Shown here: piece after piece, positions 1-64,000 of the stretch
Numbering within the stretch: the first letter of the stretch is position 1
How the letters are laid out: every line of letters starts with the position of its first letter
Notes under the pieces: generated by a model
Told to the model about the DNA's origin: nothing
The model's database searches: none
Seen by the model: the letters and a program-made list of their open reading frames with translations, nothing else
Program-made: the position numbers and the translations under genes
Source: Bradyrhizobium diazoefficiens
GTDB taxonomy: Bacteria; Pseudomonadota; Alphaproteobacteria; Rhizobiales; Xanthobacteraceae
Length of the DNA: 64,000 nt
Direction of reading: 5' to 3'
Assembly: GCF_016616885.1 (NCBI RefSeq)
Contig: NZ_CP067102.1
Location: 4,368,501 to 4,432,500 of the forward strand

Positions 1-63
1 GATGTCACCGGCGCGTTGTTTGCCCGGATCAAGGCCTATCCGATCGCGGACCGCGACGTATGA
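1..63 (+). CDS. sdhE: SdhE (succinate dehydrogenase assembly factor 2), C-terminal end only
   Basis: Only the last 20 codons lie in the window, ending in ...ALFARIKAYPIADRDV and a TGA at 61-63. The frame is open from base 1. Its stop overlaps the ATG of mfd (ATGA), so the two genes are translationally coupled. In alphaproteobacteria the small FAD-assembly factor SdhE commonly lies directly upstream of mfd. The identification rests on that gene order and on the short C-terminal tail, so it is an inference. SdhE would act in the cytoplasm to flavinylate SdhA. Confidence 0.55.
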   Translation, partial: DVTGALFARIKAYPIADRDV

Positions 64-3000
64 AACCGGGAATGAAATCTCCGGCCGAGCTGCTTGCGCC
101 CGGCCGCGCGCTGACGCTTGCCAATGTCGCGGAAGGCGCCGAAGGCCTTGTGATCTCGGACTTGGCGCGCGCCATCGCGGCACGGCCGAAGAAGCCGGCC
201 GTCAGCCTTGCCGTGGTCTGCCGCGACGGGGCTCGGATGCAGCAGCTCGAACGCGCGCTGCAATTCTTCGCGCCCGATCTGCCGGTGCTGACGTTTCCGG
301 CCTGGGACTGCCAGCCCTATGACCGCGTCTCGCCGCATGGCGGCATTCTGGCGCAACGCCTGACCACGCTGGCGCGGCTGGCCTCGCTCACCGGGAGCGA
401 CAAGCCGCTGATCGTGCTGACCACGGTGAACGCCGTGGTGCAGCGCGTGCCCGCGCGCGAGCTGGTCGCGGCGCAGGCACTGTCGGTTGCGCCGGGCAAT
501 GTCGTGCCGATGGACACCATCATCGCCTGGCTCGAGCACAACGGCTACAACCGCTCCTCGACCGTGCGCGAGCCCGGCGAATATGCCGTGCGCGGCGGCA
601 TTCTGGACCTGTTTCCGGCGGGCCTCGAGCAGCCGGTCCGGTTCGACTTCTTCGGCGACAGCCTGGAATCGATCCGCACCTTCGACGCCGAGACCCAGCG
701 CACGCTGCTCGACATGCGCGCGCTCAATCTGGTGCCGATCTCGGAATTCCAGCTCGTCACCGACACCATCCGCCGCTTCCGCATGGGCTATGTCGCCGAG
801 TTCGGCGCACCCGAGCGTGACGATGCGCTGTACGAGGCCGTCAGCGAAGGCCGCCGCCATCCCGGCATGGAGCATTGGCTGCCGCTGTTCCAGGACCGGA
901 TGGACACGCTGTTCGACTATCTGCAAGGGTCCGCCGTCGCCATCGAGCCCCAGGCCGAGGACGCCGTCCGCGAGCGCTTCAAGCAGATCCAGGACTATTA
1001 CGAGGCCCGCCGCGATGCGATGGAGCATCCCGGCGGCGGCGCGATCTACAAGCCGTTGCCGCCTGACCGGCTTTATTTCACCGAGGAAGAATGGACCAGG
1101 CGCCTCGCCGACGTCCCGCTGGCCCGGTTGACGCAGTTCTCCGTGCCGGCCGATGGCACGAGCATTGTCGATGCCGGCGCGCGCAAGGGCCGCGATTTCG
1201 CACCCGAGCGCAACGACACCACCGTCAACGTGTTCGAGTCCGTCGTCAGCCACGTGATGGCGCTGCATGCGAGCCGCAAGAAGGTCGTGATCGCGCTGTG
1301 GAGCGAAGGCTCGCGCGATCGCATGACCTCGATGCTGCGCGACCACAAGCTGGCCCACACCACCAGCGTCAACAGCTGGCGCACGGTGCAGGCCACGCCA
1401 CGCAACGAGACCATGCTCGCCGTGCTCGGCCTCGAAAGCGGTTTCGAGACTGACGAGATCGCGCTGATCAGCGAGCAGGACATCCTGGGCGACCGCCTGG
1501 TGCGCCCGCGCAAGGCGAGCCGCAAGCTCGACAATTTCATCTCCGAGGTGACGAGCCTTGCCGCGGGCGACATCGTCGTCCACGTCGATCACGGCATCGG
1601 CCGCTTCGTCGGCCTGCAGACGCTGGACGTCGCCGGCGCGCCGCATGACTGTCTCGAGCTGCATTACGCCGCCGAGACAAAGCTGTTCCTGCCGGTCGAG
1701 AACATCGAGCTGTTGTCGCGCTACGGCTCCGACCAGACCACGGTCGAGCTGGATCGTCTTGGTGGTTCCGGCTGGCAGACCCGCAAGGCAAAACTCAAGA
1801 ACCGCATCCGCGAGATCGCGGGCGAGCTGATCAAGATCGCCGCCGCGCGCCATCTGCATGAGGCACCCAAGCTGATGGTGCAGCCGGGCGTCTACGACGA
1901 ATTCTGTGCGCGCTTCCCTTATGACGAGACCGAGGACCAGCTCGGCGCCATCGAATCCACCCTGAAGGATCTCGAGCTCGGGCGTCCGATGGATCGGCTG
2001 ATCTGCGGCGACGTCGGCTTTGGCAAGACGGAAGTGGCGCTGCGCGCGGCCTTCGCCGTCGCGCTCGACGGCAGGCAGGTCGCGATCGTGGTGCCGACCA
2101 CGCTCTTGGCGCGCCAGCACTACAGGACCTTTACCGAGCGCTTCAAGGGCTTCCCGGTGAACGTGGCGCAGGCCTCGCGCCTGGTCCCGACCAAGCAGCT
2201 CAACGAGGTCAAGAAGGGCATTGCCGACGGCTCGGTCGACATCGTCGTCGGCACCCATGCGCTGCTCGGCAAGGCGATCAAGTTCCGCGATCTCGGCCTC
2301 GTCATCGTCGACGAGGAGCAGCATTTTGGCGTCACGCACAAGGAGCGGCTGAAGGCACTTCGCGCCGAGGTGCATGTGCTGACGTTGTCGGCGACGCCGA
2401 TTCCGCGCACGCTGCAGCTGGCGCTGACCGGTGTCCGCGAGCTCTCGATCATTGCCTCGCCCCCGGTCGATCGTCTCGCGGTCCGTACCTTCGTGGCCCC
2501 GCACGATCCGCTGATGATCCGCGAGGCGCTGCTGCGCGAGCGCTATCGCGGCGGCCAGGCATTCTACGTGGTGCCGCGCATCGACGACCTCGCCGAGGTC
2601 AAGGACTTCCTCGACAAGAACGTGCCGGAGATGAAGGTCGCGGTCGCGCACGGGCAGATGCCGCCCGCGGTGATCGAAGACATCATGACCGCGTTCTACG
2701 ACGGCAAGTTCGACATCCTGCTGTCGACCACCATCGTGGAATCCGGCCTTGACATTCCCAACGCCAACACGCTGATCGTGCACCGCGCCGACATGTTTGG
2801 CCTCGCGCAGCTCTACCAGCTCCGCGGCCGCGTCGGCCGCTCCAAGCTGCGGGCCTATGCGCTGTTCACGCTGCCGGCGCAGCAGAAGATCACGGCGCAG
2901 GCCGAACGCAGGCTCACCGTGCTGCAATCGCTGGAGACGCTGGGCGCAGGCTTCCAGCTCGCTTCGCACGACCTCGACATTCGCGGCGCCGGCAATCTGC

Positions 3001-3578
3001 TCGGCGAAGAGCAGTCCGGCCACATCAAGGAGGTCGGCTTCGAGCTCTATCAGTCGATGCTGGAGGAGGCGATCGTCAACCTCAAGGCCGGCGTCTCCGA
3101 GCCTGCCGCCGACCGCTGGTCACCGACCATCACCATCGGGATGCCCGTGCTCATTCCCGAGGATTATGTCGGCGATCTCTCGGTGCGGCTGTCGCTGTAC
3201 CGGCGGCTGGCCGATCTCGACAGCGAGGAGGAGATCGAGAATTTTGGCGCCGAGATGCGCGACCGCTTCGGCGTGCTGCCGGACGAGGTGCGCTATCTCT
3301 TCAAGGTCGCCGCGATCAAGGCATTCTGCCGCCAGGCCAATGTCGGGAAGATCGATGCCGGCCCGAAGGGCGCGGTCATCAGCTTCCGCGACAATTCCTT
3401 CGCCCATCCCGAGCGTCTGGTGACCTTCATCCGCAGCTACGGCCAGGCAGCGAAGGTGCGCCCCGACATGAAGGTGGTGTTCCTGCAGGACTGGGAGACG
3501 CCGGAAGAGCGCCTCGCCGGCACAACCGAGATCATGCGCCAGCTGGCGCAGCTCGCGCAGAAAAAGAAGGCGGCGTAG
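60..3578 (+). CDS. mfd: Transcription-repair coupling factor Mfd
   Basis: This is a superfamily 2 DNA translocase that removes RNA polymerase stalled at lesions and recruits UvrA. The 1172 residues match the family's usual length of about 1150. Order: UvrB-homology region at about 1-350, RNA polymerase-interacting domain with HVDHGIGRFVG near residue 510, Walker A GDVGFGKTE near 649, DEEQ box (VIVDEEQHFG) near 750, motif VI-like QLRGRVGRS near 920, and the C-terminal UvrA-masking domain. The first ATG overlaps the upstream sdhE stop by 4 nt, which fixes the start. Nothing is truncated. The gene is followed by an inverted-repeat element and converges on the next gene. Confidence 0.97.
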   Translation: MKPGMKSPAELLAPGRALTLANVAEGAEGLVISDLARAIAARPKKPAVSLAVVCRDGARMQQLERALQFFAPDLPVLTFPAWDCQPYDRVSPHGGILAQRLTTLARLASLTGSDKPLIVLTTVNAVVQRVPARELVAAQALSVAPGNVVPMDTIIAWLEHNGYNRSSTVREPGEYAVRGGILDLFPAGLEQPVRFDFFGDSLESIRTFDAETQRTLLDMRALNLVPISEFQLVTDTIRRFRMGYVAEFGAPERDDALYEAVSEGRRHPGMEHWLPLFQDRMDTLFDYLQGSAVAIEPQAEDAVRERFKQIQDYYEARRDAMEHPGGGAIYKPLPPDRLYFTEEEWTRRLADVPLARLTQFSVPADGTSIVDAGARKGRDFAPERNDTTVNVFESVVSHVMALHASRKKVVIALWSEGSRDRMTSMLRDHKLAHTTSVNSWRTVQATPRNETMLAVLGLESGFETDEIALISEQDILGDRLVRPRKASRKLDNFISEVTSLAAGDIVVHVDHGIGRFVGLQTLDVAGAPHDCLELHYAAETKLFLPVENIELLSRYGSDQTTVELDRLGGSGWQTRKAKLKNRIREIAGELIKIAAARHLHEAPKLMVQPGVYDEFCARFPYDETEDQLGAIESTLKDLELGRPMDRLICGDVGFGKTEVALRAAFAVALDGRQVAIVVPTTLLARQHYRTFTERFKGFPVNVAQASRLVPTKQLNEVKKGIADGSVDIVVGTHALLGKAIKFRDLGLVIVDEEQHFGVTHKERLKALRAEVHVLTLSATPIPRTLQLALTGVRELSIIASPPVDRLAVRTFVAPHDPLMIREALLRERYRGGQAFYVVPRIDDLAEVKDFLDKNVPEMKVAVAHGQMPPAVIEDIMTAFYDGKFDILLSTTIVESGLDIPNANTLIVHRADMFGLAQLYQLRGRVGRSKLRAYALFTLPAQQKITAQAERRLTVLQSLETLGAGFQLASHDLDIRGAGNLLGEEQSGHIKEVGFELYQSMLEEAIVNLKAGVSEPAADRWSPTITIGMPVLIPEDYVGDLSVRLSLYRRLADLDSEEEIENFGAEMRDRFGVLPDEVRYLFKVAAIKAFCRQANVGKIDAGPKGAVISFRDNSFAHPERLVTFIRSYGQAAKVRPDMKVVFLQDWETPEERLAGTTEIMRQLAQLAQKKKAA

Positions 3579-3587
3579 GCAAGGTGC

Positions 3588-3680
3588 CGTAGGGTGGATT
3601 AGCCGAAGGCGTAATCCACCTCTTTTGTCACTGCGGATGCGAACAGTGGTGGGTTACGCCTTCGGCTAACCCACCCTACG
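3588..3680. repeat. Palindromic intergenic repeat, possible bidirectional terminator
   Basis: A left arm beginning GTAGGGTGGATTAGCCGAAG is answered about 50 bases later by its near-perfect reverse complement ending in CTTCGGCTAACCCACCCTAC. The element fills the gap between two convergent genes. Such 'TAGGGTGG...CCACCCTA' elements are dispersed in many rhizobial genomes. Here it could also end both transcripts, although no T-tract is present. Confidence 0.75.
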
Positions 3681-3685
3681 AAACC

Positions 3686-4930
3686 TTACGACGCCGCCCT
3701 CGACGCGTCGGCTGACAGCCGCCCGAGCAGCGACCTTGCCGTATCCGACGTCGACAGCGAATCCACGCTGACGACGGGATCGCTGCGCATCTCGTGCTTG
3801 CCGTTCGATGTGTGCTTCATCACCGCCGACAAACGGCGGGCGATCATATGGGCCGTGCGGAAATCGGTCTCGGCAAACACCACGATCACCGAGCCGTCTT
3901 TCTGCGCGACACCAAAGTCCATCTGCCGCATCAGACGGCTGAGGATGCGCGCGGCATCCAGTTGCGCGCGGGGATTGCCGGGATCGAAGGCGAAGCGCGC
4001 CACCGACAGGCCACCGCCGCGGGCAAGCGTCTGCTCGACCGCCTTGGCAAAATCACGGGCGAAGGCTTCGACCGTCAACAGGCCGCTGCGCGGGTCGAGC
4101 CAGCCGCCGGCGTCGATCGAGCGCAGCGTGCGGCTCAATTGCGCTTCCATCGCGTGCTGGCGGATCAAAGGCAGCGCGTTGGCGGCGACCTTCGCGGGCT
4201 CGCCTGCGATCAGTTCGAGATTGGGCAGGTCGTAGCTCTGGGTAAGCTGGTGCGCGGTGACGACCACGGGCAGGTTGCGGAAGCGCGTATCCTCCGCGAG
4301 CACCGTGAGGAAGGCGTCGGTGACGCGCGGGGTGAAACCGTCCGAGAGCACGACGCCGTCGATGTCGCGGGTGTTGAGATGTTTTGCGGCGGCCTCGATC
4401 GAGAGCGCGCCGACCACGCCGGTGCGCTCGCCGAGTGCGACGGAGAGGGCAGGATAAGCCGCGCCGCGGCCGATCAAGAGCACGATGGCATCGCGCACCG
4501 GATCGGTCTCCGGCAGCGCGACCTTCACCTCCGGCAGCCGGCGCAGCACCGTGGCATGCAGCGTGCGGACGCGGATCGCGGCGCGCAAGCGTGCGATCAG
4601 GCGTTCGGCAGTCCCACTGCGCGAGGCGAAGGGCAGCGCGTTGTGAGGCAGCGGGCCTTGCGCATCCAGCGCGACCAGCGGGAGATAGAGCGGCTGATCG
4701 GCGATCTTCTTGGCGAGCAAAGCCATATGCGGCTCGTGCCCGCCGGACATCGCGGCAAGGACGGCGGCCGGCTGAACCTGCTCGACAGCGCGCGCCGCGC
4801 TCGCCCAATCGCTGTCGACGACGGGAAAGAGACGGGCCTCGTCCAGCGCCGCCATGAAGGCGGGGCGCTCGGCGTTGGACACAAACAGGATCGGGCCCGC
4901 CTGGGACATTCGGAAACTCTGATCACGCAA
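3686..4930 (-). CDS. PleD-like protein with degenerate receiver and GGDEF domains
   Basis: The 414 residues read as two receiver-like alpha/beta segments (about 12-125 and 150-260) followed by a GGDEF-like domain (about 285-395), the layout of PleD. The signature is lost: where RYGGDEF would stand the protein has QKDGSVIVVFAETD, so both glycines and the D/E metal ligands are missing and diguanylate cyclase activity is unlikely. The receiver segments also lack a clear phosphoacceptor aspartate. It may act as a c-di-GMP-independent scaffold or regulator. The start is uncertain, since Met8 (MSQAGP) is an alternative. It converges on mfd and lies downstream of an adenylate-forming enzyme in the same direction, 64 bp away. 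Confidence 0.6.
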   Translation of the reverse strand: MRDQSFRMSQAGPILFVSNAERPAFMAALDEARLFPVVDSDWASAARAVEQVQPAAVLAAMSGGHEPHMALLAKKIADQPLYLPLVALDAQGPLPHNALPFASRSGTAERLIARLRAAIRVRTLHATVLRRLPEVKVALPETDPVRDAIVLLIGRGAAYPALSVALGERTGVVGALSIEAAAKHLNTRDIDGVVLSDGFTPRVTDAFLTVLAEDTRFRNLPVVVTAHQLTQSYDLPNLELIAGEPAKVAANALPLIRQHAMEAQLSRTLRSIDAGGWLDPRSGLLTVEAFARDFAKAVEQTLARGGGLSVARFAFDPGNPRAQLDAARILSRLMRQMDFGVAQKDGSVIVVFAETDFRTAHMIARRLSAVMKHTSNGKHEMRSDPVVSVDSLSTSDTARSLLGRLSADASRAAS

Positions 4931-4994
4931 TTGATGCTGCGCAATCTAGTCCGGCCGCCTTAATGCAGCGTCAATGCTTCAGGCGAAGCTGGGG

Positions 4995-6497
4995 TCAAAC
5001 CGGTCCGGAGCGGTCGCGAAAAGCCTCGACCATCAGGGGGTTAAGGCCAAGCTCGCTGAGCGCCTCGCGGGCGCGGGTATTGTCCTGGGCCCGGCCGGCC
5101 AGCCGGTGGCCCGAGAGGCGGTCGGGCAGGGCCGTCAGCAGCGCGCCCTGGCCGAGCCGGCGCGCCCATTCCTGGAGGTCGTTGGAGAGGAAGCGATAGC
5201 CACCGACCGCCATGATGCCGGAGGGCGGCGCGGTGATGCAGATCGCGCCGTTGGCGCGGTCGATCCGCGCGGCATAGCCGGTGTCGACATAGTCGCGCGG
5301 CGGCTGTGCCGTCAGCGTCTCGCCGACCGGCTGCGGCGGCGCGTAGGCCGCGATCGGCACCATCGGGCCGCGCAGGCCGAGCGTGCCCTTGGGGGTCAGC
5401 AGAATTTCGCCGGCGATCGAGGAGCCGGCTTGCTCGCGCGGGGCGCCATGCGGTCCGGGCATCACCGCCACCGGCATGCCGTCCTCGCCGCGCCGGGCGC
5501 CGAACAGCCCGGCCTCGCCGAACAGATAGACGTCCGTGAGCGGCGCATGCGGCGCGATCCAGGCTTCGCTTGCGGCCACCTGCTCGGGCGCGCGCCAGAG
5601 CCCGATGACGTTGCGCAAGGTCGGCATCCGCGCCCCTAGACCGGAATCGCCAAGCCGCAGCGCGAGCTGTGCCGGCGCGATCAGCACGTCGCAGGCGTGC
5701 TCGTTGATCTGCTGCTCCAGCACCTCGCTCTCGAACGGATGGTGCAGCGCCAGCGTGCCGCCGCAGAGCAGCCACACGGCGAGCGAGGAGGCGAGGCCCG
5801 CAAAGGACATCGGCGCGAACGCCGACATCACGGTCGCGCCTTGCTGGATGTCGGCTTCCAGCGACATTGCGAGGCCGCCCGCGATCAGGCTGAAATGCGG
5901 CCGCGGCACCGGGCGAAAGCCCTCCGCCGTGACGTCGAAGGAGATCATCGCCGCCTTGCGACCGTCCTGGATCACGGCGCGCGTGGTGCCGGCCGGGCGC
6001 GCGAGCACCTCGTCGAGCGAGGCCATGCCCTCCGGCAAATCAGCGCCGAAGCCGAAGACGTGGCGGATCGAGAAGGCCTCGGCGGCTGCGTGCATCGCGA
6101 GGTCGGAATAGCTGACGCCGTCGACCTTGCTCATGGTGACAATGGCGCGCGCCGCGGTGCGGTTGAGCGCGGCCGCCAGCTCCGCCTGCCGCCACAGCAG
6201 CGGCAGCACGGCAACCACGAGGCCGGCGCGATGGGCGGCGAGCACCGTCAGCACGAACTCGACCGTCGCCGGCAACTGGATCGCGATCACCGAATTGGCC
6301 GGCAGGCCCGATTCGACGAAATGCGCCGACAGCGCATCGATGGCGGTGTCGGCCTCGGCGTAAGTCAGCCGCCGCGGCTGGTGGCCGGTGATGCGGGATT
6401 TGTTGAGAGGATCGAGCAGAGCGGGCGCGTGCGGCTGCCGCATCAGCGTCCGCTGGAACAGCGTGTCGAGCGTCGGCGATACGGCTGGCTGGTTCAC
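4995..6497 (-). CDS. Class I adenylate-forming (acyl-CoA ligase-like) protein, degenerate
   Basis: The overall layout is that of acyl-CoA/amino-acid ligases: an N-terminal domain with LTYAEADTAIDALSAHF, an A5-like YLFGEAGLF, an A7-like DYVDTGYAARID, and a small C-terminal domain. Key motifs are missing. The A3 phosphate loop (YTSGTTGxPK) is replaced by MISFDVTAEGF, and the C-terminal A10 lysine motif is not seen. It may bind acyl-AMP-like ligands without catalysis, or be a diverged ligase. The start is uncertain: GTG at 6497 lies just after the stop of the upstream binding-protein gene, and GTG at 6530 would overlap that gene by 29 bp. It appears cotranscribed with the gene at 6502-8376. Confidence 0.65.
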   Translation of the reverse strand: MNQPAVSPTLDTLFQRTLMRQPHAPALLDPLNKSRITGHQPRRLTYAEADTAIDALSAHFVESGLPANSVIAIQLPATVEFVLTVLAAHRAGLVVAVLPLLWRQAELAAALNRTAARAIVTMSKVDGVSYSDLAMHAAAEAFSIRHVFGFGADLPEGMASLDEVLARPAGTTRAVIQDGRKAAMISFDVTAEGFRPVPRPHFSLIAGGLAMSLEADIQQGATVMSAFAPMSFAGLASSLAVWLLCGGTLALHHPFESEVLEQQINEHACDVLIAPAQLALRLGDSGLGARMPTLRNVIGLWRAPEQVAASEAWIAPHAPLTDVYLFGEAGLFGARRGEDGMPVAVMPGPHGAPREQAGSSIAGEILLTPKGTLGLRGPMVPIAAYAPPQPVGETLTAQPPRDYVDTGYAARIDRANGAICITAPPSGIMAVGGYRFLSNDLQEWARRLGQGALLTALPDRLSGHRLAGRAQDNTRAREALSELGLNPLMVEAFRDRSGPV

Positions 6498-6501
6498 GGC
6501 G

Positions 6502-8376
6502 TCACTTCGCTGGACTGGCTTGAGACTCACCCTTCGACCACCAGGTCTCCGGCAGATAGCCGGACAACGCGGTGGTCGATGGCCGTTCTATCCGATTCCA
6601 GCGCGCGATCCATTGCTCGGATACGTTAAACAGGGGGATTGTGTAGAAGCCCGCGATCAAAGCGCGGTCGAGCGCCCGCACAGCCGCGACAAAATCCGTA
6701 TGATCACGGGCCTCCAGCAGCGCCTTGATCATGGCGTCGACGGCGGGATCCCTGGCGCCCATATAGTTGCGGGTGCCCGGATTGTCGGCGGCAGCACTAC
6801 CCCAATAGAAATACTGCTCGTTGCCGGGCGACAGCGACTGGTCCCAGCGGTTCTGGATCATGTCGAACTCGTAGGCGAGCCGGCGCTGGTCGAACTGCAC
6901 CGGATCGACCGCGCGTACGCTCGGCGCGATGCCGGCGCGCTTGAGGTCGCGCTGGAAGGCGAGCGCGATGCGCTCCTGGTCGCGGGTCGTCACCAGGATC
7001 TCGAAGGTGAAGGGCGCTTTGGTCACGCGGTTGCGCAGCACGGTGCCGTCGAGATCGTAACCGGCGTCGGACAGCAGCTTGAGCGCCGCGCGCAGCGTCG
7101 TCCGGTCGCGCCCCGAGCCGTCAGTGACGGGAAGCCGGTAGCTGCCATCCATGATATCCGGCGGGATCTGCGCGGCAAAAGGCTTTAGCAGCTCGCGTTC
7201 GCGCGCATCCGCAGGCCGCGCATAGGCAGACAGGTCGGAGCCTGCAAAGTAGCCGGCGACGCGCGAATAGAGCGAGAAGAAATAGTTGCGGTTGACCAGC
7301 TCGAAATCGAACAGCAGCGTCAGCGCCTGGCGCACGCGGATGTCGGCGAAGATCGGACGGCGGGTGTTGAACACCAGGAATTCCGAGGGCTGTGGCACGC
7401 CGGGCTTGATGGTGTCGCGGATCACGTCGCCGTTTCTGGCGGCCGGAAAATCGTAGCCGTCGTGCCAGCGCAACGGCTCGTTCTCGACGCGGAAATCATA
7501 GAGGCCGCGCTTGAAGGCTTCGAACTGGCCATTGGCCTCGCGAAAATAGTCGAGCCGGACCTCATCGAAATTGAAGAGGCCGCGATTGACGGGTAAGTCG
7601 CGGCCCCAATAATCGGGGTTGCGCGTCAAGGTCACGCTCGCGCCCGGCTTCACCGCCGTGACGCGGTACGGGCCCGAGGCGATCGGCCCGGTCAGCGTGG
7701 TCGCCTCGAAGGTGGCGACATCGACGGCGTGCTTCGGCAGGATCGGCATCAGGCCGAGGATCAACGGCAGCTCGCGGTCGTTGGCGCCAGCAAGGTCGAA
7801 GTGGACGGTGAGGGGATCGGGCGTCTCGGCCTTGGCGACCTTGGCATAATATTGCCGGAGGTTGGGACGGCCGTGGTCGCGCAACAGCTGCCAGGAGAAC
7901 AGCACGTCCTCGGCAAGCACCGGCTTGCCGTCGGAAAAACGGGCGCGGGGATCGAGACGGAACGTGACGTAGCTTCGTTCGTCGTCAGTCTCGACGGATC
8001 TGGCGAGCAGGCCGTAGAGCGTGAACGGCTCGTCCTGGCCGCGCGCCAGCAGGCTCTCGACCACGTAGTTGCGGATCGGCTGCACGGCCAATCCCTTCAC
8101 GATGAACGGATTGAGGCTGTCGAAGGTGCCGAGGATGCCCCAGGTCAGCCGGCCGCCTTTGGGGGCATCAGGGTTGGCATAGGGCATGTGGGTGAAATCG
8201 GCCGGCAGCGCCGGCTTGCCGTGCATGGCGATCGCGTGGGCCTCCTCGGCCCGCGCACCGCCGACCGATAGCCCCAGTGCGAGGACCAAGATCGTGAGGG
8301 CCAAGATCGCGAGGACAACAGGGAGACTGCAACGGCGGACACCGGGACCCTCGAGCAGGCGCAGGAACATGAACAT
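6502..8376 (-). CDS. Peptide-type ABC transporter substrate-binding protein (YejA-like, SBP family 5)
   Basis: This is a 624-residue periplasmic binding protein of family 5. An unusually long N-terminal signal (hydrophobic stretch at about residues 18-40, ending GGARA) is followed by HAIAMHGKPALPADF and PKGGRLTWGILGTFDSLNPF, the typical start of the YejA/OppA fold. The LTWGxxGTFDSLNPF region and the C-terminal YxxPLFNV segment are characteristic. No permease or ATPase gene is adjacent, so it is an orphan binding protein or supplies a distant transporter. The downstream adenylate-forming gene follows within a few bases, which suggests one transcript. Substrate is not predictable beyond oligopeptide-like compounds. 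Confidence 0.85.
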   Translation of the reverse strand: MFMFLRLLEGPGVRRCSLPVVLAILALTILVLALGLSVGGARAEEAHAIAMHGKPALPADFTHMPYANPDAPKGGRLTWGILGTFDSLNPFIVKGLAVQPIRNYVVESLLARGQDEPFTLYGLLARSVETDDERSYVTFRLDPRARFSDGKPVLAEDVLFSWQLLRDHGRPNLRQYYAKVAKAETPDPLTVHFDLAGANDRELPLILGLMPILPKHAVDVATFEATTLTGPIASGPYRVTAVKPGASVTLTRNPDYWGRDLPVNRGLFNFDEVRLDYFREANGQFEAFKRGLYDFRVENEPLRWHDGYDFPAARNGDVIRDTIKPGVPQPSEFLVFNTRRPIFADIRVRQALTLLFDFELVNRNYFFSLYSRVAGYFAGSDLSAYARPADARERELLKPFAAQIPPDIMDGSYRLPVTDGSGRDRTTLRAALKLLSDAGYDLDGTVLRNRVTKAPFTFEILVTTRDQERIALAFQRDLKRAGIAPSVRAVDPVQFDQRRLAYEFDMIQNRWDQSLSPGNEQYFYWGSAAADNPGTRNYMGARDPAVDAMIKALLEARDHTDFVAAVRALDRALIAGFYTIPLFNVSEQWIARWNRIERPSTTALSGYLPETWWSKGESQASPAK

Positions 8377-8635
8377 TCGGACACGTTGATTCGAGGGTCG
8401 GCGCGCCTGAATCCTATCACAGGGATTTCACTGGGCGCCGGCCCGGATGCGGCCAAAGACGCTTGTCGGCATTGATCTTTCCGTCGACCACGCTAAGAAG
8501 GCACCCGATCGCGCAAGAGCGCCGAGCCCGTCACTTATCTGCCTCAATTGACGGGGAGAGAGCCGCGCCCAAGGCGGCTTTGTTCGGCGCTTAGGAGCGG
8601 TTCGGGCGCTTCCCGTTCAGAAAGGGTTTTCTGCA

Positions 8636-9445
8636 ATGAATTTCCGTTATTTGGCCGCGTCCGTCCGGCCGCGCGGGCGACTTCTCGCCCTGTTGACGGC
8701 GACGGCATTGGTCGTCCCGTTTGCCGCTGAGGCCCAGGCTCCCTCGCCGACGCCAAAGGCAGCGCCGAAGGCCGCTCCGAAGGCTGCCCCCAAGGCTCCG
8801 GCTGCGGCCCCCGCGCCGGCTCCCCAGGCGCAGCAGCCCCCGGCCCAGCCGGGTGCTCCGGCAGCGCAGGGCGCCCAGCCCGCGGATCAGCAGATCCAGC
8901 TGATCTACGCCCCCTGGACCAAGTTCTGCCTCAAAGGCCAGGATGCCAACGCCAAGCAGGTCTGCTTCACCGGCAAGGACGGTCGCATCGAATCGGGCCA
9001 GCCTGTCATCGCGGCCGTGATCATCGAGCCGGAAGGCGAGCCCAAGAAGATCCTGCGCGTGACGCTGCCGCTCGGCATGCAGCTCGTGCACGGCACCCGC
9101 ATCATCGTCGACAACAACCCGCCGCTGCAGAGCCCGTATGTGATCTGCTTCCAGAACGGCTGCATGTCGGACTACGAGGCCACACCCGAGCTCCTCGCCA
9201 ACTTGAAGAAGGGTCAGAACCTCGTGGTGCAGGCGATCAACGCCAACGGTGCGCCGCTGACCCTGCCGCTGCCGCTCGCCGGCGAATTCCAGAAGGCCTA
9301 TGACGGTCCGCCGACCGATCCGAAGGTGTTCGAGGAAACCCAGAAGAAGCTCCAGGAAGAGCTTCAGAAGAAAGCTGACGAACAGCGCAAGAAGCTCGAG
9401 CAGCAGGGTGGCGCGCCCGGCGCACCCCCGACCGCTCAGAAGTAA
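8636..9445 (+). CDS. Invasion-associated locus B (IalB) family secreted protein
   Basis: The 269-residue protein has a signal peptide at about 1-34 (cleavage near AEAQA), then a low-complexity Ala/Pro/Lys linker with repeated AAPK units (about 35-85). The IalB domain follows, with WTKFCLKG, KQVCFTGKDGR, TLPLGMQLVHGTRI and YVICFQNGCMSDYEA. The paired cysteines fit periplasmic disulfides. The C terminus is a charged coiled-coil-like segment (EETQKKLQEELQKKADEQRKK). IalB proteins are common in alphaproteobacteria and linked to envelope function or host-cell entry; no specific role can be read here. The gene is a single unit with its own terminator directly downstream. Confidence 0.88.
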   Translation: MNFRYLAASVRPRGRLLALLTATALVVPFAAEAQAPSPTPKAAPKAAPKAAPKAPAAAPAPAPQAQQPPAQPGAPAAQGAQPADQQIQLIYAPWTKFCLKGQDANAKQVCFTGKDGRIESGQPVIAAVIIEPEGEPKKILRVTLPLGMQLVHGTRIIVDNNPPLQSPYVICFQNGCMSDYEATPELLANLKKGQNLVVQAINANGAPLTLPLPLAGEFQKAYDGPPTDPKVFEETQKKLQEELQKKADEQRKKLEQQGGAPGAPPTAQK

Positions 9446-9467
9446 TCGGGCCCAGATCCCGGACATG

Positions 9468-9497
9468 AAAAAGGCGCTCGTTCGAGCGCCTTTTTTG
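9468..9497 (+). terminator. Rho-independent terminator of the IalB gene
   Basis: AAGGCGCTCG/TTCGAGCGCC forms a compact GC-rich hairpin followed by TTTTTTG. It starts 22 bp after the stop codon. A clear intrinsic terminator. Confidence 0.9.
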
Positions 9498-9602
9498 CTG
9501 GGTTCTGATGGTCAGCAACTTCCGAGGATCGAACGGTTTCGCTTGAAGGGCTCCGTCCACCTCTCCCCGTCGGGGAGATGTGATCGAACGAGCCTCGTCG
9601 CT

Positions 9603-9935
9603 CTAATTCAGCGACGGATTACGCGGGCGGTAGCCGCCATCCTTGTTCTTGATGAAGATCTCGGCCACCTGGGAATGGCGGATCGGCTCGCCGGACTCGT
9701 CGGGCAGCAGGTTCTGCTCGGAGACATAGGCGACGTACTCGGACTCCGCGTTCTCCGCGAGCAGATGATAGAACGGCTGGTCCTTGTGCGGCCGCACTTC
9801 CTCGGGGATCGACAGCCACCACTCCTCGGTGTTGTTGAATTCCGGATCGATGTCGAAAATCACCCCCCGGAACGAGAAGATCCGGTGGCGAACGACCTGT
9901 CCGATCTGGAATTTGGCGGTCCGCGTTTTAATCAT
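9603..9935 (-). CDS. hspQ: Heat shock protein HspQ (YccV, hemimethylated-DNA-binding family)
   Basis: The 110-residue protein matches HspQ across its length: KFQIGQVVRHRIFSFRGVIFDIDPEF at the N terminus, then EEWW, KDQPFYHLLAEN and YVAYVSEQNLL. In enterobacteria HspQ is a small heat-shock protein that acts as specificity factor for Lon and was first described as binding hemimethylated DNA. The acidic and aromatic core residues are kept. The start codon is the first ATG after an upstream gap shared with the divergent AEC transporter. It is monocistronic. Confidence 0.93.
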   Translation of the reverse strand: MIKTRTAKFQIGQVVRHRIFSFRGVIFDIDPEFNNTEEWWLSIPEEVRPHKDQPFYHLLAENAESEYVAYVSEQNLLPDESGEPIRHSQVAEIFIKNKDGGYRPRNPSLN

Positions 9936-10041
9936 TCCCCGTCGATAGACCAGGATTGTGGCCGATGCTAGTGCCCTGATCTGGAATTAACCCGCGGCTG
10001 CGGGGGAGATAGCCCCCAGGTCTTCAGAAGTCACTTCATTA

Positions 10042-10995
10042 ATGGTCGATATCCTCAATCTCGCACTACCTTATTTCGGCTTGATCTTCGTCGGTTTCGC
10101 CTGCGGCAAGGCCAAATCGCTACCGGAATCGGGCCTCGTCTGGATGAACTTCTTCCTGCTCTACGTGTCGTTGCCGGCGCTGCTGTTCGCAATCATGTCG
10201 AAGACGCCGTTCTCCGAATTGAACAACCCGCCGTTCCTGGTCGCGACCACGTTGTCGACCGTTGCCGCGTTTACGCTCGCGCTGGTTGTCGGCAAGGTGC
10301 TCGGCGGGCTGACGCTGCGTGAGGCGACGCTCGCGGGCCTGTCCGGCGGCTACGGCAATATCGGCTACATGGGTCCGGGATTGGCGCTGGCCGTGCTCGG
10401 GCCGAAGGCGTCGGCGCCGACCGCGCTGATCTTCTGCTGCGACAGCATCTTCCTGTTCACGATCGTGCCGCTGCTGATCGAACTGTCCGACCGCGACCAT
10501 CCCTCGCTGGTGCATGCCTTCGGCGTCGTGCTGAAGCAGATCGTGCTCAACCCGCTGATCATGTCGGCCTGCTTTGGCGCAGCCGTCGCCGCACTCCATA
10601 TCGAGCTGCCGGTCGCGGTCGATCGCACCATCACCTTCCTCCAGAACGCAGCCGCGCCGACCGCACTGTTCGTGCTCGGCGTGACCGTGGCGCTACGCCC
10701 GTTCGACCGCGTGCCCTGGGAGGTGCCGGGCGTCATCGCGGTGAAGCTCCTGATCCATCCGCTCGCGGCGTTCGGCCTGATGCTGGCGTTCGGTCCGTTC
10801 GCGCAGCCCTGGGCCGCGACCGCCGTGCTGATGGCTTCACTGCCGCCGGCGCTGAATGTGTTCGTGATTGCCCGTCAGAACGATGCCTGGATCGAATCCG
10901 CATCCGTCGCGGTGCTCCTCGGGACTTTTGCGTCAGTGGTCACGCTGACCAGCGTGATGTGGGCGATTCAGGCGGGGCGGCTGGCGTTTCCGTAA
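10042..10995 (+). CDS. AEC (auxin efflux carrier) family permease
   Basis: The 317-residue integral membrane protein has about ten hydrophobic segments in two five-helix halves, typical of AEC/MdcF-like carriers. The N-terminal LALPYFGLIFVGFACGK and the mid-protein LSGGYGNIGYMGPGLAL stretch (the conserved Asn/Gly-rich helix break) support the family. Substrates in bacteria are generally small organic acids such as malate or malonate, but none is indicated by the neighbours. It converges on the UbiH-like gene with a 17-bp gap, so the two transcripts must end within each other. Confidence 0.85.
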   Translation: MVDILNLALPYFGLIFVGFACGKAKSLPESGLVWMNFFLLYVSLPALLFAIMSKTPFSELNNPPFLVATTLSTVAAFTLALVVGKVLGGLTLREATLAGLSGGYGNIGYMGPGLALAVLGPKASAPTALIFCCDSIFLFTIVPLLIELSDRDHPSLVHAFGVVLKQIVLNPLIMSACFGAAVAALHIELPVAVDRTITFLQNAAAPTALFVLGVTVALRPFDRVPWEVPGVIAVKLLIHPLAAFGLMLAFGPFAQPWAATAVLMASLPPALNVFVIARQNDAWIESASVAVLLGTFASVVTLTSVMWAIQAGRLAFP

Positions 10996-11012
10996 ATGCT
11001 ACTTGCGCCAGG

Positions 11013-12197
11013 CTACTTTCGCCACGTCGGCGTCAGCCCCTCGCGCATGGCAAAGCGTCGGAGCGGGCCGATGGCGCCGAGCAGGTGCATGCCGATGGCG
11101 CGGACCGGCTGCAGCGGCAGGAAGTCGTTGAGCAAAGAGCGGTTGGCGATGTCGATCGCAAAGGTCCGGCTCAAAATGTCGGGCCGCCGCGCCCGGTCGT
11201 AACGCCTAAGCACGTCGTCCGCGCCGGGATCCTGTCCGGCGGCGATGACCTCGCCAGCTAGCCGGGCAATATCGGCAGCATCCCGCAAACCGAGATTGAG
11301 GCCCTGGGCGCCGATCGGGGGAACTACATGAGCGGCTTCGCCGACCAGCGCAATGCGGTCGCGCCCGAAGGACTTTGGCCGTTCGATCGCCAGTGCAAAC
11401 AAATTGCGGCCGGGCTCGACCGTCATCCGGCCAAGGATGGAGTGCGACTGCTTCTCGATTGCGACGGAGAGGTCTTCGTCGCTCAAGCCGCGAAGCCGTT
11501 CGGCCTCCGCGGGCGCGGAGACCCAGACGATGCTGGAGCGGTTGCCGGGCAGGGGCACGAATACGCAGGGTCCGTGCGGCGTGTGGAACTCGGTCGAGAC
11601 GTTGCGGTGCGGGCGGGCATGGCTGACGTTGAAGGTCAGTGCCGTCTGCGTCAGGTCGCGCCGCGTCACCGCAATGCCGGCGGCCTCCCGGCACAGCGAG
11701 TGCCGGCCGTCGGCGCCGACCACGAGTCGCGCGGTCAAAAATTGTCCGGAAACCGTGCGGATTGCGACGTCATCGGCTTCGATGACGACATTCTCGGCTT
11801 CGTCGTCGAAACGGACGAGATTGGGCAGCTCGACCGCGCGCGCCTCGAGCGCCAGCATCAGCGAGCGGTTGTCGATATTGTATCCGAACGCGTCGAGCGC
11901 GATCTCGTGACAGGAGAACCGGACCTCGGGCGCCCGGAACAGCCGCCCGGTATCGTCGACGAGACGCATCACCTCGAGCGCCGCCGCCTTGTCCCGGCAG
12001 CGCGGCCAGACACCGAGGTTTTCGAGGAGATCGACGGAGGCGCCTAACAGCGCGGTGGTACGATTGTCGGCATAAGGCAGGCGCCGTGCCACCAGCGCGG
12101 TCCGCGCGCCGGCTTGCGCCAATGCAATTCCTGCCGCGAGGCCTGCCGGTCCGCCGCCGATAATGGCTGCGTCAAAAGGTGCCGATCCGTCTGTCAT
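11013..12197 (-). CDS. UbiH/UbiF-type FAD-dependent monooxygenase
   Basis: This 394-residue flavoprotein hydroxylase has the N-terminal Rossmann motif IIGGGPAGLAAG (residues about 11-22), the second FAD motif RIALVGEAAHVVPPIGAQGLNLGLRDA near residue 285, and the GADG segment near 166. These are the hallmarks of ubiquinone-biosynthesis hydroxylases (UbiH, UbiF, UbiI, UbiL), which hydroxylate the quinone ring at the membrane. Which ring position cannot be told from the sequence. I chose the ATG at 12197 (MTDGSAPF); an in-frame start four codons upstream exists. It is divergent from pcs. Confidence 0.88.
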   Translation of the reverse strand: MTDGSAPFDAAIIGGGPAGLAAGIALAQAGARTALVARRLPYADNRTTALLGASVDLLENLGVWPRCRDKAAALEVMRLVDDTGRLFRAPEVRFSCHEIALDAFGYNIDNRSLMLALEARAVELPNLVRFDDEAENVVIEADDVAIRTVSGQFLTARLVVGADGRHSLCREAAGIAVTRRDLTQTALTFNVSHARPHRNVSTEFHTPHGPCVFVPLPGNRSSIVWVSAPAEAERLRGLSDEDLSVAIEKQSHSILGRMTVEPGRNLFALAIERPKSFGRDRIALVGEAAHVVPPIGAQGLNLGLRDAADIARLAGEVIAAGQDPGADDVLRRYDRARRPDILSRTFAIDIANRSLLNDFLPLQPVRAIGMHLLGAIGPLRRFAMREGLTPTWRK

Positions 12198-12325
12198 GGA
12201 ACGACACATGACACGCCCCGCGGTAAATTCAAGCCCACCTATTTTGCCTGATTTTATGACGAATTGCGCGGCGCAATGCCGCGACGGCGGATGTGCAAAC
12301 CGGTCCCATTCTGGTAGCAGAAGCC

Positions 12326-13051
12326 ATGGACACCCAGCAGGATTCCCTGAAACCGAGACCAGCGATCCGAGCCGCGGCGTTTTCGGTACACATCTTCACC
12401 GCCTTCGGCGCGGCGATCGCGCTATTGGCGATGCTGGAGGCGGTGCGCGAGCACTGGGCGGCGATGTTCGGTTGGCTGGGCGTCGCCCTGATCATCGACG
12501 CGATCGACGGGCCGATCGCGCGCCGGCTCGACGTCAAGAACGTGCAGCCGAACTGGTCGGGTGACGTGCTCGATCTCGTGGTCGACTTCGTCACCTATGT
12601 CTTCGTGCCGGCCTATGCGATCGTGGCGAGCGGCCTGTTGCTGCCGGTGGCGGCGCCCTTGCTCGGCATCGCCATCATCGTCACCAGCGCATTATACTTC
12701 GCCGATCTGCGCATGAAGGCGGATGACAATCATTTTCGCGGCTTTCCGGCGCTGTGGAATGCGGCGGCGTTCTACTTGTTCCTGCTGCACTGGCCGCCGC
12801 TGTCGTCGACGCTGCTGGTTGCGGCCCTGGTGGTGCTGACCTTCGTGCCGTTCCACGTCCTGCATCCGGTTCGCGTCGTGCGGCTGCGCTGGCTGACGAT
12901 GTCGCTGATTGCGATCTGGTCGCTGCTCGGGCTCTACGCGCTGGAGATGGATTTCCGCGTCGGCACCGGCGTGACGATTGCGCTCTGCGCGATCGCGCTC
13001 TGGATTGTGTTCAGCGACGCGTTGATCCGCCTGGCAAAGTCCTTCGCATGA
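12326..13051 (+). CDS. pcs: Phosphatidylcholine synthase (Pcs)
   Basis: This inner-membrane CDP-alcohol phosphotransferase condenses CDP-diacylglycerol with choline in one step (EC 2.7.8.24), a pathway typical of rhizobia and other host-associated alphaproteobacteria. The catalytic signature is complete: DGPIAR..., then GDVLDLVVD. The 241-residue length and segments such as FSVHIFTAFG, PNWSGDVLD, GFPALWN and FLHPVRV-like FHVLHPVRVVRLR match characterised Pcs. I chose ATG 12326; a GTG 11 codons upstream is in frame. Seven or eight hydrophobic helices are visible. Its stop overlaps the start of terC. Confidence 0.92.
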   Translation: MDTQQDSLKPRPAIRAAAFSVHIFTAFGAAIALLAMLEAVREHWAAMFGWLGVALIIDAIDGPIARRLDVKNVQPNWSGDVLDLVVDFVTYVFVPAYAIVASGLLLPVAAPLLGIAIIVTSALYFADLRMKADDNHFRGFPALWNAAAFYLFLLHWPPLSSTLLVAALVVLTFVPFHVLHPVRVVRLRWLTMSLIAIWSLLGLYALEMDFRVGTGVTIALCAIALWIVFSDALIRLAKSFA

Positions 13052-13782
13052 TGCATTTGTTGACCAGCCCCGAGGCCTGGGCCGCGCTGCTCACCTTGAC
13101 CTCGCTCGAGATCGTGCTCGGCATCGACAACGTCATCTTCCTGTCGGTGATCGTCTCGCGCATCCCCGAGCCGCAGGCCCATCGCGCGCGCCAGATCGGG
13201 TTGGCGCTGGCGCTGGTCTTTCGCATCGTCCTGCTCAGCGTGCTGGTCTGGCTGATCGGCCTGACCGCACCGGTGTTCTCGTTTGCGGGCTACGACTTCT
13301 CGTGGCGCGATCTGATCCTGATCGGCGGCGGCCTGTTCCTGATCGCGAAGGCGACGCACGAGATCCATGCCGAGGTCGACGCCGACGACGAGGAGGGCAA
13401 GGGCACGTCCGCTCGCAGCGCATTCTTCTGGGTGATCGCCCAGATCGTCGTGATCGACATCGTGTTCTCGCTGGACTCTATCATTACCGCGATCGGCATG
13501 GCGCAGGACATCGAGATCATGATCGCGGCGGTCGTGATCGCCTGCCTGATCATGTACATTTCGTCGGGACCGGTGGCGCGATTCGTCGCCGAGCATCCGA
13601 CCACGAAAATGTTGGCGCTGGCGTTCCTGGTGCTGATCGGGGTCGCCCTGGTCGCGGACGGATTCAAATTCCACATTCCGCGCGGCTACATCTATTTCGC
13701 AATTGCGTTCTCGGCGGCGGTCGAATTCTTCAACGTGCTGGCGAAGAGCAACCGCAAGAAGGCCCGCAAGCCGTCCGTCTAG
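13048..13782 (+). CDS. TerC family integral membrane protein
   Basis: The 244-residue membrane protein has two internally similar halves carrying the acidic signatures EIVLGIDNVIFLS (near residue 20) and DIVFSLDSIITAIG (near 145), diagnostic of TerC/YgjT-type proteins. Members are implicated in manganese or other metal export, partly at the Sec translocon. A charged cytoplasmic loop (HAEVDADDEEGKG) separates the halves. Two consecutive ATG codons occur at the start; the first overlaps the pcs stop by 4 nt, so translation is probably coupled. Substrate is not evident. Confidence 0.9.
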   Translation: MMHLLTSPEAWAALLTLTSLEIVLGIDNVIFLSVIVSRIPEPQAHRARQIGLALALVFRIVLLSVLVWLIGLTAPVFSFAGYDFSWRDLILIGGGLFLIAKATHEIHAEVDADDEEGKGTSARSAFFWVIAQIVVIDIVFSLDSIITAIGMAQDIEIMIAAVVIACLIMYISSGPVARFVAEHPTTKMLALAFLVLIGVALVADGFKFHIPRGYIYFAIAFSAAVEFFNVLAKSNRKKARKPSV

Positions 13783-13857
13783 CCGCTCCAATTTGGGTCG
13801 AGTTGACAAGGCGGGCGTGATGTCTTTCGCTTAGCCGGGTCAAGAGGAGGTCAGGTG

Positions 13858-14832
13858 ATGACCAAAGCCGTTCGTGTGCACAAGGTCGGAGGCCCCGAAG
13901 CGCTGGTCTATGAGAGCGTCGACGTCCCGACGCCAGGACCCGGCGAGGTGCGCATCCGCCAGCATGCGGTCGGCCTGAACTTCATCGACGTCTATTACCG
14001 CACCGGCCTCTACAAGGCGCCGGGGCTGCCCTTCATTGCCGGCAACGAGGCCTCGGGCGAGGTCGTCGCCGTCGGGCCGGGTGTGACAAATTTTCATCCC
14101 GGCGACCGCGTCGCGTACTATCACAACCTCGGCGCCTATACGAGCGAGCGCAACATTCTCTGGGAGAAGCTGGTCAAGCTGCCCGACCACATCACCCACG
14201 AGCAGGGCGCTGTGCTGATGCTCAAGGGGCTGACGGTGTGGTACCTCCTGCACAAGACCTTCAAGGTCGAGCCGCATCATCGCGTGCTGATTCATGCCGC
14301 CGCCGGCGGTATCGGCCTGCTCGCCTGCCAATGGGCGCGGGCGCTCGGGGCCCACGTCATCGGCACCGTCGGCTCGCGCGAGAAGGCCGAGCTTGCCGAG
14401 GCCAATGGCTGCGACCACGTCATCCTCTACAACGAGGAAGACTTCGTCGCGCGCGTGAAGCAGATCAGCCGCAACGAGGGCTGTGACGTCGTCTATGACG
14501 GCGTCGGCAAGGCGACCTTTCCGGGCTCGCTGTCCTGCCTGAAGCCGCGCGGCATGTTCGTCTCGTTCGGCAACGCCTCAGGTCCGGTGCCGCCGTTCTC
14601 GATCGCCGAGCTGAACAATCACGGCTCGCTGTTTGCGACGCGGCCAAAACTCAACGACTACGTCGGCACCCGCAAGGAACTGCTGGAGGGCGCCGACACG
14701 CTGTTTTCCGCCGTTATCAACGGCAAGCTGCACGTGCCGATCAACCACGCCTACGCCCTGAAGGACGCCGCCAAGGCCCATATCGACCTCGAAAGCCGCA
14801 ACACGACCGGCGCGTCGATCTTGAAGCCGTAG
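13858..14832 (+). CDS. qor: NADPH:quinone oxidoreductase (zinc-independent MDR family, Qor-like)
   Basis: This is a 324-residue medium-chain dehydrogenase/reductase. It has the N-terminal GroES-like domain (TPGPGEVRIRQHAVGLNFIDVYYRTGLY), the nucleotide-binding motif AAAGGIGLLACQWARALGA near residue 145, and the quinone oxidoreductase pattern VYDGVGKATF. No catalytic-zinc cysteine cluster is present. It probably reduces quinones or reactive carbonyls with NADPH. The start at 13858 follows a strong Shine-Dalgarno (AAGAGGAGG) at good spacing; GTG one codon upstream is the alternative. The gene is monocistronic and is followed by a palindromic repeat. Confidence 0.9.
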   Translation: MTKAVRVHKVGGPEALVYESVDVPTPGPGEVRIRQHAVGLNFIDVYYRTGLYKAPGLPFIAGNEASGEVVAVGPGVTNFHPGDRVAYYHNLGAYTSERNILWEKLVKLPDHITHEQGAVLMLKGLTVWYLLHKTFKVEPHHRVLIHAAAGGIGLLACQWARALGAHVIGTVGSREKAELAEANGCDHVILYNEEDFVARVKQISRNEGCDVVYDGVGKATFPGSLSCLKPRGMFVSFGNASGPVPPFSIAELNNHGSLFATRPKLNDYVGTRKELLEGADTLFSAVINGKLHVPINHAYALKDAAKAHIDLESRNTTGASILKP

Positions 14833-14840
14833 GCGTTGCC

Positions 14841-14925
14841 GTCATTGCGAGCGAAGCGAAGCAATCCAGAAATCCCTCTTCGGAGGCAGCCTGGATTGCT
14901 TCGTCGCTTCGCTCCTCGCAATGAC
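14841..14925. repeat. Palindromic repeat between convergent genes
   Basis: GTCATTGCGAGCGAAGCGAA is matched about 60 bases later by TTCGCTCCTCGCAATGAC in inverted orientation, forming an 85-base imperfect palindrome. It lies in the gap between convergent qor and argD. The sequence type (ATTGCGAGCGAAGCGAAGCAATCC) is a dispersed repeat in several rhizobial genomes. Confidence 0.75.
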
Positions 14926-14930
14926 GAGTC

Positions 14931-16127
14931 CTAAGCCACCCGTCTCGCCGCGCCGGCCTTGGTCAAAATCGCATTGAGACACCAGATCATCTCGGCGATC
15001 TCTCCTTTCGTGACGTTGAGCGCCGGCATGAAGCGCAGCGTGTCGAGTTGCGGCGCGTTGAGGAGCACGCCGGCCCCGAACGCCTGCGCGACGATGCCGG
15101 GCGCGATCGGCAGCTTGAGGTCGAGCGCGAGTAGTAGCCCGCGTCCCCGCACGCCGCCGAGGCCGTGCCGCGCCGAGACTTTTTGCAGCTCGCTTTCGAG
15201 CAGCAGGCCGGTCTCGGTGATCGACTTCAGGAAGTCGGGCGTGCCGACCTGTTCGAGCACGGCAAGACCGGCCGCGCACATCACCGGGTTGCCGTTGAAC
15301 GTGCCGCCCTGGTCGCCGTACTCGAAGCAGGAGGCGCGTTCGGTCGCAAGCAGCGCTGCGAGCGGCACGCCGCCGCCGATGCCCTTGCCGAGCGTCATGA
15401 TGTCGGGCGCAATCCCGGTGTGCTCATAGTGAAAGAGCTTTCCGGTCCGGCCCATGCCGGTCTGGATCTCGTCGAAAATGAGCAGCAGGCCATGCTTTTC
15501 AGTCAGCGCGCGCAGCTCCCGCAAGAACTGATCGGTCGCCGGCCACACACCGGACTCGCCCTGGATCGGCTCGAGCATCACCGCGACGGTGTTGTCGTTG
15601 ATCAGCTTCTCGACCGAAGCGATGTCGTTGAGCTTCGCCTTCTTGAAGCCGGCGACCTTCGGCTCGAACAGCGGCTCGAACGCCTTCTTGCCCGAGGCCG
15701 ACATCGTCGCCAGCGTTCGTCCGTGGAAGCCGCCTTCGAATGTGATGATCTCGAACGCGCCGCCCTTGTGCAGGCTGCCATATTTGCGCGCGAGCTTGAT
15801 CGCGCCCTCATTGGCCTCGGCACCCGAATTGGCGAAGAACACCTGGTCGAACGCGCTGGTGCCGACGAGCGCCTCGGCGAGCTTGAGGCTCGGCTCGTTG
15901 TAAAAGGCCGGGCTCGGCGTCAGCAGCCGCTTGGCCTGCGAAGCCAGCGCATCCGCAACCGCCGGCGGGGAGTGGCCGAGGCAGTTCACGGCCCAGCCTT
16001 GCACGAAATCGAGATAGCGCTTGCGGCTGTCGTCCCACAGGTATGAGCCGGCGCCACGGACGAACACGGCCTTGGGCCGTGCGGTGATGTCCATCAGCGT
16101 GTCATACGGATGGGTGGCGGTGGTCAT
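14931..16127 (-). CDS. argD: Acetylornithine aminotransferase ArgD
   Basis: This 398-residue class III PLP aminotransferase converts N-acetylglutamate semialdehyde to N-acetylornithine in arginine biosynthesis. The PLP-contact motif [17 protein letters not shown] (about 99-115), the [12 protein letters not shown] aspartate region (near 220) and the Schiff-base lysine in [13 protein letters not shown] (near 249) are intact. ArgD in several bacteria also serves lysine biosynthesis (succinyl-DAP). The start has a good Shine-Dalgarno (AGAGGAG) 7 bases upstream. No argF follows; the gene converges on qor. Upstream lies a putative arginine-rich leader peptide and hairpin, described separately, suggesting attenuation control by arginine. 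Confidence 0.93.
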
Positions 16128-16174
16128 GTCGAACTCCTCTTGGGGGGCGGGGTGAAAAGGGACGCGAAATGCAA

Positions 16175-16203
16175 GAAGGCCGCACTTTGCGGGTGCGGCC
16201 TTC
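16175..16203 (-). terminator. Putative attenuator hairpin in the argD leader
   Basis: On the minus strand GAAGGCCGCAC and GTGCGGCCTTC form a perfect 11-bp stem with a 7-base loop, followed by the moderately T-rich TTGCATTT. It lies between the Arg-rich leader ORF (27 bp downstream of its stop) and argD (47 bp before its start). A competing pairing is visible: GGGTTGCG inside the leader ORF (16259-16252) can pair, with one bulged T, with CGCACCC in the loop and 5' arm (16197-16191). This assignment is an inference from position and complementarity. Confidence 0.65.
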
Positions 16204-16229
16204 TCGAAAACTGTGCTGACTTTACTGGT

Positions 16230-16286
16230 TCAGCGGCGTCGTCGGACATGGCGCAACCCATCATCGTCGCGGGAGCGACGACGCAT
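16230..16286 (-). CDS. Putative arginine-rich leader peptide of argD (18 aa)
   Basis: The 18-codon ORF reads MRRRSRDDDGLRHVRRRR and stops with TGA. Nine of 18 residues are arginine, in a cluster of four near the start and a run of four just before the stop. Arg codons used are CGT, CGC and CGA, the CGT and CGA being less common in this GC-rich genome. Upstream, TTGACA-18-TATTGC predicts a transcript start near 16320, which makes a 5' UTR of about 35 bases and argues against the in-frame ATG at 16319. The Shine-Dalgarno is weak (CAGG). Position before a hairpin and argD fits a ribosome-stalling sensor of arginyl-tRNA. The peptide itself probably has no other function. Confidence 0.6.
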   Translation of the reverse strand: MRRRSRDDDGLRHVRRRR

Positions 16287-16327
16287 GGCCTGGCGCAGAT
16301 GGGTCCGAGAATTGATCATGGGGCGCG

Positions 16328-16357
16328 GCAATACATGCGAACCGCGCGACTTGTCAA
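16328..16357 (-). promoter_or_regulatory. Predicted promoter of the argD leader transcript
   Basis: Minus-strand TTGACA (16357-16352), an 18-base spacer and TATTGC (16333-16328) resemble a housekeeping sigma70-type promoter. It is correctly placed about 40-50 bases upstream of the arginine-rich leader ORF. Predicted start of transcription is about 16320. Confidence 0.55.
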
Positions 16358-16460
16358 GCGGGCGTCTTGCAAAGCACCCGCCGCGCGTGCATCGCACGTC
16401 AATTGATTGCCGCGCAGAAACCATCCTGCCTCTAGCGCGTTTGTGATCGAGGGACGCCGA

Positions 16461-17465
16461 TTGAGTTCGAACCGGACACGCGACGGTTCAGACCAAGAGG
16501 GACGGGACCAACCAGATTGTTTTGCCTTGTCCGAGCCTTACCCGATCGACCTCGACAGCATTCGCGGCGCGTTTCCGCCGGGCATCGAGGCACCGCCTTT
16601 GCTGCTGGATTTTGCCGGCTGGCTGAACGGGCGCGCCTGGGGCAGCGTCGGCTGTTTCTCGCTGCAAGGTCAGTTCTCCGACCAGGCGCCGATCTTCGAC
16701 GGCAGTTCGCTGCGCGACCGCTTCGCGCTGTTCATGCGCCTGCCGGACGGCTCGGCCGTCGGCGGCTGGTACGGCGCCGGTCTCGATCGCGACGATCCCC
16801 CGATCGTGGGATTGGGCTCGGAGGGCGACTACGAGCTGCTCGCACCGTCCCTCGACGCGCTGCTTGCAAAACTCACGTCGCAGCAATTCGACAAGGCCTG
16901 GCACGATCTGCGGCCGCACGACGAGGTCGAGCCTCAGACGGTCGAGCTTGCGCAATGGCTCGCCCGGCGGCCGACCGGCGAGCCGGTGCCGTCCGAGGAC
17001 GGCGCATTCGAGCTGCCCGACTTCCGTGGCTTCGTCGAGAAGTGGAGCCGGGACCGCGAGGAATACTGGGCCAATCACCGCCTGATGGCCGAGCTCGGCT
17101 GGCGGCTCGCAGCGCATCTGCCGAAGGGCAAGAACGCCTGGGACAAGACCCATTTCGAGGTCGCGATCGCGGGCAAGCAATACGAGGCGCGCGTGCTGTC
17201 GCGCGGGCCGCAGCCGTTCGAGGAGGCCGCCTCGATCGAATCCCTGCTGCGCGATTTGCGCGAGGAGATGCGCCGCGCACAGCCCGAGCTCGGGCTGTGG
17301 TACGCGATGAAGTTCGCCCTCTATGCCGACGGCCGCGTCATGCCGAATTTCGAATATGATGTGCGCCCGACCATCGACGGCGAGCCGGCGAAATTGTCCG
17401 AGGCCCAAGCCGATCTCGCCCGCGCTCCGCGCCCGGAGCGCTGGGTGCCGAAATGGCTGGTGTGA
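16461..17465 (+). CDS. Possible two-domain immunity-like protein (SUKH-like plus YezG-like)
   Basis: I do not recognise a named gene. The N-terminal half carries FALFMRLPDGSAVGGWYG, PPIVGLGSEGDY and LLAPSLDALLAKL, a pattern like SMI1/KNR4 (SUKH) proteins. The C-terminal part, with SLLRDLREEM, LWYAMKFALYADGRVM and NFEYDVRP, resembles the YezG-type immunity fold. Both families are known mainly as immunity proteins of contact-dependent or polymorphic toxins, but no toxin gene is adjacent. The start is uncertain: TTG 16461 follows GAGGGA at good spacing, with GTG 16443 and TTG 16407 as in-frame alternatives. It is divergent from the argD leader. The domain calls are by eye. Confidence 0.5.
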   Translation: MSSNRTRDGSDQEGRDQPDCFALSEPYPIDLDSIRGAFPPGIEAPPLLLDFAGWLNGRAWGSVGCFSLQGQFSDQAPIFDGSSLRDRFALFMRLPDGSAVGGWYGAGLDRDDPPIVGLGSEGDYELLAPSLDALLAKLTSQQFDKAWHDLRPHDEVEPQTVELAQWLARRPTGEPVPSEDGAFELPDFRGFVEKWSRDREEYWANHRLMAELGWRLAAHLPKGKNAWDKTHFEVAIAGKQYEARVLSRGPQPFEEAASIESLLRDLREEMRRAQPELGLWYAMKFALYADGRVMPNFEYDVRPTIDGEPAKLSEAQADLARAPRPERWVPKWLV

Positions 17466-17493
17466 CCGCAGCTGGAGCGTCGGTGACGGTCTG

Positions 17494-17611
17494 CTCCCTC
17501 TCCCGCTTGCGGGAGAGGGTTGGGGAGAAGGTGTTTCCGCAGAGAGACTCCCAACGAGGAGAAAGCCCTCACCCGGCGCTTCGCGCCGACCTCTCCCGCA
17601 AGCGGGAGAGG
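17494..17611. repeat. Paired palindromic repeats between convergent genes
   Basis: CTCTCCCGCTTGCGGGAGAG (about 17498-17517) and CTCTCCCGCAAGCGGGAGAG (about 17591-17610) are each near-perfect hairpins and are also complementary to each other. They bracket a short spacer containing GGCGCTTCGCGCC. This is a REP-like element, possibly ending transcripts of both convergent genes. Confidence 0.75.
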
Positions 17612-17660
17612 TTGCAGCGAGTTCGCGGCTAGGTCCCGTCTGCCAACAATCGGTCGAAAG

Positions 17661-19001
17661 TTAAAACCCCGCGACGCTGCCGTGCAGGTCGTATTGATCC
17701 GCGCGCTCGATCTTCGCGGTGACGATCTCGCCGACGCGCAGCGGGCGGCGGCTTGTCAAATACACCGCGCCGTCGATCTCCGGCGCATCGGCCTTGGACC
17801 GGCCCTTGGCCACCGTCGGACCGACCTCGTCGATGATGATCTGCTGGCGCGTGCCGACCTTGCGTTTCAGTCTCCGTGCGGAGATCTTCTGCTGCCGCGC
17901 CATCAGCGCGTTGTAGCGCTCCTGCTTGATCTCGGCGGGCACCGCACCTTCGAGCGCATTCGACGTCGCGCCCGCAACCGGCTCGTATTTGAAGCAGCCG
18001 AGCCGATCGATCTCGGCCTCATCGAGCCAGTCGAGCAGATAGGCGAAATCGTCATCGGTCTCGCCGGGGAAGCCGACGATGAAGGTCGAGCGCAGCGCAA
18101 GATCAGGACATTCCTCGCGCCAGCGCTTGATGCGCGCCAGCGTCTTGTCCTGCGCGGCCGGGCGCTTCATCGCCTTCAGCACCTCGGGGCTCGCATGCTG
18201 GAACGGGATGTCGAGATAGGGCAGCACCTTGCCCTCGTTCATCAGCGCGATGACCTCGTCGACATGCGGGTAGGGGTAGACATATTGCAGCCGGACCCAG
18301 GCGCCGAGCTCGCCGAGCTCGCGGGCGAGGTCGAGGAATTTGGCGCGGACCTGACGATCTTTCCACGGGCTCTCGGCATATTTGAGATCGACGCCATAGG
18401 CCGAGGTGTCTTGCGAGATCACCAGCAGCTCCTTGACGCCGGCTCCGACCAGCCGCTCGGCCTCGCGCAGCACGTCATTGGCCGGACGCGAAACCAGATC
18501 GCCGCGCAGTTTTGGGATGATGCAGAAGGTGCAGCGATTGTTGCAGCCCTCTGAGATCTTCAAATAGGCGTAGTGGCGCGGCGTAAGCTTGATGCCCTGC
18601 GGCGGCACCAGATCGAGATGCGGATTATGCGCCGGCGGCAGCGCGCGGTGCACGGCATCGAGCACGCTCTCATATTGCTGCGGGCCGGTGATCGAGAGCA
18701 CGCCGGGATAGGCCTGTTCGATCTGCTCGGGCTCGGCGCCCATGCAGCCGGTCACGATCACCTTGCCGTTCTCGGCCATGGCCTCGCCGATCGCCGAAAG
18801 CGATTCCTGCTTGGCGCTGTCGAGGAAGCCGCAGGTGTTGACGATGACGATGTCGGCCCCGTCATGCTTGCGGGCGAGCTCGTAACCCTCCGCGCGCAGG
18901 CGCGTGATGATGCGCTCGGAATCCACCAATGCCTTAGGACACCCTAGACTGGTAAATGATATGCGCGGCGCTTTTTCCATGTATTCGCCCGGAACCTGCA
19001 T
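17661..19001 (-). CDS. rimO: Ribosomal protein S12 methylthiotransferase RimO
   Basis: This radical-SAM enzyme methylthiolates Asp88 of ribosomal protein S12. All three modules are visible: the N-terminal UPF0004 domain with cysteines in [19 protein letters not shown] and VTGCMG; the radical-SAM cluster CNNRCTFC near residue 155; and the C-terminal TRAM domain ending in [14 protein letters not shown]. PxLRG and YPYPH segments distinguish RimO from MiaB. The 446-residue length is normal. The start is either Met1 at 19001 or Met8 (MEKAPRIS) at 18980; neither has a strong ribosome-binding site. It is monocistronic. Confidence 0.95.
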
Positions 19002-19335
19002 CTGAATTGTTTGGATATGGCGACCTAACTAATTGCTCCGATGCCGAAATTCAATAACTAACGCGCGTGTCGCGATGCTAAAGCAGTGCTCGCGCAGGGA
19101 TAATGCGATCAACCGGACTAGGCAGGTGTGGCCGGACTGAGAGGTTCCTGATGAGTGGAAGCTCGTTCCGATCGAGTTCACCGAAGCGATGAAAGATGCG
19201 CGATTCCGGCACACTAGTTGAACGTCTGCTCAACACCCCCACGCGGCTGGAAGCATCTCCTTTGTTTTGAAGCTGACTGACGCGATCTGATACGATTATT
19301 TTGTTTCTTGCCTGATTCCACGGAGCTTCACTGCG
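19002..19335. other. Intergenic region without recognised gene
   Basis: 334 bases between divergent rimO and a secreted-protein gene. Open frames here are short, lack ribosome-binding sites and look non-coding. Promoters for both neighbours must lie here, but no confident -35/-10 pair could be assigned by eye. Confidence 0.5.
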
Positions 19336-19899
19336 ATGCGCAGTTTCATCTTCGGCATGGCTTTCGTTACCGTTTCCTGTGGCGCGATGTTTCCGGCGCG
19401 GGCAGAAGTCGACAAGATCATCCATGTCTGCGATCGGCAAGAACGATTGTGTCCGGAATTCAGGCCACGCGTGAAGGCCCCCGATGGGTGGGCGAGGGAC
19501 GAGGCCGCGAGCCTCAAGTACGGCGCCTCGATGTTCGTGCCCAACGGGAAGAAATTCGGTAACTCAGAAGCAATCATCTATGCCGAAGGCCGCTACAACA
19601 AGGATCGGACCGAATTGGTTCAATGGGTCGCAGCCAGCGATCGGGATTGGGCGACGACATCCGGCAAGAATGCCAAGATCACCACGCTTCCCTCGGTCAA
19701 CCCCAAGGTCATTATCAACCGCTACGATAGTCCGTCCCTGAAGGACCAGCCGATTGAAGTGATCGCGCATTACGCCGATCTCGACAAGGACGGCAATTCC
19801 TACGTCGTGCGGCTAGCGGTCTCCGGTCTCAACGAGACGGCGGTGCTGGCTGCCGTGCCACTTCTCGAAAAGATGATCGTTGGCGCGAACGTACCGTGA
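19336..19899 (+). CDS. Hypothetical secreted protein
   Basis: I do not recognise the family. The 187-residue protein has a signal peptide at 1-23 (MRSFIFGMAFVTVSCGAMFPARA, split here only for description) and a mature domain with two cysteines near its start (VCDRQERLCPEF), probably a disulfide. Mixed alpha/beta composition, IIYAEGRYNKDRTELVQWVAASDRDW and a hydrophobic C-terminal helix are visible. It is likely periplasmic. It precedes the nasTS genes but is separated by about 290 bases, so no functional link is implied. Confidence 0.7.
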   Translation: MRSFIFGMAFVTVSCGAMFPARAEVDKIIHVCDRQERLCPEFRPRVKAPDGWARDEAASLKYGASMFVPNGKKFGNSEAIIYAEGRYNKDRTELVQWVAASDRDWATTSGKNAKITTLPSVNPKVIINRYDSPSLKDQPIEVIAHYADLDKDGNSYVVRLAVSGLNETAVLAAVPLLEKMIVGANVP

Positions 19900-20193
19900 G
19901 AGAGCATAAGCCCAGATGTTCGCTCCGGGTTCGACCGGTAAGGCCGCTGAGGGTCCAGATGACAGCCGCTTTCAGGCGCCATCTTTCTTTGGGAGTTGAC
20001 CACCCCAAAAGCTTACATTCGTTGTCTCAGGCACACCCCGAGCGACACAAAACTGACCTTGGGCGCAGCCGTCCGTTCCATATCCAAATCTGCCTGATTG
20101 ACGGGCTTGAGCTAGTCCCAATTGCCCATAATTACAACCCTTTGCATGGCCGTGCGGCATGCTATGGATGAATCGCCGGGTGGTGAGTGAGCT

Positions 20194-20784
20194 ATGAGCG
20201 CCGAACAGTCGCCTAAAATCGTGATTGTCGACGAGAGCCCGGTCCGGGCCGCGATCCTCGAGGAGGGGTTGCGGGAAGCCGGCTTCACGCAGATCGTCCA
20301 TATCCGCGAAATGCAGAGCCTGCTTGCCCGTATTTATGCGGTGGACCCCGACATCATCCTGATCGATCTGGAGAACCCCAGCCGCGACGTGCTGGAGGCG
20401 ATGTTCCAGGTCAGCCGCGCCGTGAAGCGGCCGATCGCGATGTTCGTCGACCAGAGCGATTCATCCTCGATCCAGGCCTCCGTAGAAGCGGGGGTGTCGG
20501 CCTACATCGTCGACGGGTTGAAGAAGGAGCGCATCAAGCCGATCCTCGACCTCTGCGTGTCGCGCTTCAACGCTTTCGCAAAACTCCAGGAGGAGCTGGA
20601 GCGGACCAAGTCGCAGCTCGAGGACCGCAAGATCATCGAGAAGGCCAAGGGCATCCTGATGAAGGTCAAGGGCCTCACCGAGGACGAGGCCTATGTGCTG
20701 CTCCGCTCGACCGCCATGCGCGAGAAGAAGAAAATCGGCGAGATCGCGCAGTCGATCATCACCGCGTCGGAGATGCTGAAATGA
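20194..20784 (+). CDS. nasT: NasT, ANTAR-domain antitermination regulator of nitrate assimilation
   Basis: The 196-residue protein has an N-terminal receiver-like domain (IVIVDESPVRAAILEEGLREAGF, IDLENPSRD) and a C-terminal ANTAR RNA-binding domain (LEDRKIIEKAKGILMKVKGLTEDEAYVLLRSTAMREKKKI), with a coiled-coil linker between. NasT binds the leader RNA of nitrate/nitrite assimilation operons and prevents termination. NasS holds it inactive until nitrate is sensed. The stop overlaps the nasS start (ATGA), which fits a stoichiometric two-protein system. The likely target leader lies just downstream at 22110-22289. Confidence 0.93.
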   Translation: MSAEQSPKIVIVDESPVRAAILEEGLREAGFTQIVHIREMQSLLARIYAVDPDIILIDLENPSRDVLEAMFQVSRAVKRPIAMFVDQSDSSSIQASVEAGVSAYIVDGLKKERIKPILDLCVSRFNAFAKLQEELERTKSQLEDRKIIEKAKGILMKVKGLTEDEAYVLLRSTAMREKKKIGEIAQSIITASEMLK

Positions 20785-21938
20785 CCGCTCCGCTTCGCAT
20801 CGGGTTCATCCCGCTGGTCGATGCCGCCGCCCTGATCGTCGCCGTCGACAAGGGATTTGCCGCAGCCGAAGGGCTCGAGGTCGAGCTGGTGCGCGAGGTG
20901 TCCTGGTCCAACGTCCGCGACAAGCTGAACATCGGCCTGTTCGATGCCGCGCATCTGCTGGCGCCGGTGGCGATCGCGTCCTCTCTCGGACTCGGTCACG
21001 TCAAGGTGCCGATCGCAGCACCCCTCAATCTTGGCATCAACGGCAATGCGATCACGGTGTCGCCCGCGCTCCACGCTGCGCTGATGGAGGAGATCGACGG
21101 CGACCGTTTCGATCCGCTCGCGACCGCGAAGGCGCTGGCAAAGGTCGTCGCCAAGCGTCGCAAGGTGGGCGCCGATCCGCTGACCTTCGGCATGACCTTT
21201 CCGTTCTCGACCCACAATTACCAATTGCGGTTCTGGATGGCGGCAGCCGGCGTCGATCCGGACGAGGACGTGCGCCTCGTCGTGCTGCCGCCGCCCTATA
21301 TGGTCGACAGCCTCGCCAACGGCCATGTCGATGCCTTCTGTGTCGGTGCGCCCTGGAATTCGGTCGCGGTCGATCTCGGCATCGGCCACATCCTGCATTT
21401 CGTCTCCGACATTCTGGCGCGCGCGGCGGAGAAGGTGCTGGCGGTGCGCCAGGTCTGGGCCGACAAGCATCCGGACGTGGTTGCAGCGCTGGTACGCGCG
21501 GCGGTGAAGGCGGCCGAGTTCATCGAGCAGCCGGCAAATCTGGCTGAAGCGGCACAGCTCCTCGCGCAGCCCGAGCGGATCGGTGTCGATGCCGAAGTGA
21601 TCCTGCGCTCGCTCACCGGGCGCCTGAAGATCTCGCCCGACGGCGCGGTGCGGGAGAGTGGCCGTTACCTGCTGGTGGGACGCGAAGGGGCAGGGCGTCC
21701 GGATCCTGTCCAGGCCGCCTGGCTCTACGCCCAGATGGTGCGCTGGGGACAGACGGCGCTGAGCCCGGAAGCGCTTGGGACGGCTATGGCCGTGTTCCGG
21801 TCGGACGTCTATGACGCCGCCCTGGGGCGGGCCGGAGACGGTCAGGCCAGCACTCCGTTCAGCGCCTTTGCCGGACCGGCCTTCGATCCCAAGGACGTGG
21901 GCGGCTATCTCGCCTCTTTCGAAGTCGGACGCCTCTAG
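20781..21938 (+). CDS. nasS: NasS, nitrate-sensing NrtA/CmpA-like protein
   Basis: This 385-residue protein has the fold of the nitrate/bicarbonate-binding proteins NrtA and CmpA: IGFIPLVDAAALIVAVDKGFAAAEGLEVELVREVSW, LNLGINGNAITVSP, and YLANGHVDAFCVGAPWNSVAV-type segments. It has no signal peptide, as expected for the cytoplasmic sensor NasS rather than a transporter subunit. It binds nitrate or nitrite and releases NasT. It overlaps nasT by 4 nt, indicating translational coupling. Confidence 0.93.
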   Translation: MTAPLRIGFIPLVDAAALIVAVDKGFAAAEGLEVELVREVSWSNVRDKLNIGLFDAAHLLAPVAIASSLGLGHVKVPIAAPLNLGINGNAITVSPALHAALMEEIDGDRFDPLATAKALAKVVAKRRKVGADPLTFGMTFPFSTHNYQLRFWMAAAGVDPDEDVRLVVLPPPYMVDSLANGHVDAFCVGAPWNSVAVDLGIGHILHFVSDILARAAEKVLAVRQVWADKHPDVVAALVRAAVKAAEFIEQPANLAEAAQLLAQPERIGVDAEVILRSLTGRLKISPDGAVRESGRYLLVGREGAGRPDPVQAAWLYAQMVRWGQTALSPEALGTAMAVFRSDVYDAALGRAGDGQASTPFSAFAGPAFDPKDVGGYLASFEVGRL

Positions 21939-21989
21939 CGCCTGCCTAAAAATTAATCATTCTGATTCAAAGCTTAATCTTTGGGCCAT

Positions 21990-22006
21990 TGCTGCCCGAA
22001 GCAGCA
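21990..22006 (+). promoter_or_regulatory. Putative NtrC-type upstream activator site
   Basis: TGCTGC-CCGAA-GCAGCA is a perfect 6-5-6 inverted repeat with the TGC-N11-GCA spacing of NtrC enhancer sites (consensus TGCACC-N5-GGTGCA). It lies about 95 bases upstream of the -24/-12 element, a usual enhancer distance. The inner positions differ from consensus. Confidence 0.45.
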
Positions 22007-22082
22007 TGAACCTTGATCCACTTCATGCGCTGCACACGAACCTAAATCTCTGATTTTATAGGTCTTTGCAGTTTATGCTGCG

Positions 22083-22099
22083 TTGGCACACTCCTTGAA
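22083..22099 (+). promoter_or_regulatory. Sigma54-type promoter of the nitrite assimilation operon
   Basis: TTGGCAC-ACTCC-TTGAA matches the -24/-12 consensus TTGGCAC-N5-TTGCW except that the -12 GC is GA. It lies about 190 bases upstream of the nitrite transporter gene and directly upstream of a long leader. RpoN control together with NtrC fits nitrogen-limited expression of nitrate/nitrite assimilation. Confidence 0.65.
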
Positions 22100-22109
22100 T
22101 AGGGAGAAC

Positions 22110-22289
22110 CATGCCGCCCGGCGTGGGCGCCGGCGGCTCCAAGTCCATGGTGGATTTCCGCAGCAACGAAGCTGATCGGATCGTTCCGGGTTCCGGCTGG
22201 GCGCTTATGCGCCTCCAACCGGCTCCCAGCGATCAACGTCCGTTCAACCCGTTGACGCCGCCTTTCGTGCGGCAAGCTGGAGCTTCGAT
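22110..22289 (+). promoter_or_regulatory. Long structured leader, probable NasT antitermination target
   Basis: About 180 untranslated bases separate the predicted transcript start from the transporter start. Hairpins are visible: CCGGCG/CGCCGG near 22120-22140, CCGGCTGGGCGC/GCGCCTCCAACCGG at 22193-22222, and GCCGC/GCGGC at 22257-22273. ANTAR proteins act on leaders of this kind. I could not convincingly place the tandem hexaloop hairpins of the published ANTAR motif, and the last hairpin has no T-tract, so the regulatory role is inferred from context. Confidence 0.45.
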
Positions 22290-23120
22290 ATGGATTACGC
22301 GAAACCCTCTGACGTTGTGGCCTCGATGGTCGATGCCAGCCTGAAGAAGCTGGCGCTGGCCCCCCGCGACATCCTGATCCGCGGTGCGATCTCCGGTGCA
22401 CTGCTCGGCGCCGCCACCACGCTCGCCTTCTCCGGCGCGATCACGACCGGCCAGCCTCTCGTTGGCGCGCTGATCTTTCCCGTCAGCCTCGTCATGATCG
22501 TTCTGCTGAGCCTCGAGCTCGTCACCGGCAGCTTCGCCATCGTTCCGCTCGCCCGCCTCGAGGGCAAGGCGAGCTGGAATGCGGTGATCGCCAACTGGTC
22601 CTGGGTGTTCGTCGCCAATCTGCTTGGCAGCCTTGCCTTCGGCGCGCTGATCGCGATCGCGCTCACCAACATGGGCAAGGTCGAAGTCGCCGGCGTGGCC
22701 GCCCGCATCGTTGCCGTGGCCGAAGCCAAGACCATCGGCAATGCCGCGATCGGCACCGCCGGCATGGTCTCGGTGTTCGTCAAGGCGATCCTCTGCAATT
22801 GGCTGGTCTGCCTCGGCGTTGTCATGGCGATGACCTCGACCTCCACGGTCGGCAAGATCGCGGCGACCTGGCTGCCGATCTTCCTGTTCTTCGCGCTCGG
22901 CTTCGAGCACGCCGTCGTCAACATGTTCGTCATCCCGACTGGCATGTTACTGGGCGCCAAGGTCAGCCTCTCCGACTGGTGGCTGTGGAATCAGATCCCT
23001 GTGACGCTCGGCAATCTCGTCGGCGGCTTCGTCTTCACCGGCCTCGCGCTCTACGCCACGTACAAGCCCGCCAAGCCCACGGCCGACGTCGCGCAGGTCG
23101 CGGTCCAGGCAGCAGAGTAG
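22290..23120 (+). CDS. Formate/nitrite transporter (FNT) family protein
   Basis: The 276-residue membrane protein has six hydrophobic segments and FNT features: DYAKPSDVVASMVDA at the N terminus, RGAISGALLGAATTLAF, LELVTGSFAIVPLA in the second helix break, NWLVCLGVVMA, and GFEHAVVNMFVIPTG in the fifth (the central-histidine region). In this operon it most likely moves nitrite inward or out of the cytoplasm, like NirC. A Shine-Dalgarno GGAG lies 9 bases before the ATG. It is first in the operon with nirA and a flavoprotein, 13 bp upstream of nirA. Confidence 0.9.
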   Translation: MDYAKPSDVVASMVDASLKKLALAPRDILIRGAISGALLGAATTLAFSGAITTGQPLVGALIFPVSLVMIVLLSLELVTGSFAIVPLARLEGKASWNAVIANWSWVFVANLLGSLAFGALIAIALTNMGKVEVAGVAARIVAVAEAKTIGNAAIGTAGMVSVFVKAILCNWLVCLGVVMAMTSTSTVGKIAATWLPIFLFFALGFEHAVVNMFVIPTGMLLGAKVSLSDWWLWNQIPVTLGNLVGGFVFTGLALYATYKPAKPTADVAQVAVQAAE

Positions 23121-23133
23121 GTCCATTCAGCCC

Positions 23134-24930
23134 ATGAAACTCGATACAGCACCCACCGCCGATTTCTCCGACGAGCAGAAGCGCTATCTCGAAGGCTTCA
23201 TGTCCGGCATGCAGGTCGGACGTGTCGGGCGCGCCTTTGCAGCCGGCGGCGCGCCCGCGGCCAACGCTCCGTCCGAGCCGACGGGGCCGGATGCTGCGGC
23301 GATCAAGGCGCAGGACAAGCTCACGGCGGCGGGCAAGAAGCTCGCCGACCAGGAGAAGTTCAAGCGCGAGATGCATCCGTTCGATGCCTATGATCGCTTG
23401 AAGGACCAGGCGCGCAACAACGCCAACCCGACGCCGGCGGACAATTTCCGCTGGCGCTATTACGGCATCTTCTGGGTCGCGCCGGCACAGACCTCCTACA
23501 TGGCGCGCCTGCGCATCCCCAACGGCATCTTGAAGCACTGGCAGATGTCGGGCTTGGCCGACATCGCCGAAAGCTGTGGCGGCGGCTACACCCACGTCAC
23601 CACGCGCGCCAACTTCCAGATCCGCGAGATCGAGCCGAAGAACGCGGTCGCGTTGATCGAGGGCGTCCAGGACATCGGCCTGTGCTCGCGCGGCGCCGGC
23701 GCCGACAACATCCGCAACGTCACGGGCACGCCGACGGCGGGCATCGATCCGCAGGAGCTGCTCGACACGCGTCCCTGTGCGCGCGAGTGGCACTACCACA
23801 TCCTCAACGACCGCTCGCTGTTCGGCCTGCCGCGCAAGTTCAACGTTGCCTTCGACGGCGCCGGCAAGATCGCCGCGCTGGAGGAGACCAACGACATCGC
23901 CTTCACCGCGGTCGAGCTGAAGGAGGGCTTCGGCGTCGAGCCCGGTGTCTGGTTCAAGCTCGGCCTTGGCGGTATCACCGGCCACAAGGATTTTGCGAAG
24001 TATTCGGGCATCGTCGTTCGCCCCGAGGACGCGACCGCTGTCGCCGATGCCATTGTGCGCGTCTTCATCGAGCACGGCGACCGCACCAACCGCAACAAGG
24101 CGCGGCTGAAATACGTGCTCGACAACATGGGGCACGACGGCTTCCTCAAGCTGGTCGAGGAGCGCCTCAAGAAACCGTTCGCACGCGTGCCGGCCGAGGC
24201 GCTTCTGCCACGCCCCTTGTCCGATCGTATGGCCCATATCGGCGTGCACAAGCAGAAGCAGGCGGGGCTCAACTGGGTCGGCGTGGCGCTGCCGGTCGGC
24301 AAGCTCACTTGCGATCAGATGCGTGGGCTCGCGAAGATTTCGCAGGATTTCGGCGACGGCGATATCCGCCTGACGGTCTGGCAGAACCTACTGATCTCAG
24401 GCGTGCGCGACGAGAACATCGCACTCGTCTCTGCCGCGGTTGAGAAGCTTGGGCTGGCCACGCAGGTTTCGAACGTCCGCGCCGGCCTGATCGCCTGCAC
24501 CGGCAATGCCGGCTGCAAGTTCGCGGCCTCCGACACCAAGCGCCATGCCGCCGCGATCGGCGACTGGTGCGACGAGCGCGTCAATCTCGATACGCCGCTC
24601 AACATCCATCTGACCGGCTGCCATCACTCCTGCGCGCAGCACTACATCTCCGACATCGGCCTGATCGCGGCCAAGGTGCCTGGTGCGACCGAGGATGACC
24701 AGGTCGAGGGCTATCACCTCTTTACCGGGGGCGGCTTCGGTCCCGATGCCGATATCGGGCAGGAGGTATTTCACGATGTGAAGGCTGAGGATGTGCCGAA
24801 GACCGTCGAGAGGCTTTTGAAGGCCTATCTCGCCAACCGCACCTCGCCGGAAGAGACGTTCCTGACCTTCTCCCGTCGCCATGACGGGGAAGCCCTGCGA
24901 AAACTCGCCGAAGCGGAAGTCACAGCATGA
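23134..24930 (+). CDS. nirA: Siroheme nitrite reductase (NirA-type)
   Basis: This 598-residue nitrite/sulfite reductase reduces nitrite to ammonium with six electrons. The duplicated ferredoxin-like and siroheme domains are visible, with WRYYGIFWVAPAQTSYMARLRIPNG, GGYTHVTTRANFQIREI and NIRNVTGTPTAGIDP. The siroheme/[4Fe-4S] ligands are CTGNAGC (near residue 455) and CHHSC (near 496), the C-X5-C...C-X3-C pattern. It is longer at the N terminus than typical ferredoxin-dependent enzymes. The stop overlaps the next gene by 4 nt; that flavoprotein probably supplies electrons. Confidence 0.92.
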   Translation: MKLDTAPTADFSDEQKRYLEGFMSGMQVGRVGRAFAAGGAPAANAPSEPTGPDAAAIKAQDKLTAAGKKLADQEKFKREMHPFDAYDRLKDQARNNANPTPADNFRWRYYGIFWVAPAQTSYMARLRIPNGILKHWQMSGLADIAESCGGGYTHVTTRANFQIREIEPKNAVALIEGVQDIGLCSRGAGADNIRNVTGTPTAGIDPQELLDTRPCAREWHYHILNDRSLFGLPRKFNVAFDGAGKIAALEETNDIAFTAVELKEGFGVEPGVWFKLGLGGITGHKDFAKYSGIVVRPEDATAVADAIVRVFIEHGDRTNRNKARLKYVLDNMGHDGFLKLVEERLKKPFARVPAEALLPRPLSDRMAHIGVHKQKQAGLNWVGVALPVGKLTCDQMRGLAKISQDFGDGDIRLTVWQNLLISGVRDENIALVSAAVEKLGLATQVSNVRAGLIACTGNAGCKFAASDTKRHAAAIGDWCDERVNLDTPLNIHLTGCHHSCAQHYISDIGLIAAKVPGATEDDQVEGYHLFTGGGFGPDADIGQEVFHDVKAEDVPKTVERLLKAYLANRTSPEETFLTFSRRHDGEALRKLAEAEVTA

Positions 24931-26540
24931 CCCAGATGCCCGTCCCACCGAAGCTCGAGATCATTCCGCCCAACGCGCCCTTCAGCGAGGGACAGCGGCT
25001 GTGGCTGAACGGGTTTCTCGTCGGCATGCTCGGCCTCGACGGCTCGACGGCGCTGTCGCCGATCGAGAACGGTGCCATGCTGGCGCCGCAGGGTGACGGC
25101 GATGACGGTGAGGCACCCTGGCACGATCCGGCGATGGCGATAGCCGACCGCATGAAGCTCGCCGAGGGCCGTCCGCTTCGCCGCCGCATGATGGCGGCGA
25201 TGGCGCAGCAGGATTGCGGCCAGTGCGGCTACAATTGCGCCGATTATTCCGACTCGATCGCCAACAAGAGCGAAGCGCGCCTCAACCTCTGCGCCCCCGG
25301 CGGCAAGGAGACGGCGCGGATGCTCAAGCAGCTCTTCGAGGAGATCGACAAGGCGCCTGCTGCGAAGCCTGCCGCAGGGGCGGCTGTGACCACGAGTGCA
25401 CCGGCTGCGCCGGAGGTGAAGGCCGAGTTCGGCCGCGCCCGTGAAAATCCGGCTGAGGCCACCTTCCTGTCGCGGCGCCTGCTCAACAAGGGTGCTTCCG
25501 AGAAGGAGACCTATCACGTCGAGTTCGATCTCTCCGACAGCAAACTCGACTACGTCGTCGGCGACAGCTTTGGCGTGTTTGCGCGCAACGATCTCGGCCT
25601 CGTCGACCAGATCATCGCGCTGCTCGGGGCGTCCCACACCACCAAGGTCAACAACAAGACGCTGCGTGAGGCCTTGGTCGAGGACGTCTCGCTGTCGCCC
25701 GCGCCCGACAACCTGTTCGAGTTGCTCTCCTTCATCACCGGCGGTGCGCAGCGCGAGAAGGCGCGGGCGTTGGCGCAGGGTGAGGATCCCGATGGCGATG
25801 CCGCAACGCTCGACGTGATGGCTGCGCTGCAGAAATTTTCGGGCACGCGGCCGCATCCCGAAGCCTTCGTCGAAGCGCTTGAGCCGCTCCAGCCGCGGCT
25901 TTATTCGATCTCGTCGTCGCACAATGCGACGCCCGGCAAGCTCTCGCTCACGGTCGATTCCGTGCGCTACGTCGTCGGCAAGCGCAAACGGCTCGGCGTC
26001 GCCTCGACCTTCCTCGGCGAGCGCATCAACGAGGGCGACAAGCTCAAGGTCTATGTGCAGAAGGCGCACGGTTTCGGTTTGCCGGAGGATCCGAAGACAC
26101 CGGTTATCATGATTGGCCCCGGCACCGGCGTTGCGCCGTTCCGCGCCTTCCTGCTCGACCGCAAGGCGACTGGCGCGCAAGGCAAGAACTGGTTGTTCTT
26201 CGGCCATCAGCGCAGCGATTGCGACTTCTTCTACCGCGACGAACTCAACGCGATGAAGACCTCGGGCCTTCTGACGCGCCTGTCGCTGGCCTGGTCGCGC
26301 GACGGCGAGAAGAAGTTTTACGTGCAGGATCGCATGCGTGAGCTCGGCCGCGAGGTCTGGACGTGGCTCGCCGAGGGCGCCCATCTCTACATCTGCGGCG
26401 ATGCCAAGCGCATGGCCAAGGACGTCGAGCGCGCGCTGGTCGATATCGTCGCCCAGTTCGGCGCGCGCTCGACCGACGAGGCCGTCAGTTTTGTCGCTGA
26501 TCTCAAGAAGAAGGGCCGCTTCCAGGCTGACGTCTACTAA
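24927..26540 (+). CDS. Fe-S/FAD reductase, CysJ-like, probable electron donor to NirA
   Basis: The 537-residue protein joins three parts. Residues 1-95 are alpha-helical and resemble the N terminus of the upstream reductase (FSEGQRLWLNGFLVGM). Residues about 97-122 carry a four-cysteine Fe-S motif (DCGQCGYNCADYSDS...NLCAPGG, C-x2-C-x3-C-x17-C). Residues 165-537 form a sulfite-reductase-type FAD/NADPH module with PRLYSISSSHN (FAD), MIGPGTGVAPFRAFL (NADPH), LFFGHQRSDCDFFYRDEL and LYICGDAKRMAKDVE. The FMN (flavodoxin) domain of CysJ is absent and the Fe-S domain takes its place. NADPH to FAD to Fe-S to NirA is the inferred path. It overlaps nirA by 4 nt. Confidence 0.85.
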   Translation: MTQMPVPPKLEIIPPNAPFSEGQRLWLNGFLVGMLGLDGSTALSPIENGAMLAPQGDGDDGEAPWHDPAMAIADRMKLAEGRPLRRRMMAAMAQQDCGQCGYNCADYSDSIANKSEARLNLCAPGGKETARMLKQLFEEIDKAPAAKPAAGAAVTTSAPAAPEVKAEFGRARENPAEATFLSRRLLNKGASEKETYHVEFDLSDSKLDYVVGDSFGVFARNDLGLVDQIIALLGASHTTKVNNKTLREALVEDVSLSPAPDNLFELLSFITGGAQREKARALAQGEDPDGDAATLDVMAALQKFSGTRPHPEAFVEALEPLQPRLYSISSSHNATPGKLSLTVDSVRYVVGKRKRLGVASTFLGERINEGDKLKVYVQKAHGFGLPEDPKTPVIMIGPGTGVAPFRAFLLDRKATGAQGKNWLFFGHQRSDCDFFYRDELNAMKTSGLLTRLSLAWSRDGEKKFYVQDRMRELGREVWTWLAEGAHLYICGDAKRMAKDVERALVDIVAQFGARSTDEAVSFVADLKKKGRFQADVY

Positions 26541-26564
26541 GCGGCTGGAGGAGCTCCGCCAATC

Positions 26565-26598
26565 GCGACCGCCGCGCAGAGCACCGACGGTCGCTTTC
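26565..26598 (+). terminator. Possible terminator of the nitrite operon
   Basis: GCGACCG and CGGTCGC form a 7-bp stem with a 16-base loop followed by TTTCT, 25 bases after the flavoprotein stop. The rest of the gap up to 26846 shows no other structure. Confidence 0.4.
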
Positions 26599-26846
26599 TA
26601 CTGTGCATGGGGTTGTATTCGCGATTTGAGTTGGACGGGGCTAACGCGCTGTCATCCCAGCGTCATCCGGCCGGTTCCAGCTGGCTCGGATCTTAACGAA
26701 TAAGATTCTCGGAACCCGGGCGCGAAAAGAATTTGCGCCTGCGATGAGGGTTCTCCGGAGAAGGGCATCGCTATTTCCACGCCCGTCTTGCCCGCCACCC
26801 CGGTCGATCCCTCATACTCCCGCAAATGGGGCGTTGGAGATCGACC

Positions 26847-26999
26847 ATGCGCGAACTATCGGCGGAAGCCAGGCTGCACTTCTACGCGCGCTCGCTCTCG
26901 CGTCGGACCGCGGCGAACGCCCATCACATCGGGCTCTACAGCGCCTTCGCCCTCATCGCCGCGATCGTGTTCGGCACGCTGTCGGTGCACCCGTTCTGA
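26847..26999 (+). CDS. Small membrane protein (50 aa), unknown function
   Basis: The ORF starts MRELSAEARLHFYARSLSRR and ends in a single hydrophobic helix (IGLYSAFALIAAIVFGTL) followed by SVHPF. A Shine-Dalgarno GGAGA lies 7 bases before the ATG. The arrangement, a basic N-terminal amphipathic stretch then one transmembrane segment near the C terminus, and the codon bias support a real gene. Topology would put the basic end in the cytoplasm. It is not obviously linked to its neighbours. No function is proposed. Confidence 0.6.
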   Translation: MRELSAEARLHFYARSLSRRTAANAHHIGLYSAFALIAAIVFGTLSVHPF

Positions 27000-27002
27000 G
27001 TT

Positions 27003-27080
27003 GTCGTTCCGGGGCGGCGAAGCCGAACCCGGAACCTCGAGATTCCGGGTTTGATGCTTCGCATCATCCCGGAATGACGA
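27003..27080. repeat. Palindromic repeat upstream of pxpA end
   Basis: GTCGTTCCGGG at the left is matched by CCCGGAATGACG at the right, with internal complementary segments (AACCCGGAA/TTCCGGGTTT). It lies between a small-ORF stop and the convergent pxpA stop. Its layout is that of the other intergenic palindromes in this window, but the sequence differs. Confidence 0.7.
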
Positions 27081-27086
27081 AGGGCT

Positions 27087-27857
27087 TCACGCTCCGCGCT
27101 TGAACGGCGCGACTTCGATCCCCGCATCCTTCAACGCCTGACGCAGACCGCGCGCGATATCGACGGCGCCGTGCGTATCGCCGTGGATGCACACGGTGTC
27201 CGTGCGCATCTTGATGACCTTGCCTGTCACCGACACCACCGCGCCGTCCTGCACCATGCGCACCACGCGGTCGGCGATCGCCTTGGCGTCGTGCAGCACC
27301 GCGCCGGGCTTCTTGCGCGAGACCAGGTTGCCGTCGTCCTCATAGGCGCGGTCGGCGAACACCTCATGCACCATCGGCAGGTTGGCTTCTTCGCCGGCCT
27401 TCACCAGCTTCGAGTTGGCGAGCACGACGAAGATCAGGCTGGGGTCGACCGCCCTGATGCCGGCGGCGATCGCCTTGGCCGTCATGTCGTCCTCGCAGGC
27501 GACGTTGGAGAGCGCGCCATGCGCCTTCACGTGCGTGACCTTGTGGCCGGCCGCGGTCGCGATCGCCTGCAGCGCGCCGATCTGGTAGGCGACGAGGTTC
27601 TCGATCTCGGATGACTTCAGGCCCGCGATCGGGTGCCGGCCAAAACCGTGCAGGTCGCGATAGCCCGGATGCGCGCCGACCGAGACGCCGCGTGCTTTCG
27701 CCAGCTCCACCGTGCGCCGCATGATGTCGGGGTCGCCGGCATGGAAGCCGCAGGCGACGTTGACCGAGCTTGCGAGGTCAATCATGGCGGCGTCGTTGCC
27801 CATCTCCCACGCGCCAAAACCTTCGCCGAGGTCGCAATTGAGATCGATCGTCTTCAT
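27087..27857 (-). CDS. pxpA: 5-oxoprolinase subunit PxpA (LamB/YcsF family)
   Basis: The 256-residue protein matches the LamB/YcsF family: [40 protein letters not shown] at the start (metal-type DxNxDxGE motif), [18 protein letters not shown], and [10 protein letters not shown] near the C terminus. PxpA works with PxpB and PxpC in ATP-dependent hydrolysis of 5-oxoproline to glutamate, removing a damage product of glutamine and glutathione metabolism. It is last in the minus-strand order pxpB-pxpC-pxpA, 27 bp after pxpC. Confidence 0.95.
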
Positions 27858-27884
27858 GGCTGCTCTCCGCCTTTGGTCTTGTGT

Positions 27885-28922
27885 CTAAGGCTCGGCCGTC
27901 ACCTGCCAGGTCCCGGCATCCATCGCGCTCACCGCATAGCCCGCGACGTTGGCATCGCTGAGCGCCTCGATGTTGAGCTCGATCGTGTCAGAGGAGCGCA
28001 GGCGATCGGGCAGGGTGCGGATCAGCTGTTGAAACTTGCGCGCCTCGTCCTGCGCCTCGGCCATGGTGACGGCCTTGAAGCGGAACGCCGTGCCCGCCGA
28101 GGTCTGGGCGAGACGGCCGACATCGGCCGTGATCACGGTTGCGATCTTGGGATAGCCGCCGGAGGTGCCGCGGTCCATCATCAGCGCGATCGGTGCGCCG
28201 TTGCCGGGCACCTGGATGCTGCCGTTGACGGTGCCGTCGGAGACGATGTTGTGGCCGTGCAGATGCTTGATCGCGGGGCCCTCGAGCCGGTAGCCCATGC
28301 GGTCGGAGGTCGCCGAGATCTTCCACTCGCTGTCGAGGAACAGAGCCTTGTTGGCGTCGTCGAACTCGTCGTCCTGTGGTCCCATCACGACGCGGATCGG
28401 ACCGCTCACAGGCTTTGGCAGTTCGATGCGCAGCTCGGGCGCGCCGCTCGCGGCATCGACCGTGAATTCGTCGCCGGCTCGCAGCGGCCGCGGGTACGGG
28501 CTGCCGAGACCGGCGCGGGCATTGACCGCGAGGCTGCCGAATACCAGCTCGCCCTTGATGGCGCCTTCGATGGCCAGATAAGTGAACGCACCGCCGCGGG
28601 CGAAACCGAGCGTCAGCGTCTCGCCATCCTTCAGCGTGACGGACGTATCCATGGCCACCGGCCGCCCGGCGACGTCGGCGTTGCGCGGCGCGCCGGCGAT
28701 GGCGACGCGCACGGCGCCGTCCTTGGCGGTGAACGTGGCGCCAAACGGGCCGATCTCGACCGCGGCTGCGAGCGGCTCGTTGCCGACCAGCGTGTTCGCC
28801 GCCGCGAGCGCCAGCCGGTCCATCGCGCCGCTGACTGTCAGGCCATAGCGCTGCGCGCCGCGGCGTCCGCCGTCCTGAACGGAGCTTGCGGGACCGATGC
28901 TGGCGACCATGAGCCGGCTCAT
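27885..28922 (-). CDS. pxpC: 5-oxoprolinase subunit PxpC (biotin-dependent carboxyltransferase-like)
   Basis: The 345-residue protein is of the KipA/AHS2 family: IGPASSVQDGGRRGAQRYGLTVSGAMDRLALAAANTLVGN at the N terminus and RMGYRLEGP in the middle, followed by IPVPG-like IQVPGNGAPIALMMDRGTSGGYPKIATV. It is the third subunit of the prokaryotic 5-oxoprolinase. Its start overlaps the pxpB stop by 4 nt. The whole three-gene set is intact. Confidence 0.94.
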   Translation of the reverse strand: MSRLMVASIGPASSVQDGGRRGAQRYGLTVSGAMDRLALAAANTLVGNEPLAAAVEIGPFGATFTAKDGAVRVAIAGAPRNADVAGRPVAMDTSVTLKDGETLTLGFARGGAFTYLAIEGAIKGELVFGSLAVNARAGLGSPYPRPLRAGDEFTVDAASGAPELRIELPKPVSGPIRVVMGPQDDEFDDANKALFLDSEWKISATSDRMGYRLEGPAIKHLHGHNIVSDGTVNGSIQVPGNGAPIALMMDRGTSGGYPKIATVITADVGRLAQTSAGTAFRFKAVTMAEAQDEARKFQQLIRTLPDRLRSSDTIELNIEALSDANVAGYAVSAMDAGTWQVTAEP

Positions 28923-29650
28923 GCGATCACCTGTTCGGCGATGATCTCGCCGGCCTCGGCGGCGCGGTCCTGCTCCTCGAACGTCTTGTGGTCGATGGCA
29001 AAAAACGTCACGCGATCACCGGGTTCGGTGAGGAAGGTCGGATTCCGGTGGAGCTGATAGGTCCGCACCGGGGTGCGGCCGAGCAGGTGCCAGCCGCTGG
29101 GCGCGGCCAGGCACTGGATTCCGGCCTGGATGCCGCCGATCGAGATCGTGCCGGCGGGCGTGAACAGCCGCGGGTTCTGCCGTCGCGACATGTGCAGCGA
29201 TTTGTCGAGGCCGCTGAGATAGGACCAGCCTGGCGTGAAGCCGATCATGGCGACCCGATAGTCGCCGCCGACGTGACGGGCGACGATATCGTCGGGCGTG
29301 GTGTTCAGCGCTTTCGCGACATCCTCGAGGTCGATGCCGTGCTCGCCGCCATAGGCGACGGGAATGCGCCAGCGCCGTGCCTTGGTCGACGGCGGCAGCG
29401 GCTGGCAGGCGATCGGGAGCAGCTTGTCGCAGAGCGCGTCAAACCCGATCTTGCCGGGATCGTAATGCACCAGCAGCGAGCGGTAGGTCGGGATGGTCTC
29501 GGAGATGCCCTCGATGGGCGTGGCGAGCAGCGCCTTGTCTAGCGCGAGCACGCGCTCGTTGGCGGCGTCGTCGATGGTGCGGCTGAACTCGACCGTGACG
29601 GCGCTGTCGCCACTGGGCAGAAGGCGGGGCGGGGGAAGCGTCGCGGCCAT
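28919..29650 (-). CDS. pxpB: 5-oxoprolinase subunit PxpB (KipI/AHS1 family)
   Basis: This 243-residue cyclophilin-like-fold protein has RLLPSGDSAVTVEFSRTIDD at the start, YRSLLVHYDP, IPVAYGGEHGIDLEDVA, IGFTPGWSYLSGLD and PAGTISIGGIQAGIQ, all diagnostic of KipI/PxpB. I chose ATG 29650 (MAATLPPPRLL), since residues upstream in the open frame are not family-like. It is first of the pxpBCA transcription unit. The promoter must lie in the roughly 250-base gap to the divergent RraA-like gene. Confidence 0.94.
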   Translation of the reverse strand: MAATLPPPRLLPSGDSAVTVEFSRTIDDAANERVLALDKALLATPIEGISETIPTYRSLLVHYDPGKIGFDALCDKLLPIACQPLPPSTKARRWRIPVAYGGEHGIDLEDVAKALNTTPDDIVARHVGGDYRVAMIGFTPGWSYLSGLDKSLHMSRRQNPRLFTPAGTISIGGIQAGIQCLAAPSGWHLLGRTPVRTYQLHRNPTFLTEPGDRVTFFAIDHKTFEEQDRAAEAGEIIAEQVIA

Positions 29651-29898
29651 TGAACTGTCAAAGCGCTGTCGAAATCGGGCTTCTGGAAAATGCGGGCTCG
29701 ACCTTGAGTTCCGCGTTGCCCCTGCTTCGCGTAAATGCGCCCGCAAGTCCAATAAATTAATGCTGGGGCAAGCGATAAAGCCTTGTTATCGCGTCGCATA
29801 ACAGCCCGGCAGGACGGCATTCTTGGGCCTTGACGGCAAGCCCCCGGCTCGCAAGATGCGCGCGTTCTTTCCCGCCCATCCGGAGCTCGTCTGTTTCC

Positions 29899-30597
29899 AT
29901 GTCGCTGTCCCCCGAAGCCCGCAAGACCCTCGCCGGCATCACCACTGCCACCATCACCACGGTCCTGCTGAAGAAGGGCCTGCGCAATGTGTGGATGCGC
30001 GGCGCGCGTCCGCTGCGCCCCGGCCTGCCGCGCCTGGTGGGACCTGCCTTCACGCTGCGCTTCGTGCCGGCGCGCGAGGATCTGGCGACGCCGGAATCCT
30101 GGTCGTCGCCGATCTCGACCCGCACCGCGATCGAGGCGATGCCCGAGGGCTGCATTGCCGTGGTCGACGCCATGGGCATCACCGATGCCGGCATCTTCGG
30201 CGACATCCTCTGCGCCCGCATGATGAAGCGCGGCGTCACGGCGCTCGTCACCGACGGCGTCGTGCGTGACGTCGAGGGCGTGCTCGGCACCAACCTGCCG
30301 GTGTGGTGCGACGGCTATGCCGCGCCGCCTTCCGTGGCGGGCCTCACCTTTGTCGGCTGGGGCGAGCCGATCGGCTGCGGCGGTGTCGCCGTATTCCCGA
30401 ACGACATCGTGGTCGCCGACCAGGACGGCTGCGTGCTGATCCCGCAGGCCATGCTCGAGCACGTGCTCAACGAAGGCGTCGAGCAGGAGCGGATGGAAGC
30501 CTGGATCGTCAACGAGGTGAACAACGGCGCGGCGCTGCCGGGCCTCTATCCCATGAACGCCGAGACCAAGGCGCGCTACGCCGCCAGCAAGAAGTAA
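29899..30597 (+). CDS. RraA/HMG-aldolase family protein
   Basis: The 232-residue protein has family features: TATITTVLLKKGLRNVWMRG, VVDAMGITDAGIFGDILCARMMKRGVTALVTDGVVRDV (the G-x20-R-D-type active-site region) and PNDIVVADQDGCVLIP. The family includes RNase E inhibitor RraA and class II 4-hydroxy-4-methyl-2-oxoglutarate aldolases; members outside enterobacteria are usually the latter or uncharacterised. A catabolic role is more likely than RNase control here. I chose ATG 29899 because upstream residues are not family-like. A cupin gene follows 18 bp downstream. Confidence 0.8.
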   Translation: MSLSPEARKTLAGITTATITTVLLKKGLRNVWMRGARPLRPGLPRLVGPAFTLRFVPAREDLATPESWSSPISTRTAIEAMPEGCIAVVDAMGITDAGIFGDILCARMMKRGVTALVTDGVVRDVEGVLGTNLPVWCDGYAAPPSVAGLTFVGWGEPIGCGGVAVFPNDIVVADQDGCVLIPQAMLEHVLNEGVEQERMEAWIVNEVNNGAALPGLYPMNAETKARYAASKK

Positions 30598-30615
30598 CAG
30601 GAGACGAGGACCCCC

Positions 30616-31020
30616 ATGGACATCACGCTCGCAGGCACGCGCCCGACCCGTCGCGCGCCCAAGGAACACTTCACCGGCACCGTGTTGCAGGACCCCATCA
30701 ACATGGCGCCCGCGCCGGCGCGGTTGAACGTCTCGCGCGTCTCGTTCGAGCCCGGCGCTCGCACCAACTGGCACCACCATCCGCTCGGGCAGACACTCTA
30801 CGTGATTTCGGGCGTCGGCCGCGTCCAGACCAAGGGCGGCGCGGTCCAGGAAATCCGTCCCGGCGACACGGTCTGGATCCCGCCGGGCGAAGTGCACTGG
30901 CACGGCGCCTCGCCGGGCAACAGTATGTGCCACATCGCCATGCAGGAAGCGCTCGACGGCGTGTTCTCGACCTGGCTCGAGCCGGTCACGGACGCGGAGT
31001 ATGGTGCGGCGATCGGCTAA
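30616..31020 (+). CDS. Single-domain cupin protein (quercetinase/mandelonitrile-lyase-like)
   Basis: The 134-residue protein is a compact cupin. Motif 1 is in GARTNWHHHPLGQTLYVISGVGRVQ (three metal-binding His and a distal Gln/Glu position), and motif 2 is in PGDTVWIPPGEVHWHGASPGN (His ligand). The pattern WHxHPxGQxLxVxxGxGxxQ occurs in bacterial manganese cupins related to (R)-hydroxynitrile lyases and carboxymuconolactone-linked cupins. It follows the RraA-like gene at 18 bp with a Shine-Dalgarno GGAGACGAGGA, so it is probably coexpressed. Substrate unknown. Confidence 0.8.
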   Translation: MDITLAGTRPTRRAPKEHFTGTVLQDPINMAPAPARLNVSRVSFEPGARTNWHHHPLGQTLYVISGVGRVQTKGGAVQEIRPGDTVWIPPGEVHWHGASPGNSMCHIAMQEALDGVFSTWLEPVTDAEYGAAIG

Positions 31021-31029
31021 CGCAGACCG

Positions 31030-31386
31030 CTACATCCGCTCCGCCGTCCACGTGCCCGAGCACAGGGCGCCGCGCCACGTGCCGGAGCCCGAGGTGGCGC
31101 TGAGCCGGCCGAAGCCGACGGCGTGCTTGATGCCGGTGCTTAAGGTGACGTTGATGGCGCCGGCATCCGCGACCCGGCCCGACGCCGTCACCGCAGCGCT
31201 GCTCGAAGCGATCTGGCCGTTGCTGATGCCGATCGCGACAGTCGCGCCATTGCCGCAGGTCTCGCTCGATGACGCGATGCGGACATTCCATGCGCCGTCG
31301 AACGTCGAGCCCGCGGCATCCGCCTGCGCGAGCGGGAAGGCGATGGCGAGAATGCTGGCGAAGAGTCCTTTACGAAATCCGTTCAT
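31030..31386 (-). CDS. Hypothetical small secreted protein
   Basis: The 118-residue protein has a signal peptide at 1-25 (cleavage near ADAAG) and a Ser/Ala/Gly-rich beta-type mature part with TFDGAWNVRIASSSETCGNG, two cysteines (SETCGNG and GALCSGTW) likely to form a disulfide, and SGSGTWRGALC near the end. I recognise the 'FDGxWxVxxxxxxGxC' pattern as common in small rhizobial periplasmic proteins but no function is known. It converges on the cupin gene with a 9-bp gap. Confidence 0.7.
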   Translation of the reverse strand: MNGFRKGLFASILAIAFPLAQADAAGSTFDGAWNVRIASSSETCGNGATVAIGISNGQIASSSAAVTASGRVADAGAINVTLSTGIKHAVGFGRLSATSGSGTWRGALCSGTWTAERM

Positions 31387-31569
31387 GACGCGCCCCTTTG
31401 GGGTTGACCGTGCGGGGATCGTGTCACAGGCGCGGAACCGGCGATGTGAGGGCTGTCACGCGCGCCAGGTTCTCTGTGAGGTGACGCACATCGCGACGAC
31501 ACTGCAGGCAAAAGCAAAGGGGCCCGGATCGCGGGCCCCTTGTCTCTCTCGAAAATATCGGGTGCGAAC

Positions 31570-32481
31570 CTAATTCGCGCGCGTCCAGGTCTGGCCGCCG
31601 CAGAACATGCCGCCGAAGGCGCAGCCTTGCACGCGGAGGCGATCGCCGCCTTTCAGCGCGATCGTCGAATCGTAGGTCGAGCCGGTGTTGGGATCGAGGA
31701 TGCGGCCGGACCATTTCTGGTCCTTGCCAGGCTTCATGTTGATCAGGACCTGTTCGCCGTTCTGGTTCGATTTGCTGTCGACCGAATAGCCGCAGAGGTT
31801 ATTGCCGCACTGCTCGATGCGGACCTTGCCTTCCTTCTCCTCGGTGAGCCAGACGCCGAGCGGTGAACTGAGATCGCGCGCGGGACCTGCTGCGGGAGCC
31901 GGCGGTGCGATGGCGGCGGCCTGAACCGGCGCGGGGGCAGGCGCCGGCGCAGTTGACGCGGCCGGCGCCGCTGCGACGGTCGGCGGCGGAGGCGGTGCGG
32001 GCGGTACCGCGGCCACCGTCGGGGCAGCGCTGGGAGCCGGTTGCGGCGGCGGCACCATCACATCTTCGGTCGGCGCGTTGTTTGCTGTAGCGGCTGGAGG
32101 CGGCGGCGCGGTGGGAGGCGCTACGGCCACGGGAGTTTGGGCAGGGGCCTGCTCGGCCGCTGGAGGCGCAGCGACAGGTGCGGCGGCCGGCGCGGGATTG
32201 GCCGGCGGCTGCGGATCAGCCTTGGCTTGTTGCGGCGCCTGCGGTTCGGATTTCGGAGTTCCCTTAGTATCGTTCTTGACGTCGTTCTTGGCGTCGTTCT
32301 TGCTGTCGCCCTTGGCCTTCTTGGCCTTGCCCTGACCGGTGTTGTCGTAGACGCCGGGAATCTGCACCGTGCCGCGGTCCGGATCGATGCGGATGGTGCG
32401 CCCGCCATATTCGAAAGTGTACTGCGCCTGCGCAGCGGTGCTCGCCAAAAGGAATGCGGCCGTGGCCAACAGCTTCCTCAT
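31570..32481 (-). CDS. DUF2147 domain protein with long low-complexity linker
   Basis: The 303-residue protein has a signal peptide at 1-19 and a short N-terminal domain (YTFEYGGRTIRIDPDRGTVQIPGV). A linker with KKAKGDSKNDAKNDVKNDTK repeats is followed by about 130 residues rich in Ala and Pro. The C-terminal DUF2147 domain begins near residue 203: PLGVWLTEEKEGKVRIEQCGNNLCGY, WSGRILDPNTGSTYDSTI and RLRVQGCAFGGMFCGGQTW. DUF2147 proteins are usually about 120-150 residues, so the linker doubles the length. A perfect CRP/FNR-type palindrome lies 60 bases upstream. I chose Met at 32481, spaced from GGGAG. Confidence 0.85.
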   Translation of the reverse strand: MRKLLATAAFLLASTAAQAQYTFEYGGRTIRIDPDRGTVQIPGVYDNTGQGKAKKAKGDSKNDAKNDVKNDTKGTPKSEPQAPQQAKADPQPPANPAPAAAPVAAPPAAEQAPAQTPVAVAPPTAPPPPAATANNAPTEDVMVPPPQPAPSAAPTVAAVPPAPPPPPTVAAAPAASTAPAPAPAPVQAAAIAPPAPAAGPARDLSSPLGVWLTEEKEGKVRIEQCGNNLCGYSVDSKSNQNGEQVLINMKPGKDQKWSGRILDPNTGSTYDSTIALKGGDRLRVQGCAFGGMFCGGQTWTRAN

Positions 32482-32540
32482 TTCCATCTCCCGAACAGGT
32501 GGTCCAGTGCCGACACTTACGCCCCGGTCCGACCGAGAAA

Positions 32541-32556
32541 AGTGATCTAGATCACT
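32541..32556. promoter_or_regulatory. 16-bp palindrome, CRP/FNR/FixK-type operator candidate
   Basis: AGTGATCTAGATCACT is a perfect 16-base palindrome. It matches the TGTGA-N6-TCACA and TTGAT-N4-ATCAA operator classes of the CRP/FNR family with one mismatch per half. It lies about 60 bases upstream of the DUF2147 gene and about 85 bases from the pheC stop. Confidence 0.5.
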
Positions 32557-32650
32557 GTCACGGTATGAGTCGTCCTCCGGCGGTTCCGGGTTCAATAGAC
32601 CGGGAGCCAGTCCAAAGTTTGGCCAGAGCAAGCGACAGGAGGACGCGGGG

Positions 32651-33433
32651 TCAGTCGAACCAGGCGGCGTAGATCTTCTTGTAGCTGCCGTCCTCCATGG
32701 AGATGTGCAGCCACTGGTCGACGAAGGCCTTCAGCGCCATGTCGCGCTGGAGCCAGTAGGCTTTCTCCGAGAAGTCGAACGGTTTTTCGGGATGCACCGC
32801 GCAGAGCACGCCTGAATGCTGCTTCTGCTGGTAGCGGGTCTCGGAAGCGTCCGTCATCATCAGGTCGGCGTTGCCCTTGGCGATCTCGTCGAAGATCGCG
32901 GTATTGTCGGGGAAGACGGTGATGTCGGCGTCCTTGACGTTGGCCCGCGCGAAACGCTCATTGGTCCCGCCGGGATTGACGATGACGCGGGTGCCCTTCT
33001 TGTCGATGTCGGAAATGCTCTGATACTTGCCGACATCGGCGCAGCGCGCGATCGGCGTCTTGCCCTCGCGCATGATCGGCATCGTGAAGTAGCCCTTTTT
33101 CTGGCGGTCGAGCGTGACCGAGACGCCGCCCATCGCAATGTCGAATTGGTCGGCCTCAAAGTCCTTCATCAGCTTCGGCCAGGCCGTCGGCACGAACTCG
33201 ACCTTGACGCCGAGCGCCTTGCCGAGCGCCTCCGCCATGTCGACGTCGAAGCCAGAGAATTGCTGCGTGGCCTTGTCGAGATAGGTGAAGGGCTTGTAGT
33301 CCCCGGTCATGCCGACGCGCAAAGTGCCGCGCTTGATGATCTCATCGAGGCGCGAGGGCGCCGCCTGCTGCGCGTGAGCCGAAAGGTTTGCCAGCAACAC
33401 CACGGCCAAAGCCGTCACGATTCTAACGATCAT
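32651..33433 (-). CDS. pheC: Periplasmic cyclohexadienyl dehydratase PheC
   Basis: The 260-residue protein has a solute-binding-protein fold with signal peptide 1-22. It closely resembles the secreted cyclohexadienyl (arogenate/prephenate) dehydratase of Pseudomonas, from memory of that sequence: LRVGMTGDYKPF, GFDVDMAEALG, WPKLMKDFEADQFDIAMGG, NPGGTNERFARAN, ADLMMTDASETR and CAVHPEKPFDFSEKAYWLQRD. The conserved catalytic-type glutamate is Glu198 in TDASE. It would make phenylpyruvate or phenylalanine in the periplasm. The alternative is a binding protein of an amino-acid ABC transporter, but no permease genes are nearby. Start ATG 33433; ATG 33448 is in frame. Confidence 0.8.
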   Translation of the reverse strand: MIVRIVTALAVVLLANLSAHAQQAAPSRLDEIIKRGTLRVGMTGDYKPFTYLDKATQQFSGFDVDMAEALGKALGVKVEFVPTAWPKLMKDFEADQFDIAMGGVSVTLDRQKKGYFTMPIMREGKTPIARCADVGKYQSISDIDKKGTRVIVNPGGTNERFARANVKDADITVFPDNTAIFDEIAKGNADLMMTDASETRYQQKQHSGVLCAVHPEKPFDFSEKAYWLQRDMALKAFVDQWLHISMEDGSYKKIYAAWFD

Positions 33434-33535
33434 CTCTTTTCCACCCATGCCCGAGCTGTCATTGTGCAGCTCTTGAGACGTGGATTTAGACCAGATGCCG
33501 GTTTCTGGCGAGACGGAATTGAAGGGAATCTTGAA

Positions 33536-34045
33536 GTGACGATCTCGATGTACGAGGCCTCGGTCGGCCTGTTCGTGCCTTACCTGCGCAACCTGTCCGT
33601 CCTGCTCGACAAGGGCGTTGCCTATGCCGAGACCCGCAAGTTCAATCCGGCGGTCCTGCTCGGCATGCGCATGGCGCCGAACATGTACGATCTGGCGCAG
33701 CAGATCGGCGAGGCCTGCCGCCACGCTACCGTCGCTCCGGCCTTGCTGGCGCAATGCGAGCCGCTCGCGCTGCCGCCGCTGGAGCACGACATGGCCGGGC
33801 TTCAGGCGCGGATCGCCACCTCAATCGAATTCATTGAAAGCCTGCCGCGCGCCGAGATCGATGCGGCGGCGGAGCTGAAGGTGTTCTTCAGGCTCAAGAA
33901 TGGGACCGAGCTGCCCTTTACCGGGCGGACGCTGCTGCTCACCAACAGCGTCCCGCAATTCTTCTTTCACGTCACGACCGCGTACGATTTGTTGCGGCAC
34001 GCGGGCGTCGAGCTCGTGAAGAAGGACTTTCTCGGGAGGAAGTAG
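33536..34045 (+). CDS. DUF1993 family protein
   Basis: The 169-residue helical protein matches DUF1993: ISMYEASVGLFVPYLRNLSVLLDKG at the N terminus, RMAPNMYDLAQQIGEACRHA, and TNSVPQFFFHVTTAYDLLRHAGVELVKKDFLG at the end. The fold belongs to the DinB/YfiT-like four-helix group with possible metal-binding His. The GTG at 33536 follows GAAGGGA at suitable spacing. An ATG four codons on is the alternative. Function is unknown. It is divergent from pheC and converges end to end (0-bp gap) on the next gene. Confidence 0.85.
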   Translation: MTISMYEASVGLFVPYLRNLSVLLDKGVAYAETRKFNPAVLLGMRMAPNMYDLAQQIGEACRHATVAPALLAQCEPLALPPLEHDMAGLQARIATSIEFIESLPRAEIDAAAELKVFFRLKNGTELPFTGRTLLLTNSVPQFFFHVTTAYDLLRHAGVELVKKDFLGRK

Positions 34046-34513
34046 TTACGCCTCGCCCTTGCGCTCGTAGTCGGCGAGCGAACTGCGGCCGGCGATCTCG
34101 CTGCGCAGCAGCTCGAAGCGCCGATGCGCCTCGTTCTCGCGTTCGTCGACGAAATGCACGGCGGCCTCGCTGGTCATGGGGCCGCTGACCACGGGGGCGG
34201 ACTGTTCGCCGATGGTCTCGTGCACATAGTACTGGCCGTCGTCGCCGCGATGGACTGTCCATTTCAGGCGGATCGCCACCATCGGCCCCGGACCGACCTT
34301 GCTGTAGCCGTCGGCATCGGTGTGCTCGGGCACCAGCGGCTGCTCCTCGACCACCAGATGCTCGTCGGAGGCGTGATGCTCATCTGCGACCGCATATTCA
34401 TCGGCAGCCACCGTTTCCGTTTCCGTATCGCGGATGACGAGAACGGGCTCGGGGTGCTCCAAAATGCTCGCGATGGTCGCCAGCGCGTGGTCGGTCGGGT
34501 CGATCTCTGACAA
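34046..34513 (-). CDS. Hypothetical acidic protein
   Basis: I do not recognise the family. The 155-residue soluble protein is strongly acidic, with an N-terminal half containing ADEYAVADEHHASDEHLVVEEQ (Asp/Glu/His-rich) and a C-terminal part with LKWTVHRGDDGQYYVHETIG and a charged helix (DERENEAHRRFELLRSEIAGR). No signal peptide or membrane segment. The sequence type looks lineage-specific to rhizobia. It abuts the DUF1993 gene tail to tail. Confidence 0.65.
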   Translation of the reverse strand: MSEIDPTDHALATIASILEHPEPVLVIRDTETETVAADEYAVADEHHASDEHLVVEEQPLVPEHTDADGYSKVGPGPMVAIRLKWTVHRGDDGQYYVHETIGEQSAPVVSGPMTSEAAVHFVDERENEAHRRFELLRSEIAGRSSLADYERKGEA

Positions 34514-34679
34514 GGGTCCATCCTCCAGCTCGACGCGGTCGGCAAGTCTGTCCCACTGCCGCCGCGACCGGATACATTACGCGGGTTTGATTAAGGCTGA
34601 GTTGGGGCCCGATCTGCACCAAAATGGGACGCATTCTGGCCATCCGAAGGCGGGCAGATTGTCCGCCTTCGGATTTACC

Positions 34680-35669
34680 TCAGCCCAGCACGTCCTGATT
34701 GATGATGTTCTGCCGGATCGGATCGCCGTCCAGCACACTCAGGATGTTGCGCGCGGTCTGCTCGCTCATGCGGCTCACCGCCTCGACGGTGACGCCGGCC
34801 ACGTGCGGGGCCATGATGACGTTGGGCAGCGCGAACAGCGCATTGCCAACCGGCGGCGGCTCGACCTCGAACACGTCGATGCCGGCGCCGGCGAGTTTTC
34901 CGGAGACCAGAGCATCGTACAGCGCGGCTTCCTTCACGATGCCGCCGCGCGCGGTGTTGATGAGATAGGACTTTGGCTTCATCCGGCCGATCCGCGCCGC
35001 ATCGAACAGGCCGACGGTTTCCGGCGTCTTCGGGCAGTGGATGGTGACGAAGTCGGCATTGGGCAGCGCCGCGTCGAGATCAGCGACCGGCTCGCAGCCG
35101 GCGGCCTTGATGTCGGCGGCTCCCTTGTAGGGATCATAGACCTGCACCTTCATTTCCATCCCCTGGCAGCGCTTGGCGGTGCGGGTGCCGATGCGGCCGA
35201 AGCCGATGATCAGCACGGTCTTGCCGTAGAGGTCGAACGGCAGCATGCCGAGCCGGTTGGCCCATTGGCCGTGCTTGACGCAGGCATGCATTTCATTGGC
35301 GCGTTTGGCCAGCGTCAGCATCATGAACAGTGCCGCTTCCGCGACCGAGGGCGAGTTCGCGCTGCCTGCGACCATCAGCGGCACCTTGCGGCGGGAGAGG
35401 GCGGGCACGTCGACGGCGTCGTAGCCGACGCCGATGCGGGTCACCACCTTCATGTCCTTGGAGGCCTCGAGTTCGGTCTCGCCGAACGCGGTGGCACCGA
35501 GCGCGACGCCGTGAACCGGCGCATGGCTCTTCAGCAGGGCCTCGAAATCCAAGGCGGAGATCAGGTTCGGAAACTCGATGAGCTCGATATCGTCCCGCTG
35601 GGTGAGGAGGGCGCGTGCCCCTTGCGACAAAGTTTGTGTAACGAAAATCTTCTTCTTGTTGGTCGTCAT
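34680..35669 (-). CDS. D-2-hydroxyacid dehydrogenase family protein
   Basis: This 329-residue NAD(P)-dependent dehydrogenase of the phosphoglycerate-dehydrogenase/formate-dehydrogenase fold has VVTRIGVGYDAVDVPA, the Rossmann motif VLIIGFGRIGTRTAKRC near residue 152, the NTARGGIVKEAAL region with catalytic arginine, and the His of MAPHVAGVTVEA near 287. Substrate is not evident from sequence. It is the last gene of the minus-strand ABC-transporter operon (36-bp gap), so it may act on an imported hydroxyacid or its product. I chose ATG 35669, with AGGGAG upstream. Confidence 0.88.
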   Translation of the reverse strand: MTTNKKKIFVTQTLSQGARALLTQRDDIELIEFPNLISALDFEALLKSHAPVHGVALGATAFGETELEASKDMKVVTRIGVGYDAVDVPALSRRKVPLMVAGSANSPSVAEAALFMMLTLAKRANEMHACVKHGQWANRLGMLPFDLYGKTVLIIGFGRIGTRTAKRCQGMEMKVQVYDPYKGAADIKAAGCEPVADLDAALPNADFVTIHCPKTPETVGLFDAARIGRMKPKSYLINTARGGIVKEAALYDALVSGKLAGAGIDVFEVEPPPVGNALFALPNVIMAPHVAGVTVEAVSRMSEQTARNILSVLDGDPIRQNIINQDVLG

Positions 35670-35704
35670 CGCTCCCTGCCTGCTAGCGCTTCTTAAGGCC
35701 GGCG

Positions 35705-36805
35705 TCACAGCACGACGCCGGTCTCCTCGTTTAGCAGGTGCATGTTATTGAGGTCCATCGCCAAACGCATGGGAGCCCCGTCCGTGGCGCCGGCATTGGG
35801 ATCGACGCGCCCGCAGACAGGCGTGCCGTCGAGCCCGAAATAGACCAGCGTCTCCATTCCCATCGGCTCGGTGACATCGAGCACGGTGTCGAAGGTCTCG
35901 ACGCCCGGTCCAAGATGCGCGTGCGCCTCGGTGAGATGCTCGGGCCGGATGCCAAGCAACAGTCTGTCGGTGCGCGGCAGCCCGTTGTAGCGCGCGGCGC
36001 GCGCCGGCGGCAGCGCAAAGGCGATGCGGTCGGTCAGGCGGATCTGCAGCGTGCCGCCGGCATCTTCCAGCCGGCACGGGATGAAGTTCATCGCGGGCGA
36101 GCCGATGAAGCCCGCGACGAAGCGTGTCGCCGGCTTGTGGTAGAGCTCGTTCGGCGTGCCGATCTGCTCGATCCGCCCCTTGTTCATCACCACCACGCGA
36201 TCGGCCAGCGTCATCGCCTCGACCTGGTCGTGGGTGACGTAGACGGTCGTGGTGCGAACCTTCTGGTGCACCTTCTTGATCTCGATCCGCATCTGCACGC
36301 GCAGCTTGGCATCGAGATTGGACAGCGGCTCGTCGAACAGGAAGACCTTCGGATTGCGCACGATGGCGCGCCCCATGGCGACGCGCTGGCGCTGGCCGCC
36401 GGAGAGCTGCTTCGGCTTGCGGTCGATCAGATCGGTGATGTCGAGGAGGCGCGCGGCTTCCGTGACCCGCGCCTTGATCTCGGCCTTCGGATAGTGCTTC
36501 AACCGCAGCCCGAACGACATGTTCTCGGCGACCGTCATGTGCGGATAGAGCGCGTAATTCTGGAACACCATGGCGATGTCGCGGTCCTTCGGCGGTACGT
36601 CGTTGACGACGTCGCCCCCGATCATGATGTCGCCGTCGCTGATGTCCTCGAGCCCTGCGATCATGCGCAGCGTGGTCGACTTGCCGCAGCCGGAGGGGCC
36701 GACGAGGACAATGAACTCATGGTCGGCAATATCGAGGTCGATACCGCGCACGGCCTCGACCTCATCGTAGCGCTTGATCACCTTCCGCAACGTAACGTCA
36801 GCCAT
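35705..36805 (-). CDS. Sugar-type ABC transporter ATP-binding protein (UgpC/MalK-like)
   Basis: The 366-residue ATPase has Walker A GPSGCGKST (near 38), signature LSGGQRQRVAMGRA, Walker B VFLFDEPLSNLDAKLR and the H-loop VTHDQVEAMTLADRV, then the C-terminal OB-fold regulatory domain typical of MalK/UgpC (GIRPEHLTEAH). It energises uptake of the carbohydrate-like substrate carried by the adjacent permeases and binding protein. The signature and domain order are complete. It is 6 bp downstream of the second permease. Confidence 0.93.
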   Translation of the reverse strand: MADVTLRKVIKRYDEVEAVRGIDLDIADHEFIVLVGPSGCGKSTTLRMIAGLEDISDGDIMIGGDVVNDVPPKDRDIAMVFQNYALYPHMTVAENMSFGLRLKHYPKAEIKARVTEAARLLDITDLIDRKPKQLSGGQRQRVAMGRAIVRNPKVFLFDEPLSNLDAKLRVQMRIEIKKVHQKVRTTTVYVTHDQVEAMTLADRVVVMNKGRIEQIGTPNELYHKPATRFVAGFIGSPAMNFIPCRLEDAGGTLQIRLTDRIAFALPPARAARYNGLPRTDRLLLGIRPEHLTEAHAHLGPGVETFDTVLDVTEPMGMETLVYFGLDGTPVCGRVDPNAGATDGAPMRLAMDLNNMHLLNEETGVVL

Positions 36806-36811
36806 GAGACA

Positions 36812-37717
36812 TCAACCCTTTGTCGCGCCGGCGGTCAGGCCGGCAATGTAGTAGTCCATCAGGAAGGCGTAGATGATCAGCGGTGGCGCCGCGCCGAGCA
36901 GCGCGCCGGTCATGATCTGACCCCAGTTGAAGACATCGCCCTTGATCAGTGTCGTGGTGATGCCGACCGGCAGCACGAGCTGGTCAATGGAGGTCGTGAA
37001 CACGAGGGGATAGAGGAACTGGGCCCAGGAGACCGTGAAGGCGAAGATCGTCGCTGCGATCAGTCCCGGTAGGGCGACCGGAATGAAGATCCGCAGCAGA
37101 GTCTGCAGCCACGAGGCGCCGTCGATGATCGCGGCCTCGTCGAGCTCCTTCGGAATCGAGGCGAAATAGCCGATCATGATCCAGGTGCAGAACGGCACGG
37201 TCAGGGTCGGATAGATGAACACCAGCACGTACCAGCGGTTCAGGAGCGCAATGCCGGTGAAGTCCTGGATCACCGCCAGCATCTTGAACAGCGGAATGAA
37301 CAGCAGGCTGTCCGGGATCAAATAGGTGAGAAAGACGCCGGTCGCGAGCGTCGCCGAGCCCCAGAACTTCATCCGCGCCAACGCGAACGCCGCGGGAATG
37401 CTGATCAGCATCGTCACGATCACGACCACGATCGAGATGATCGACGAGTTCCAGAAGAAGCGCAGGAACTGGTTCGAGGTCAGGAGCTCGACATAGTTCG
37501 ACAGGGTCGGGTGAAACACCCACCATGGATTGGTCGCCGCCGAAATCTCCGCACTGCTCTTGAGCGAGGTGATCAGCATGTAGACCGGTGGTGTCAGGAA
37601 GAAGATCGCAAACAGCACCAGGAAAAAATAGGACCAGCGCAGCGCCCAGGCGCGGTCCCGGCTCATGCTGCCGAGTTTACGGGTTGGTCCGGCCTTGTCG
37701 ATTGCCAGTGTGCTCAT
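36812..37717 (-). CDS. Carbohydrate ABC transporter permease (MalG-like)
   Basis: The 301-residue inner-membrane permease has about six hydrophobic segments and the EAA loop in FASIPKELDEAAIIDGASWLQTLLRIFIPVALPGL, the site contacting the ATPase. Its N-terminal cytoplasmic tail precedes YFFLVLFAIFFLTPPVYMLITSLK, typical of MalG/UgpE-type permeases. It overlaps the stop of the upstream permease by one base, indicating a coupled operon. Substrate not determinable from the sequence. Confidence 0.92.
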   Translation of the reverse strand: MSTLAIDKAGPTRKLGSMSRDRAWALRWSYFFLVLFAIFFLTPPVYMLITSLKSSAEISAATNPWWVFHPTLSNYVELLTSNQFLRFFWNSSIISIVVVIVTMLISIPAAFALARMKFWGSATLATGVFLTYLIPDSLLFIPLFKMLAVIQDFTGIALLNRWYVLVFIYPTLTVPFCTWIMIGYFASIPKELDEAAIIDGASWLQTLLRIFIPVALPGLIAATIFAFTVSWAQFLYPLVFTTSIDQLVLPVGITTTLIKGDVFNWGQIMTGALLGAAPPLIIYAFLMDYYIAGLTAGATKG

Positions 37718-38655
37718 CAGGCTTCGTTCCCGCGTTTGGAGACATCGCGCAGGATGAAAACCGCTGCGACAGCGAGGATCGGCACCATGAACAGCGAGAC
37801 GCAGGCGCCGAGCGGAATGTCACTGCTCTGGATGCCGACCTGGAACGCCCAGGTGGCGAACAGATGCGTCGTATCCAGAGGTCCGCCCGAGGTCAGGATG
37901 CGCACGATGTCGAAATTGGCGAAGGTGACGATCAGCGAGAACAGCGTGGTGATGGCGATGATGTTGCGCATCATCGGCAGCGTGACATACCACATCTTCT
38001 GCCACCAATTGGCGCCATCGATGGCGGCCGCCTCGTAGAGCTGGTCGGGGACCGATTTCAACGCGGCGAGATACATGATCAGGAAGAACGGCGCGCCGTA
38101 CCAGACGTTGACGAGGATGACGGAGAAGCGCGCCCAGAAAGTGTCACCGAGCCAGGGGATCGGACCGACGCCGAAGAAGGAGAGGGTGTAGTTGAATGCG
38201 CTGTAGGACGGATCGAACAGCCACAGCCAGGCCAGCGTGCTCATCGCCGGCGGAATCACCCAGGGCACCAGCAGCATGCCGCGCCATTTGCGCTGCTTCT
38301 TGCCGGGAATGTTGTGGACGAAATGCGCGACGACGAAGCCGATCAGCGCCTTGAAGACGACCGCGGTGATCGCAAAGATGCAGGACTGCTTCACCACCAT
38401 CCAGAACGTCTCGCGCTTGAACAGGAAGGTGAAATTGCCGAGGCCGACGAATTTCGTCATCGCCTTGTTCAGCGTCGCCAGATAGAGCGAATAGAAGGCG
38501 GGATAGAGCACGAGCAGCGCGATCAGGAGGATCAGCGGCAGCGTCAGGAAGAACGCCACGGTCGATTTTCGACCCAGCATATTGCGCAGACTGCCACCTT
38601 TGCGCGAGCGCGCGGAACTGACGCGGCGATTTTGCTCAACGACGACATCGGCCAT
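37717..38655 (-). CDS. Carbohydrate ABC transporter permease (MalF-like)
   Basis: The 312-residue permease has about six hydrophobic helices. A basic N-terminal cytoplasmic segment (RRVSSARSRKGG) precedes FFLTLPLILLIALLVLYPAFYSLYLAT. The EAA loop lies in LKSVPDQLYEAAAIDGANWWQKMWYVTLPMM. It pairs with the MalG-like permease as a heterodimer. I chose ATG 38655 (MADVVVEQ); an upstream in-frame start adds eight residues. It follows the binding-protein gene after a 125-base gap. Confidence 0.92.
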   Translation of the reverse strand: MADVVVEQNRRVSSARSRKGGSLRNMLGRKSTVAFFLTLPLILLIALLVLYPAFYSLYLATLNKAMTKFVGLGNFTFLFKRETFWMVVKQSCIFAITAVVFKALIGFVVAHFVHNIPGKKQRKWRGMLLVPWVIPPAMSTLAWLWLFDPSYSAFNYTLSFFGVGPIPWLGDTFWARFSVILVNVWYGAPFFLIMYLAALKSVPDQLYEAAAIDGANWWQKMWYVTLPMMRNIIAITTLFSLIVTFANFDIVRILTSGGPLDTTHLFATWAFQVGIQSSDIPLGACVSLFMVPILAVAAVFILRDVSKRGNEA

Positions 38656-38780
38656 GGGGCGAACTCTCTGACGGAACATTCAAGAAGGAAGCCGGCGACC
38701 AGTCGACTTCGTTGTCATGCTGAAGGCGCGCCTTGGCGGCTCACGCTGGAGTGCATGAACCGCCATGGCACACACCCGGC

Positions 38781-40121
38781 TCAGGTTCGCATAAAGCCCT
38801 CGCACTCGTCCTCGGCCCAGGCGAGCGCCGTTTCCATCTTCTCGCCCTGCGCAAAGCGCAGCGCCATCTTGGTCAGCGTCGCCTGGAAGTAGATCTGCTG
38901 GGCGATCTTCGGCGGCGCCGGTGACGCCGCGATCGACAGTGTCTGCTGATGGTAGGGATCCGGATAGTGGAAGAGCGTACCCTTCGGGGGGCCTTCCTCG
39001 GCCCAGGTCTTGAACTTCGTCATGTTGGCGTAGGCGGGGAGATCATACCCGCCGCTCGCCGCGACGAACTTTTCAATCGCCGCGGGCGAGGACAGATGGA
39101 CCAGCAGACTCTTGGCCGCCTCCTTGTTCTTGCCGAAGCTCCAAACGCCCCAGAAATAGGGCAGGAACGGCGCGAAACGGCCCTTCGGTCCGGACGGGAA
39201 GCCATGCGTCCAGCATTGCTCGGCGACCTGGGGCGCGTCGCGCTTGGCGACGGCCCAGGCGCTCGGCGGGTTCATGATCATCGCGCCGCGGCCCGAGATC
39301 AGCCATTTGTTGTTGGAGGCGTCATCCCAGGACGGCGCATCCGCCGGCAGCACGGCGATCAGCTTCTTGTAGAATTCGAGCGCCTGCCGCACCGCGTCGG
39401 TCTTGACGGTGACGTCGCCCTTGGCATTGACGAGCTCGGCGCCGAATGACTGGAAGATCGCCCCCGCCGTGTCGACGCTGTCGGTGGTCTCGCCGAGACC
39501 GATGCCGAACGGGAAGCCGGCCTTGTGGCAGGCTTCCGCCGCCTTCAGGAACGTCTCCAGCGTCCAATTGTCCGCTTTCGGCGGGCTCCCGGCCGGATAC
39601 ATCTCCTGCACGTCGATGCCCGCATGCTTCTTCATGAGATCGATGCGGGAGCAGGGGCCCTTGATCTGGCTTCCTGGCGTCGCCGGCACGGCGAGCCATT
39701 TGCCGCCCGACTGTCCCAGATATTTGACGGTGCCGTTGACCTCGCCATTCTGCTTGATGAGCGGCTCCATGACGTCGTTGAGCGGCTCGAGATTCTCGGA
39801 ATAGGCGTGCGGCCACCAGCTCGGCATCTGGAGAATGTCGTGACCGGACTTGGCCTGCGCTTCAGCCGCCGCGGTCAACTCAATCTTCTTGTTGTTGCTG
39901 GTGATGTAGTCGATCGAAACCTCGACCTTTTCCTTGTCGGCCCATTCCTTGACGAGCGCGGTGGAAGCATCGTTGGCGTTGGGCACCCAGTGGTCCCAAA
40001 AGCCGATCGAGAGTTTGCCGGCGGCGTAAGCGCCTCGGACATAGGGCGCTGCGATCAGCGCCGTGGAGGACATTGCAGTGGCAGCCACAAATTGACGTCG
40101 CGTCAGTGTCTTGCGTGACAT
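38781..40121 (-). CDS. Extracellular solute-binding protein family 1, Tat-type signal
   Basis: The 446-residue substrate-binding protein has an N-terminal twin-arginine signal (TRRQFVAATAMSSTALIAA, cleavage near YAAGK), so it may be exported folded. The mature protein shows family 1 features: LSIGFWDHWVPNANDASTALVKEWADKEKVEVSIDY and a WKVPATPGS-like stretch LAVPATPGSQIKG. It feeds the MalF/MalG/MalK-like system downstream. The gap upstream (40122-40594) is unusually AT-rich and may hold the operon promoter. Confidence 0.9.
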   Translation of the reverse strand: MSRKTLTRRQFVAATAMSSTALIAAPYVRGAYAAGKLSIGFWDHWVPNANDASTALVKEWADKEKVEVSIDYITSNNKKIELTAAAEAQAKSGHDILQMPSWWPHAYSENLEPLNDVMEPLIKQNGEVNGTVKYLGQSGGKWLAVPATPGSQIKGPCSRIDLMKKHAGIDVQEMYPAGSPPKADNWTLETFLKAAEACHKAGFPFGIGLGETTDSVDTAGAIFQSFGAELVNAKGDVTVKTDAVRQALEFYKKLIAVLPADAPSWDDASNNKWLISGRGAMIMNPPSAWAVAKRDAPQVAEQCWTHGFPSGPKGRFAPFLPYFWGVWSFGKNKEAAKSLLVHLSSPAAIEKFVAASGGYDLPAYANMTKFKTWAEEGPPKGTLFHYPDPYHQQTLSIAASPAPPKIAQQIYFQATLTKMALRFAQGEKMETALAWAEDECEGFMRT

Positions 40122-40594
40122 CTCGTTTCCTCGCCTTGGTGTGTTTTATTGTTCTGTCGTTTCCTCTGAATTTCCCGAGTTTGTTTTTGATTTTGTCGTT
40201 GGACGTTTCTTATTGGCGCCGTCGTTCCCCTAGCGGTAAATCACGCGCGGAACACGGCAAATTGGTAGCGCGATCAGATCATGATTGATTGCGTCTGTCG
40301 AGAAAGCCGAATGCCTCGCGCTCTAGAACTAACGTTGTGTAGGGGAAGCTTGCGGCATGCGCCGAGCATCAGCTACGGCTGCTCTTATTGCGACGCACAC
40401 TTCGGAGTGCGACGGCTGGAGACGTTTCGTGCGCAATTACGCCGCAGTTCCGAATGAGCCTGCATAACCGCTTCGCGCCAAAGGCCTTTCAAACGGGGAC
40501 AGCGATGGTCCGCGCCTAGACCTCGGCGTCGCGAAAACGATAGAATTGCAACCGGCAGGAAGCCTGCCATTCGCTAGAAGGCAAGCAGATCGAG
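40122..40594. other. Intergenic region, partly AT-rich, no gene recognised
   Basis: 473 bases between divergent genes. The first 120 bases are T-rich (GTTTTATTGTTCTGTCG, TTTGTTTTTGATTTTG) compared with the surrounding GC content. The T-rich side is next to the ABC operon, which reads on the opposite strand, and could hold its promoter. A small inverted repeat (CGCACACTTCGGAGTGCG) lies at about 40393-40411. No ORF with a ribosome-binding site was found. Confidence 0.5.
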
Positions 40595-41422
40595 ATGGAG
40601 ACCCAAATGATCACCCCGGCGCCGCCTGCGCGGCTTGGCCTGCGACGCTGGCTCGCGCTCGGCTCCGTGCTGACAGTGCTGATTGGCGCAGCCGCGGTTG
40701 CGAATGCTCAAGGTTTGGTCAAGGGCGTTCAGGATGGGGCCGCGGCCGGCAACAAGGCGGCAGGCCCTGTCGGTGGCGTTCTGGGCGGCGCCATCGGCGG
40801 CGTGGTTGGCGTCTTCACCGGTGTGCTCGGCGTCAACAACAATAATGGCCAGGCGCCGGCCGCCAAGGATGCAAATAAGGATGCAAACAAGGATGCATCC
40901 AAGGATGCCAGCAAGGACTCCAAGCAGCCCGGCGCCGGCAAGGACAAGGATGCCAAGACGGCGAAGGACGCCAAGGGTGCCAAAGCCAGCAAGGAAGCCA
41001 AGAACGCTCCGCCGGACACCAAGGATAAGGATGTCGCGGTCCTGACCCAGAACGGCACGCCGCAGCTGACCGCCGACCAGATCGTCGCCAACAGCGATTC
41101 CTATATCGAGCGCATCAAGACCGAGCTGAACTTGACGCCCGATCAGGAGAAGCACTGGTTCGGCTTCTCCAGCGCCATGCATTATCTCGGGCATAATGGC
41201 GCGGAGCGGCTGAACCTGCGCATTGCGCGGGCCAAGCGCGATCCGCCTGACGACATTGTCGAGCAAATGCGCAACGAGTCGCAGTTCCTGATCGACCGGG
41301 CCGCCGACCAGCGCAATGTCGCCGATGCCGCCGAACCGTTGTTCTCGAGCCTCGATGACAAGCAGAAGGAGGTGTTCATCCAGGAGATGGTTCGCCTCAG
41401 CCACGAGCGCGGCCTGGATTGA
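40595..41422 (+). CDS. Spy/CpxP-like LTXXQ-motif periplasmic protein with Lys/Asp repeats
   Basis: The 275-residue protein has a signal peptide (about 1-39, ending NAQG), a Gly/Ala hydrophobic stretch (GPVGGVLGGAIGGVVGVFTGVLG) and a Lys/Asp repeat region built on KDANKDANKDASKDASKD. The C-terminal helical domain carries LTPDQEKHWFGFSSAM and is Spy/CpxP-like (chaperone-type LTxxQ). It probably guards the periplasm against misfolding or binds envelope components; function inferred from the motif only. The glycine-rich part resembles glycine-zipper membrane segments. Start ATG 40595 with ATG at codon 5 as an alternative. Confidence 0.7.
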   Translation: METQMITPAPPARLGLRRWLALGSVLTVLIGAAAVANAQGLVKGVQDGAAAGNKAAGPVGGVLGGAIGGVVGVFTGVLGVNNNNGQAPAAKDANKDANKDASKDASKDSKQPGAGKDKDAKTAKDAKGAKASKEAKNAPPDTKDKDVAVLTQNGTPQLTADQIVANSDSYIERIKTELNLTPDQEKHWFGFSSAMHYLGHNGAERLNLRIARAKRDPPDDIVEQMRNESQFLIDRAADQRNVADAAEPLFSSLDDKQKEVFIQEMVRLSHERGLD

Positions 41423-41533
41423 TCAAGTTGGATCGGATTGCGCGCGCTGGAATTAACGGCGCGTGCCACGAATTCGTGTATCCTTTCTGCAATTGGAGTA
41501 TGCTTAGCTTCGCAAGTTGGCTGCGAGGTTGAT

Positions 41534-41911
41534 ATGGCGGACGGACTCTCCGTTTTCCTGGTCGAAGACGAGGCGTTGATCCGGATGATGATCGCCGACA
41601 TGGTGGAGGAGCTTGGCCACCATGTTGTCGCGGAAGCGGACAACGTGCGCGATGCTAGCGCCTTTGCGATGACCGCGCAGTACGATTTCGCGATCCTCGA
41701 CATCAACCTGATGGGCGTTTACGTCGATCCGGTCGCCGATTTGATCGAGCGTCGCGGCAAGCCATTCCTGTTCGCCACCGGTTACGGGCCGGAACTACTG
41801 CCGTCCTTGCTCCGGCGCAGGCCGATCCTGCGCAAGCCGATAGCGATGGACCAGCTCAAGATCATGATCGACTCGCTGTTTCCGGACGCGGCCGCCAAAG
41901 CCCCGCACTGA
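41534..41911 (+). CDS. Single-domain response regulator (CheY-like)
   Basis: This is a 125-residue stand-alone receiver domain. The acidic pair is in FLVEDEALIRMMIADMVEELGH, the phosphoacceptor aspartate in FAILDINLMG (about residue 54), a Thr in FATGY and the conserved lysine in ILRKPI. There is no output domain, so it works by protein contact or as a phosphorelay sink. No histidine kinase is adjacent. A Shine-Dalgarno GAGG lies 8 bases upstream of the ATG. It ends just before a strong terminator. Confidence 0.9.
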   Translation: MADGLSVFLVEDEALIRMMIADMVEELGHHVVAEADNVRDASAFAMTAQYDFAILDINLMGVYVDPVADLIERRGKPFLFATGYGPELLPSLLRRRPILRKPIAMDQLKIMIDSLFPDAAAKAPH

Positions 41912-41957
41912 TCCAAGGGGCCACGCTGGATTTTCAACGATGGCGACATCGTCAACG

Positions 41958-41988
41958 AAAATGGCCGCCCCGACAGGGGCGGCCATTT
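41958..41988. terminator. Bidirectional intrinsic terminator
   Basis: ATGGCCGCCCC-GACA-GGGGCGGCCAT is an 11-bp perfect hairpin flanked by AAA on the left and TTTGGG on the right, between two convergent genes. It can serve both the response regulator and the small membrane protein. Confidence 0.8.
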
Positions 41989-42011
41989 GGGACGGAAGGT
42001 CCGTCAGTATT

Positions 42012-42167
42012 TCATATCAAGCCGGCGCTGAGGTCGACGCCGTGCGCCATCAGGCTGAACGAGGCGAGCAGTCCTGCGCCGCAGAAGATGATAATGGCTT
42101 TAAAAGAATAGTCGGTCGACCGGGACTGGACGGCAGCGGGCATTTCGGCGAGCGAAATCATGCTCAT
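42012..42167 (-). CDS. Small membrane protein (51 aa), unknown function
   Basis: The ORF MSMISLAEMPAAVQSRSTDY continues into one hydrophobic segment, FKAIIIFCGAGLLASFSLM, and a short tail AHGVDLSAGLI. It follows a GGGGGA Shine-Dalgarno, spaced 6 bases from the ATG at 42167; ATG 42173 immediately after it is less likely. A single-pass protein with the N terminus probably cytoplasmic. No homology known to me, but the ribosome-binding site and topology support a real gene. It converges on the response-regulator gene. Confidence 0.55.
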   Translation of the reverse strand: MSMISLAEMPAAVQSRSTDYSFKAIIIFCGAGLLASFSLMAHGVDLSAGLI

Positions 42168-42315
42168 GTTCATTCCCCCTTTGTGTTGACCCTGAATTGG
42201 ATCAGGTGAGGGAACTCTTAGAGCAAAGAGTTTGATACGAGGTTGCGAGGGATCGTTAACGGAATCGCAATCGCTTGCGCGTTTCCGCGAGAAACAAACG
42301 GGTCCCACACACGTC

Positions 42316-42519
42316 TCAGTTGCGGCCGTTCTTGAGCACGTTGGCAATGGTGTGGGCCGTCATGGCCGCGCGATCCGAGGCACGTTGCGCAGCGAGCCGG
42401 TCTCGCGCCTTTTCCTCGATCAACAGCTCGATCAAGGCCAGTCGCTTGCCATCGTCGTCCGCCTCGGTCAGCAGGCGGTGATAGCGATGATAGTCGAACC
42501 CAATATCCTGCTTACGCAT
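42316..42519 (-). CDS. Small helical hypothetical protein (67 aa)
   Basis: The ORF has an HRYHRLLTEADDDGKRLALIELLIEEKARDRL-type amphipathic helical region and KARDRLAAQRASDRAAMTAHTIANVLKN at the C terminus, suggesting two or three helices. The start ATG 42519 follows a GGGGGCGTGA stretch. It resembles the small stress-linked helical proteins seen upstream of regulators in rhizobia; no function assigned. It lies 151 bases upstream of the small membrane protein, both on the minus strand. Confidence 0.6.
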   Translation of the reverse strand: MRKQDIGFDYHRYHRLLTEADDDGKRLALIELLIEEKARDRLAAQRASDRAAMTAHTIANVLKNGRN

Positions 42520-42662
42520 GTCACGCCCCCGTACGTACGCCACACACTGGTTGAATTGTTTCCCATCCGAAACAAGCGAGCAAGCACGATCCTGCGTGGA
42601 ACCGCGCGTGCGCTGCAATCAGCTGTGAATTACTTAACGGAAGGCGCGAGGGCAGACGCGCC

Positions 42663-43631
42663 TTAGTCCAGGTTGTGATCGGCGAACATCTTCAGGCCGA
42701 CGAAGCTTGCATCGGGCTTTACGATGAGGCGCGTCGGGATATTGCGCAAATAGTCCTGGAAGCGCCCCTTGGCTTCGAAGCGCGCGCGGAACGCTGAAGC
42801 CGAAAGGAAGTCCGGAAAGCGCGGCACGATTCCGCCGGCAATGTAGACGCCGCCTCTGGCGCCGAAGGTCACCGCGAGGTTGCCCGCAACCGAGCCGAGG
42901 ATGGCGCAAAACATCTCCAGCGTCGCGCGGCTGAGCTCGCAAGTCCCGTCCAGCGCCGCCTTGGTGACTGCTGCCGCATCGCGTTGCGGCACCTGGGCTT
43001 CGTCGATCTCGGCCATCGCTTCGTAGAGGGCTTGCATCCCGGAGCCGGAGAGGGCGCCGCGCTCGATCGAGACATGGCCGAAACGCCGGCGCATCGCGGC
43101 GATGACGCGTTCCTCGCGCTCGTTCTCCGCCGGCAGGGTGGCATGACCGGCCTCCGTGACGACAGCCAGCCGGGAGCCATGGCGCTCGACCAGACAGGAG
43201 ACGCCGAAGCCGGTCCCGGGCCCGACCACCAGCAGCGGCTCCCCGGACATGCCGTTCTGGCCGCCGAGCGGAATCAGGTCGGCCGGCTGCAAGGCGGGCA
43301 GAGACCAGGCCACCACCTCGAAATCGTTGAGCACGTGGACGCTGTCGAAGCCGAGCGCCGGCTGGAGCTCGTTGCCGTCGATCACCCACGGGCTGTTGGT
43401 CATGACGCAGCGGTTGTTGGTGACGGGACCGGCAACAGCGAGGACGGCCCTGAGCGGCTTCTCGCCGTCGGCCCGCCGCAGCACGTCGGAGATGGCTTCG
43501 CGGACCGTCGGATGGTCGGCGACCTTCACATAGTCGATTGGGCCGATCTGCTCGCCATTGCTCAGCGCGAAGCGCGCATTGGTGCCGCCGATATCGGCGA
43601 GAAGAATGTTTCCTGTCTTGCCGATACTCAT
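42663..43631 (-). CDS. glk: Glucokinase Glk
   Basis: This hexokinase-family enzyme phosphorylates glucose to glucose 6-phosphate with ATP. The phosphate-binding loop LLADIGGTNARFAL is at the N terminus, WVIDGNEL and HVLNDFEVVAWSLP (catalytic Asp region) follow, then VGPGTGFGVS, the adenosine motif EAGHATLPAENERE and GGVYIAGGIVPRF near the C terminus. The 322-residue length fits Glk. The start is not certain: Met at 43631 (MSIGKTG) agrees with the family, but GTG 43697 and ATG 43637 are in-frame alternatives. Confidence 0.93.
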   Translation of the reverse strand: MSIGKTGNILLADIGGTNARFALSNGEQIGPIDYVKVADHPTVREAISDVLRRADGEKPLRAVLAVAGPVTNNRCVMTNSPWVIDGNELQPALGFDSVHVLNDFEVVAWSLPALQPADLIPLGGQNGMSGEPLLVVGPGTGFGVSCLVERHGSRLAVVTEAGHATLPAENEREERVIAAMRRRFGHVSIERGALSGSGMQALYEAMAEIDEAQVPQRDAAAVTKAALDGTCELSRATLEMFCAILGSVAGNLAVTFGARGGVYIAGGIVPRFPDFLSASAFRARFEAKGRFQDYLRNIPTRLIVKPDASFVGLKMFADHNLD

Positions 43632-43901
43632 GACCATTTGGCTGCCGTAGCCTTGCAGGCTTTGGGAACCCTTTTCCTCCACTCCTTGGCGATCCACATG
43701 CCGCGGATATCAGAGATTCCGCCCGTCGGGTACAGCTAGTCAACACGGACAGGGCCAAAGCGTTGCATTCAGGAGGGGATCGGCCGGCCGTTCGCGCGAC
43801 ATCGTTGCAGGGTGTCGGAGGTTGCGAAGCAGCGCGGGAAGATCGACATTGGCGAGAATGGCCGGCGCCAATTGCGCCGGGCGGATGGAACGAGGCCTGC
43901 G

Positions 43902-44528
43902 ATGAAGATAACCGACCGCGACGTGCTGCTGGTGATCGACGTGCAGAACGATTTCTGCACGGGTGGGGCGCTCGCTGTTCCCGGCGGAGAGAAGGTCGTC
44001 CCCGCCATCAACCGGATCGCCCAAAAATTCGCCAATGTGGTGCTGACGCAGGACTGGCATCCGGGCGACCACATCTCCTTCGCGCCGAACCATGCAGGCC
44101 GCCAGCCGTTCCAGACCATCGAGCTCGATTACGGCACCCAGGTGCTCTGGCCGACGCATTGCGTGCAAGGTACGGCCGGCGCCGAATTCCATCGGGAGCT
44201 CGAGGTCACCCACGCAAACCTTGTGGTCCGGAAAGGCTTTCGCCGCGGCATCGATTCCTACTCGGCGCTGTTCGAGAACGACCACAAGACGCCGACCGGC
44301 CTGCTCGGCTATCTCCGGGAACGCGAGCTGAAGACGGTTTTCGTCGCCGGCCTGGCGCTCGATTTCTGCGTCCGCTTTTCCGCGGAGGATGCGCGCAAGG
44401 CGGGGTTCGAGGTTGCCGTGATCGAGGATGCCTGCCGTGGCATCGACCTCGACGGCTCGGTCGCAGCGACCCATCACAGCTTGAGGGAGCTCGGTATTTC
44501 CATCGTCAGCCTGGAGGCGTTCCTGTGA
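43902..44528 (+). CDS. pncA: Nicotinamidase PncA
   Basis: This hydrolase converts nicotinamide to nicotinate and ammonia for NAD salvage. The catalytic Asp is in LLVIDVQNDF (Asp13), the Lys in LVVRKGF and the Cys in VAGLALDFCVRFSA; the metal ligands are in TQDWHPGDHISF. The 208-residue length is normal. The ATG at 43902 has GAGG 7 bases upstream. Only 1.2 kb separates it from nadE, the last step of NAD synthesis, with a PhaC-like gene between. Confidence 0.93.
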   Translation: MKITDRDVLLVIDVQNDFCTGGALAVPGGEKVVPAINRIAQKFANVVLTQDWHPGDHISFAPNHAGRQPFQTIELDYGTQVLWPTHCVQGTAGAEFHRELEVTHANLVVRKGFRRGIDSYSALFENDHKTPTGLLGYLRERELKTVFVAGLALDFCVRFSAEDARKAGFEVAVIEDACRGIDLDGSVAATHHSLRELGISIVSLEAFL

Positions 44529-44541
44529 GGATCACGCGGTA

Positions 44542-45657
44542 ATGGTGGAGCGGACCGGCCAGCAGCCCGGCGAAGCGGGCCGTGGTCCCGACGTCCCTAT
44601 GCTGTGGCCTTTTGCGGCGGCACGGCTCGCCATGGACGCCTGCTTCTGGTGGCTGGAGCGCGGCCCGGCGGAGCAGGGCGAGGGCGAACTCCCCTGGACC
44701 ACGCCCGGGACCACGGCGCTGGAATTGGCCACAATGCGGCTGCGCGATTGTTCGCGGACGCGATCCGGTCAACCGGCCCTGGTCTGCGCGCCATACGCGC
44801 TGCATCGGGCCCTGATCGCCGATTTCGCACCCGGCCACAGCGTGGTGCAGTCGCTGCAACAGGGCGGCGTCGAACGGATCTATCTCACCGACTGGCGCTC
44901 TGCCACGCCGGACATGCGCTATCTCTCGATCGACAGCTATCTCGGCGATCTCAACGTGGCCGTCGACGAGATCGGCGACCCGGTCGATCTCGTCGGGCTC
45001 TGCCAGGGCGGCTGGCTCTCGCTGCTCTATGCGGCCCGCTTTCCGGCCAAGGTGCGCCGGCTGGTGTTAGCAGGTGCGCCGGTCGACCTCTCGGTCGAGT
45101 CGAGGCTGTCGCAGCTCGCCCGCAACGCGCCCGAGATCGTCTACGACCAGCTCGTCGCGCGCGGCGGCGGCAATGTCAGCGGCGAGGAGATGCTGCATGT
45201 CTGGTCCAAGGCGCCAAGCCGTGACGACATGGCGGCGGCGTTGCAGAAAGCCCTCTCTGACGAGGAGAGCGCGGCCCTGCTCGCGCGCTTCGACCGCTGG
45301 AACACCGAAACGCTCAATCTGCCGGGCACCTACTATCTCCAGATCGTCAACTGGATCTTTCGAGAGAACCGCATCGCATCAGGCAATTTCACGGCGCTCG
45401 GCCGCGAAATCGACCTGAAGGACGTCAAGTCGCCCACCTTCCTGCTGGCCGGGCTCGATGACGAGGTCGTGCCGGCTACGCAGGCGCTCGCGACCGCCAG
45501 CCTCATCGGCACGCCGCCGGCCTTCGTCGCAGCGGCCTCCGAGCCCAGCAACCATCTCGGCCTGTTCATGGGCGCGCGGATTCACGCCCATGCCTGGCCC
45601 CGGATCGCGGAATGGCTGCGCAACGACCTCTCCAGTGTGCTGGCGCGCAGCGCCTGA
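44542..45657 (+). CDS. PhaC-like alpha/beta hydrolase (short, polyhydroxyalkanoate synthase-related)
   Basis: The 371-residue alpha/beta-fold protein has the PhaC-type lipase box GLCQGGW (G-x-C-x-G-G, nucleophile Cys) near residue 154. The Asp is in FLLAGLDDEVVPATQ and the His in EPSNHLGLFMG. Class I PhaC proteins are about 590 residues; this length is nearer class III or intracellular depolymerase-type proteins, and no phaE/phaR partner is adjacent. It may be a diverged PHA synthase, a depolymerase or a lipase-like esterase. It sits 13 bp after pncA. Confidence 0.7.
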   Translation: MVERTGQQPGEAGRGPDVPMLWPFAAARLAMDACFWWLERGPAEQGEGELPWTTPGTTALELATMRLRDCSRTRSGQPALVCAPYALHRALIADFAPGHSVVQSLQQGGVERIYLTDWRSATPDMRYLSIDSYLGDLNVAVDEIGDPVDLVGLCQGGWLSLLYAARFPAKVRRLVLAGAPVDLSVESRLSQLARNAPEIVYDQLVARGGGNVSGEEMLHVWSKAPSRDDMAAALQKALSDEESAALLARFDRWNTETLNLPGTYYLQIVNWIFRENRIASGNFTALGREIDLKDVKSPTFLLAGLDDEVVPATQALATASLIGTPPAFVAAASEPSNHLGLFMGARIHAHAWPRIAEWLRNDLSSVLARSA

Positions 45658-45784
45658 CGGCCAGCGAAGCTGCAAATCCGTTATGCATGGTGGCGGATGG
45701 CCTGCACGGGGCCCGGTCGATGGGCTAAATAGAGTCCAGAGCCGGCCGCGGCTGGTCTGAAACGATTTAAGGGTACTGCGCTCG

Positions 45785-47818
45785 ATGAGCTTCCACTCGA
45801 TCTACGCCCACGGGTTTGCGCGCGTTGCGGCTTGCGTCACCACCTCCCATGTGGCCGATCCCGCGGCCAATGCGAGGGCGGTTGTCGCGGCGGCGAAAAA
45901 TTGCGACGCGCAATCGGTCGCGGTGGCCGTGTTTCCCGAGCTGTGTCTGTCTGGCTATGCGATCGAGGATCTCGTCAAGCAGGATCCGCTGCTCGACGCG
46001 GTCGAGCGCGGGCTCGCCTCGATCGTCGAGGCCTCCACGGCGCTGATGACCGTGCTGATCGTCGGCGCGCCGTTGCGATTTGGCAATCGCATCTACAATT
46101 GCGCCGTCGTCATTCACCGCGGCGGCATTTTAGGCGTCGTGCCCAAGAGCTATTTGCCGACCTATCGCGAATTCTACGAGGGCCGGCATTTCGCCTCTGG
46201 CGCCGGTATCGCCAGAGAGACGATCGGGTTCGGTGGGGCGCATGCACCCTTCGGGACTGACCTGCTGTTTGCGGCCGAGGACGTCCCCGGCCTCACCATC
46301 GGCGTCGAGATCTGTGAGGACATGTGGATCCCGGTGACGCCGGCGTCCGAACTGGCGCTCGCCGGCGCGAGTGTGCTGATCAATCTGTCGGGCAGCCCGA
46401 TCACGATCGGCCGGGCGCGCTCGCGCGCGCTGTTGTGCCAGTCGACTTCGGCCCGCTGCCTTGCGGCCTACGTCTATTCCGCGGCGGGGGCAGGGGAATC
46501 CACCACCGATCTCGCCTGGGATGGCCAAACTGCGATCTATGAGAACGGGGTGCTGCTGGCCGAAGGCGAGCGGTTCCGGCAGGACGGCCAGATCACGCTC
46601 GCCGATGTCGACCTCGACCTGCTCAGGCAGGAGCGCGTGTTGATGGGCACGTTCGACGACAACCGCCGGCAGCGCGAAGGCAGCTTCCGCAAGGTGACAT
46701 TCGCCCTGAAGCCGCCGGCTGCCGACATCGGCTTCCTGCGCAAGGTCGAGCGCTTCCCATTCGTGCCGAGCGATGAAAGCCTGCTCGAGCAGGATTGCTA
46801 CGAGGCCTACAACATCCAGGTCGCAGGCCTCGTGCAGCGCATGCGCGCGACCGGCACCAAGCGTGTCGTGATCGGCGTCTCCGGCGGTCTCGATTCCACC
46901 CATGCGCTGATCGTCGCCGCCAAGGCCGTCGACCTGCTCGGCCTGCCGCGCGAAAACATCCTCGCCTACACCATGCCGGGCTTTGCCACCGGCAGCGAGA
47001 GCAAGACCAATGCGCTGGCGCTGATGCAGGCGTTGCAGACCACTTCTCAGGAGCTCGACATCCGCACCACGGCCACGCAGATGCTGAAGGACATCGGCCA
47101 TCCCTTCGGCAAGGGCGAGAAGGTCTACGATGTCACCTTCGAGAACGTGCAGGCGGGCTTGCGCACGGATTACCTGTTCCGCCTCGCCAACCAGCATGGC
47201 GGCATCGTCATCGGCACCGGCGACCTCTCCGAGCTCGCGCTCGGCTGGTGCACGTACGGCGTCGGCGACCAGATGGCGCACTATAATGTCAACGCCGGCG
47301 TGCCAAAGACGCTGATCCAGCATCTGATCCGCTGGGTGATCTCCTCGAAGCAGTTCAGCGGCGATGTGAACGGGACGCTGGCCTCGATCCTGTCGGCCGA
47401 AATCTCGCCGGAGCTGGTTCCGGTGAAGCCGGGCGAGAAGCCGCAGAGCACGGAAGCCTCGATCGGGCCCTACGAACTGCAGGATTTCAACCTGTTCTAC
47501 ACGCTGCGCTTCGGCCTGCGGCCGTCCAAGATCGCCTTCATGGCGTTTCAGGCCTGGAAGGACGTCGGGACGGGCGAATGGCCGCCGGCATTCCCAGCCG
47601 ACAAGCGCAGGGCGTATGATCTCAAGGAGATCCGTGGCTGGCTTGAGGTGTTTTTGCGCCGCTTCTTCGCCTTCAGCCAGTTCAAGCGCTCCGCGATGCC
47701 GAACGGACCGAAGGTCTCGGCCGGCGGCTCGCTGTCGCCGCGCGGCGACTGGCGTGCGCCCTCGGATTCGAGCGCTGCGGCCTGGCTGGAAGATCTCGAG
47801 CGGAACGTGCCGAAGTAA
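45785..47818 (+). CDS. nadE: Glutamine-dependent NAD+ synthetase NadE
   Basis: The 677-residue enzyme amidates nicotinate adenine dinucleotide. The N-terminal nitrilase domain (about 1-270) supplies ammonia and holds Glu in VFPELCLSGY, Lys in VPKSYLPTYREFYEGRHF and Cys in GVEICEDMWIP. The C-terminal synthetase domain (from about 350) has the ATP pyrophosphatase loop VIGVSGGLDSTHALIVAAKAV and the GTGDLSELALGWCTYG region. The long length identifies the glutamine-dependent class. A nicotinamidase gene upstream fits a NAD-salvage neighbourhood. Confidence 0.96.
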   Translation: MSFHSIYAHGFARVAACVTTSHVADPAANARAVVAAAKNCDAQSVAVAVFPELCLSGYAIEDLVKQDPLLDAVERGLASIVEASTALMTVLIVGAPLRFGNRIYNCAVVIHRGGILGVVPKSYLPTYREFYEGRHFASGAGIARETIGFGGAHAPFGTDLLFAAEDVPGLTIGVEICEDMWIPVTPASELALAGASVLINLSGSPITIGRARSRALLCQSTSARCLAAYVYSAAGAGESTTDLAWDGQTAIYENGVLLAEGERFRQDGQITLADVDLDLLRQERVLMGTFDDNRRQREGSFRKVTFALKPPAADIGFLRKVERFPFVPSDESLLEQDCYEAYNIQVAGLVQRMRATGTKRVVIGVSGGLDSTHALIVAAKAVDLLGLPRENILAYTMPGFATGSESKTNALALMQALQTTSQELDIRTTATQMLKDIGHPFGKGEKVYDVTFENVQAGLRTDYLFRLANQHGGIVIGTGDLSELALGWCTYGVGDQMAHYNVNAGVPKTLIQHLIRWVISSKQFSGDVNGTLASILSAEISPELVPVKPGEKPQSTEASIGPYELQDFNLFYTLRFGLRPSKIAFMAFQAWKDVGTGEWPPAFPADKRRAYDLKEIRGWLEVFLRRFFAFSQFKRSAMPNGPKVSAGGSLSPRGDWRAPSDSSAAAWLEDLERNVPK

Positions 47819-47840
47819 GCGAAAAGGGCCGCCCAAAACG

Positions 47841-47880
47841 ATTTCGCGCCGCGCGGCTCATACAGCCGGCGGCGCGAAAT
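47841..47880. repeat. Large intergenic hairpin A
   Basis: ATTTCGCGCCGC and GCGGCGCGAAAT form a 12-bp perfect stem, extended by CGGCT/AGCCG with one bulged base, 23 bases after nadE. The arms sum to 17 bp with a 5-base loop. No T-tract follows on the plus strand. Confidence 0.7.
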
Positions 47881-47899
47881 TGCGTTCGATGTAGAAAGC

Positions 47900-47934
47900 A
47901 CGAGGTCCGGAGTGCCTAGGAGTCCGGACCTCGT
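47900..47934. repeat. Large intergenic hairpin B
   Basis: ACGAGGTCCGGA and TCCGGACCTCGT form a perfect 12-bp stem with an 11-base loop, tandem to hairpin A. Together they could end nadE transcription or be part of a small RNA. Beyond 47935 to 48272 I see nothing else identifiable. Confidence 0.7.
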
Positions 47935-48272
47935 AACCTTGCCCCAGCCTTTGATCCCCCGCCCCAGTGGCCCCCAGCCCCGTGGTGCGCGATCAGAGGG
48001 TGATGCCCTTGGAAGGCCGCCGATCGATGTGCGCGATGTACGTGAGATCGGACTAGGACTCCATTCCGGATCACTACGGACTCGATAGCGCTTGATTTCG
48101 CGCGCGCATGCATGCGTCTGCACGCGCCGCGCTCGCCGCTGCCTGAAATCGATGCAAGCGCGGGACGGATGTCCACATCTCCACGACGCTGCAGAACCTG
48201 CATTTCACGGGCCTGTCATTGAACTGGTCTAGCGCTGCTCCCCGTCATCGCTGACGGCCAAGGGAGCAAGCC

Positions 48273-49088
48273 ATGTCGAAACCGGTGTTGGGCGCCGCAC
48301 TATCGATCAAATCGATCCCCGCTCATCGCGACTGGCTTCTGGAACGACAACGCGATCTCGAAATCCAGGATTTTTTCCGCGCCGATCTGCTCGACGGCGA
48401 CTGGCGCAGCGCCGCCACCGAAATCAAGCAGATGCTCTCAGGCCATACCGGCCGCCTCGGCATCCACGGCCCGTTCTGGGGCTTCAAGATCGACAGTCAC
48501 GATCCCATGATCCGCCAGGCCGTCACCAAGCGCCTGCTGCAGGGCCTTGATACCGCTGAATTCCTCGGCGCGACGCAGATGGTGGTGCATTCGCCGTTCA
48601 CGACCTGGGACCACAACAATCTCGATCTCTATCCGGACAACCGCAGCAACATCGTCGAGCGCGTCAAGGCGACGCTCGCCGAGGTGACCGCGCGCGCCGA
48701 AACCATCGGCTGCGAGATCGTCATCGAGAACATCGAGGACAAGGACCCGCGCGACCGCGTGCGTCTCGCCAAGGCGCTCGAAAGCAGCAAGGTCCGCGTC
48801 TCGCTCGACACCGGCCATGCCAACTACGTCCACATCTCCACGGGTGCGCCGCCGGTCGACTACTACGTCGAAACCGCCGGTGACATGTTGACGCATGTGC
48901 ACCTCCAGGACACCGACGGTTTTGCCGACCGGCATTGGGCACCGGGCGAAGGCAACATTCCGTGGGTCGCCGTGTTCCGCGCGCTGGGTCGCCTCGCGTC
49001 GAACCCGCGGCTGATCCTCGAGCTCCGCAATCACGACGATGTCCGCAAGGGTGCAGCGCATCTCGCCGCGCTGGGTCTCGCCGAATAA
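48273..49088 (+). CDS. Sugar phosphate isomerase/epimerase-like TIM-barrel protein
   Basis: The 271-residue protein belongs to the xylose-isomerase-like TIM-barrel (AP endonuclease 2) fold. Metal-binding positions are visible in GIHGPFWGF, MVVHSPF, IENIED, SLDTGHANY, THVHLQDTDG and ILELRNH. Such proteins are usually isomerases or epimerases in catabolic pathways. The gene heads a six-gene operon with a peptide-type ABC importer. That suggests it metabolises the imported compound, but the substrate is unknown. Start ATG 48273 follows AGGGAGCAAG. Confidence 0.85.
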   Translation: MSKPVLGAALSIKSIPAHRDWLLERQRDLEIQDFFRADLLDGDWRSAATEIKQMLSGHTGRLGIHGPFWGFKIDSHDPMIRQAVTKRLLQGLDTAEFLGATQMVVHSPFTTWDHNNLDLYPDNRSNIVERVKATLAEVTARAETIGCEIVIENIEDKDPRDRVRLAKALESSKVRVSLDTGHANYVHISTGAPPVDYYVETAGDMLTHVHLQDTDGFADRHWAPGEGNIPWVAVFRALGRLASNPRLILELRNHDDVRKGAAHLAALGLAE

Positions 49089-49117
49089 CCAGATCACAGC
49101 GGGCAGGGGTCATCGTC

Positions 49118-50755
49118 ATGAGCAACATCAGCCGTCGCACCATCCTGAAATCCGGCGGCGCTGCCGCCAGCACGCTGCTCCTGCCGCGCTTTGCGATCGG
49201 GCAGGCCGACAATCGTCCGTCGGTGACGATCGCCGTCCAGAAGGTCACGAACGCCAATGTGCTCGACGTGCTGCGCGAGCAGTCCAATGTCGGCGAGCGC
49301 GTATTCTTCTCCTCGATCTGGGAAGGCCTGATCTCGAAAAACTGGCGCGGCAACCTCGAGGCGGTGCCGGGCCTTGCCACCGAATGGCGTCGTATCGACG
49401 ACCAGACCGTCGAGGTGAAGCTGCGCCAAGGCGTGAAATTCCACAATGGCGACGAGCTGACGGCAGAAGACGTCGTCTTCACCTTCAGCCGCGAGCGCAT
49501 GTTCGGCGAGACCGAAGCCAAGAGCCGCTCCACCATCCAGGCGTTTGAGAAGATCCCGATGCCGAAGCCCGGCAAGGAATTGCCGCCGGATGTGCCCGCG
49601 GTCGCCCGCCGCATCTGGCCGGACCTCGTCCGCGTCGATGCCGTCGACAAGTACACGGTGCGCTTCTACAACGCGACGCCCGACGTCACGATCGAAGGAC
49701 GCCTGTCGCGCTACGGCTCCGACATCGCCAACCGCCGCGCCTGGGATGAATCCGCAAGCTATCTCGACTGGGCGCGCAAGCCGATCACCACCGGACCCTA
49801 CAAGGTCGTCGAGCTCAAGCCCGACGTCTCGTTGACGCTGGAAGCGCACGACGAATATTGGGGTGGCCGTCCGCCGCTCAAGCGCATCCGCTTCCTGGAA
49901 GTGCCGGAGGTCGCAAGCCGCATCAATGGGCTCTTGTCCGGCGAATACCAGTTCGCCTGCGACATCCCGCCGGACCAGATCGCCGGAATCGAGAAGAACG
50001 CCGCCTTCGAAGTGCAGGGCGGCACCATTCCCAATCACCGCCTGACCGTGTTCGACAAGAACCACGCCCAGCTCGCCAATCCGCAGGTGCGCCGCGCCTT
50101 CACGCACGCGATCGACCGCCAGGCCATCGTCGACAGCCTGTGGGCCGGCCGTACCCGCGTGCCGAAGGGTCTGCAGTGGGAATTTTATGGCGACATGTTC
50201 AACGCCGACTGGAGCGTGCCGGCCTACGATCCCAAGCTCGCGCAGGATCTGTTGAAGCAGGCCAACTACAAGGGCGATCCGATCCCGTACCGCCTGCTCA
50301 ACAACTACTACACCAACCAGGTCGCGACCGCGCAGGTGCTGGTCGAGATGTGGAAGTCGGTTGGCCTCAACGTCGAGATCGAGACCAAGGAAAACTGGTC
50401 GCAGATCATGGAGCGTGCGCCGACGCGTGCCGTGCGCGACTGGTCGAACTCCGCCGCCTTCAACGATCCCGTCTCCTCGCTGGTCGCCCAGCACGGTCCG
50501 AACGGCCAGCAGCAGCAGATTGGCGAGTGGACCAACGCAGAGCTGAACAAGCTCTCCGAATTCCTGGAGACCTCGACCGACCGCGCCGCGCGCAAGAAGG
50601 CGTTCCACCGCATGCTGGAGATCGCCGAGCGCGAGGACCCCGCCTACACGGTGCTGCACCAGAACGCGACCTTCACGGCCAAGCCGAAATCGATCAAGTG
50701 GAAGGCCTCGCCGGCGTTTGCGATGGATTTCCGCGCCGGCAATTTCGAGGCCTAG
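49118..50755 (+). CDS. Peptide-type ABC transporter substrate-binding protein (SBP family 5), Tat signal
   Basis: The 545-residue periplasmic protein has a twin-arginine signal (SRRTILKSGGAAASTLLLP, cleavage near IGQAD). The mature part shows the family 5 pattern WEGLISKNWRGNLEAVPGLATEW, VKLRQGVKFHNGDELTAEDVVFT and AFTHAIDRQAIVDSLWAGR. The following genes supply two ATPases and two permeases. Substrate unknown; the family covers dipeptides, oligopeptides, nickel, glutathione and oligosaccharides. The gene lies 29 bp after the isomerase-like gene. Confidence 0.92.
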   Translation: MSNISRRTILKSGGAAASTLLLPRFAIGQADNRPSVTIAVQKVTNANVLDVLREQSNVGERVFFSSIWEGLISKNWRGNLEAVPGLATEWRRIDDQTVEVKLRQGVKFHNGDELTAEDVVFTFSRERMFGETEAKSRSTIQAFEKIPMPKPGKELPPDVPAVARRIWPDLVRVDAVDKYTVRFYNATPDVTIEGRLSRYGSDIANRRAWDESASYLDWARKPITTGPYKVVELKPDVSLTLEAHDEYWGGRPPLKRIRFLEVPEVASRINGLLSGEYQFACDIPPDQIAGIEKNAAFEVQGGTIPNHRLTVFDKNHAQLANPQVRRAFTHAIDRQAIVDSLWAGRTRVPKGLQWEFYGDMFNADWSVPAYDPKLAQDLLKQANYKGDPIPYRLLNNYYTNQVATAQVLVEMWKSVGLNVEIETKENWSQIMERAPTRAVRDWSNSAAFNDPVSSLVAQHGPNGQQQQIGEWTNAELNKLSEFLETSTDRAARKKAFHRMLEIAEREDPAYTVLHQNATFTAKPKSIKWKASPAFAMDFRAGNFEA

Positions 50756-50758
50756 GCC

Positions 50759-51742
50759 GTGGCGCCGCTGGTCAGCATTCAGGGCCTCAGCGTTGCCTTC
50801 AACGGCGTGCCGGTCCTGCGCGGCGTCGATCTTACCTTGCAAAAGGGCGAGGCCTTGGGCCTCGTCGGCGAGTCCGGCTCCGGCAAGTCGGTGACCTGGC
50901 TTGCCGCGCTCGGCCTGTTGCCGCGGTACGCGAACGTCTCGGGCTCCGTGCGGCTCGACGGACGCGAGATTCTCGGTGCGCCGGCGTCCCAGCTCGACCA
51001 GGTGCGGGGCGGGCGGGTCGCGATGATCTTCCAGGATCCGGCCAGCGCGCTCAATCCGGTGCTGACCATCCGCAAGCAGCTCTGCGAGGCGCTGGCCTTG
51101 CATCGCGATCTCTCCGGCGAGGCCGTGAAGGCCGAAGCACTGCGGCTGCTCAATATCGTCGGTATTCCCGACGCGGCGCGGCGGCTGTCCGCTTATCCGC
51201 ACGAATTCTCCGGCGGCCAGGTCCAGCGCATCATGATCGCGATGGCGCTCGCCGGAAATCCCGATCTCTTGATCGCGGACGAGCCGACCACCGCACTCGA
51301 TGCGACCATCCAGGCGCAGATTCTGGAGCTGCTCTCCACCATCCGCCGCGAGATGAGCATGGCGATGGTCCTGATCAGCCACGATCTCGGCGTCGTCGCC
51401 GAGAACTGCGACCGCGTCGCTGTGATGTATGCCGGCCGCATCGTCGAGCAGGCGCCTGCCAACCAGCTCTTTGCCGATCCCGTGCACCCCTACGCGCAGG
51501 GCCTGATCGGCGCGCTGCCGCCACTTGACGGGCCGCGCCGCCGCCTCACCGCCATTCCCGGCACCGTGCCCGATCCCGCACACATGCCTGTTGGATGCGC
51601 GTTCGCGCCACGCTGTGCGCTGGCGGCCGGACCGTGCGGCCTCGCCGCGCCGACCCTCGCGCCCATCGCAAACGATCGCGCTGTTGCCTGCATCCGCGCC
51701 GAAGCCTCGCGCCGCGCGCTGCTCGGGATCGCCGCCGAATGA
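50759..51742 (+). CDS. Peptide-type ABC transporter ATP-binding protein (DppD/OppD-like)
   Basis: The 327-residue ATPase has Walker [12 protein letters not shown], the signature [19 protein letters not shown], Walker [17 protein letters not shown] and the H-loop [15 protein letters not shown]-terminal CxxxxxxxC-type region is visible in [16 protein letters not shown], the Fe-S/oligopeptide-type tail. It starts with GTG, 3 bp after the binding-protein stop. It overlaps the next ATPase by 4 nt. Confidence 0.93.
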
Positions 51743-52731
51743 GCGCGCCGCTCGTCGAGGTGTCCTCGATCGCGCGCAGCTATTCCATGCGCTCCGGGAT
51801 GTTCGGCCGCAGCACGGCCGTGCATGCCGTCGATGGCGTGTCGCTGAGGATTCCCAAGGGCGAGACGCTCGGCCTCGTTGGCGAGTCCGGCTCGGGCAAA
51901 TCCACCACTGGCCGTATCGTGCTCGGCCTTGAGCCGCCCGATCGCGGTGAGGTGCGGTTCGACGGCAAGCCGATGGCCGCACCGGGAACGCCGGCGTGGC
52001 GTGCACAGCGCGCCCGCATGCAGATGATCTTTCAGGACCCGCTTGGCGCGCTGGACCGGCGCCTGCCGGTCGCGGCACAAATCCGCGAGCCGCTCGACAT
52101 TCACGGCGTCGGTACGCCCGCCGAGCGCGAGGATCGCGTCCGCGAATTGCTGCGCGCGGTCGAACTGACGCCGGCGCATGGCGGGCGTTATCCGGGCGCA
52201 CTGTCCGGCGGACAGCGCCAGCGCATCGTGCTGGCACGCGCGCTGGCGATGAAGCCGGACTTCCTCGTCTGCGACGAGCCGGTCAGCGCGCTCGACGTCT
52301 CGATCCAGGCCCAGGTGGTGAATTTGCTTTGCGATCTCCAGGCGCAGCTTGGGCTCACGCTGCTGTTCATCAGCCACGATCTGCGGGTCGTCAGGCAGAT
52401 CAGCAACGTCGTCGCCGTGATGTATCTCGGCCGCATCGTCGAGATCGGCAGCGCCGATGATCTCTTTGCGCGCCCTGAGCACCCGTACACGCAGGCGCTG
52501 GTCTCGGCCTCGCCCGCGCCGGGCCGCCGCAGCGCGAGCCGCATCGTGCTGGCGGGCGATCCGCCGAACCCGGCGGCGCGGCCCCAAGGCTGCGCGTTCC
52601 ATCCGCGCTGTCCGCGCGCGATCGCACGCTGCGCAAGCGAGGTGCCGACGCTCTTCGCCGTCGGCGGTGACCGCCAGGTCGCCTGCCATCTCGTGACCGG
52701 GCCGCAGGCCGAGACGCGGGACGCGGCATGA
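51739..52731 (+). CDS. Peptide-type ABC transporter ATP-binding protein (DppF/OppF-like)
   Basis: The 330-residue ATPase partner has Walker [14 protein letters not shown], signature LSGGQRQRIVLARALAMKP, Walker B FLVCDEPVSALDVSIQ and the H-loop FISHDLRVVRQIS. The C terminus has GCAFHPRCPRAIARCA, an oligopeptide ATPase cysteine cluster. ATG 51739 overlaps the upstream stop (ATGA). It forms a heterodimer with the DppD-like protein. Confidence 0.93.
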   Translation: MSAPLVEVSSIARSYSMRSGMFGRSTAVHAVDGVSLRIPKGETLGLVGESGSGKSTTGRIVLGLEPPDRGEVRFDGKPMAAPGTPAWRAQRARMQMIFQDPLGALDRRLPVAAQIREPLDIHGVGTPAEREDRVRELLRAVELTPAHGGRYPGALSGGQRQRIVLARALAMKPDFLVCDEPVSALDVSIQAQVVNLLCDLQAQLGLTLLFISHDLRVVRQISNVVAVMYLGRIVEIGSADDLFARPEHPYTQALVSASPAPGRRSASRIVLAGDPPNPAARPQGCAFHPRCPRAIARCASEVPTLFAVGGDRQVACHLVTGPQAETRDAA

Positions 52732-53660
52732 TGGGGCGCTATTTCGCCATTCGGATCGGACGCGCGGCGCTGACGATCGTGCTCGTCGTGACTTTTGCCT
52801 TTGTCGTGCTGCGTCTCTCCGGCGATCCCGCGTTGATGATCTTGGGGCCGGAAGCGCCGCCTGAAGTCCTCGCCGCCTTCCGCAAGGCCTGGGGTCTCGA
52901 TGATCCCATCTGGTTCCAGTATCTCGATTACTTCGGCGCCATCGCCAAGGGCGAGCTCGGTCGCTCCATGCGCGACGGGCGGCCGGCGATCGAGCTGGTG
53001 CTGGAGCGGATCCCGGCGACGCTGGCGCTGACGTTGCCGGCGTTCTTTTTCAAGGTTGCGCTCGGCATTCCCGCCGGCATCTACGCCGCGCTGCATCGGG
53101 GCTCGGGAATCGACCGCGCGGTGATGATGACGGCGGTTGCCGGCTTCACTGTGCCGAGCTTTGTGCTCGCGCTGCTGCTGGTGCTGGTCTTTGCCGTGCA
53201 GCTCGGCTGGCTGCCCTCGGGGGGACAGGACAGCTGGCGCCACGCCATTTTGCCAATCGTGACGCTCAGCCTCGGCGGCGCCGCCGTGCTGGCGCGCTTC
53301 ACCCGCAGCGCCATGCTGGAGGTGCTGGGCCAGCCCTATATCCGCGCGGCCTCAGCCAAGGGCGTGCCGTGGCGCAAGGTCGTGACCTCGCATGCGCTGC
53401 CGAATGCGGCGATCCCGACCGTCACCATTCTGGGCTTCATGGTGGGTACGCTGATCGCTGGCGCGGTGGTGGTCGAGAGCGTGTTTTCCTGGCCGGGAGT
53501 GGGGCGGCTGCTCGTCGTTGCCGTCGCCAACCGCGACCTCGCCGTCGTGCAATGCATCCTGCTGCTGGTCGCGCTCACCATGGTCACGTCGAACCTGATC
53601 GTTGATTTCCTCTACGGTTTCCTCGATCCGCGCCTGCGAGCGAAGGGAGCACATGCATGA
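52728..53660 (+). CDS. Peptide-type ABC transporter permease (DppB-like)
   Basis: The 310-residue permease has six hydrophobic segments. RIGRAALTIVLVVTFAFVVLRLSGDP at the N terminus is typical of DppB/OppB. The EAA-type loop is YIRAASAKGVPWRKVVTSHALPNAAIPTV. It overlaps the previous gene by 4 nt (ATGATG; the first ATG couples with the stop). It pairs with the DppC-like permease. Confidence 0.93.
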   Translation: MMGRYFAIRIGRAALTIVLVVTFAFVVLRLSGDPALMILGPEAPPEVLAAFRKAWGLDDPIWFQYLDYFGAIAKGELGRSMRDGRPAIELVLERIPATLALTLPAFFFKVALGIPAGIYAALHRGSGIDRAVMMTAVAGFTVPSFVLALLLVLVFAVQLGWLPSGGQDSWRHAILPIVTLSLGGAAVLARFTRSAMLEVLGQPYIRAASAKGVPWRKVVTSHALPNAAIPTVTILGFMVGTLIAGAVVVESVFSWPGVGRLLVVAVANRDLAVVQCILLLVALTMVTSNLIVDFLYGFLDPRLRAKGAHA

Positions 53661-54517
53661 CCGACGCGACGCTGAAGGACAGCGCCGTCCGCCGCCGCAT
53701 CAGCCTGCCGGCGATACCGGTCTCGGTCGCGATCGCGGTCACCTGGATCGTCGTCATGCTGGTGATCGCGGCGTTTGCCGAGAAGATCGCACCTTACGGC
53801 TACACCCAGCTCGACCTGCGCCACCGGCTCTCAGCGCCCGGCAATGTCACGCATTGGCTCGGCACCGACGAGCTCGGCCGCGACGTGCTGTCGCGGCTGC
53901 TCGTGTCGATCCGCATCTCGCTGCTGATCGCATTCGGCGCGACCGCGATCTCGGCGGTCGTCGGCACCACGCTCGGCTTCCTCGCCGCGCATTTTCGGGG
54001 CGTGGTCGAGCAGTTCGTCCTGATGCTGACCGACTTCCAGGCCAGCATGCCGTTCCTGATCATGGCCCTCGCAGTGCTCGCCTTCTTCGGCAACTCGCTG
54101 CCGCTGCTCATCGGCCTGATGGGCCTGTTCGGCTGGGAGCGCTACGCCCGCATCGCCCGCGGCCTCGCCATCTCCGCCAACGCGCAGGGCTATGCGGCCG
54201 CCGTCCGCCAGTTAGGGGCGACGCCGACGCGGATTTACCTGCGGCACATCCTGCCCAACATCGCCTCGACCCTGATCGTCTCGACCACGCTGGTCTTCCC
54301 CGAGGTGATCCTGATGGAGTCGGGCCTGTCCTTCCTCGGCCTCGGCGTGCAGCCGCCAATGACCAGCCTCGGCAACATGGTCGGTTACGGCCGCGAGTAC
54401 CTGACCCGCGCCCCCTGGATCATGCTGGCGCCGGCCACCACGATCGTCGTGACCACGCTGGCTGTCTCCGTGATCGGCGACTGGCTGCGCGACCGGCTCG
54501 ATCCGACGCTGCAATAG
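53657..54517 (+). CDS. Peptide-type ABC transporter permease (DppC-like)
   Basis: The 286-residue permease has an N-terminal helix, then the DppC/OppC marker HWLGTDELGRDVLSRLLVSIRISLLIAFGAT near residue 65, and the EAA loop AQGYAAAVRQLGATPTRIYLRHILPN. It ends the operon. The start ATG overlaps the DppB-like stop (ATGA). No terminator is evident before ilvD, 162 bases downstream. Confidence 0.93.
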   Translation: MTDATLKDSAVRRRISLPAIPVSVAIAVTWIVVMLVIAAFAEKIAPYGYTQLDLRHRLSAPGNVTHWLGTDELGRDVLSRLLVSIRISLLIAFGATAISAVVGTTLGFLAAHFRGVVEQFVLMLTDFQASMPFLIMALAVLAFFGNSLPLLIGLMGLFGWERYARIARGLAISANAQGYAAAVRQLGATPTRIYLRHILPNIASTLIVSTTLVFPEVILMESGLSFLGLGVQPPMTSLGNMVGYGREYLTRAPWIMLAPATTIVVTTLAVSVIGDWLRDRLDPTLQ

Positions 54518-54679
54518 GCCGCGCCGGGAGCAGGGGAGGCCTGCACGGGGCCAATCCGGGCCTGTCAGGGGCAAGTTCTCGTTGCGCCAGCCCATCCTGT
54601 GCGCTATCCGGCCGGAAAGGCCTGAGGCGGCTCCATATTTTCGCGCCCGGCCGATGCAAACCCGAGGACGGAAACCGCC

Positions 54680-56530
54680 ATGCCAGCCTATCGCTCCCGC
54701 ACCACCACCCACGGCCGCAACATGGCGGGCGCCCGCGGCCTCTGGCGCGCGACGGGCATGAAGGACGGCGATTTCGGCAAGCCGATCATCGCGGTCGTCA
54801 ACTCCTTCACCCAGTTCGTGCCCGGCCACGTCCACCTGAAGGACCTCGGCCAGCTCGTCGCCCGCGAGATCGAGCAGGCCGGCGGTGTGGCGAAAGAGTT
54901 CAACACCATCGCGGTGGATGACGGCATCGCCATGGGCCATGACGGCATGCTCTATAGCCTGCCGTCGCGCGAGCTGATCGCCGACAGCGTCGAGTACATG
55001 GCCAACGCGCATTGCGCCGACGGCCTCGTCTGCATCTCCAATTGCGACAAGATCACGCCCGGCATGCTGATGGCTGCGCTGCGGCTCAACATCCCCGCTG
55101 TGTTCGTCTCGGGCGGCCCGATGGAGGCCGGCAAGGTCAAGCTGCAGGGCAAGACCAAGGCCGTCGACCTCATCGACGCCATGGTGGCGGCGGCCGACTC
55201 CAAGGTCAGCGACGAGGACGTCAAGGTGATCGAGCGCTCGGCGTGCCCGACCTGCGGCTCCTGCTCGGGCATGTTCACCGCCAATTCTATGAACTGCCTG
55301 ACCGAGGCGCTCGGCCTGGCGCTGCCCGGCAACGGCACCGTGGTTGCGACCCACGCCGATCGCAAGCGCCTGTTCGTCGAGGCCGGTCACACCATCGTCG
55401 ATCTCGTCCGCCGCTATTACGAGCAGGAGGATGCGTCCGTGCTGCCGCGCAACGTCGCGAATTCTAGGGCGTTCGAGAACGCGATGACGCTCGACATCGC
55501 GATGGGCGGCTCCACCAACACCGTGCTGCATCTGCTGGCCGCCGCCCATGAAGGGCAGATCGCATTCACCATGCAGGACATCGACCGGCTGTCGCGGCGC
55601 GTGCCGGTGCTCTGCAAGGTTGCCCCATCAGTCGCCGACGTTCACGTCGAGGACGTGCATCGCGCCGGCGGCATTTTGGGCATTCTCGGCGAGCTCGACC
55701 GCGCCGGCCTGATCGACACGTCGGTCTCGACCGTGCACGCGCCGACCATGAACGAGGCGCTGGAGCGCTGGGACATCAAGCGCTCCAAGAGCGAAGCGGT
55801 GCGCACGTTCTATCGCGCTTCGCCCGGCGGCATCCCGACCCAGGTCCCCTTCAGCCAGGAGCGCCGCTACGACGAGCTCGATGTCGACCGTGAGAAGGGC
55901 GTGGTGCGTAACCTCGAGCACGCCTTCAGCAAGGACGGCGGTCTCGCCGTGCTCTACGGCAACCTCGCGCAGGACGGCTGCATCGTGAAGACCGCGGGCG
56001 TCGACTCTTCGATCCTGACATTCTCCGGTCCCGCGCGCGTGTTCGAGAGCCAGGACGCGGCCGTCGAAGGCATTCTGGGCGGCAAGGTCACGGCCGGCGA
56101 GATCGTGGTCATCATCTATGAAGGCCCGCGCGGCGGCCCTGGCATGCAGGAAATGCTGTATCCGACCAGCTATCTGAAATCGATGGGCCTCGGCAAGGCT
56201 TGCGCGCTCGTCACCGACGGACGCTTCTCCGGTGGTTCGTCCGGCTTGTCGATCGGCCATCTCTCGCCGGAAGCAGCCGAAGGCGGCAACATCGGTCTGG
56301 TGCGGACCGGCGATCGTATCGCCATCGACATTCCGAACCGCAGCATCAACCTGGAGGTTTCCGACGAGGAGCTCGCCAGCCGCCGTGCGGCGGAGGAGGC
56401 AAAGGGCGATGCCGCCTGGCAGCCCGCCCCGCGCAAGCGCAACGTCTCGACCGCGCTGCAGGCCTACGCTGCGCTCACCACCAGCGCAGCTCGCGGCGCC
56501 GTGCGTGAAGTGAAGCGGCGCACGAAGTAG
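54680..56530 (+). CDS. ilvD: Dihydroxy-acid dehydratase IlvD
   Basis: This 616-residue Fe-S dehydratase catalyses the third step of valine/isoleucine synthesis, converting 2,3-dihydroxy acids to 2-keto acids. Cluster cysteines are in SNCDKITPG (near 124) and [16 protein letters not shown] (near 197). Further markers are [41 protein letters not shown] [23 protein letters not shown] and [14 protein letters not shown]. The sequence is complete. The preceding 160 bases show no obvious leader peptide. It ends before a strong hairpin. Confidence 0.97.
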
Positions 56531-56597
56531 AAGCGACTTTGCGCAGGCGTGATCGCGAACCTCACGATCACGCGACGTGCATGGTCAACAGATTCTG

Positions 56598-56622
56598 AAC
56601 GGCCGGCGAAAGCCGGCCGTTC
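56598..56622 (+). terminator. Hairpin after ilvD
   Basis: AACGGCCGGC-GAAA-GCCGGCCGTT is a perfect 10-bp GC-rich stem with a GNRA-type tetraloop, about 70 bases after the ilvD stop. The tail CGCATT is not T-rich, so it may act as an RNA 3'-end stabiliser or a weak terminator. Confidence 0.6.
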
Positions 56623-56724
56623 GCATTAAGGATGCCTCGACGAACTTCGGCAGCCCAGGATTCTGCGGCATATACTGGCAGCGACCTTCGCAAATCCATT
56701 TTGGGCAACTGGGGCACCAAGCTA

Positions 56725-57102
56725 ATGTCTCGTACTCTTGCTGTCGTTTTCTCCACGGCCGTCGCTGCTATTGCCATGACGACCGCGGCCTCCGCCGGCT
56801 GCTACAATTGCTACGCGCCGCCGCAGCCGTGCACGACCTGCTATCAACAGCAATACGTCGCGCCGCAATACCGCGCCGTCGACGAGACCGTGATGGTGTC
56901 GCCAGGTGCGACCGTCGCGCATCGCACGCCGGCGCAGTATCGCACCGTGATGGTTCCGCAGACCGTGATGGTGGCGCCGCCTGGTGTCCAGTACGAACGG
57001 ATTCCGCCGCAATACGCCACGCGCCAGCGCGTCGAGATGGTCTCGCCGGGCTATTCCTATTACGCGCCGGTGGCGCCGAGCTGCGCGTCCTGCGGCTACT
57101 GA
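56725..57102 (+). CDS. Small Cys/Tyr/Pro-rich secreted protein
   Basis: The 125-residue protein has a signal peptide at about 1-24 (ending AASAGC). The mature part is rich in Cys, Tyr, Pro and Gln (CYNCYAPPQPCTTCYQQQ at the front, ...PSCASCGY at the end), with repeated VMVxPP- and PAQYRTVMV-type segments. Similar low-complexity envelope-facing proteins occur in rhizobia; the function is unknown. I chose ATG 56725, directly before the signal-like segment; an in-frame ATG 31 codons upstream is less likely. A strong terminator follows. Confidence 0.7.
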   Translation: MSRTLAVVFSTAVAAIAMTTAASAGCYNCYAPPQPCTTCYQQQYVAPQYRAVDETVMVSPGATVAHRTPAQYRTVMVPQTVMVAPPGVQYERIPPQYATRQRVEMVSPGYSYYAPVAPSCASCGY

Positions 57103-57141
57103 GCCAACGCAACAACAAGCAAGCGCAACAAACAGACCTCG

Positions 57142-57176
57142 CGCGGTGCCCCCAAAAGGGCGCCGCGTTTTCTTTT
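57142..57176 (+). terminator. Rho-independent terminator of the Cys/Tyr-rich protein gene
   Basis: CGCGGTGCCC and GGGCGCCGCG pair (10 bp, one G-T) with a 6-base loop, followed by TTTTCTTTT, 39 bases after the stop. A second hairpin, CGAGGCCCGG/CCGGGCCTCG, lies at 57192-57229. The rest of the gap to 57415 shows no gene. Confidence 0.9.
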
Positions 57177-57415
57177 GCGGACAGAACCAAACGAGGCCCG
57201 GACATGGAGGTGAATCCACCCGGGCCTCGCGACCGGCGACACCCTGGGTGGCATCGCCAGTCCTGACCGAGGCTAGAGGACCAAACTGACGCGCGCCTGA
57301 CAGGTCCCGTGCCAACGAAAAGGCAGGGCAGGCGGCGCGAGCAGCCCAACTTCGCGTTGCCTTGCGCGGCCGACTACGTTAAGCGACAGCCATTCCGGAC
57401 CTGCATTCCGGACCT

Positions 57416-57457
57416 GGAAGGGTGGCCGAGTGGTTTAAGGCATCAGTCTTGAAATTC
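57416..57457 (+). pseudogene. Truncated tRNA-Ser 5' half (integration scar)
   Basis: The first 27 bases, beginning GGAAGGGTGGCCGAGTGGTT, are identical to the intact tRNA-Ser at 59453. The next three bases differ, GTCTTGAAA of the anticodon loop is again identical, and similarity then ends. The 3' half (variable arm, T arm, acceptor) is missing, so this is a scar and not a working tRNA. It marks the left end of the accessory region. Confidence 0.8.
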
Positions 57458-57633
57458 AGGAACGGCCATCCCGGTGTATGCCGACGCCAATCGTTTGGTT
57501 CATGGTCGAGCTGTGGCTACGAATGCCGGCGGGCTGATTTTTCCACACCCACGACCGGCAGTAGCTCGCGCTCAATCCGAGCCGCTAGGAATCGACAATT
57601 TGCGAGCTGCTTGGCGTCCGGCTTTGATGCGGC

Positions 57634-57984
57634 ATGTCTCGCTCTATTCGACGTCACACACCAACGCACGCCGGCGGCCGGCCGACCAAGATCACCTTCG
57701 GCGAGATGCGCGAGATGGGTGTGCGCGGCGTCCTGGTCTACTGCCACTGCGGGCATCACATTGAGCTGAGTGCCGATCGCTGCCCGGACGAGCTGCGGCT
57801 GTCCGATCTCGAGCCGCGGTTTGTCTGCCAAGGCTGCGGATCACGCGGCGCTGACGTTCGGCCCGACTTCGAGCGGGGTAAGCCGCAGATTGCAGCGATG
57901 GGGTATCGGCAAACGGGGCCTAAAGACGGCCCCGGCCGGGGGGCTTTAAGGGTGATGTGGCCGGGGCCGCTGGAGGTTGCCTGA
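57634..57984 (+). CDS. Hypothetical Cys4-type protein common in Bradyrhizobium islands
   Basis: The 116-residue protein has GGRPTKITFGEMREMGVRGVLVYCHCGHHIELSADRCPDELRLSDLEPRFVCQGCGSRGADVRPDF. The CHCGHH and CQGC clusters make a CxC/CxxC zinc-ribbon-like fold. The 'LSDLEPRFVCxxCGxRGADVRPDF' tail is recurrent in Bradyrhizobium accessory regions from memory. It may bind DNA or RNA; function unknown. The C terminus is of low complexity (GPKDGPGRGALRVMWPGPLEV). Confidence 0.65.
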   Translation: MSRSIRRHTPTHAGGRPTKITFGEMREMGVRGVLVYCHCGHHIELSADRCPDELRLSDLEPRFVCQGCGSRGADVRPDFERGKPQIAAMGYRQTGPKDGPGRGALRVMWPGPLEVA

Positions 57985-58023
57985 TGAGATCACCAAGCTT
58001 CTCAGCCTAGACAAATTCCGCCC

Positions 58024-58230
58024 TTAAGCTCTGTTCGCCTTCAGATGTTCCTCCTCAGGGAACGCGCTGCCCATCAAGGTCTGCTTGATGAGGTGCGCTT
58101 GTTCTTCGGTCAAATTTTCCGCAAACTTCGTACCAATCAATGCCGAGCCTTTTCGTTGTCGATCGTACACCATCCAGCCCTTGCCACCCTGACGAACCAA
58201 AAATCTGGATTGCAAAGTGTTGTCGCTCAT
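58024..58230 (-). CDS. Hypothetical small protein (68 aa)
   Basis: The ORF MSDNTLQSRFLVRQGGKGWM followed by VYDRQRKGSALIGTKFAENLTEEQAHLI has a beta-hairpin then a helix-rich tail (KQTLMGSAFPEEEHLKANRA). I chose ATG 58230 because residues upstream of it are not protein-like. The Shine-Dalgarno is weak. Similar short proteins occur scattered in rhizobial genomes. No function is proposed. Confidence 0.5.
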   Translation of the reverse strand: MSDNTLQSRFLVRQGGKGWMVYDRQRKGSALIGTKFAENLTEEQAHLIKQTLMGSAFPEEEHLKANRA

Positions 58231-58324
58231 CGGGAACGAACCTGCCAAAAAACTCGACAAAGGGCGGCGGGGAACAACATGCACGTAGCTCGCTAGTTCC
58301 GCCGCCTCGTTTGAAGATGTTTTA

Positions 58325-58522
58325 TCACCGCCACATCGTAGGTTGGTTCAGAGCCTTGCGACCCGCCGTTCTCAACACGTCGGTCGAAACTTGACCCTGT
58401 GCCGCGGCCTCAAGGAGCTTCGACGCAACGTGCGTTCTCGCACCGGTTTCGCTGACGGGGATATTTTCGCAAACCTCCTCAAGCACCGCTCTGAGGAGCG
58501 CAGTGGTTTCCATGTCGAACAT
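58325..58522 (-). CDS. Hypothetical small helical protein (65 aa)
   Basis: METTALLRAVLEEVCENIPV and a second helix ASKLLEAAAQGQVSTDVLRTAGRKAL, ending in the conserved-looking tail NQPTMWR. The pattern is frequent in Bradyrhizobium accessory regions. The first ATG at 58522 or Met4 at 58513 may be the start. It is soluble, and no partner is evident. Confidence 0.6.
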   Translation of the reverse strand: MFDMETTALLRAVLEEVCENIPVSETGARTHVASKLLEAAAQGQVSTDVLRTAGRKALNQPTMWR

Positions 58523-58706
58523 GCATCAACCCCACAAAATACTAAGAGGACGGGGGACACCGCACGAGCGGAGTATGTTCGCTCGGCGGCCTCCCCGAAA
58601 TGCATTCCAGTCTGGGCACTGAAATCCCAGCGTCCCATCTTGCCATTCCAATTTTAAGTTTTTGTGACCCGACGAGCCCTCGTTTCTTAGCGATGCTCTA
58701 GCGGCG

Positions 58707-59040
58707 TCAGGCGCATGGGCACATTTCCGGCGCCTGCTGCATCGCCTCGTCCGGGTCACCGTCCTCCCGGTCGCAGTCGTCGGCCCCAAGGTCAAGGGGC
58801 AGGCACCAAACCGAAACCTGCCGGTAGCTCCTTTCTTGGTTCGTCATCCGATCGAAAGAACCAAGCGACGGCTCCGAGTCGCCGCCTTCCTCTCGCTCGT
58901 CCTGCTCCTCGAGTTCGGTCATAACATAGGGATCGGACTGATCCAGGAAGGTGATCAGTCGATGGATCTCGGCGCGTGCCTCTTTCCTGAGTCTGGCGAG
59001 GTCGGTGAGGGCGGCTTGCCTCTGGCGCGTCCTGCAAGCA
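58707..59040 (-). pseudogene. C-terminal remnant of a hypothetical regulator-like gene
   Basis: On the minus strand the frame carries RQRQAALTDLARLRKEARAEIHRLITFLDQSDPYVMTELEEQDEREEGGDSEPSLGSFDRMTNQE, a pattern I recall as repeatedly encoded in Bradyrhizobium genomes with an N-terminal helix upstream. Here the upstream part runs into sequence antisense to the integrase remnant, so the N-terminal portion is probably replaced. The open frame itself extends to 59219, but residues beyond about 59040 look non-coding. The boundary is approximate. Confidence 0.45.
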
Positions 59041-59382
59041 GAGGAGCTGCTTCGTCTTGGCGTGCGCGGTGACGACGACCGGCATGTGGTCACCGAGGCG
59101 GACGGTTCACCGCTCCAGCCCCGCAGCCTCACGCATGCGGTTTCTGAGTTCCTGAAGGAATGGCGCGTCACTTCTGCACGGCCTCCGGCACAGCCACGCC
59201 AGCCACATGCTGGCCTCAAACATCCATCCCAAGATCGTCCAAGAGCGGCTAGGCCATTCCTCGATCGCGATCACGATGGACATTTTACAGCCACCTGATG
59301 CCGAACGTGCAGGGTGGGGCCGCGGCGGCGGTTGACGACGCCATGCGTGCCGCCATAAAGAAGCGAACCGACGACGTTGGGT
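58951..59382 (+). pseudogene. Tyrosine recombinase (phage/ICE integrase) C-terminal remnant, frameshifted
   Basis: Three plus-strand frames together spell an integrase C-terminal half: QAEELLRLGVRGDDDRHVVTEADGSPLQPRSLT, then after a frameshift HGLRHSHASHMLASNIHPKIVQERLGHSSIAITMDI (HxLRHxxA box, second His and GHSS), then after another frameshift YSHLMPNVQGGAAAAVDDAMRAAI. The box R-H and the catalytic Tyr context are recognisable, but frame breaks near 59175 and 59283 make it a pseudogene. The N-terminal half is missing. It lies next to tRNA-Ser, as expected of an integrase gene. Confidence 0.8.
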
Positions 59383-59452
59383 AGCAAAGCGGTAGCAGAG
59401 TCCACGAAACGTTCTCTGCGAAGCGACGAAAAGCTAAACAATTTCAAAGTCC

Positions 59453-59542
59453 GGAAGGGTGGCCGAGTGGTTTAAGGCACCGGTCTTGAAAACCGGCGTG
59501 CCCGCAAGGGTACCGTGGGTTCGAATCCCACCCCTTCCGCCA
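59453..59542 (+). tRNA. tRNA-Ser (UGA anticodon)
   Basis: A complete 90-base tRNA, beginning GGAAGGGTGGCCGAGTGG, with GG box near the A arm, an anticodon stem CCGGT/ACCGG around CTTGAAA (anticodon TGA), a long variable arm (CGTGCCCGCAAGGGTACCG), a T arm TGGGTTCGAATCCCA and 3' ACCCCTTCC-G-CCA with CCA encoded. Acceptor stem GGAAGGG pairs with CCCTTCC. The 5' half is duplicated as a scar at 57416. Confidence 0.96.
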
Positions 59543-59672
59543 GTAAATCAATTTAAGCAACTGAAATTATTGTAGAAATTAAATTGTTTGCGCCGACGGC
59601 CCTAGCGCGGGCCCTAGCAAATGTTTAGTCGTCTTCCTCGCCGGTGGATGATCCCAAGAGGAGAGTGATGCC

Positions 59673-59909
59673 ATGGAAGAAATGCCGCTCAAAACCGCTG
59701 AAGAGCTTGAGGCAGAATGCCTCCGCCTGCTTCACGCGAACATGACAACGCGGGAGATCCAGCGCGTCGGGATAGTCCGAACTCATGCCGACGGCAGCGG
59801 GCCGAATTGGACGTATAACCAACTCTATCCCGAGCCGACGCCGATCGGAAAACACGATGCGCATGGCATCATCGCGTCTGTTGCTGGCAAGTGGGCGCTC
59901 GTTGCCTGA
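59673..59909 (+). CDS. Hypothetical protein of the accessory region (78 aa)
   Basis: The protein has MPLKTAEELEAECLRLLHANMTTREIQRVGIVR, then GPNWTYNQLYPEPTPIGKHDAHGIIASVAGKWAL. This 'LKTA.EL..EC.RLL......TRDIQ.V.I.R....GPNW' layout recurs among Bradyrhizobium hypothetical proteins. It is a short helical protein with a beta-like tail. It is the first gene downstream of the tRNA-Ser. No function known. Confidence 0.6.
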   Translation: MEEMPLKTAEELEAECLRLLHANMTTREIQRVGIVRTHADGSGPNWTYNQLYPEPTPIGKHDAHGIIASVAGKWALVA

Positions 59910-60114
59910 CGGCTAGGATCGCCCCGCCAACACCCTGGTGCCATACGCAGCCCGGCAAGGCTGTTCGGCGGGAGTTCTCACGCGCTCGACGGCTATACCG
60001 CAGCGGCGTGGCGAAGCCTCGATTGACTCTCACCTGTGAATAACTGCGCCTATTAACCCCGCGCCGCTTTGACGATGGCATCCTCGTGGCCCGCGCGAAT
60101 CGGAGCTGCCTACC

Positions 60115-60774
60115 ATGCCTGACGACACCAAAAAGTGGCAGGATCATCCGGTCCTAATTGCGATCTGCAGCGGCGCTGCTGCGCTGATTTTCGCGCAGAC
60201 TGTGATCTTCCCAACGATGACGGCGTCGCTTCAAAACGAAGTAACGGCGGCGCGCTCCCAAGCGCAAGAGGTTGCGACTGTAAAGGAGCAACTTAAGAAA
60301 GCGACCGACGAAACCGCGAAGGCCAAGCTTGACCTCAAAGCAGCCCAGCTCATCAACGTGTTCTCGGCGGGCAACCCTTATCCAATTGGCTTGGATAAGG
60401 TTAGGATCGGAGACGGCCTCGACGCTATCCTCGGGAATTTTCCTGAGGCATCCGTCAAGAAAAATACGCCGTCCTATTGGTCCGTTAATCTGGACCACGC
60501 GGCGTTTAGGGAGGTTGTGTATTATTTTGATCAGCCGACGTCGAGGAACTTGAAGGACAGAAGAATCCGAGCTTTGCTTTTTTTCACAAGTGACCGATCT
60601 TCCGGGGTTATCCGCGGAAAATTAACCGCAGCCCTCGGCAATCCTTCCATATCAGGTCCAAAACCGGATTGTGTTGTGTGGACGTTGAGCAATGACCTTT
60701 TCGTTAGAGCGGACGCCTCCGATTCGCTCTTTATTGCAAACACCCCACCGAGTTGCACTGTCGAGGAGAAGTAG
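60115..60774 (+). CDS. Hypothetical membrane-anchored coiled-coil protein
   Basis: The 219-residue protein has an N-terminal cytoplasmic tail, one hydrophobic helix (VLIAICSGAAALIFAQTVIF), and a coiled-coil (about 35-78, NEVTAARSQAQEVATVKEQLKKATDETAKAKLDLKAAQ). A C-terminal domain follows with SVNLDHAAFREVVYYFD and a possible disulfide pair (PDCVVW and PSCTV). It is probably membrane-anchored with the C-terminal domain outside. No family recognised. AT content is higher than the core genes', consistent with a transferred region. Confidence 0.6.
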   Translation: MPDDTKKWQDHPVLIAICSGAAALIFAQTVIFPTMTASLQNEVTAARSQAQEVATVKEQLKKATDETAKAKLDLKAAQLINVFSAGNPYPIGLDKVRIGDGLDAILGNFPEASVKKNTPSYWSVNLDHAAFREVVYYFDQPTSRNLKDRRIRALLFFTSDRSSGVIRGKLTAALGNPSISGPKPDCVVWTLSNDLFVRADASDSLFIANTPPSCTVEEK

Positions 60775-61027
60775 ACCAGCGTTGCCGGGCTCCTGATGCC
60801 CGGGAGGCGGCCGCGCTGCTCAAGGCAGCACGGCCGCCTCCCATTCCGCGATCGTTGATGCATCACGACAGTCGGTGAGGAGCTGCGGGCTACAGCTTGT
60901 TACCGCCCACGCGATTGTGAGCTTGTTACCGACTAGCCTGCAGGCTCGTCTTTAGGTTAGTCCGTATCCGTCCAGAAAGTGCTTTGCCGTCCATGATCCG
61001 GGTTTGACCGGGTCGGAAGGCGACGTC

Positions 61028-61396
61028 ATGCAAGAACAACAGCCCTTAGCGCCACAGCCCGTAGCGCAGATGGCGTTCTCGGTCCCGGCAGCCTTCAAGG
61101 TTGCGGGTGTCGGGCGCACCAAGCAGCGGGCCGGTCTGCCCGAGGGGGACAACCACAGCAGGGTTGAGCATTGGCATTGGCATCCGATCATCGATAGCTA
61201 CCGAAAGGCGATCGCCAGGCTATTCTTAACTCCGGCTCACAGGCTGTCGGACGTCGCATGGAAGCAAAAGGCGCTGGCGGCTGAAGAGCACAAGCACACC
61301 GACTTATCGAGCGAGCGGATCGAGGCCGCAATCTCTCACGATATCGAATTCCTGGCTGCTCATCCGGCGCGCCGCAAGCGGGAGCGCTCGGCATGA
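61028..61396 (+). CDS. Hypothetical DNA-binding-like protein of the accessory region
   Basis: The 122-residue protein begins MQEQQPLAPQPVAQMAFSVPAAFKVAGVGRTKQR, in which FSVPAAFKVAGVGRT resembles the helix-turn-helix of excisionase/AlpA-type proteins. The second half, RLSDVAWKQKALAAEEHKHTDLSSERIEAAISHDIEFLAAHPARRKR, is a helical module I recall from Bradyrhizobium accessory proteins. An in-frame ATG at 61004 is the alternative start. It overlaps the next small ORF by 4 nt. Confidence 0.55.
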   Translation: MQEQQPLAPQPVAQMAFSVPAAFKVAGVGRTKQRAGLPEGDNHSRVEHWHWHPIIDSYRKAIARLFLTPAHRLSDVAWKQKALAAEEHKHTDLSSERIEAAISHDIEFLAAHPARRKRERSA

Positions 61397-61470
61397 AGCG
61401 TCGGCGCCGAGCTCACAGAAAGCGCGACCGGCAAAGGCTGATGGCGCACCGCCGGCGGCTGAAGCGATAA
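61393..61470 (+). CDS. Very basic 25-aa peptide ORF
   Basis: ATG overlaps the upstream stop (ATGA). The product has 12 Arg and 3 Lys in 25 residues, beginning MKRRRRAHRKRDRQRLMAHRR. It ends just before a GC-rich hairpin with TTTTT. Such extreme composition could bind nucleic acid or be an accident of GC-rich DNA. The coupled start and terminator support translation, but coding is not proven. Confidence 0.35.
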   Translation: MKRRRRAHRKRDRQRLMAHRRRLKR

Positions 61471-61476
61471 GAGCGG

Positions 61477-61507
61477 GGGCCGCCGGTTCACGCTGGCGCG
61501 CCTTTTT
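61477..61507 (+). terminator. Rho-independent terminator after the basic peptide
   Basis: GGGCCGCCGG pairs with CTGGCGCGCC (one bulge, one G-T) around TTCACG and is followed by TTTTT. It marks the end of the 61004-61470 transcript. Confidence 0.65.
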
Positions 61508-61560
61508 GCCGCCGTGGGGCGGCGATCGGTGATTGACCCGAACCTTGCCTTAGGGCACGA

Positions 61561-61818
61561 GTGGGTCTTTATCAGTGCATTCTTTGTGAGATGATTGTGG
61601 GTTATGAATCTACTCCCGTCTCGGTGGCGAGGCGCTTCGCGGTTTATTCGTTAGGAATTGCAGGCGGCGTGGGGCTCGCGCTGGTCGTCATCTTGGGCCT
61701 GTTTGACGAGGCTATCGAGATGCGATTGTACAGGAATTGCTTGAGGGCTTACCCGGAGCAATCGTTGGCCTGCCTAACCGAGGAACGTGCAGTGCGATTC
61801 GGATTTTACGTTCCGTAG
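61561..61818 (+). CDS. Hypothetical small membrane protein
   Basis: The 85-residue ORF has one hydrophobic segment (FAVYSLGIAGGVGLALVVILGL) after a short N-terminal region with two Cys (CILCEM), and a C-terminal part with two more Cys (RNCLRAYPEQSLACLTEE). It begins with GTG; an internal ATG at 61591 is possible. No family recognised. Confidence 0.4.
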   Translation: MGLYQCILCEMIVGYESTPVSVARRFAVYSLGIAGGVGLALVVILGLFDEAIEMRLYRNCLRAYPEQSLACLTEERAVRFGFYVP

Positions 61819-62002
61819 CGTGCTCGCCGCCAAATGCGACCGAGGTGCGTCCGTGCCAACAAGGAGCGCGAGAACGTCGGTCGCGAGGCAGCCAGAAGAA
61901 CCGTGGCTAGGACCGTAGATTACGAGCAGCGCAGCCGAAATAGGCGAGCAATTTCAGCAAAGTTGACAGGACACCCTTCCGCCAGTACCGCCGGACCGGC
62001 CG

Positions 62003-62257
62003 CTAATATCCGCGTCGCTCCTGCAACTTCCTTGTCCCAGGCTGCGCCTGCTGCCTGAATCTCACCCGTGGATTGATGTCACACGTCGTGTTCCACCGGC
62101 CGGATGCCGAGGCCAAGCATTGCTCCCGGGTCACGTACATGCACTCGCCGGGCCAGCCGAGATCGTCGCCAACGACACACCAGGGATAATCGCGCTCTGC
62201 GTGCGCAGCAGGAAGAGATCCCAGAAGGATCAGCAGGGCCAGGACTGTGGTACGCAT
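62003..62257 (-). CDS. DUF3551 family small secreted protein
   Basis: The 84-residue protein has a signal peptide (MRTTVLALLILLGSLPAAHA, about 1-20) and mature YPWCVVGDDLGWPGECMYVTREQCLASASGRWNTTCDINP. The YPWC, C...YVT..QC, SGR and NP patterns are diagnostic of DUF3551, an abundant family of small periplasmic Cys proteins in Bradyrhizobium. The four cysteines probably form two disulfides. Function unknown. The C-terminal tail (RFRQQAQPGTRKLQERRGY) is basic. Confidence 0.8.
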   Translation of the reverse strand: MRTTVLALLILLGSLPAAHAERDYPWCVVGDDLGWPGECMYVTREQCLASASGRWNTTCDINPRVRFRQQAQPGTRKLQERRGY

Positions 62258-62491
62258 CTCGGGTCTCCAGGGATGACGCCCTCAAAGAGAGCTTTGAGGG
62301 GGCCGAAGCCAATGGCCGGTCTGGGCCTTTGGTTCCTGCGGAGCCCGTAGCTCACCCGCCCGGCCGGGGCACGTCAAATCACACCCGCGCCATTTGCCCA
62401 GACCAAGAGGCAGCACGGCAGGATCTGTCGGAATTACGTTGATAGTGCTGTCGCCGCAAATCGGAATCGATCACCGGGGATGATGATCGGT

Positions 62492-62647
62492 CTAGTCTGG
62501 CATCGATGGCTGATCGCCAGTTCGCCGACGGCCGCCCTCAAGCCAGGAAGCAAGCCCAGGCGTGAGCAGTTGCCTCACGCGTGCCTCATCGACGGCGATG
62601 TCGAGCGGATCACCGGAGACAGGACTAAACTGCATACGCAGCACCAT
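62492..62647 (-). CDS. Possible small protein (51 aa)
   Basis: The frame reads MVLRMQFSPVSGDPLDIAVDEARVRQLLTPGLASWLEGG, ending RRRTGDQPSMPD. Composition is protein-like (ordered helices, PxDIAVDEARVRQLL). There is no clear Shine-Dalgarno; Met5 is an alternative start. Reported with low confidence because ORFs this short are frequent in GC-rich DNA. Confidence 0.3.
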   Translation of the reverse strand: MVLRMQFSPVSGDPLDIAVDEARVRQLLTPGLASWLEGGRRRTGDQPSMPD

Positions 62648-62927
62648 TGTAGCAGATGAGCCGGCCCAACAGGAAAAGCCGCAGCGTGGTTCCAGCCCCC
62701 ACTGCGGCTATCCCGGTAAAATTAGCAATTGGTACTCAAATCTCTCCGGTGTTCTCACAGTAGAACACCCCGTTCCGAAAATGGATTCCGTAAGATTACC
62801 GAACTCCGATCTTCTGCGTACTGTCTCTCAGGGGAGGGCATGCACAGGCGCTTCCAGCACCAAGCTCCCGGCGGCCGCTTCAATTGCGGATCAGAGCGTG
62901 GGGCCTTTCGTTTTGGAAACAGATTGC

Positions 62928-63104
62928 TCAGCCGTGTTGTGGCGGTCGGATCTGCTCCAGTCCATTCTCGATCGCTCGGAGGTCCTCAAGGATAGCATCT
63001 CGAGACCGAGCCGCGTTGATGCTGGACGCGGACTGTAGCGGTTTGAGCAATTCGCGCCGGAGCTCTCGCATATTCTCCAGAGCTTGCCGGTTCTTCAAAC
63101 GTAC
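62928..63104 (-). pseudogene. Possible gene remnant cut by the IS element
   Basis: On the minus strand the frame NRQALENMRELRRELLKPLQSASSINAARSRDAILEDLRAIENGLEQIRPPQHG looks like the C-terminal helical part of a real protein. Upstream at about 63105 the sequence changes at CCAGGCCGTGTGAAAATCCC, which may be the end of the IS1182-like element. The only upstream ATG in frame would then come from the IS. The gene was probably truncated by that insertion. Low confidence. Confidence 0.35.
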
Positions 63105-63250
63105 CAGGCCGTGTGAAAATCCCGTAACTTGGGGCACTCCGGCGCATTTCAACGGCTGCCGCGCTTCTAATTCGGTGGAACCGATCTCCTGTCATCTCAG
63201 TGGCAACCAGGAGCTTCATGTAGGCGCTGATTTGGTCGCAGAGGCCGGCC

Positions 63251-64000
63251 TTACGCCTGCATCGCCTCCAGCAATCCGCCGACGCCCACGATCATCATCA
63301 CGCGCTTCATATTGTAGGCGAGCACGTTGAGCGCCATCTCGGTGGCCACCTTTGACAGATTTTTCGTGAGAAAGTGCGTTGCTCCCATCCAACACTTCAT
63401 CGTGCCGAACGGATGCTCCACTGTCTGACGGCGGACACCCATTGAACTGGGGTTGTGGTCGAGCCGATCCTGAACCTTTTCCAGAACAGCCTCATGCTCC
63501 CAGCGTGAGATGCGGCGCTCGGGGCCGGTCGTGCACTGAGCTTTTAGTGCGCAGGTCTTGCAGGAGCTTGTCCAATAGCGGCGCAATGTCTTTCCGTCCT
63601 CTACGTTCGCATAGTGATAAGTTAGCCGCTCGCCGGCGGGACAGCGATAAACATCGTCGGCGGCGACATAGACGAAGTCCTGTTTGCCGAAGCGGCCAGC
63701 AGCTTTGGCGCCCGAAGTCATCGGCTTCGGCAACGTCACCGTAATGTCGGCTTCCTCGCAGGCCTTGATCTCCTCTCCATCGTAATAGCCGCGATCTGCC
63801 ACGACTTCGAGCGTCTCGACAGCCATCTCATCGCGAGCCTGCCTGGCCATGTTGGCGAGTTGGTGGCGGTCGGTACCCACGTTGGTCACCTCATGAGCCA
63901 CAATGAGATGATGCTGCGTATCAACTGCAATCTGCACGTTATAGCCCACGATCCCGGTGTCCTTGCCGCTTGTCGCCATCGAGCGCGCGTCAGGATCGGT
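63251..64000 (-). mobile_element. IS1182-family transposase, partial (N terminus beyond the window)
   Basis: The minus-strand frame is open to the window edge. It carries TDPDARSMATSGKDTGIVGYNVQIAVDTQHHLIVAHEVTN, EVVADRGYYDGEEIKACEEA, CALKAQCTTGPERRI (Cys-rich zinc-binding loop) and VEHPFGTMKCWMGATHFLTK, features of IS1182/IS5-group DDE transposases. The DDE catalytic Asp and Glu are in AVDT, VADRG and VEHPFG. It ends at 63251 and probably belongs to a full IS whose other end lies outside the window. A possible IS terminus is near 63105. Confidence 0.9.

Follow-up and report, generated by a model that had tools for sequence, protein, structure and literature searches.

An arginine-codon leader upstream of argD in Bradyrhizobium diazoefficiens as a probable ribosome-mediated transcription attenuator

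Ribosome-mediated attenuators are known from the amino-acid operons trp, his, leu, ilv, thr and phe. What such trp-type systems have in common with the leader described here, for whose ORF we propose the name argDL, is a short ORF in which codons for the product of the pathway are clustered and, as predicted for argDL, hairpins that exclude one another and a terminator in front of a biosynthetic gene; argDL differs in reading Arg codons, in preceding argD of a single subfamily, in having its antiterminator strand within the ORF and in its unrelated sequence. A further likeness is seen among rhizobia in Sinorhizobium meliloti trpL/rnTrpL, where the RNA starts at the ATG of the leader ORF (PMC7298713; this and the other papers cited by PMC number are represented by excerpts, to which statements about them refer).

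An example of arginine sensing by a leader ORF has been described in Salmonella, where consecutive Arg codons (two) in orf34 (speFL), upstream of speF, sense arginine as those of argDL are proposed to do, and this sensing has been reported to be independent of rare or frequent codons (PMC6386406). Unlike argDL, orf34 precedes an ornithine decarboxylase gene and acts through Rho, RNA folding and RNase G, with no intrinsic attenuator in the account excerpted (PMC6386406). The orf34 peptide belongs to the gammaproteobacterial family DUF2618; the argDL peptide lacks the SpeFL core HIRRT-HIMM, as quoted in the excerpt (PMC6386406), and its downstream gene is argD, not speF. In Pseudomonas aeruginosa, a carA leader peptide is cited (PMC4997734), which differs from argDL in that the gene is another one and that attenuation of carAB is discussed, in the excerpt, for pyrimidines. 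Lastly, uORFC-8-2 of Rhodobacterales cysS resembles argDL in being a uORF of Alphaproteobacteria whose cognate codons stand in tandem and for which attenuation is predicted; it differs in that the amino acid is cysteine and the gene that follows encodes a tRNA synthetase (PMC8632094). On these excerpts, orf34-speF (PMC6386406) comes closest as a precedent, together with the carAB leader of P. aeruginosa (cited in PMC4997734). In the open-licence literature searched, mostly judged by title and the start of the abstract, none of the papers was recognised as describing Arg attenuation of argD; the original prediction, whose author was not aware of a described Arg version before argD, agrees with our search, but its list of precedents (trp, his, ilv and leu) was too short, as orf34-speF and the carA leader belong there too. 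The mechanism proposed below is of a known kind, with an Arg specificity that has no argD precedent in the literature searched.

In the window, by which we mean the whole stretch of 64,000 nucleotides that was analysed, the region upstream of argD on the minus strand is very probably a ribosome-mediated, arginine-responsive transcription attenuator that controls this gene, an idea already put forward in the original prediction and now supported by comparative evidence. The analysis shows that the ORF, its Arg codons, the RNA helices and the link to the gene are conserved, and it predicts a switch point. Where transcription starts, that it terminates in vivo and which ligand is involved are inferred; what is sensed would be free arginine or charged arginyl-tRNA. 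The features are the following.

16352..16357, minus strand: -35 hexamer TTGACA, read directly
16328..16333, minus strand: -10-like hexamer TATTGC, read directly, with an 18-nt spacer to TTGACA
16230..16319, minus strand: leader ORF (argDL), 29 codons plus TGA, MINSRTHLRQAMRRRSRDDDGLRHVRRRR, in-frame ATG at 16319 and stop at 16232-16230
16275..16283, minus strand: codons of Arg13-14-15, CGTCGTCGC, proposed sensor and 5' strand of hairpin I (from conservation and stall modelling)
16262..16270, minus strand: 3' strand of hairpin I, GCGACGATG, pairing with 16283-16275 (94.4% of 377 cells paired)
16250..16259, minus strand: antiterminator strand GGGUUGCGCC at codons 21-24 of the leader ORF, pairing with 16200-16191
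16230..16234, minus strand: 5' arm of the stop-codon hairpin, GCTGA, pairing with 16219-16215
16215..16219, minus strand: 3' arm of the stop-codon hairpin, TCAGC, pairing with 16234-16230
16193..16206, minus strand: 5' arm of the terminator, CGAGAAGGCCGCAC, read directly and from fold model and covariation
16172..16185, minus strand: 3' arm of the terminator, GTGCGGCCTTCTTG, followed by the weak tail CATTTCG
16134..16140, minus strand: Shine-Dalgarno sequence of argD, AGAGGAG, read directly
14931..16127, minus strand: argD, acetylornithine transaminase of the PRK03715/NF002985 type (NF002985 645.3 bits against a cut-off of 568)

The argD gene starts, as read directly, with the ATG at 16127 on the minus strand, preceded by AGAGGAG at 16140-16134, so that the Shine-Dalgarno sequence and argD expected behind the hairpin are both in place. 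The other argD of the genome (G000:C1:758236) scores lower than the window copy and the ORF directly after it is taken, by eye, for argF; the window argD is therefore regarded as an accessory copy. In a profile search, argD of the PRK03715 type was above the cut-off in 11 of 119 genomes of the family. At the canonical argD (own genome, argD-argF; L002:1383-1412), no Arg leader was seen; a TTGAC/TAGAAT-like promoter is followed at once by a short TGCCGCC..GGCGGCA hairpin whose tail is rich in T. This hairpin nearly coincides with the start predicted for the transcript and was found, in this arrangement, at 15 of 19 family loci (L100-L118) by regular expression and at L002 by eye. On the other side of the leader, a divergent ORF of 352 aa with no Pfam match (16407-17465, plus strand) lies about 50 nt from the -35 box, and in several relatives an apparent rimO 3' end (by eye) takes its place just upstream of the promoter.

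The promoter TTGACA-18-TATTGC had been predicted on the minus strand and was found at 16357-16352 and 16333-16328, with the leader ATG at 16319 standing 8 nt past TATTGC. In related leader upstreams, TTGACA is present in 83/83, at a distance to the ATG of 32 nt in 72, 31 nt in 6 and 30 nt in 5, and the -10 site of relatives is frequently GCTGTATGG or GCTGTAGGG at the same position. Since TTGACA lies 30-32 nt and the -10-like box 8 nt before the ATG, transcription from it would be expected to begin at the ATG or within a few bases of it, and the leader mRNA is probably leaderless. Most of 21 upstreams taken from several lineages have a -10-like element, recognised by eye, at a distance of a few nt from the ATG (unclear in L096 and L119), and leaderless translation of Arg leaders may be general across lineages. 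Simple promoter and terminator scans of the window listed neither the leader promoter nor the terminator with the 11-bp hairpin.

The 29 codons of argDL include 11 Arg codons. Among 62 related leaders of 29 codons, 49 of them distinct, ATG1 is invariant (49/49), and the Arg residues are kept as Arg5 in 46, Arg9 in 46, Arg13 in 48, Arg14 in 49, Arg15 in 46, Arg23 in 49, Arg26 in 49, Arg27 in 48, Arg28 in 23 and Arg29 in 43. The original prediction had placed here an 18-codon ORF, MRRRSRDDDGLRHVRRRR, from the ATG at 16286. This is the last 18 codons of the 29-codon frame, so the frame and stop were right; the start was not, as its Met (Met12) is kept in just 10/49 leaders and the true ATG lies 11 codons upstream. 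In the argDL frame, the synonymous share of single-base codon differences is 0.395 against 0.264 expected, with pairs that are not independent, and in the other two frames 0.306 against 0.260 and 0.212 against 0.263; these codon differences suggest a coding signal of moderate strength, and the region holds RNA helices as well.

The 208-nt leader folds with -78 kcal/mol (z -4.86 against dinucleotide shuffles), and within it four pairings are considered. The terminator was anticipated as a perfect 11-bp GC hairpin, and its core is indeed 11 bp (GAAGGCCGCAC at 16203-16193 with GTGCGGCCTTC at 16185-16175; 14 bp in the RNAfold model), a conserved stem followed by TTGCATTTCG, in which there is no classical U-run and the U-tract is weak in the window. 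The competing pairing, predicted between 16259-16252 and 16197-16191, exists and extends to 16259-16250 with 16200-16191, GGGUUGCGCC with GGCCGCACCC, with two bulges; the partner strand comprises GGCCGCAC of the terminator 5' arm plus the first two loop bases CC. Upstream of it, hairpin I with its flanking pairs is proposed, from the fold models, to be the anti-antiterminator. The fourth is the stop-codon hairpin, which is 99.5% paired (210 cells) with zero compensating variation and is hence uninformative on covariation.

Support from covariation was sought in 81 distinct sequences among the 83 leaders and in alignment A1 (42 of 51 sequences after a 93% identity filter, hand-picked). The terminator stem is 99.0% paired in 420 cells, and its covariation score, carried by one pair, is equalled by 0/500 shuffles. 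In hairpin I, three pairs are changed on both sides, which is matched by 2/500 shuffles, and with the partner slid by 3 columns 71-80% of cells are still paired, owing to the CGN repeats. The antiterminator is paired in 92.3% of 378 cells against 38-47% with its partner slid; it holds one double-changed pair only, with the paired percentage equalled by 24/500 shuffles and the number of double-changed pairs by 410/500, and part of its misfit comes from a clade in which GGGUGCG stands one column off. Across the 81 sequences the three strands co-vary. Those with GCACCC in the terminator have U opposite the terminator's A in 60/64 (19 register-shifted), and where the terminator has GCGCCC (n=12) the leader has C in 8 and U, giving a G-U pair, in 4, with the matching GCGCGG in the 3' arm in 11; the two with GCAACC (L065 and L074) both have GGTTGCG and GTTGCGG, and the remaining three are single types (one L052, one L099). 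Duplexes of cognate leader and terminator strands are also more stable than swapped ones (means of -16.1 against -15.4 kcal/mol, permutation p 0.00995), over 28 distinct combinations that are related by descent.

How the ribosome might choose between these structures was modelled with a 31-nt ribosome shadow and the terminator 3' arm still unmade. A ribosome at any of codons 3-15 of the window leader leaves about 12-16 antiterminator pairs; once it has reached codon 18, the number is 6-7. As the pairs fall past codon 15, a stall any later than the Arg triplet no longer sets the strand free, and Arg13-14-15 are therefore the likely sensor in the model. The drop after the Arg triplet is seen in 9/10 relatives; L052 shows no stall effect, the script having picked another hairpin as its terminator. 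Of the two Arg clusters that had been thought to fit a stalling sensor, the early one is thus borne out by the stall model and the terminal run of four, as the main sensor, is not, since modelled stalls at RRRR leave the antiterminator strand covered and Arg28 is variable (23/49). The conserved terminal Arg codons are unaccounted for by the attenuator model.

On this model, RNA polymerase would start at or beside the A of the leader ATG, so that the leader would be read from a leaderless mRNA. When arginyl-tRNA is plentiful, the ribosome would pass Arg13-15 and reach the stop, where hairpin I and the ribosome together would hold GGGUUGCGCC away from the terminator arm; with this strand held off, the GAAGGCCGCAC/GTGCGGCCTTC hairpin would form and transcription would end before argD. 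When arginyl-tRNA is short, the ribosome would wait at Arg13-15 and open hairpin I, leaving GGGUUGCGCC to pair with GGCCGCACCC before the terminator 3' arm is made, and argD would be transcribed.

In a stall test over several families (12 loci), the drop after the Arg run is above the shuffle mean in 11, with a Stouffer z of 6.68 that is generous, since four of the 12 (L206, L209, L217 and L233) are of one family. The shuffles as good, of 60 each, number 1 for L095 (the window's own locus), 10 for L096, 44 for L119, 0 for L120, 3 for L193, 9 for L195, 15 for L197, 0 for L206, 0 for L209, 5 for L217, 4 for L185 and 17 for L233; L119 thus fails, and for L096, L195, L197 and L233 the margin over shuffles is not clear. 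In equilibrium folds of the complete L095 transcript, the full terminator wins at every stall position (P 0.89-0.99), and among the 12 loci its P falls below 0.5 in L206 only (0.13-0.27, at three stall positions). The switch must therefore be kinetic, i.e. co-transcriptional; in the models of the window's leader, the stall-dependent change appears with the terminator 3' arm still unmade, but not in the complete transcript. In the ribosome-free leader, the antiterminator is predicted for several relatives (e.g. L019, L074, L076, L089 and L098), which in the models would be at odds with a trp-type switch, expected to terminate there; the window's own sequence has 5.7 antiterminator pairs without a ribosome and does not favour the antiterminator.

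Within Bradyrhizobium and its family, alignment over related genomes bears out the expected conservation of the Arg codons and the hairpin. One script detected the leader in 83 of 91 loci, which include the window's own L095 and some near-duplicates. Of its eight misses, L053 has a leader that failed the motif, L055 offers just 85 nt of upstream, L082, L083 and L096 have other leader types, and in L086, L087 and L088 none was recognised. Among named relatives, 73/80 have an ORF of 9-40 codons that begins with ATG and contains three or more consecutive Arg; in L052, L065 and L074 the leader is present with its Arg triplet interrupted. A covariance model (R1) has one match each in 57/60 genomes of the genus, with the position relative to argD checked for G000 and G024 only. 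It also matches 10/118 genomes of the family, each match ending 36-64 nt before a PRK03715-type argD match. Such a gene occurs in 11 family genomes, and the one that R1 does not match, G037 (L096), has a different Arg leader, MQYASTNARRRRRARRFSAGAWDMRTR, with its own terminator. In G000 there is one strong R1 match (1.8e-39; next 0.019), and a paralogous leader elsewhere in the genome was rejected on this single strong match. At two weak R1 matches, L148 and L151, no such leader was found on a partial reading by eye. As a side observation, L009 (JAUEPE010000026.1, titled Frankia sp. RB7) has an argD 94% identical to that of the window together with the Bradyrhizobium leader, and this assembly is perhaps mislabelled or contaminated.

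Beyond the family, PRK03715-type argD was above the cut-off in 8/385 genomes of the class, 22/249 of the phylum, 8/15 of G399's family and 43/60 of G673's family, in sets that overlap. An Arg-run leader (upstream ORF, ATG start, 9-40 codons, three or more consecutive Arg) precedes 54/68 PRK03715-type loci (38 with at least four Arg) against 1/62 loci of other argD types. The 68 include L095 and 33 loci from one family, f211; all 130 flanks were taken from coordinates, and the control set has two short upstreams (L139, 252 nt; L203, 73 nt). Outside the window's family the count is 41/55, leaders occur in 10 of the 13 families that have a PRK03715-type locus, and in G673's family they are found at 26 of 30 tabulated loci (of 43 genomes). 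Examples, each before a terminator, are MIRTATLRRRRHMHPLPGPRGRAHGHRIR, MLNLANRNRRRRSPAALARAR, MNRIQSELRRRRSPLP and MNQALHLRRRRTLLPPGSRAAVC. Across lineages it is mainly the Arg run that is kept; lengths range over about 15-37 codons, the residues on either side of the run and the C-terminus vary, and the terminators are unrelated. Of the 14/68 loci without an Arg run of three, L183, L184, L186 and L226-L228 appear to lie close behind an upstream gene (by eye, on part of the loci), in L194, L196 and L197 the leader has no more than two adjacent Arg and is accompanied by a strong terminator, and upstream of L189-L192 and L232 no leader was recognised.

A second layout is found in BAL199, Thalassobaculum and other Alphaproteobacteria (L082, L083, L121-L124 and L155-L160), where short leaders end in RRR or RRRR plus one or two residues, the ORF lies within one long hairpin in most folds and no classical terminator was seen before argD. 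Together with the weak U-tract of the window and with orf34-speF, which operates at those levels (PMC6386406), this layout speaks for the possibility that the leader acts mainly on translation or mRNA stability, Arg stalling altering the folding or the access of Rho and the hairpin being an inefficient terminator. We consider this unlikely, as terminators with long T-runs stand at the same place in L119, L120, L185, L193, L195, L206 and others, the terminator and antiterminator strands of Bradyrhizobium co-vary, and sequestration of the argD Shine-Dalgarno sequence is mostly no better than in shuffles in the 12 loci folded (200 shuffles each, of which as good were 2 for L123, 7 for L156, 20 each for L157 and L159, and at least 68 for the other eight).

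Far less probable is a reading in which the product of the short ORF is itself a functional small protein, rich in arginine, and the link to argD is incidental. The peptide is well conserved within Bradyrhizobium (DDDG, HVRRRR), and some arginine-rich small proteins do have roles, e.g. DUF1127 (PMC10117765, excerpt); against this, it is chiefly the Arg run that is kept across lineages, where length, flanks and C-terminus differ, the conservation of the peptide coincides in part with the RNA helices, and the ORF goes with one argD type. Less credible still is that the hairpin serves an upstream rimO as an ordinary terminator and that the ORF is Arg-rich by chance, in DNA of high GC content. In several relatives, what by eye appears to be the end of rimO (3') directly precedes the promoter, and Arg codons are GC-rich; against this, the TTGACA promoter-like pair precedes the leader in 83/83 relatives, the frame is conserved across genera and such an ORF occurs at just 1/62 control loci.

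The attenuator reading also bears on a catalogued RNA. The Rfam family RF02884 (BcKCsr7) coincides with the element in one family of genomes and matches at or above its gathering score directly before PRK03715-type argD in six loci, L206 (164.7 bits), L209 (139), L181 (92.6), L214 (89.8), L229 (89) and L230 (59.9), of which L181 was one of 14 sources in a first scan and the other five came from a scan of 16 sources; weak matches are found in L217, L231 and L233. The model spans the promoter end, the Arg leader and the terminator, and thus shares position and architecture (Arg leader, terminator, PRK03715-type argD) with the element of the window. It has no match in the window or L147 at the gathering score, nor in L095 up to E 0.5; at the gathering score the only Rfam match in the window is a tRNA at 59453, with no riboswitch or amino-acid leader family. 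From the RF02884 match, G673's family would be the Burkholderiaceae. Bc_KC_sr7, identical to nc5U30 and RIT34, is located on chromosome 1 of B. cenocepacia J2315 (2,967,641-2,967,787, i.e. 147 nt by coordinates) and is listed as expressed (PMC10987360). Rfam types it as an sRNA gene, and a leader-peptide or attenuator role is stated neither in the Rfam output nor in the excerpt of that paper (PMC10987360). The shared architecture suggests that BcKCsr7/RIT34 would be the attenuated leader of argD.

In a wider view, for and against which we see equal weight, Arg attenuation would be old and widespread on one ArgD subfamily in Pseudomonadota, with leaders read from leaderless mRNAs and with terminators and antiterminators rebuilt from lineage to lineage around a constant Arg run, and the terminated leader would accumulate as a stable RNA (in Burkholderia, BcKCsr7/RIT34), possibly acting in trans like rnTrpL.

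Control of arginine biosynthesis is usually ascribed to the repressor ArgR. In the excerpt of a comparative study, ArgR is conserved in Gammaproteobacteria and absent from the other proteobacterial classes analysed (PMC5343134). If the attenuator reading is true, an Arg-codon attenuator would provide a repressor-free sensor of arginine in bacteria without ArgR, and arginine would join the amino acids whose supply is sensed by a leader-peptide attenuator in the pathway that makes them. It would also give a catalogued sRNA a testable function, and would suggest why one of the two argD genes of Bradyrhizobium would respond to arginine supply.
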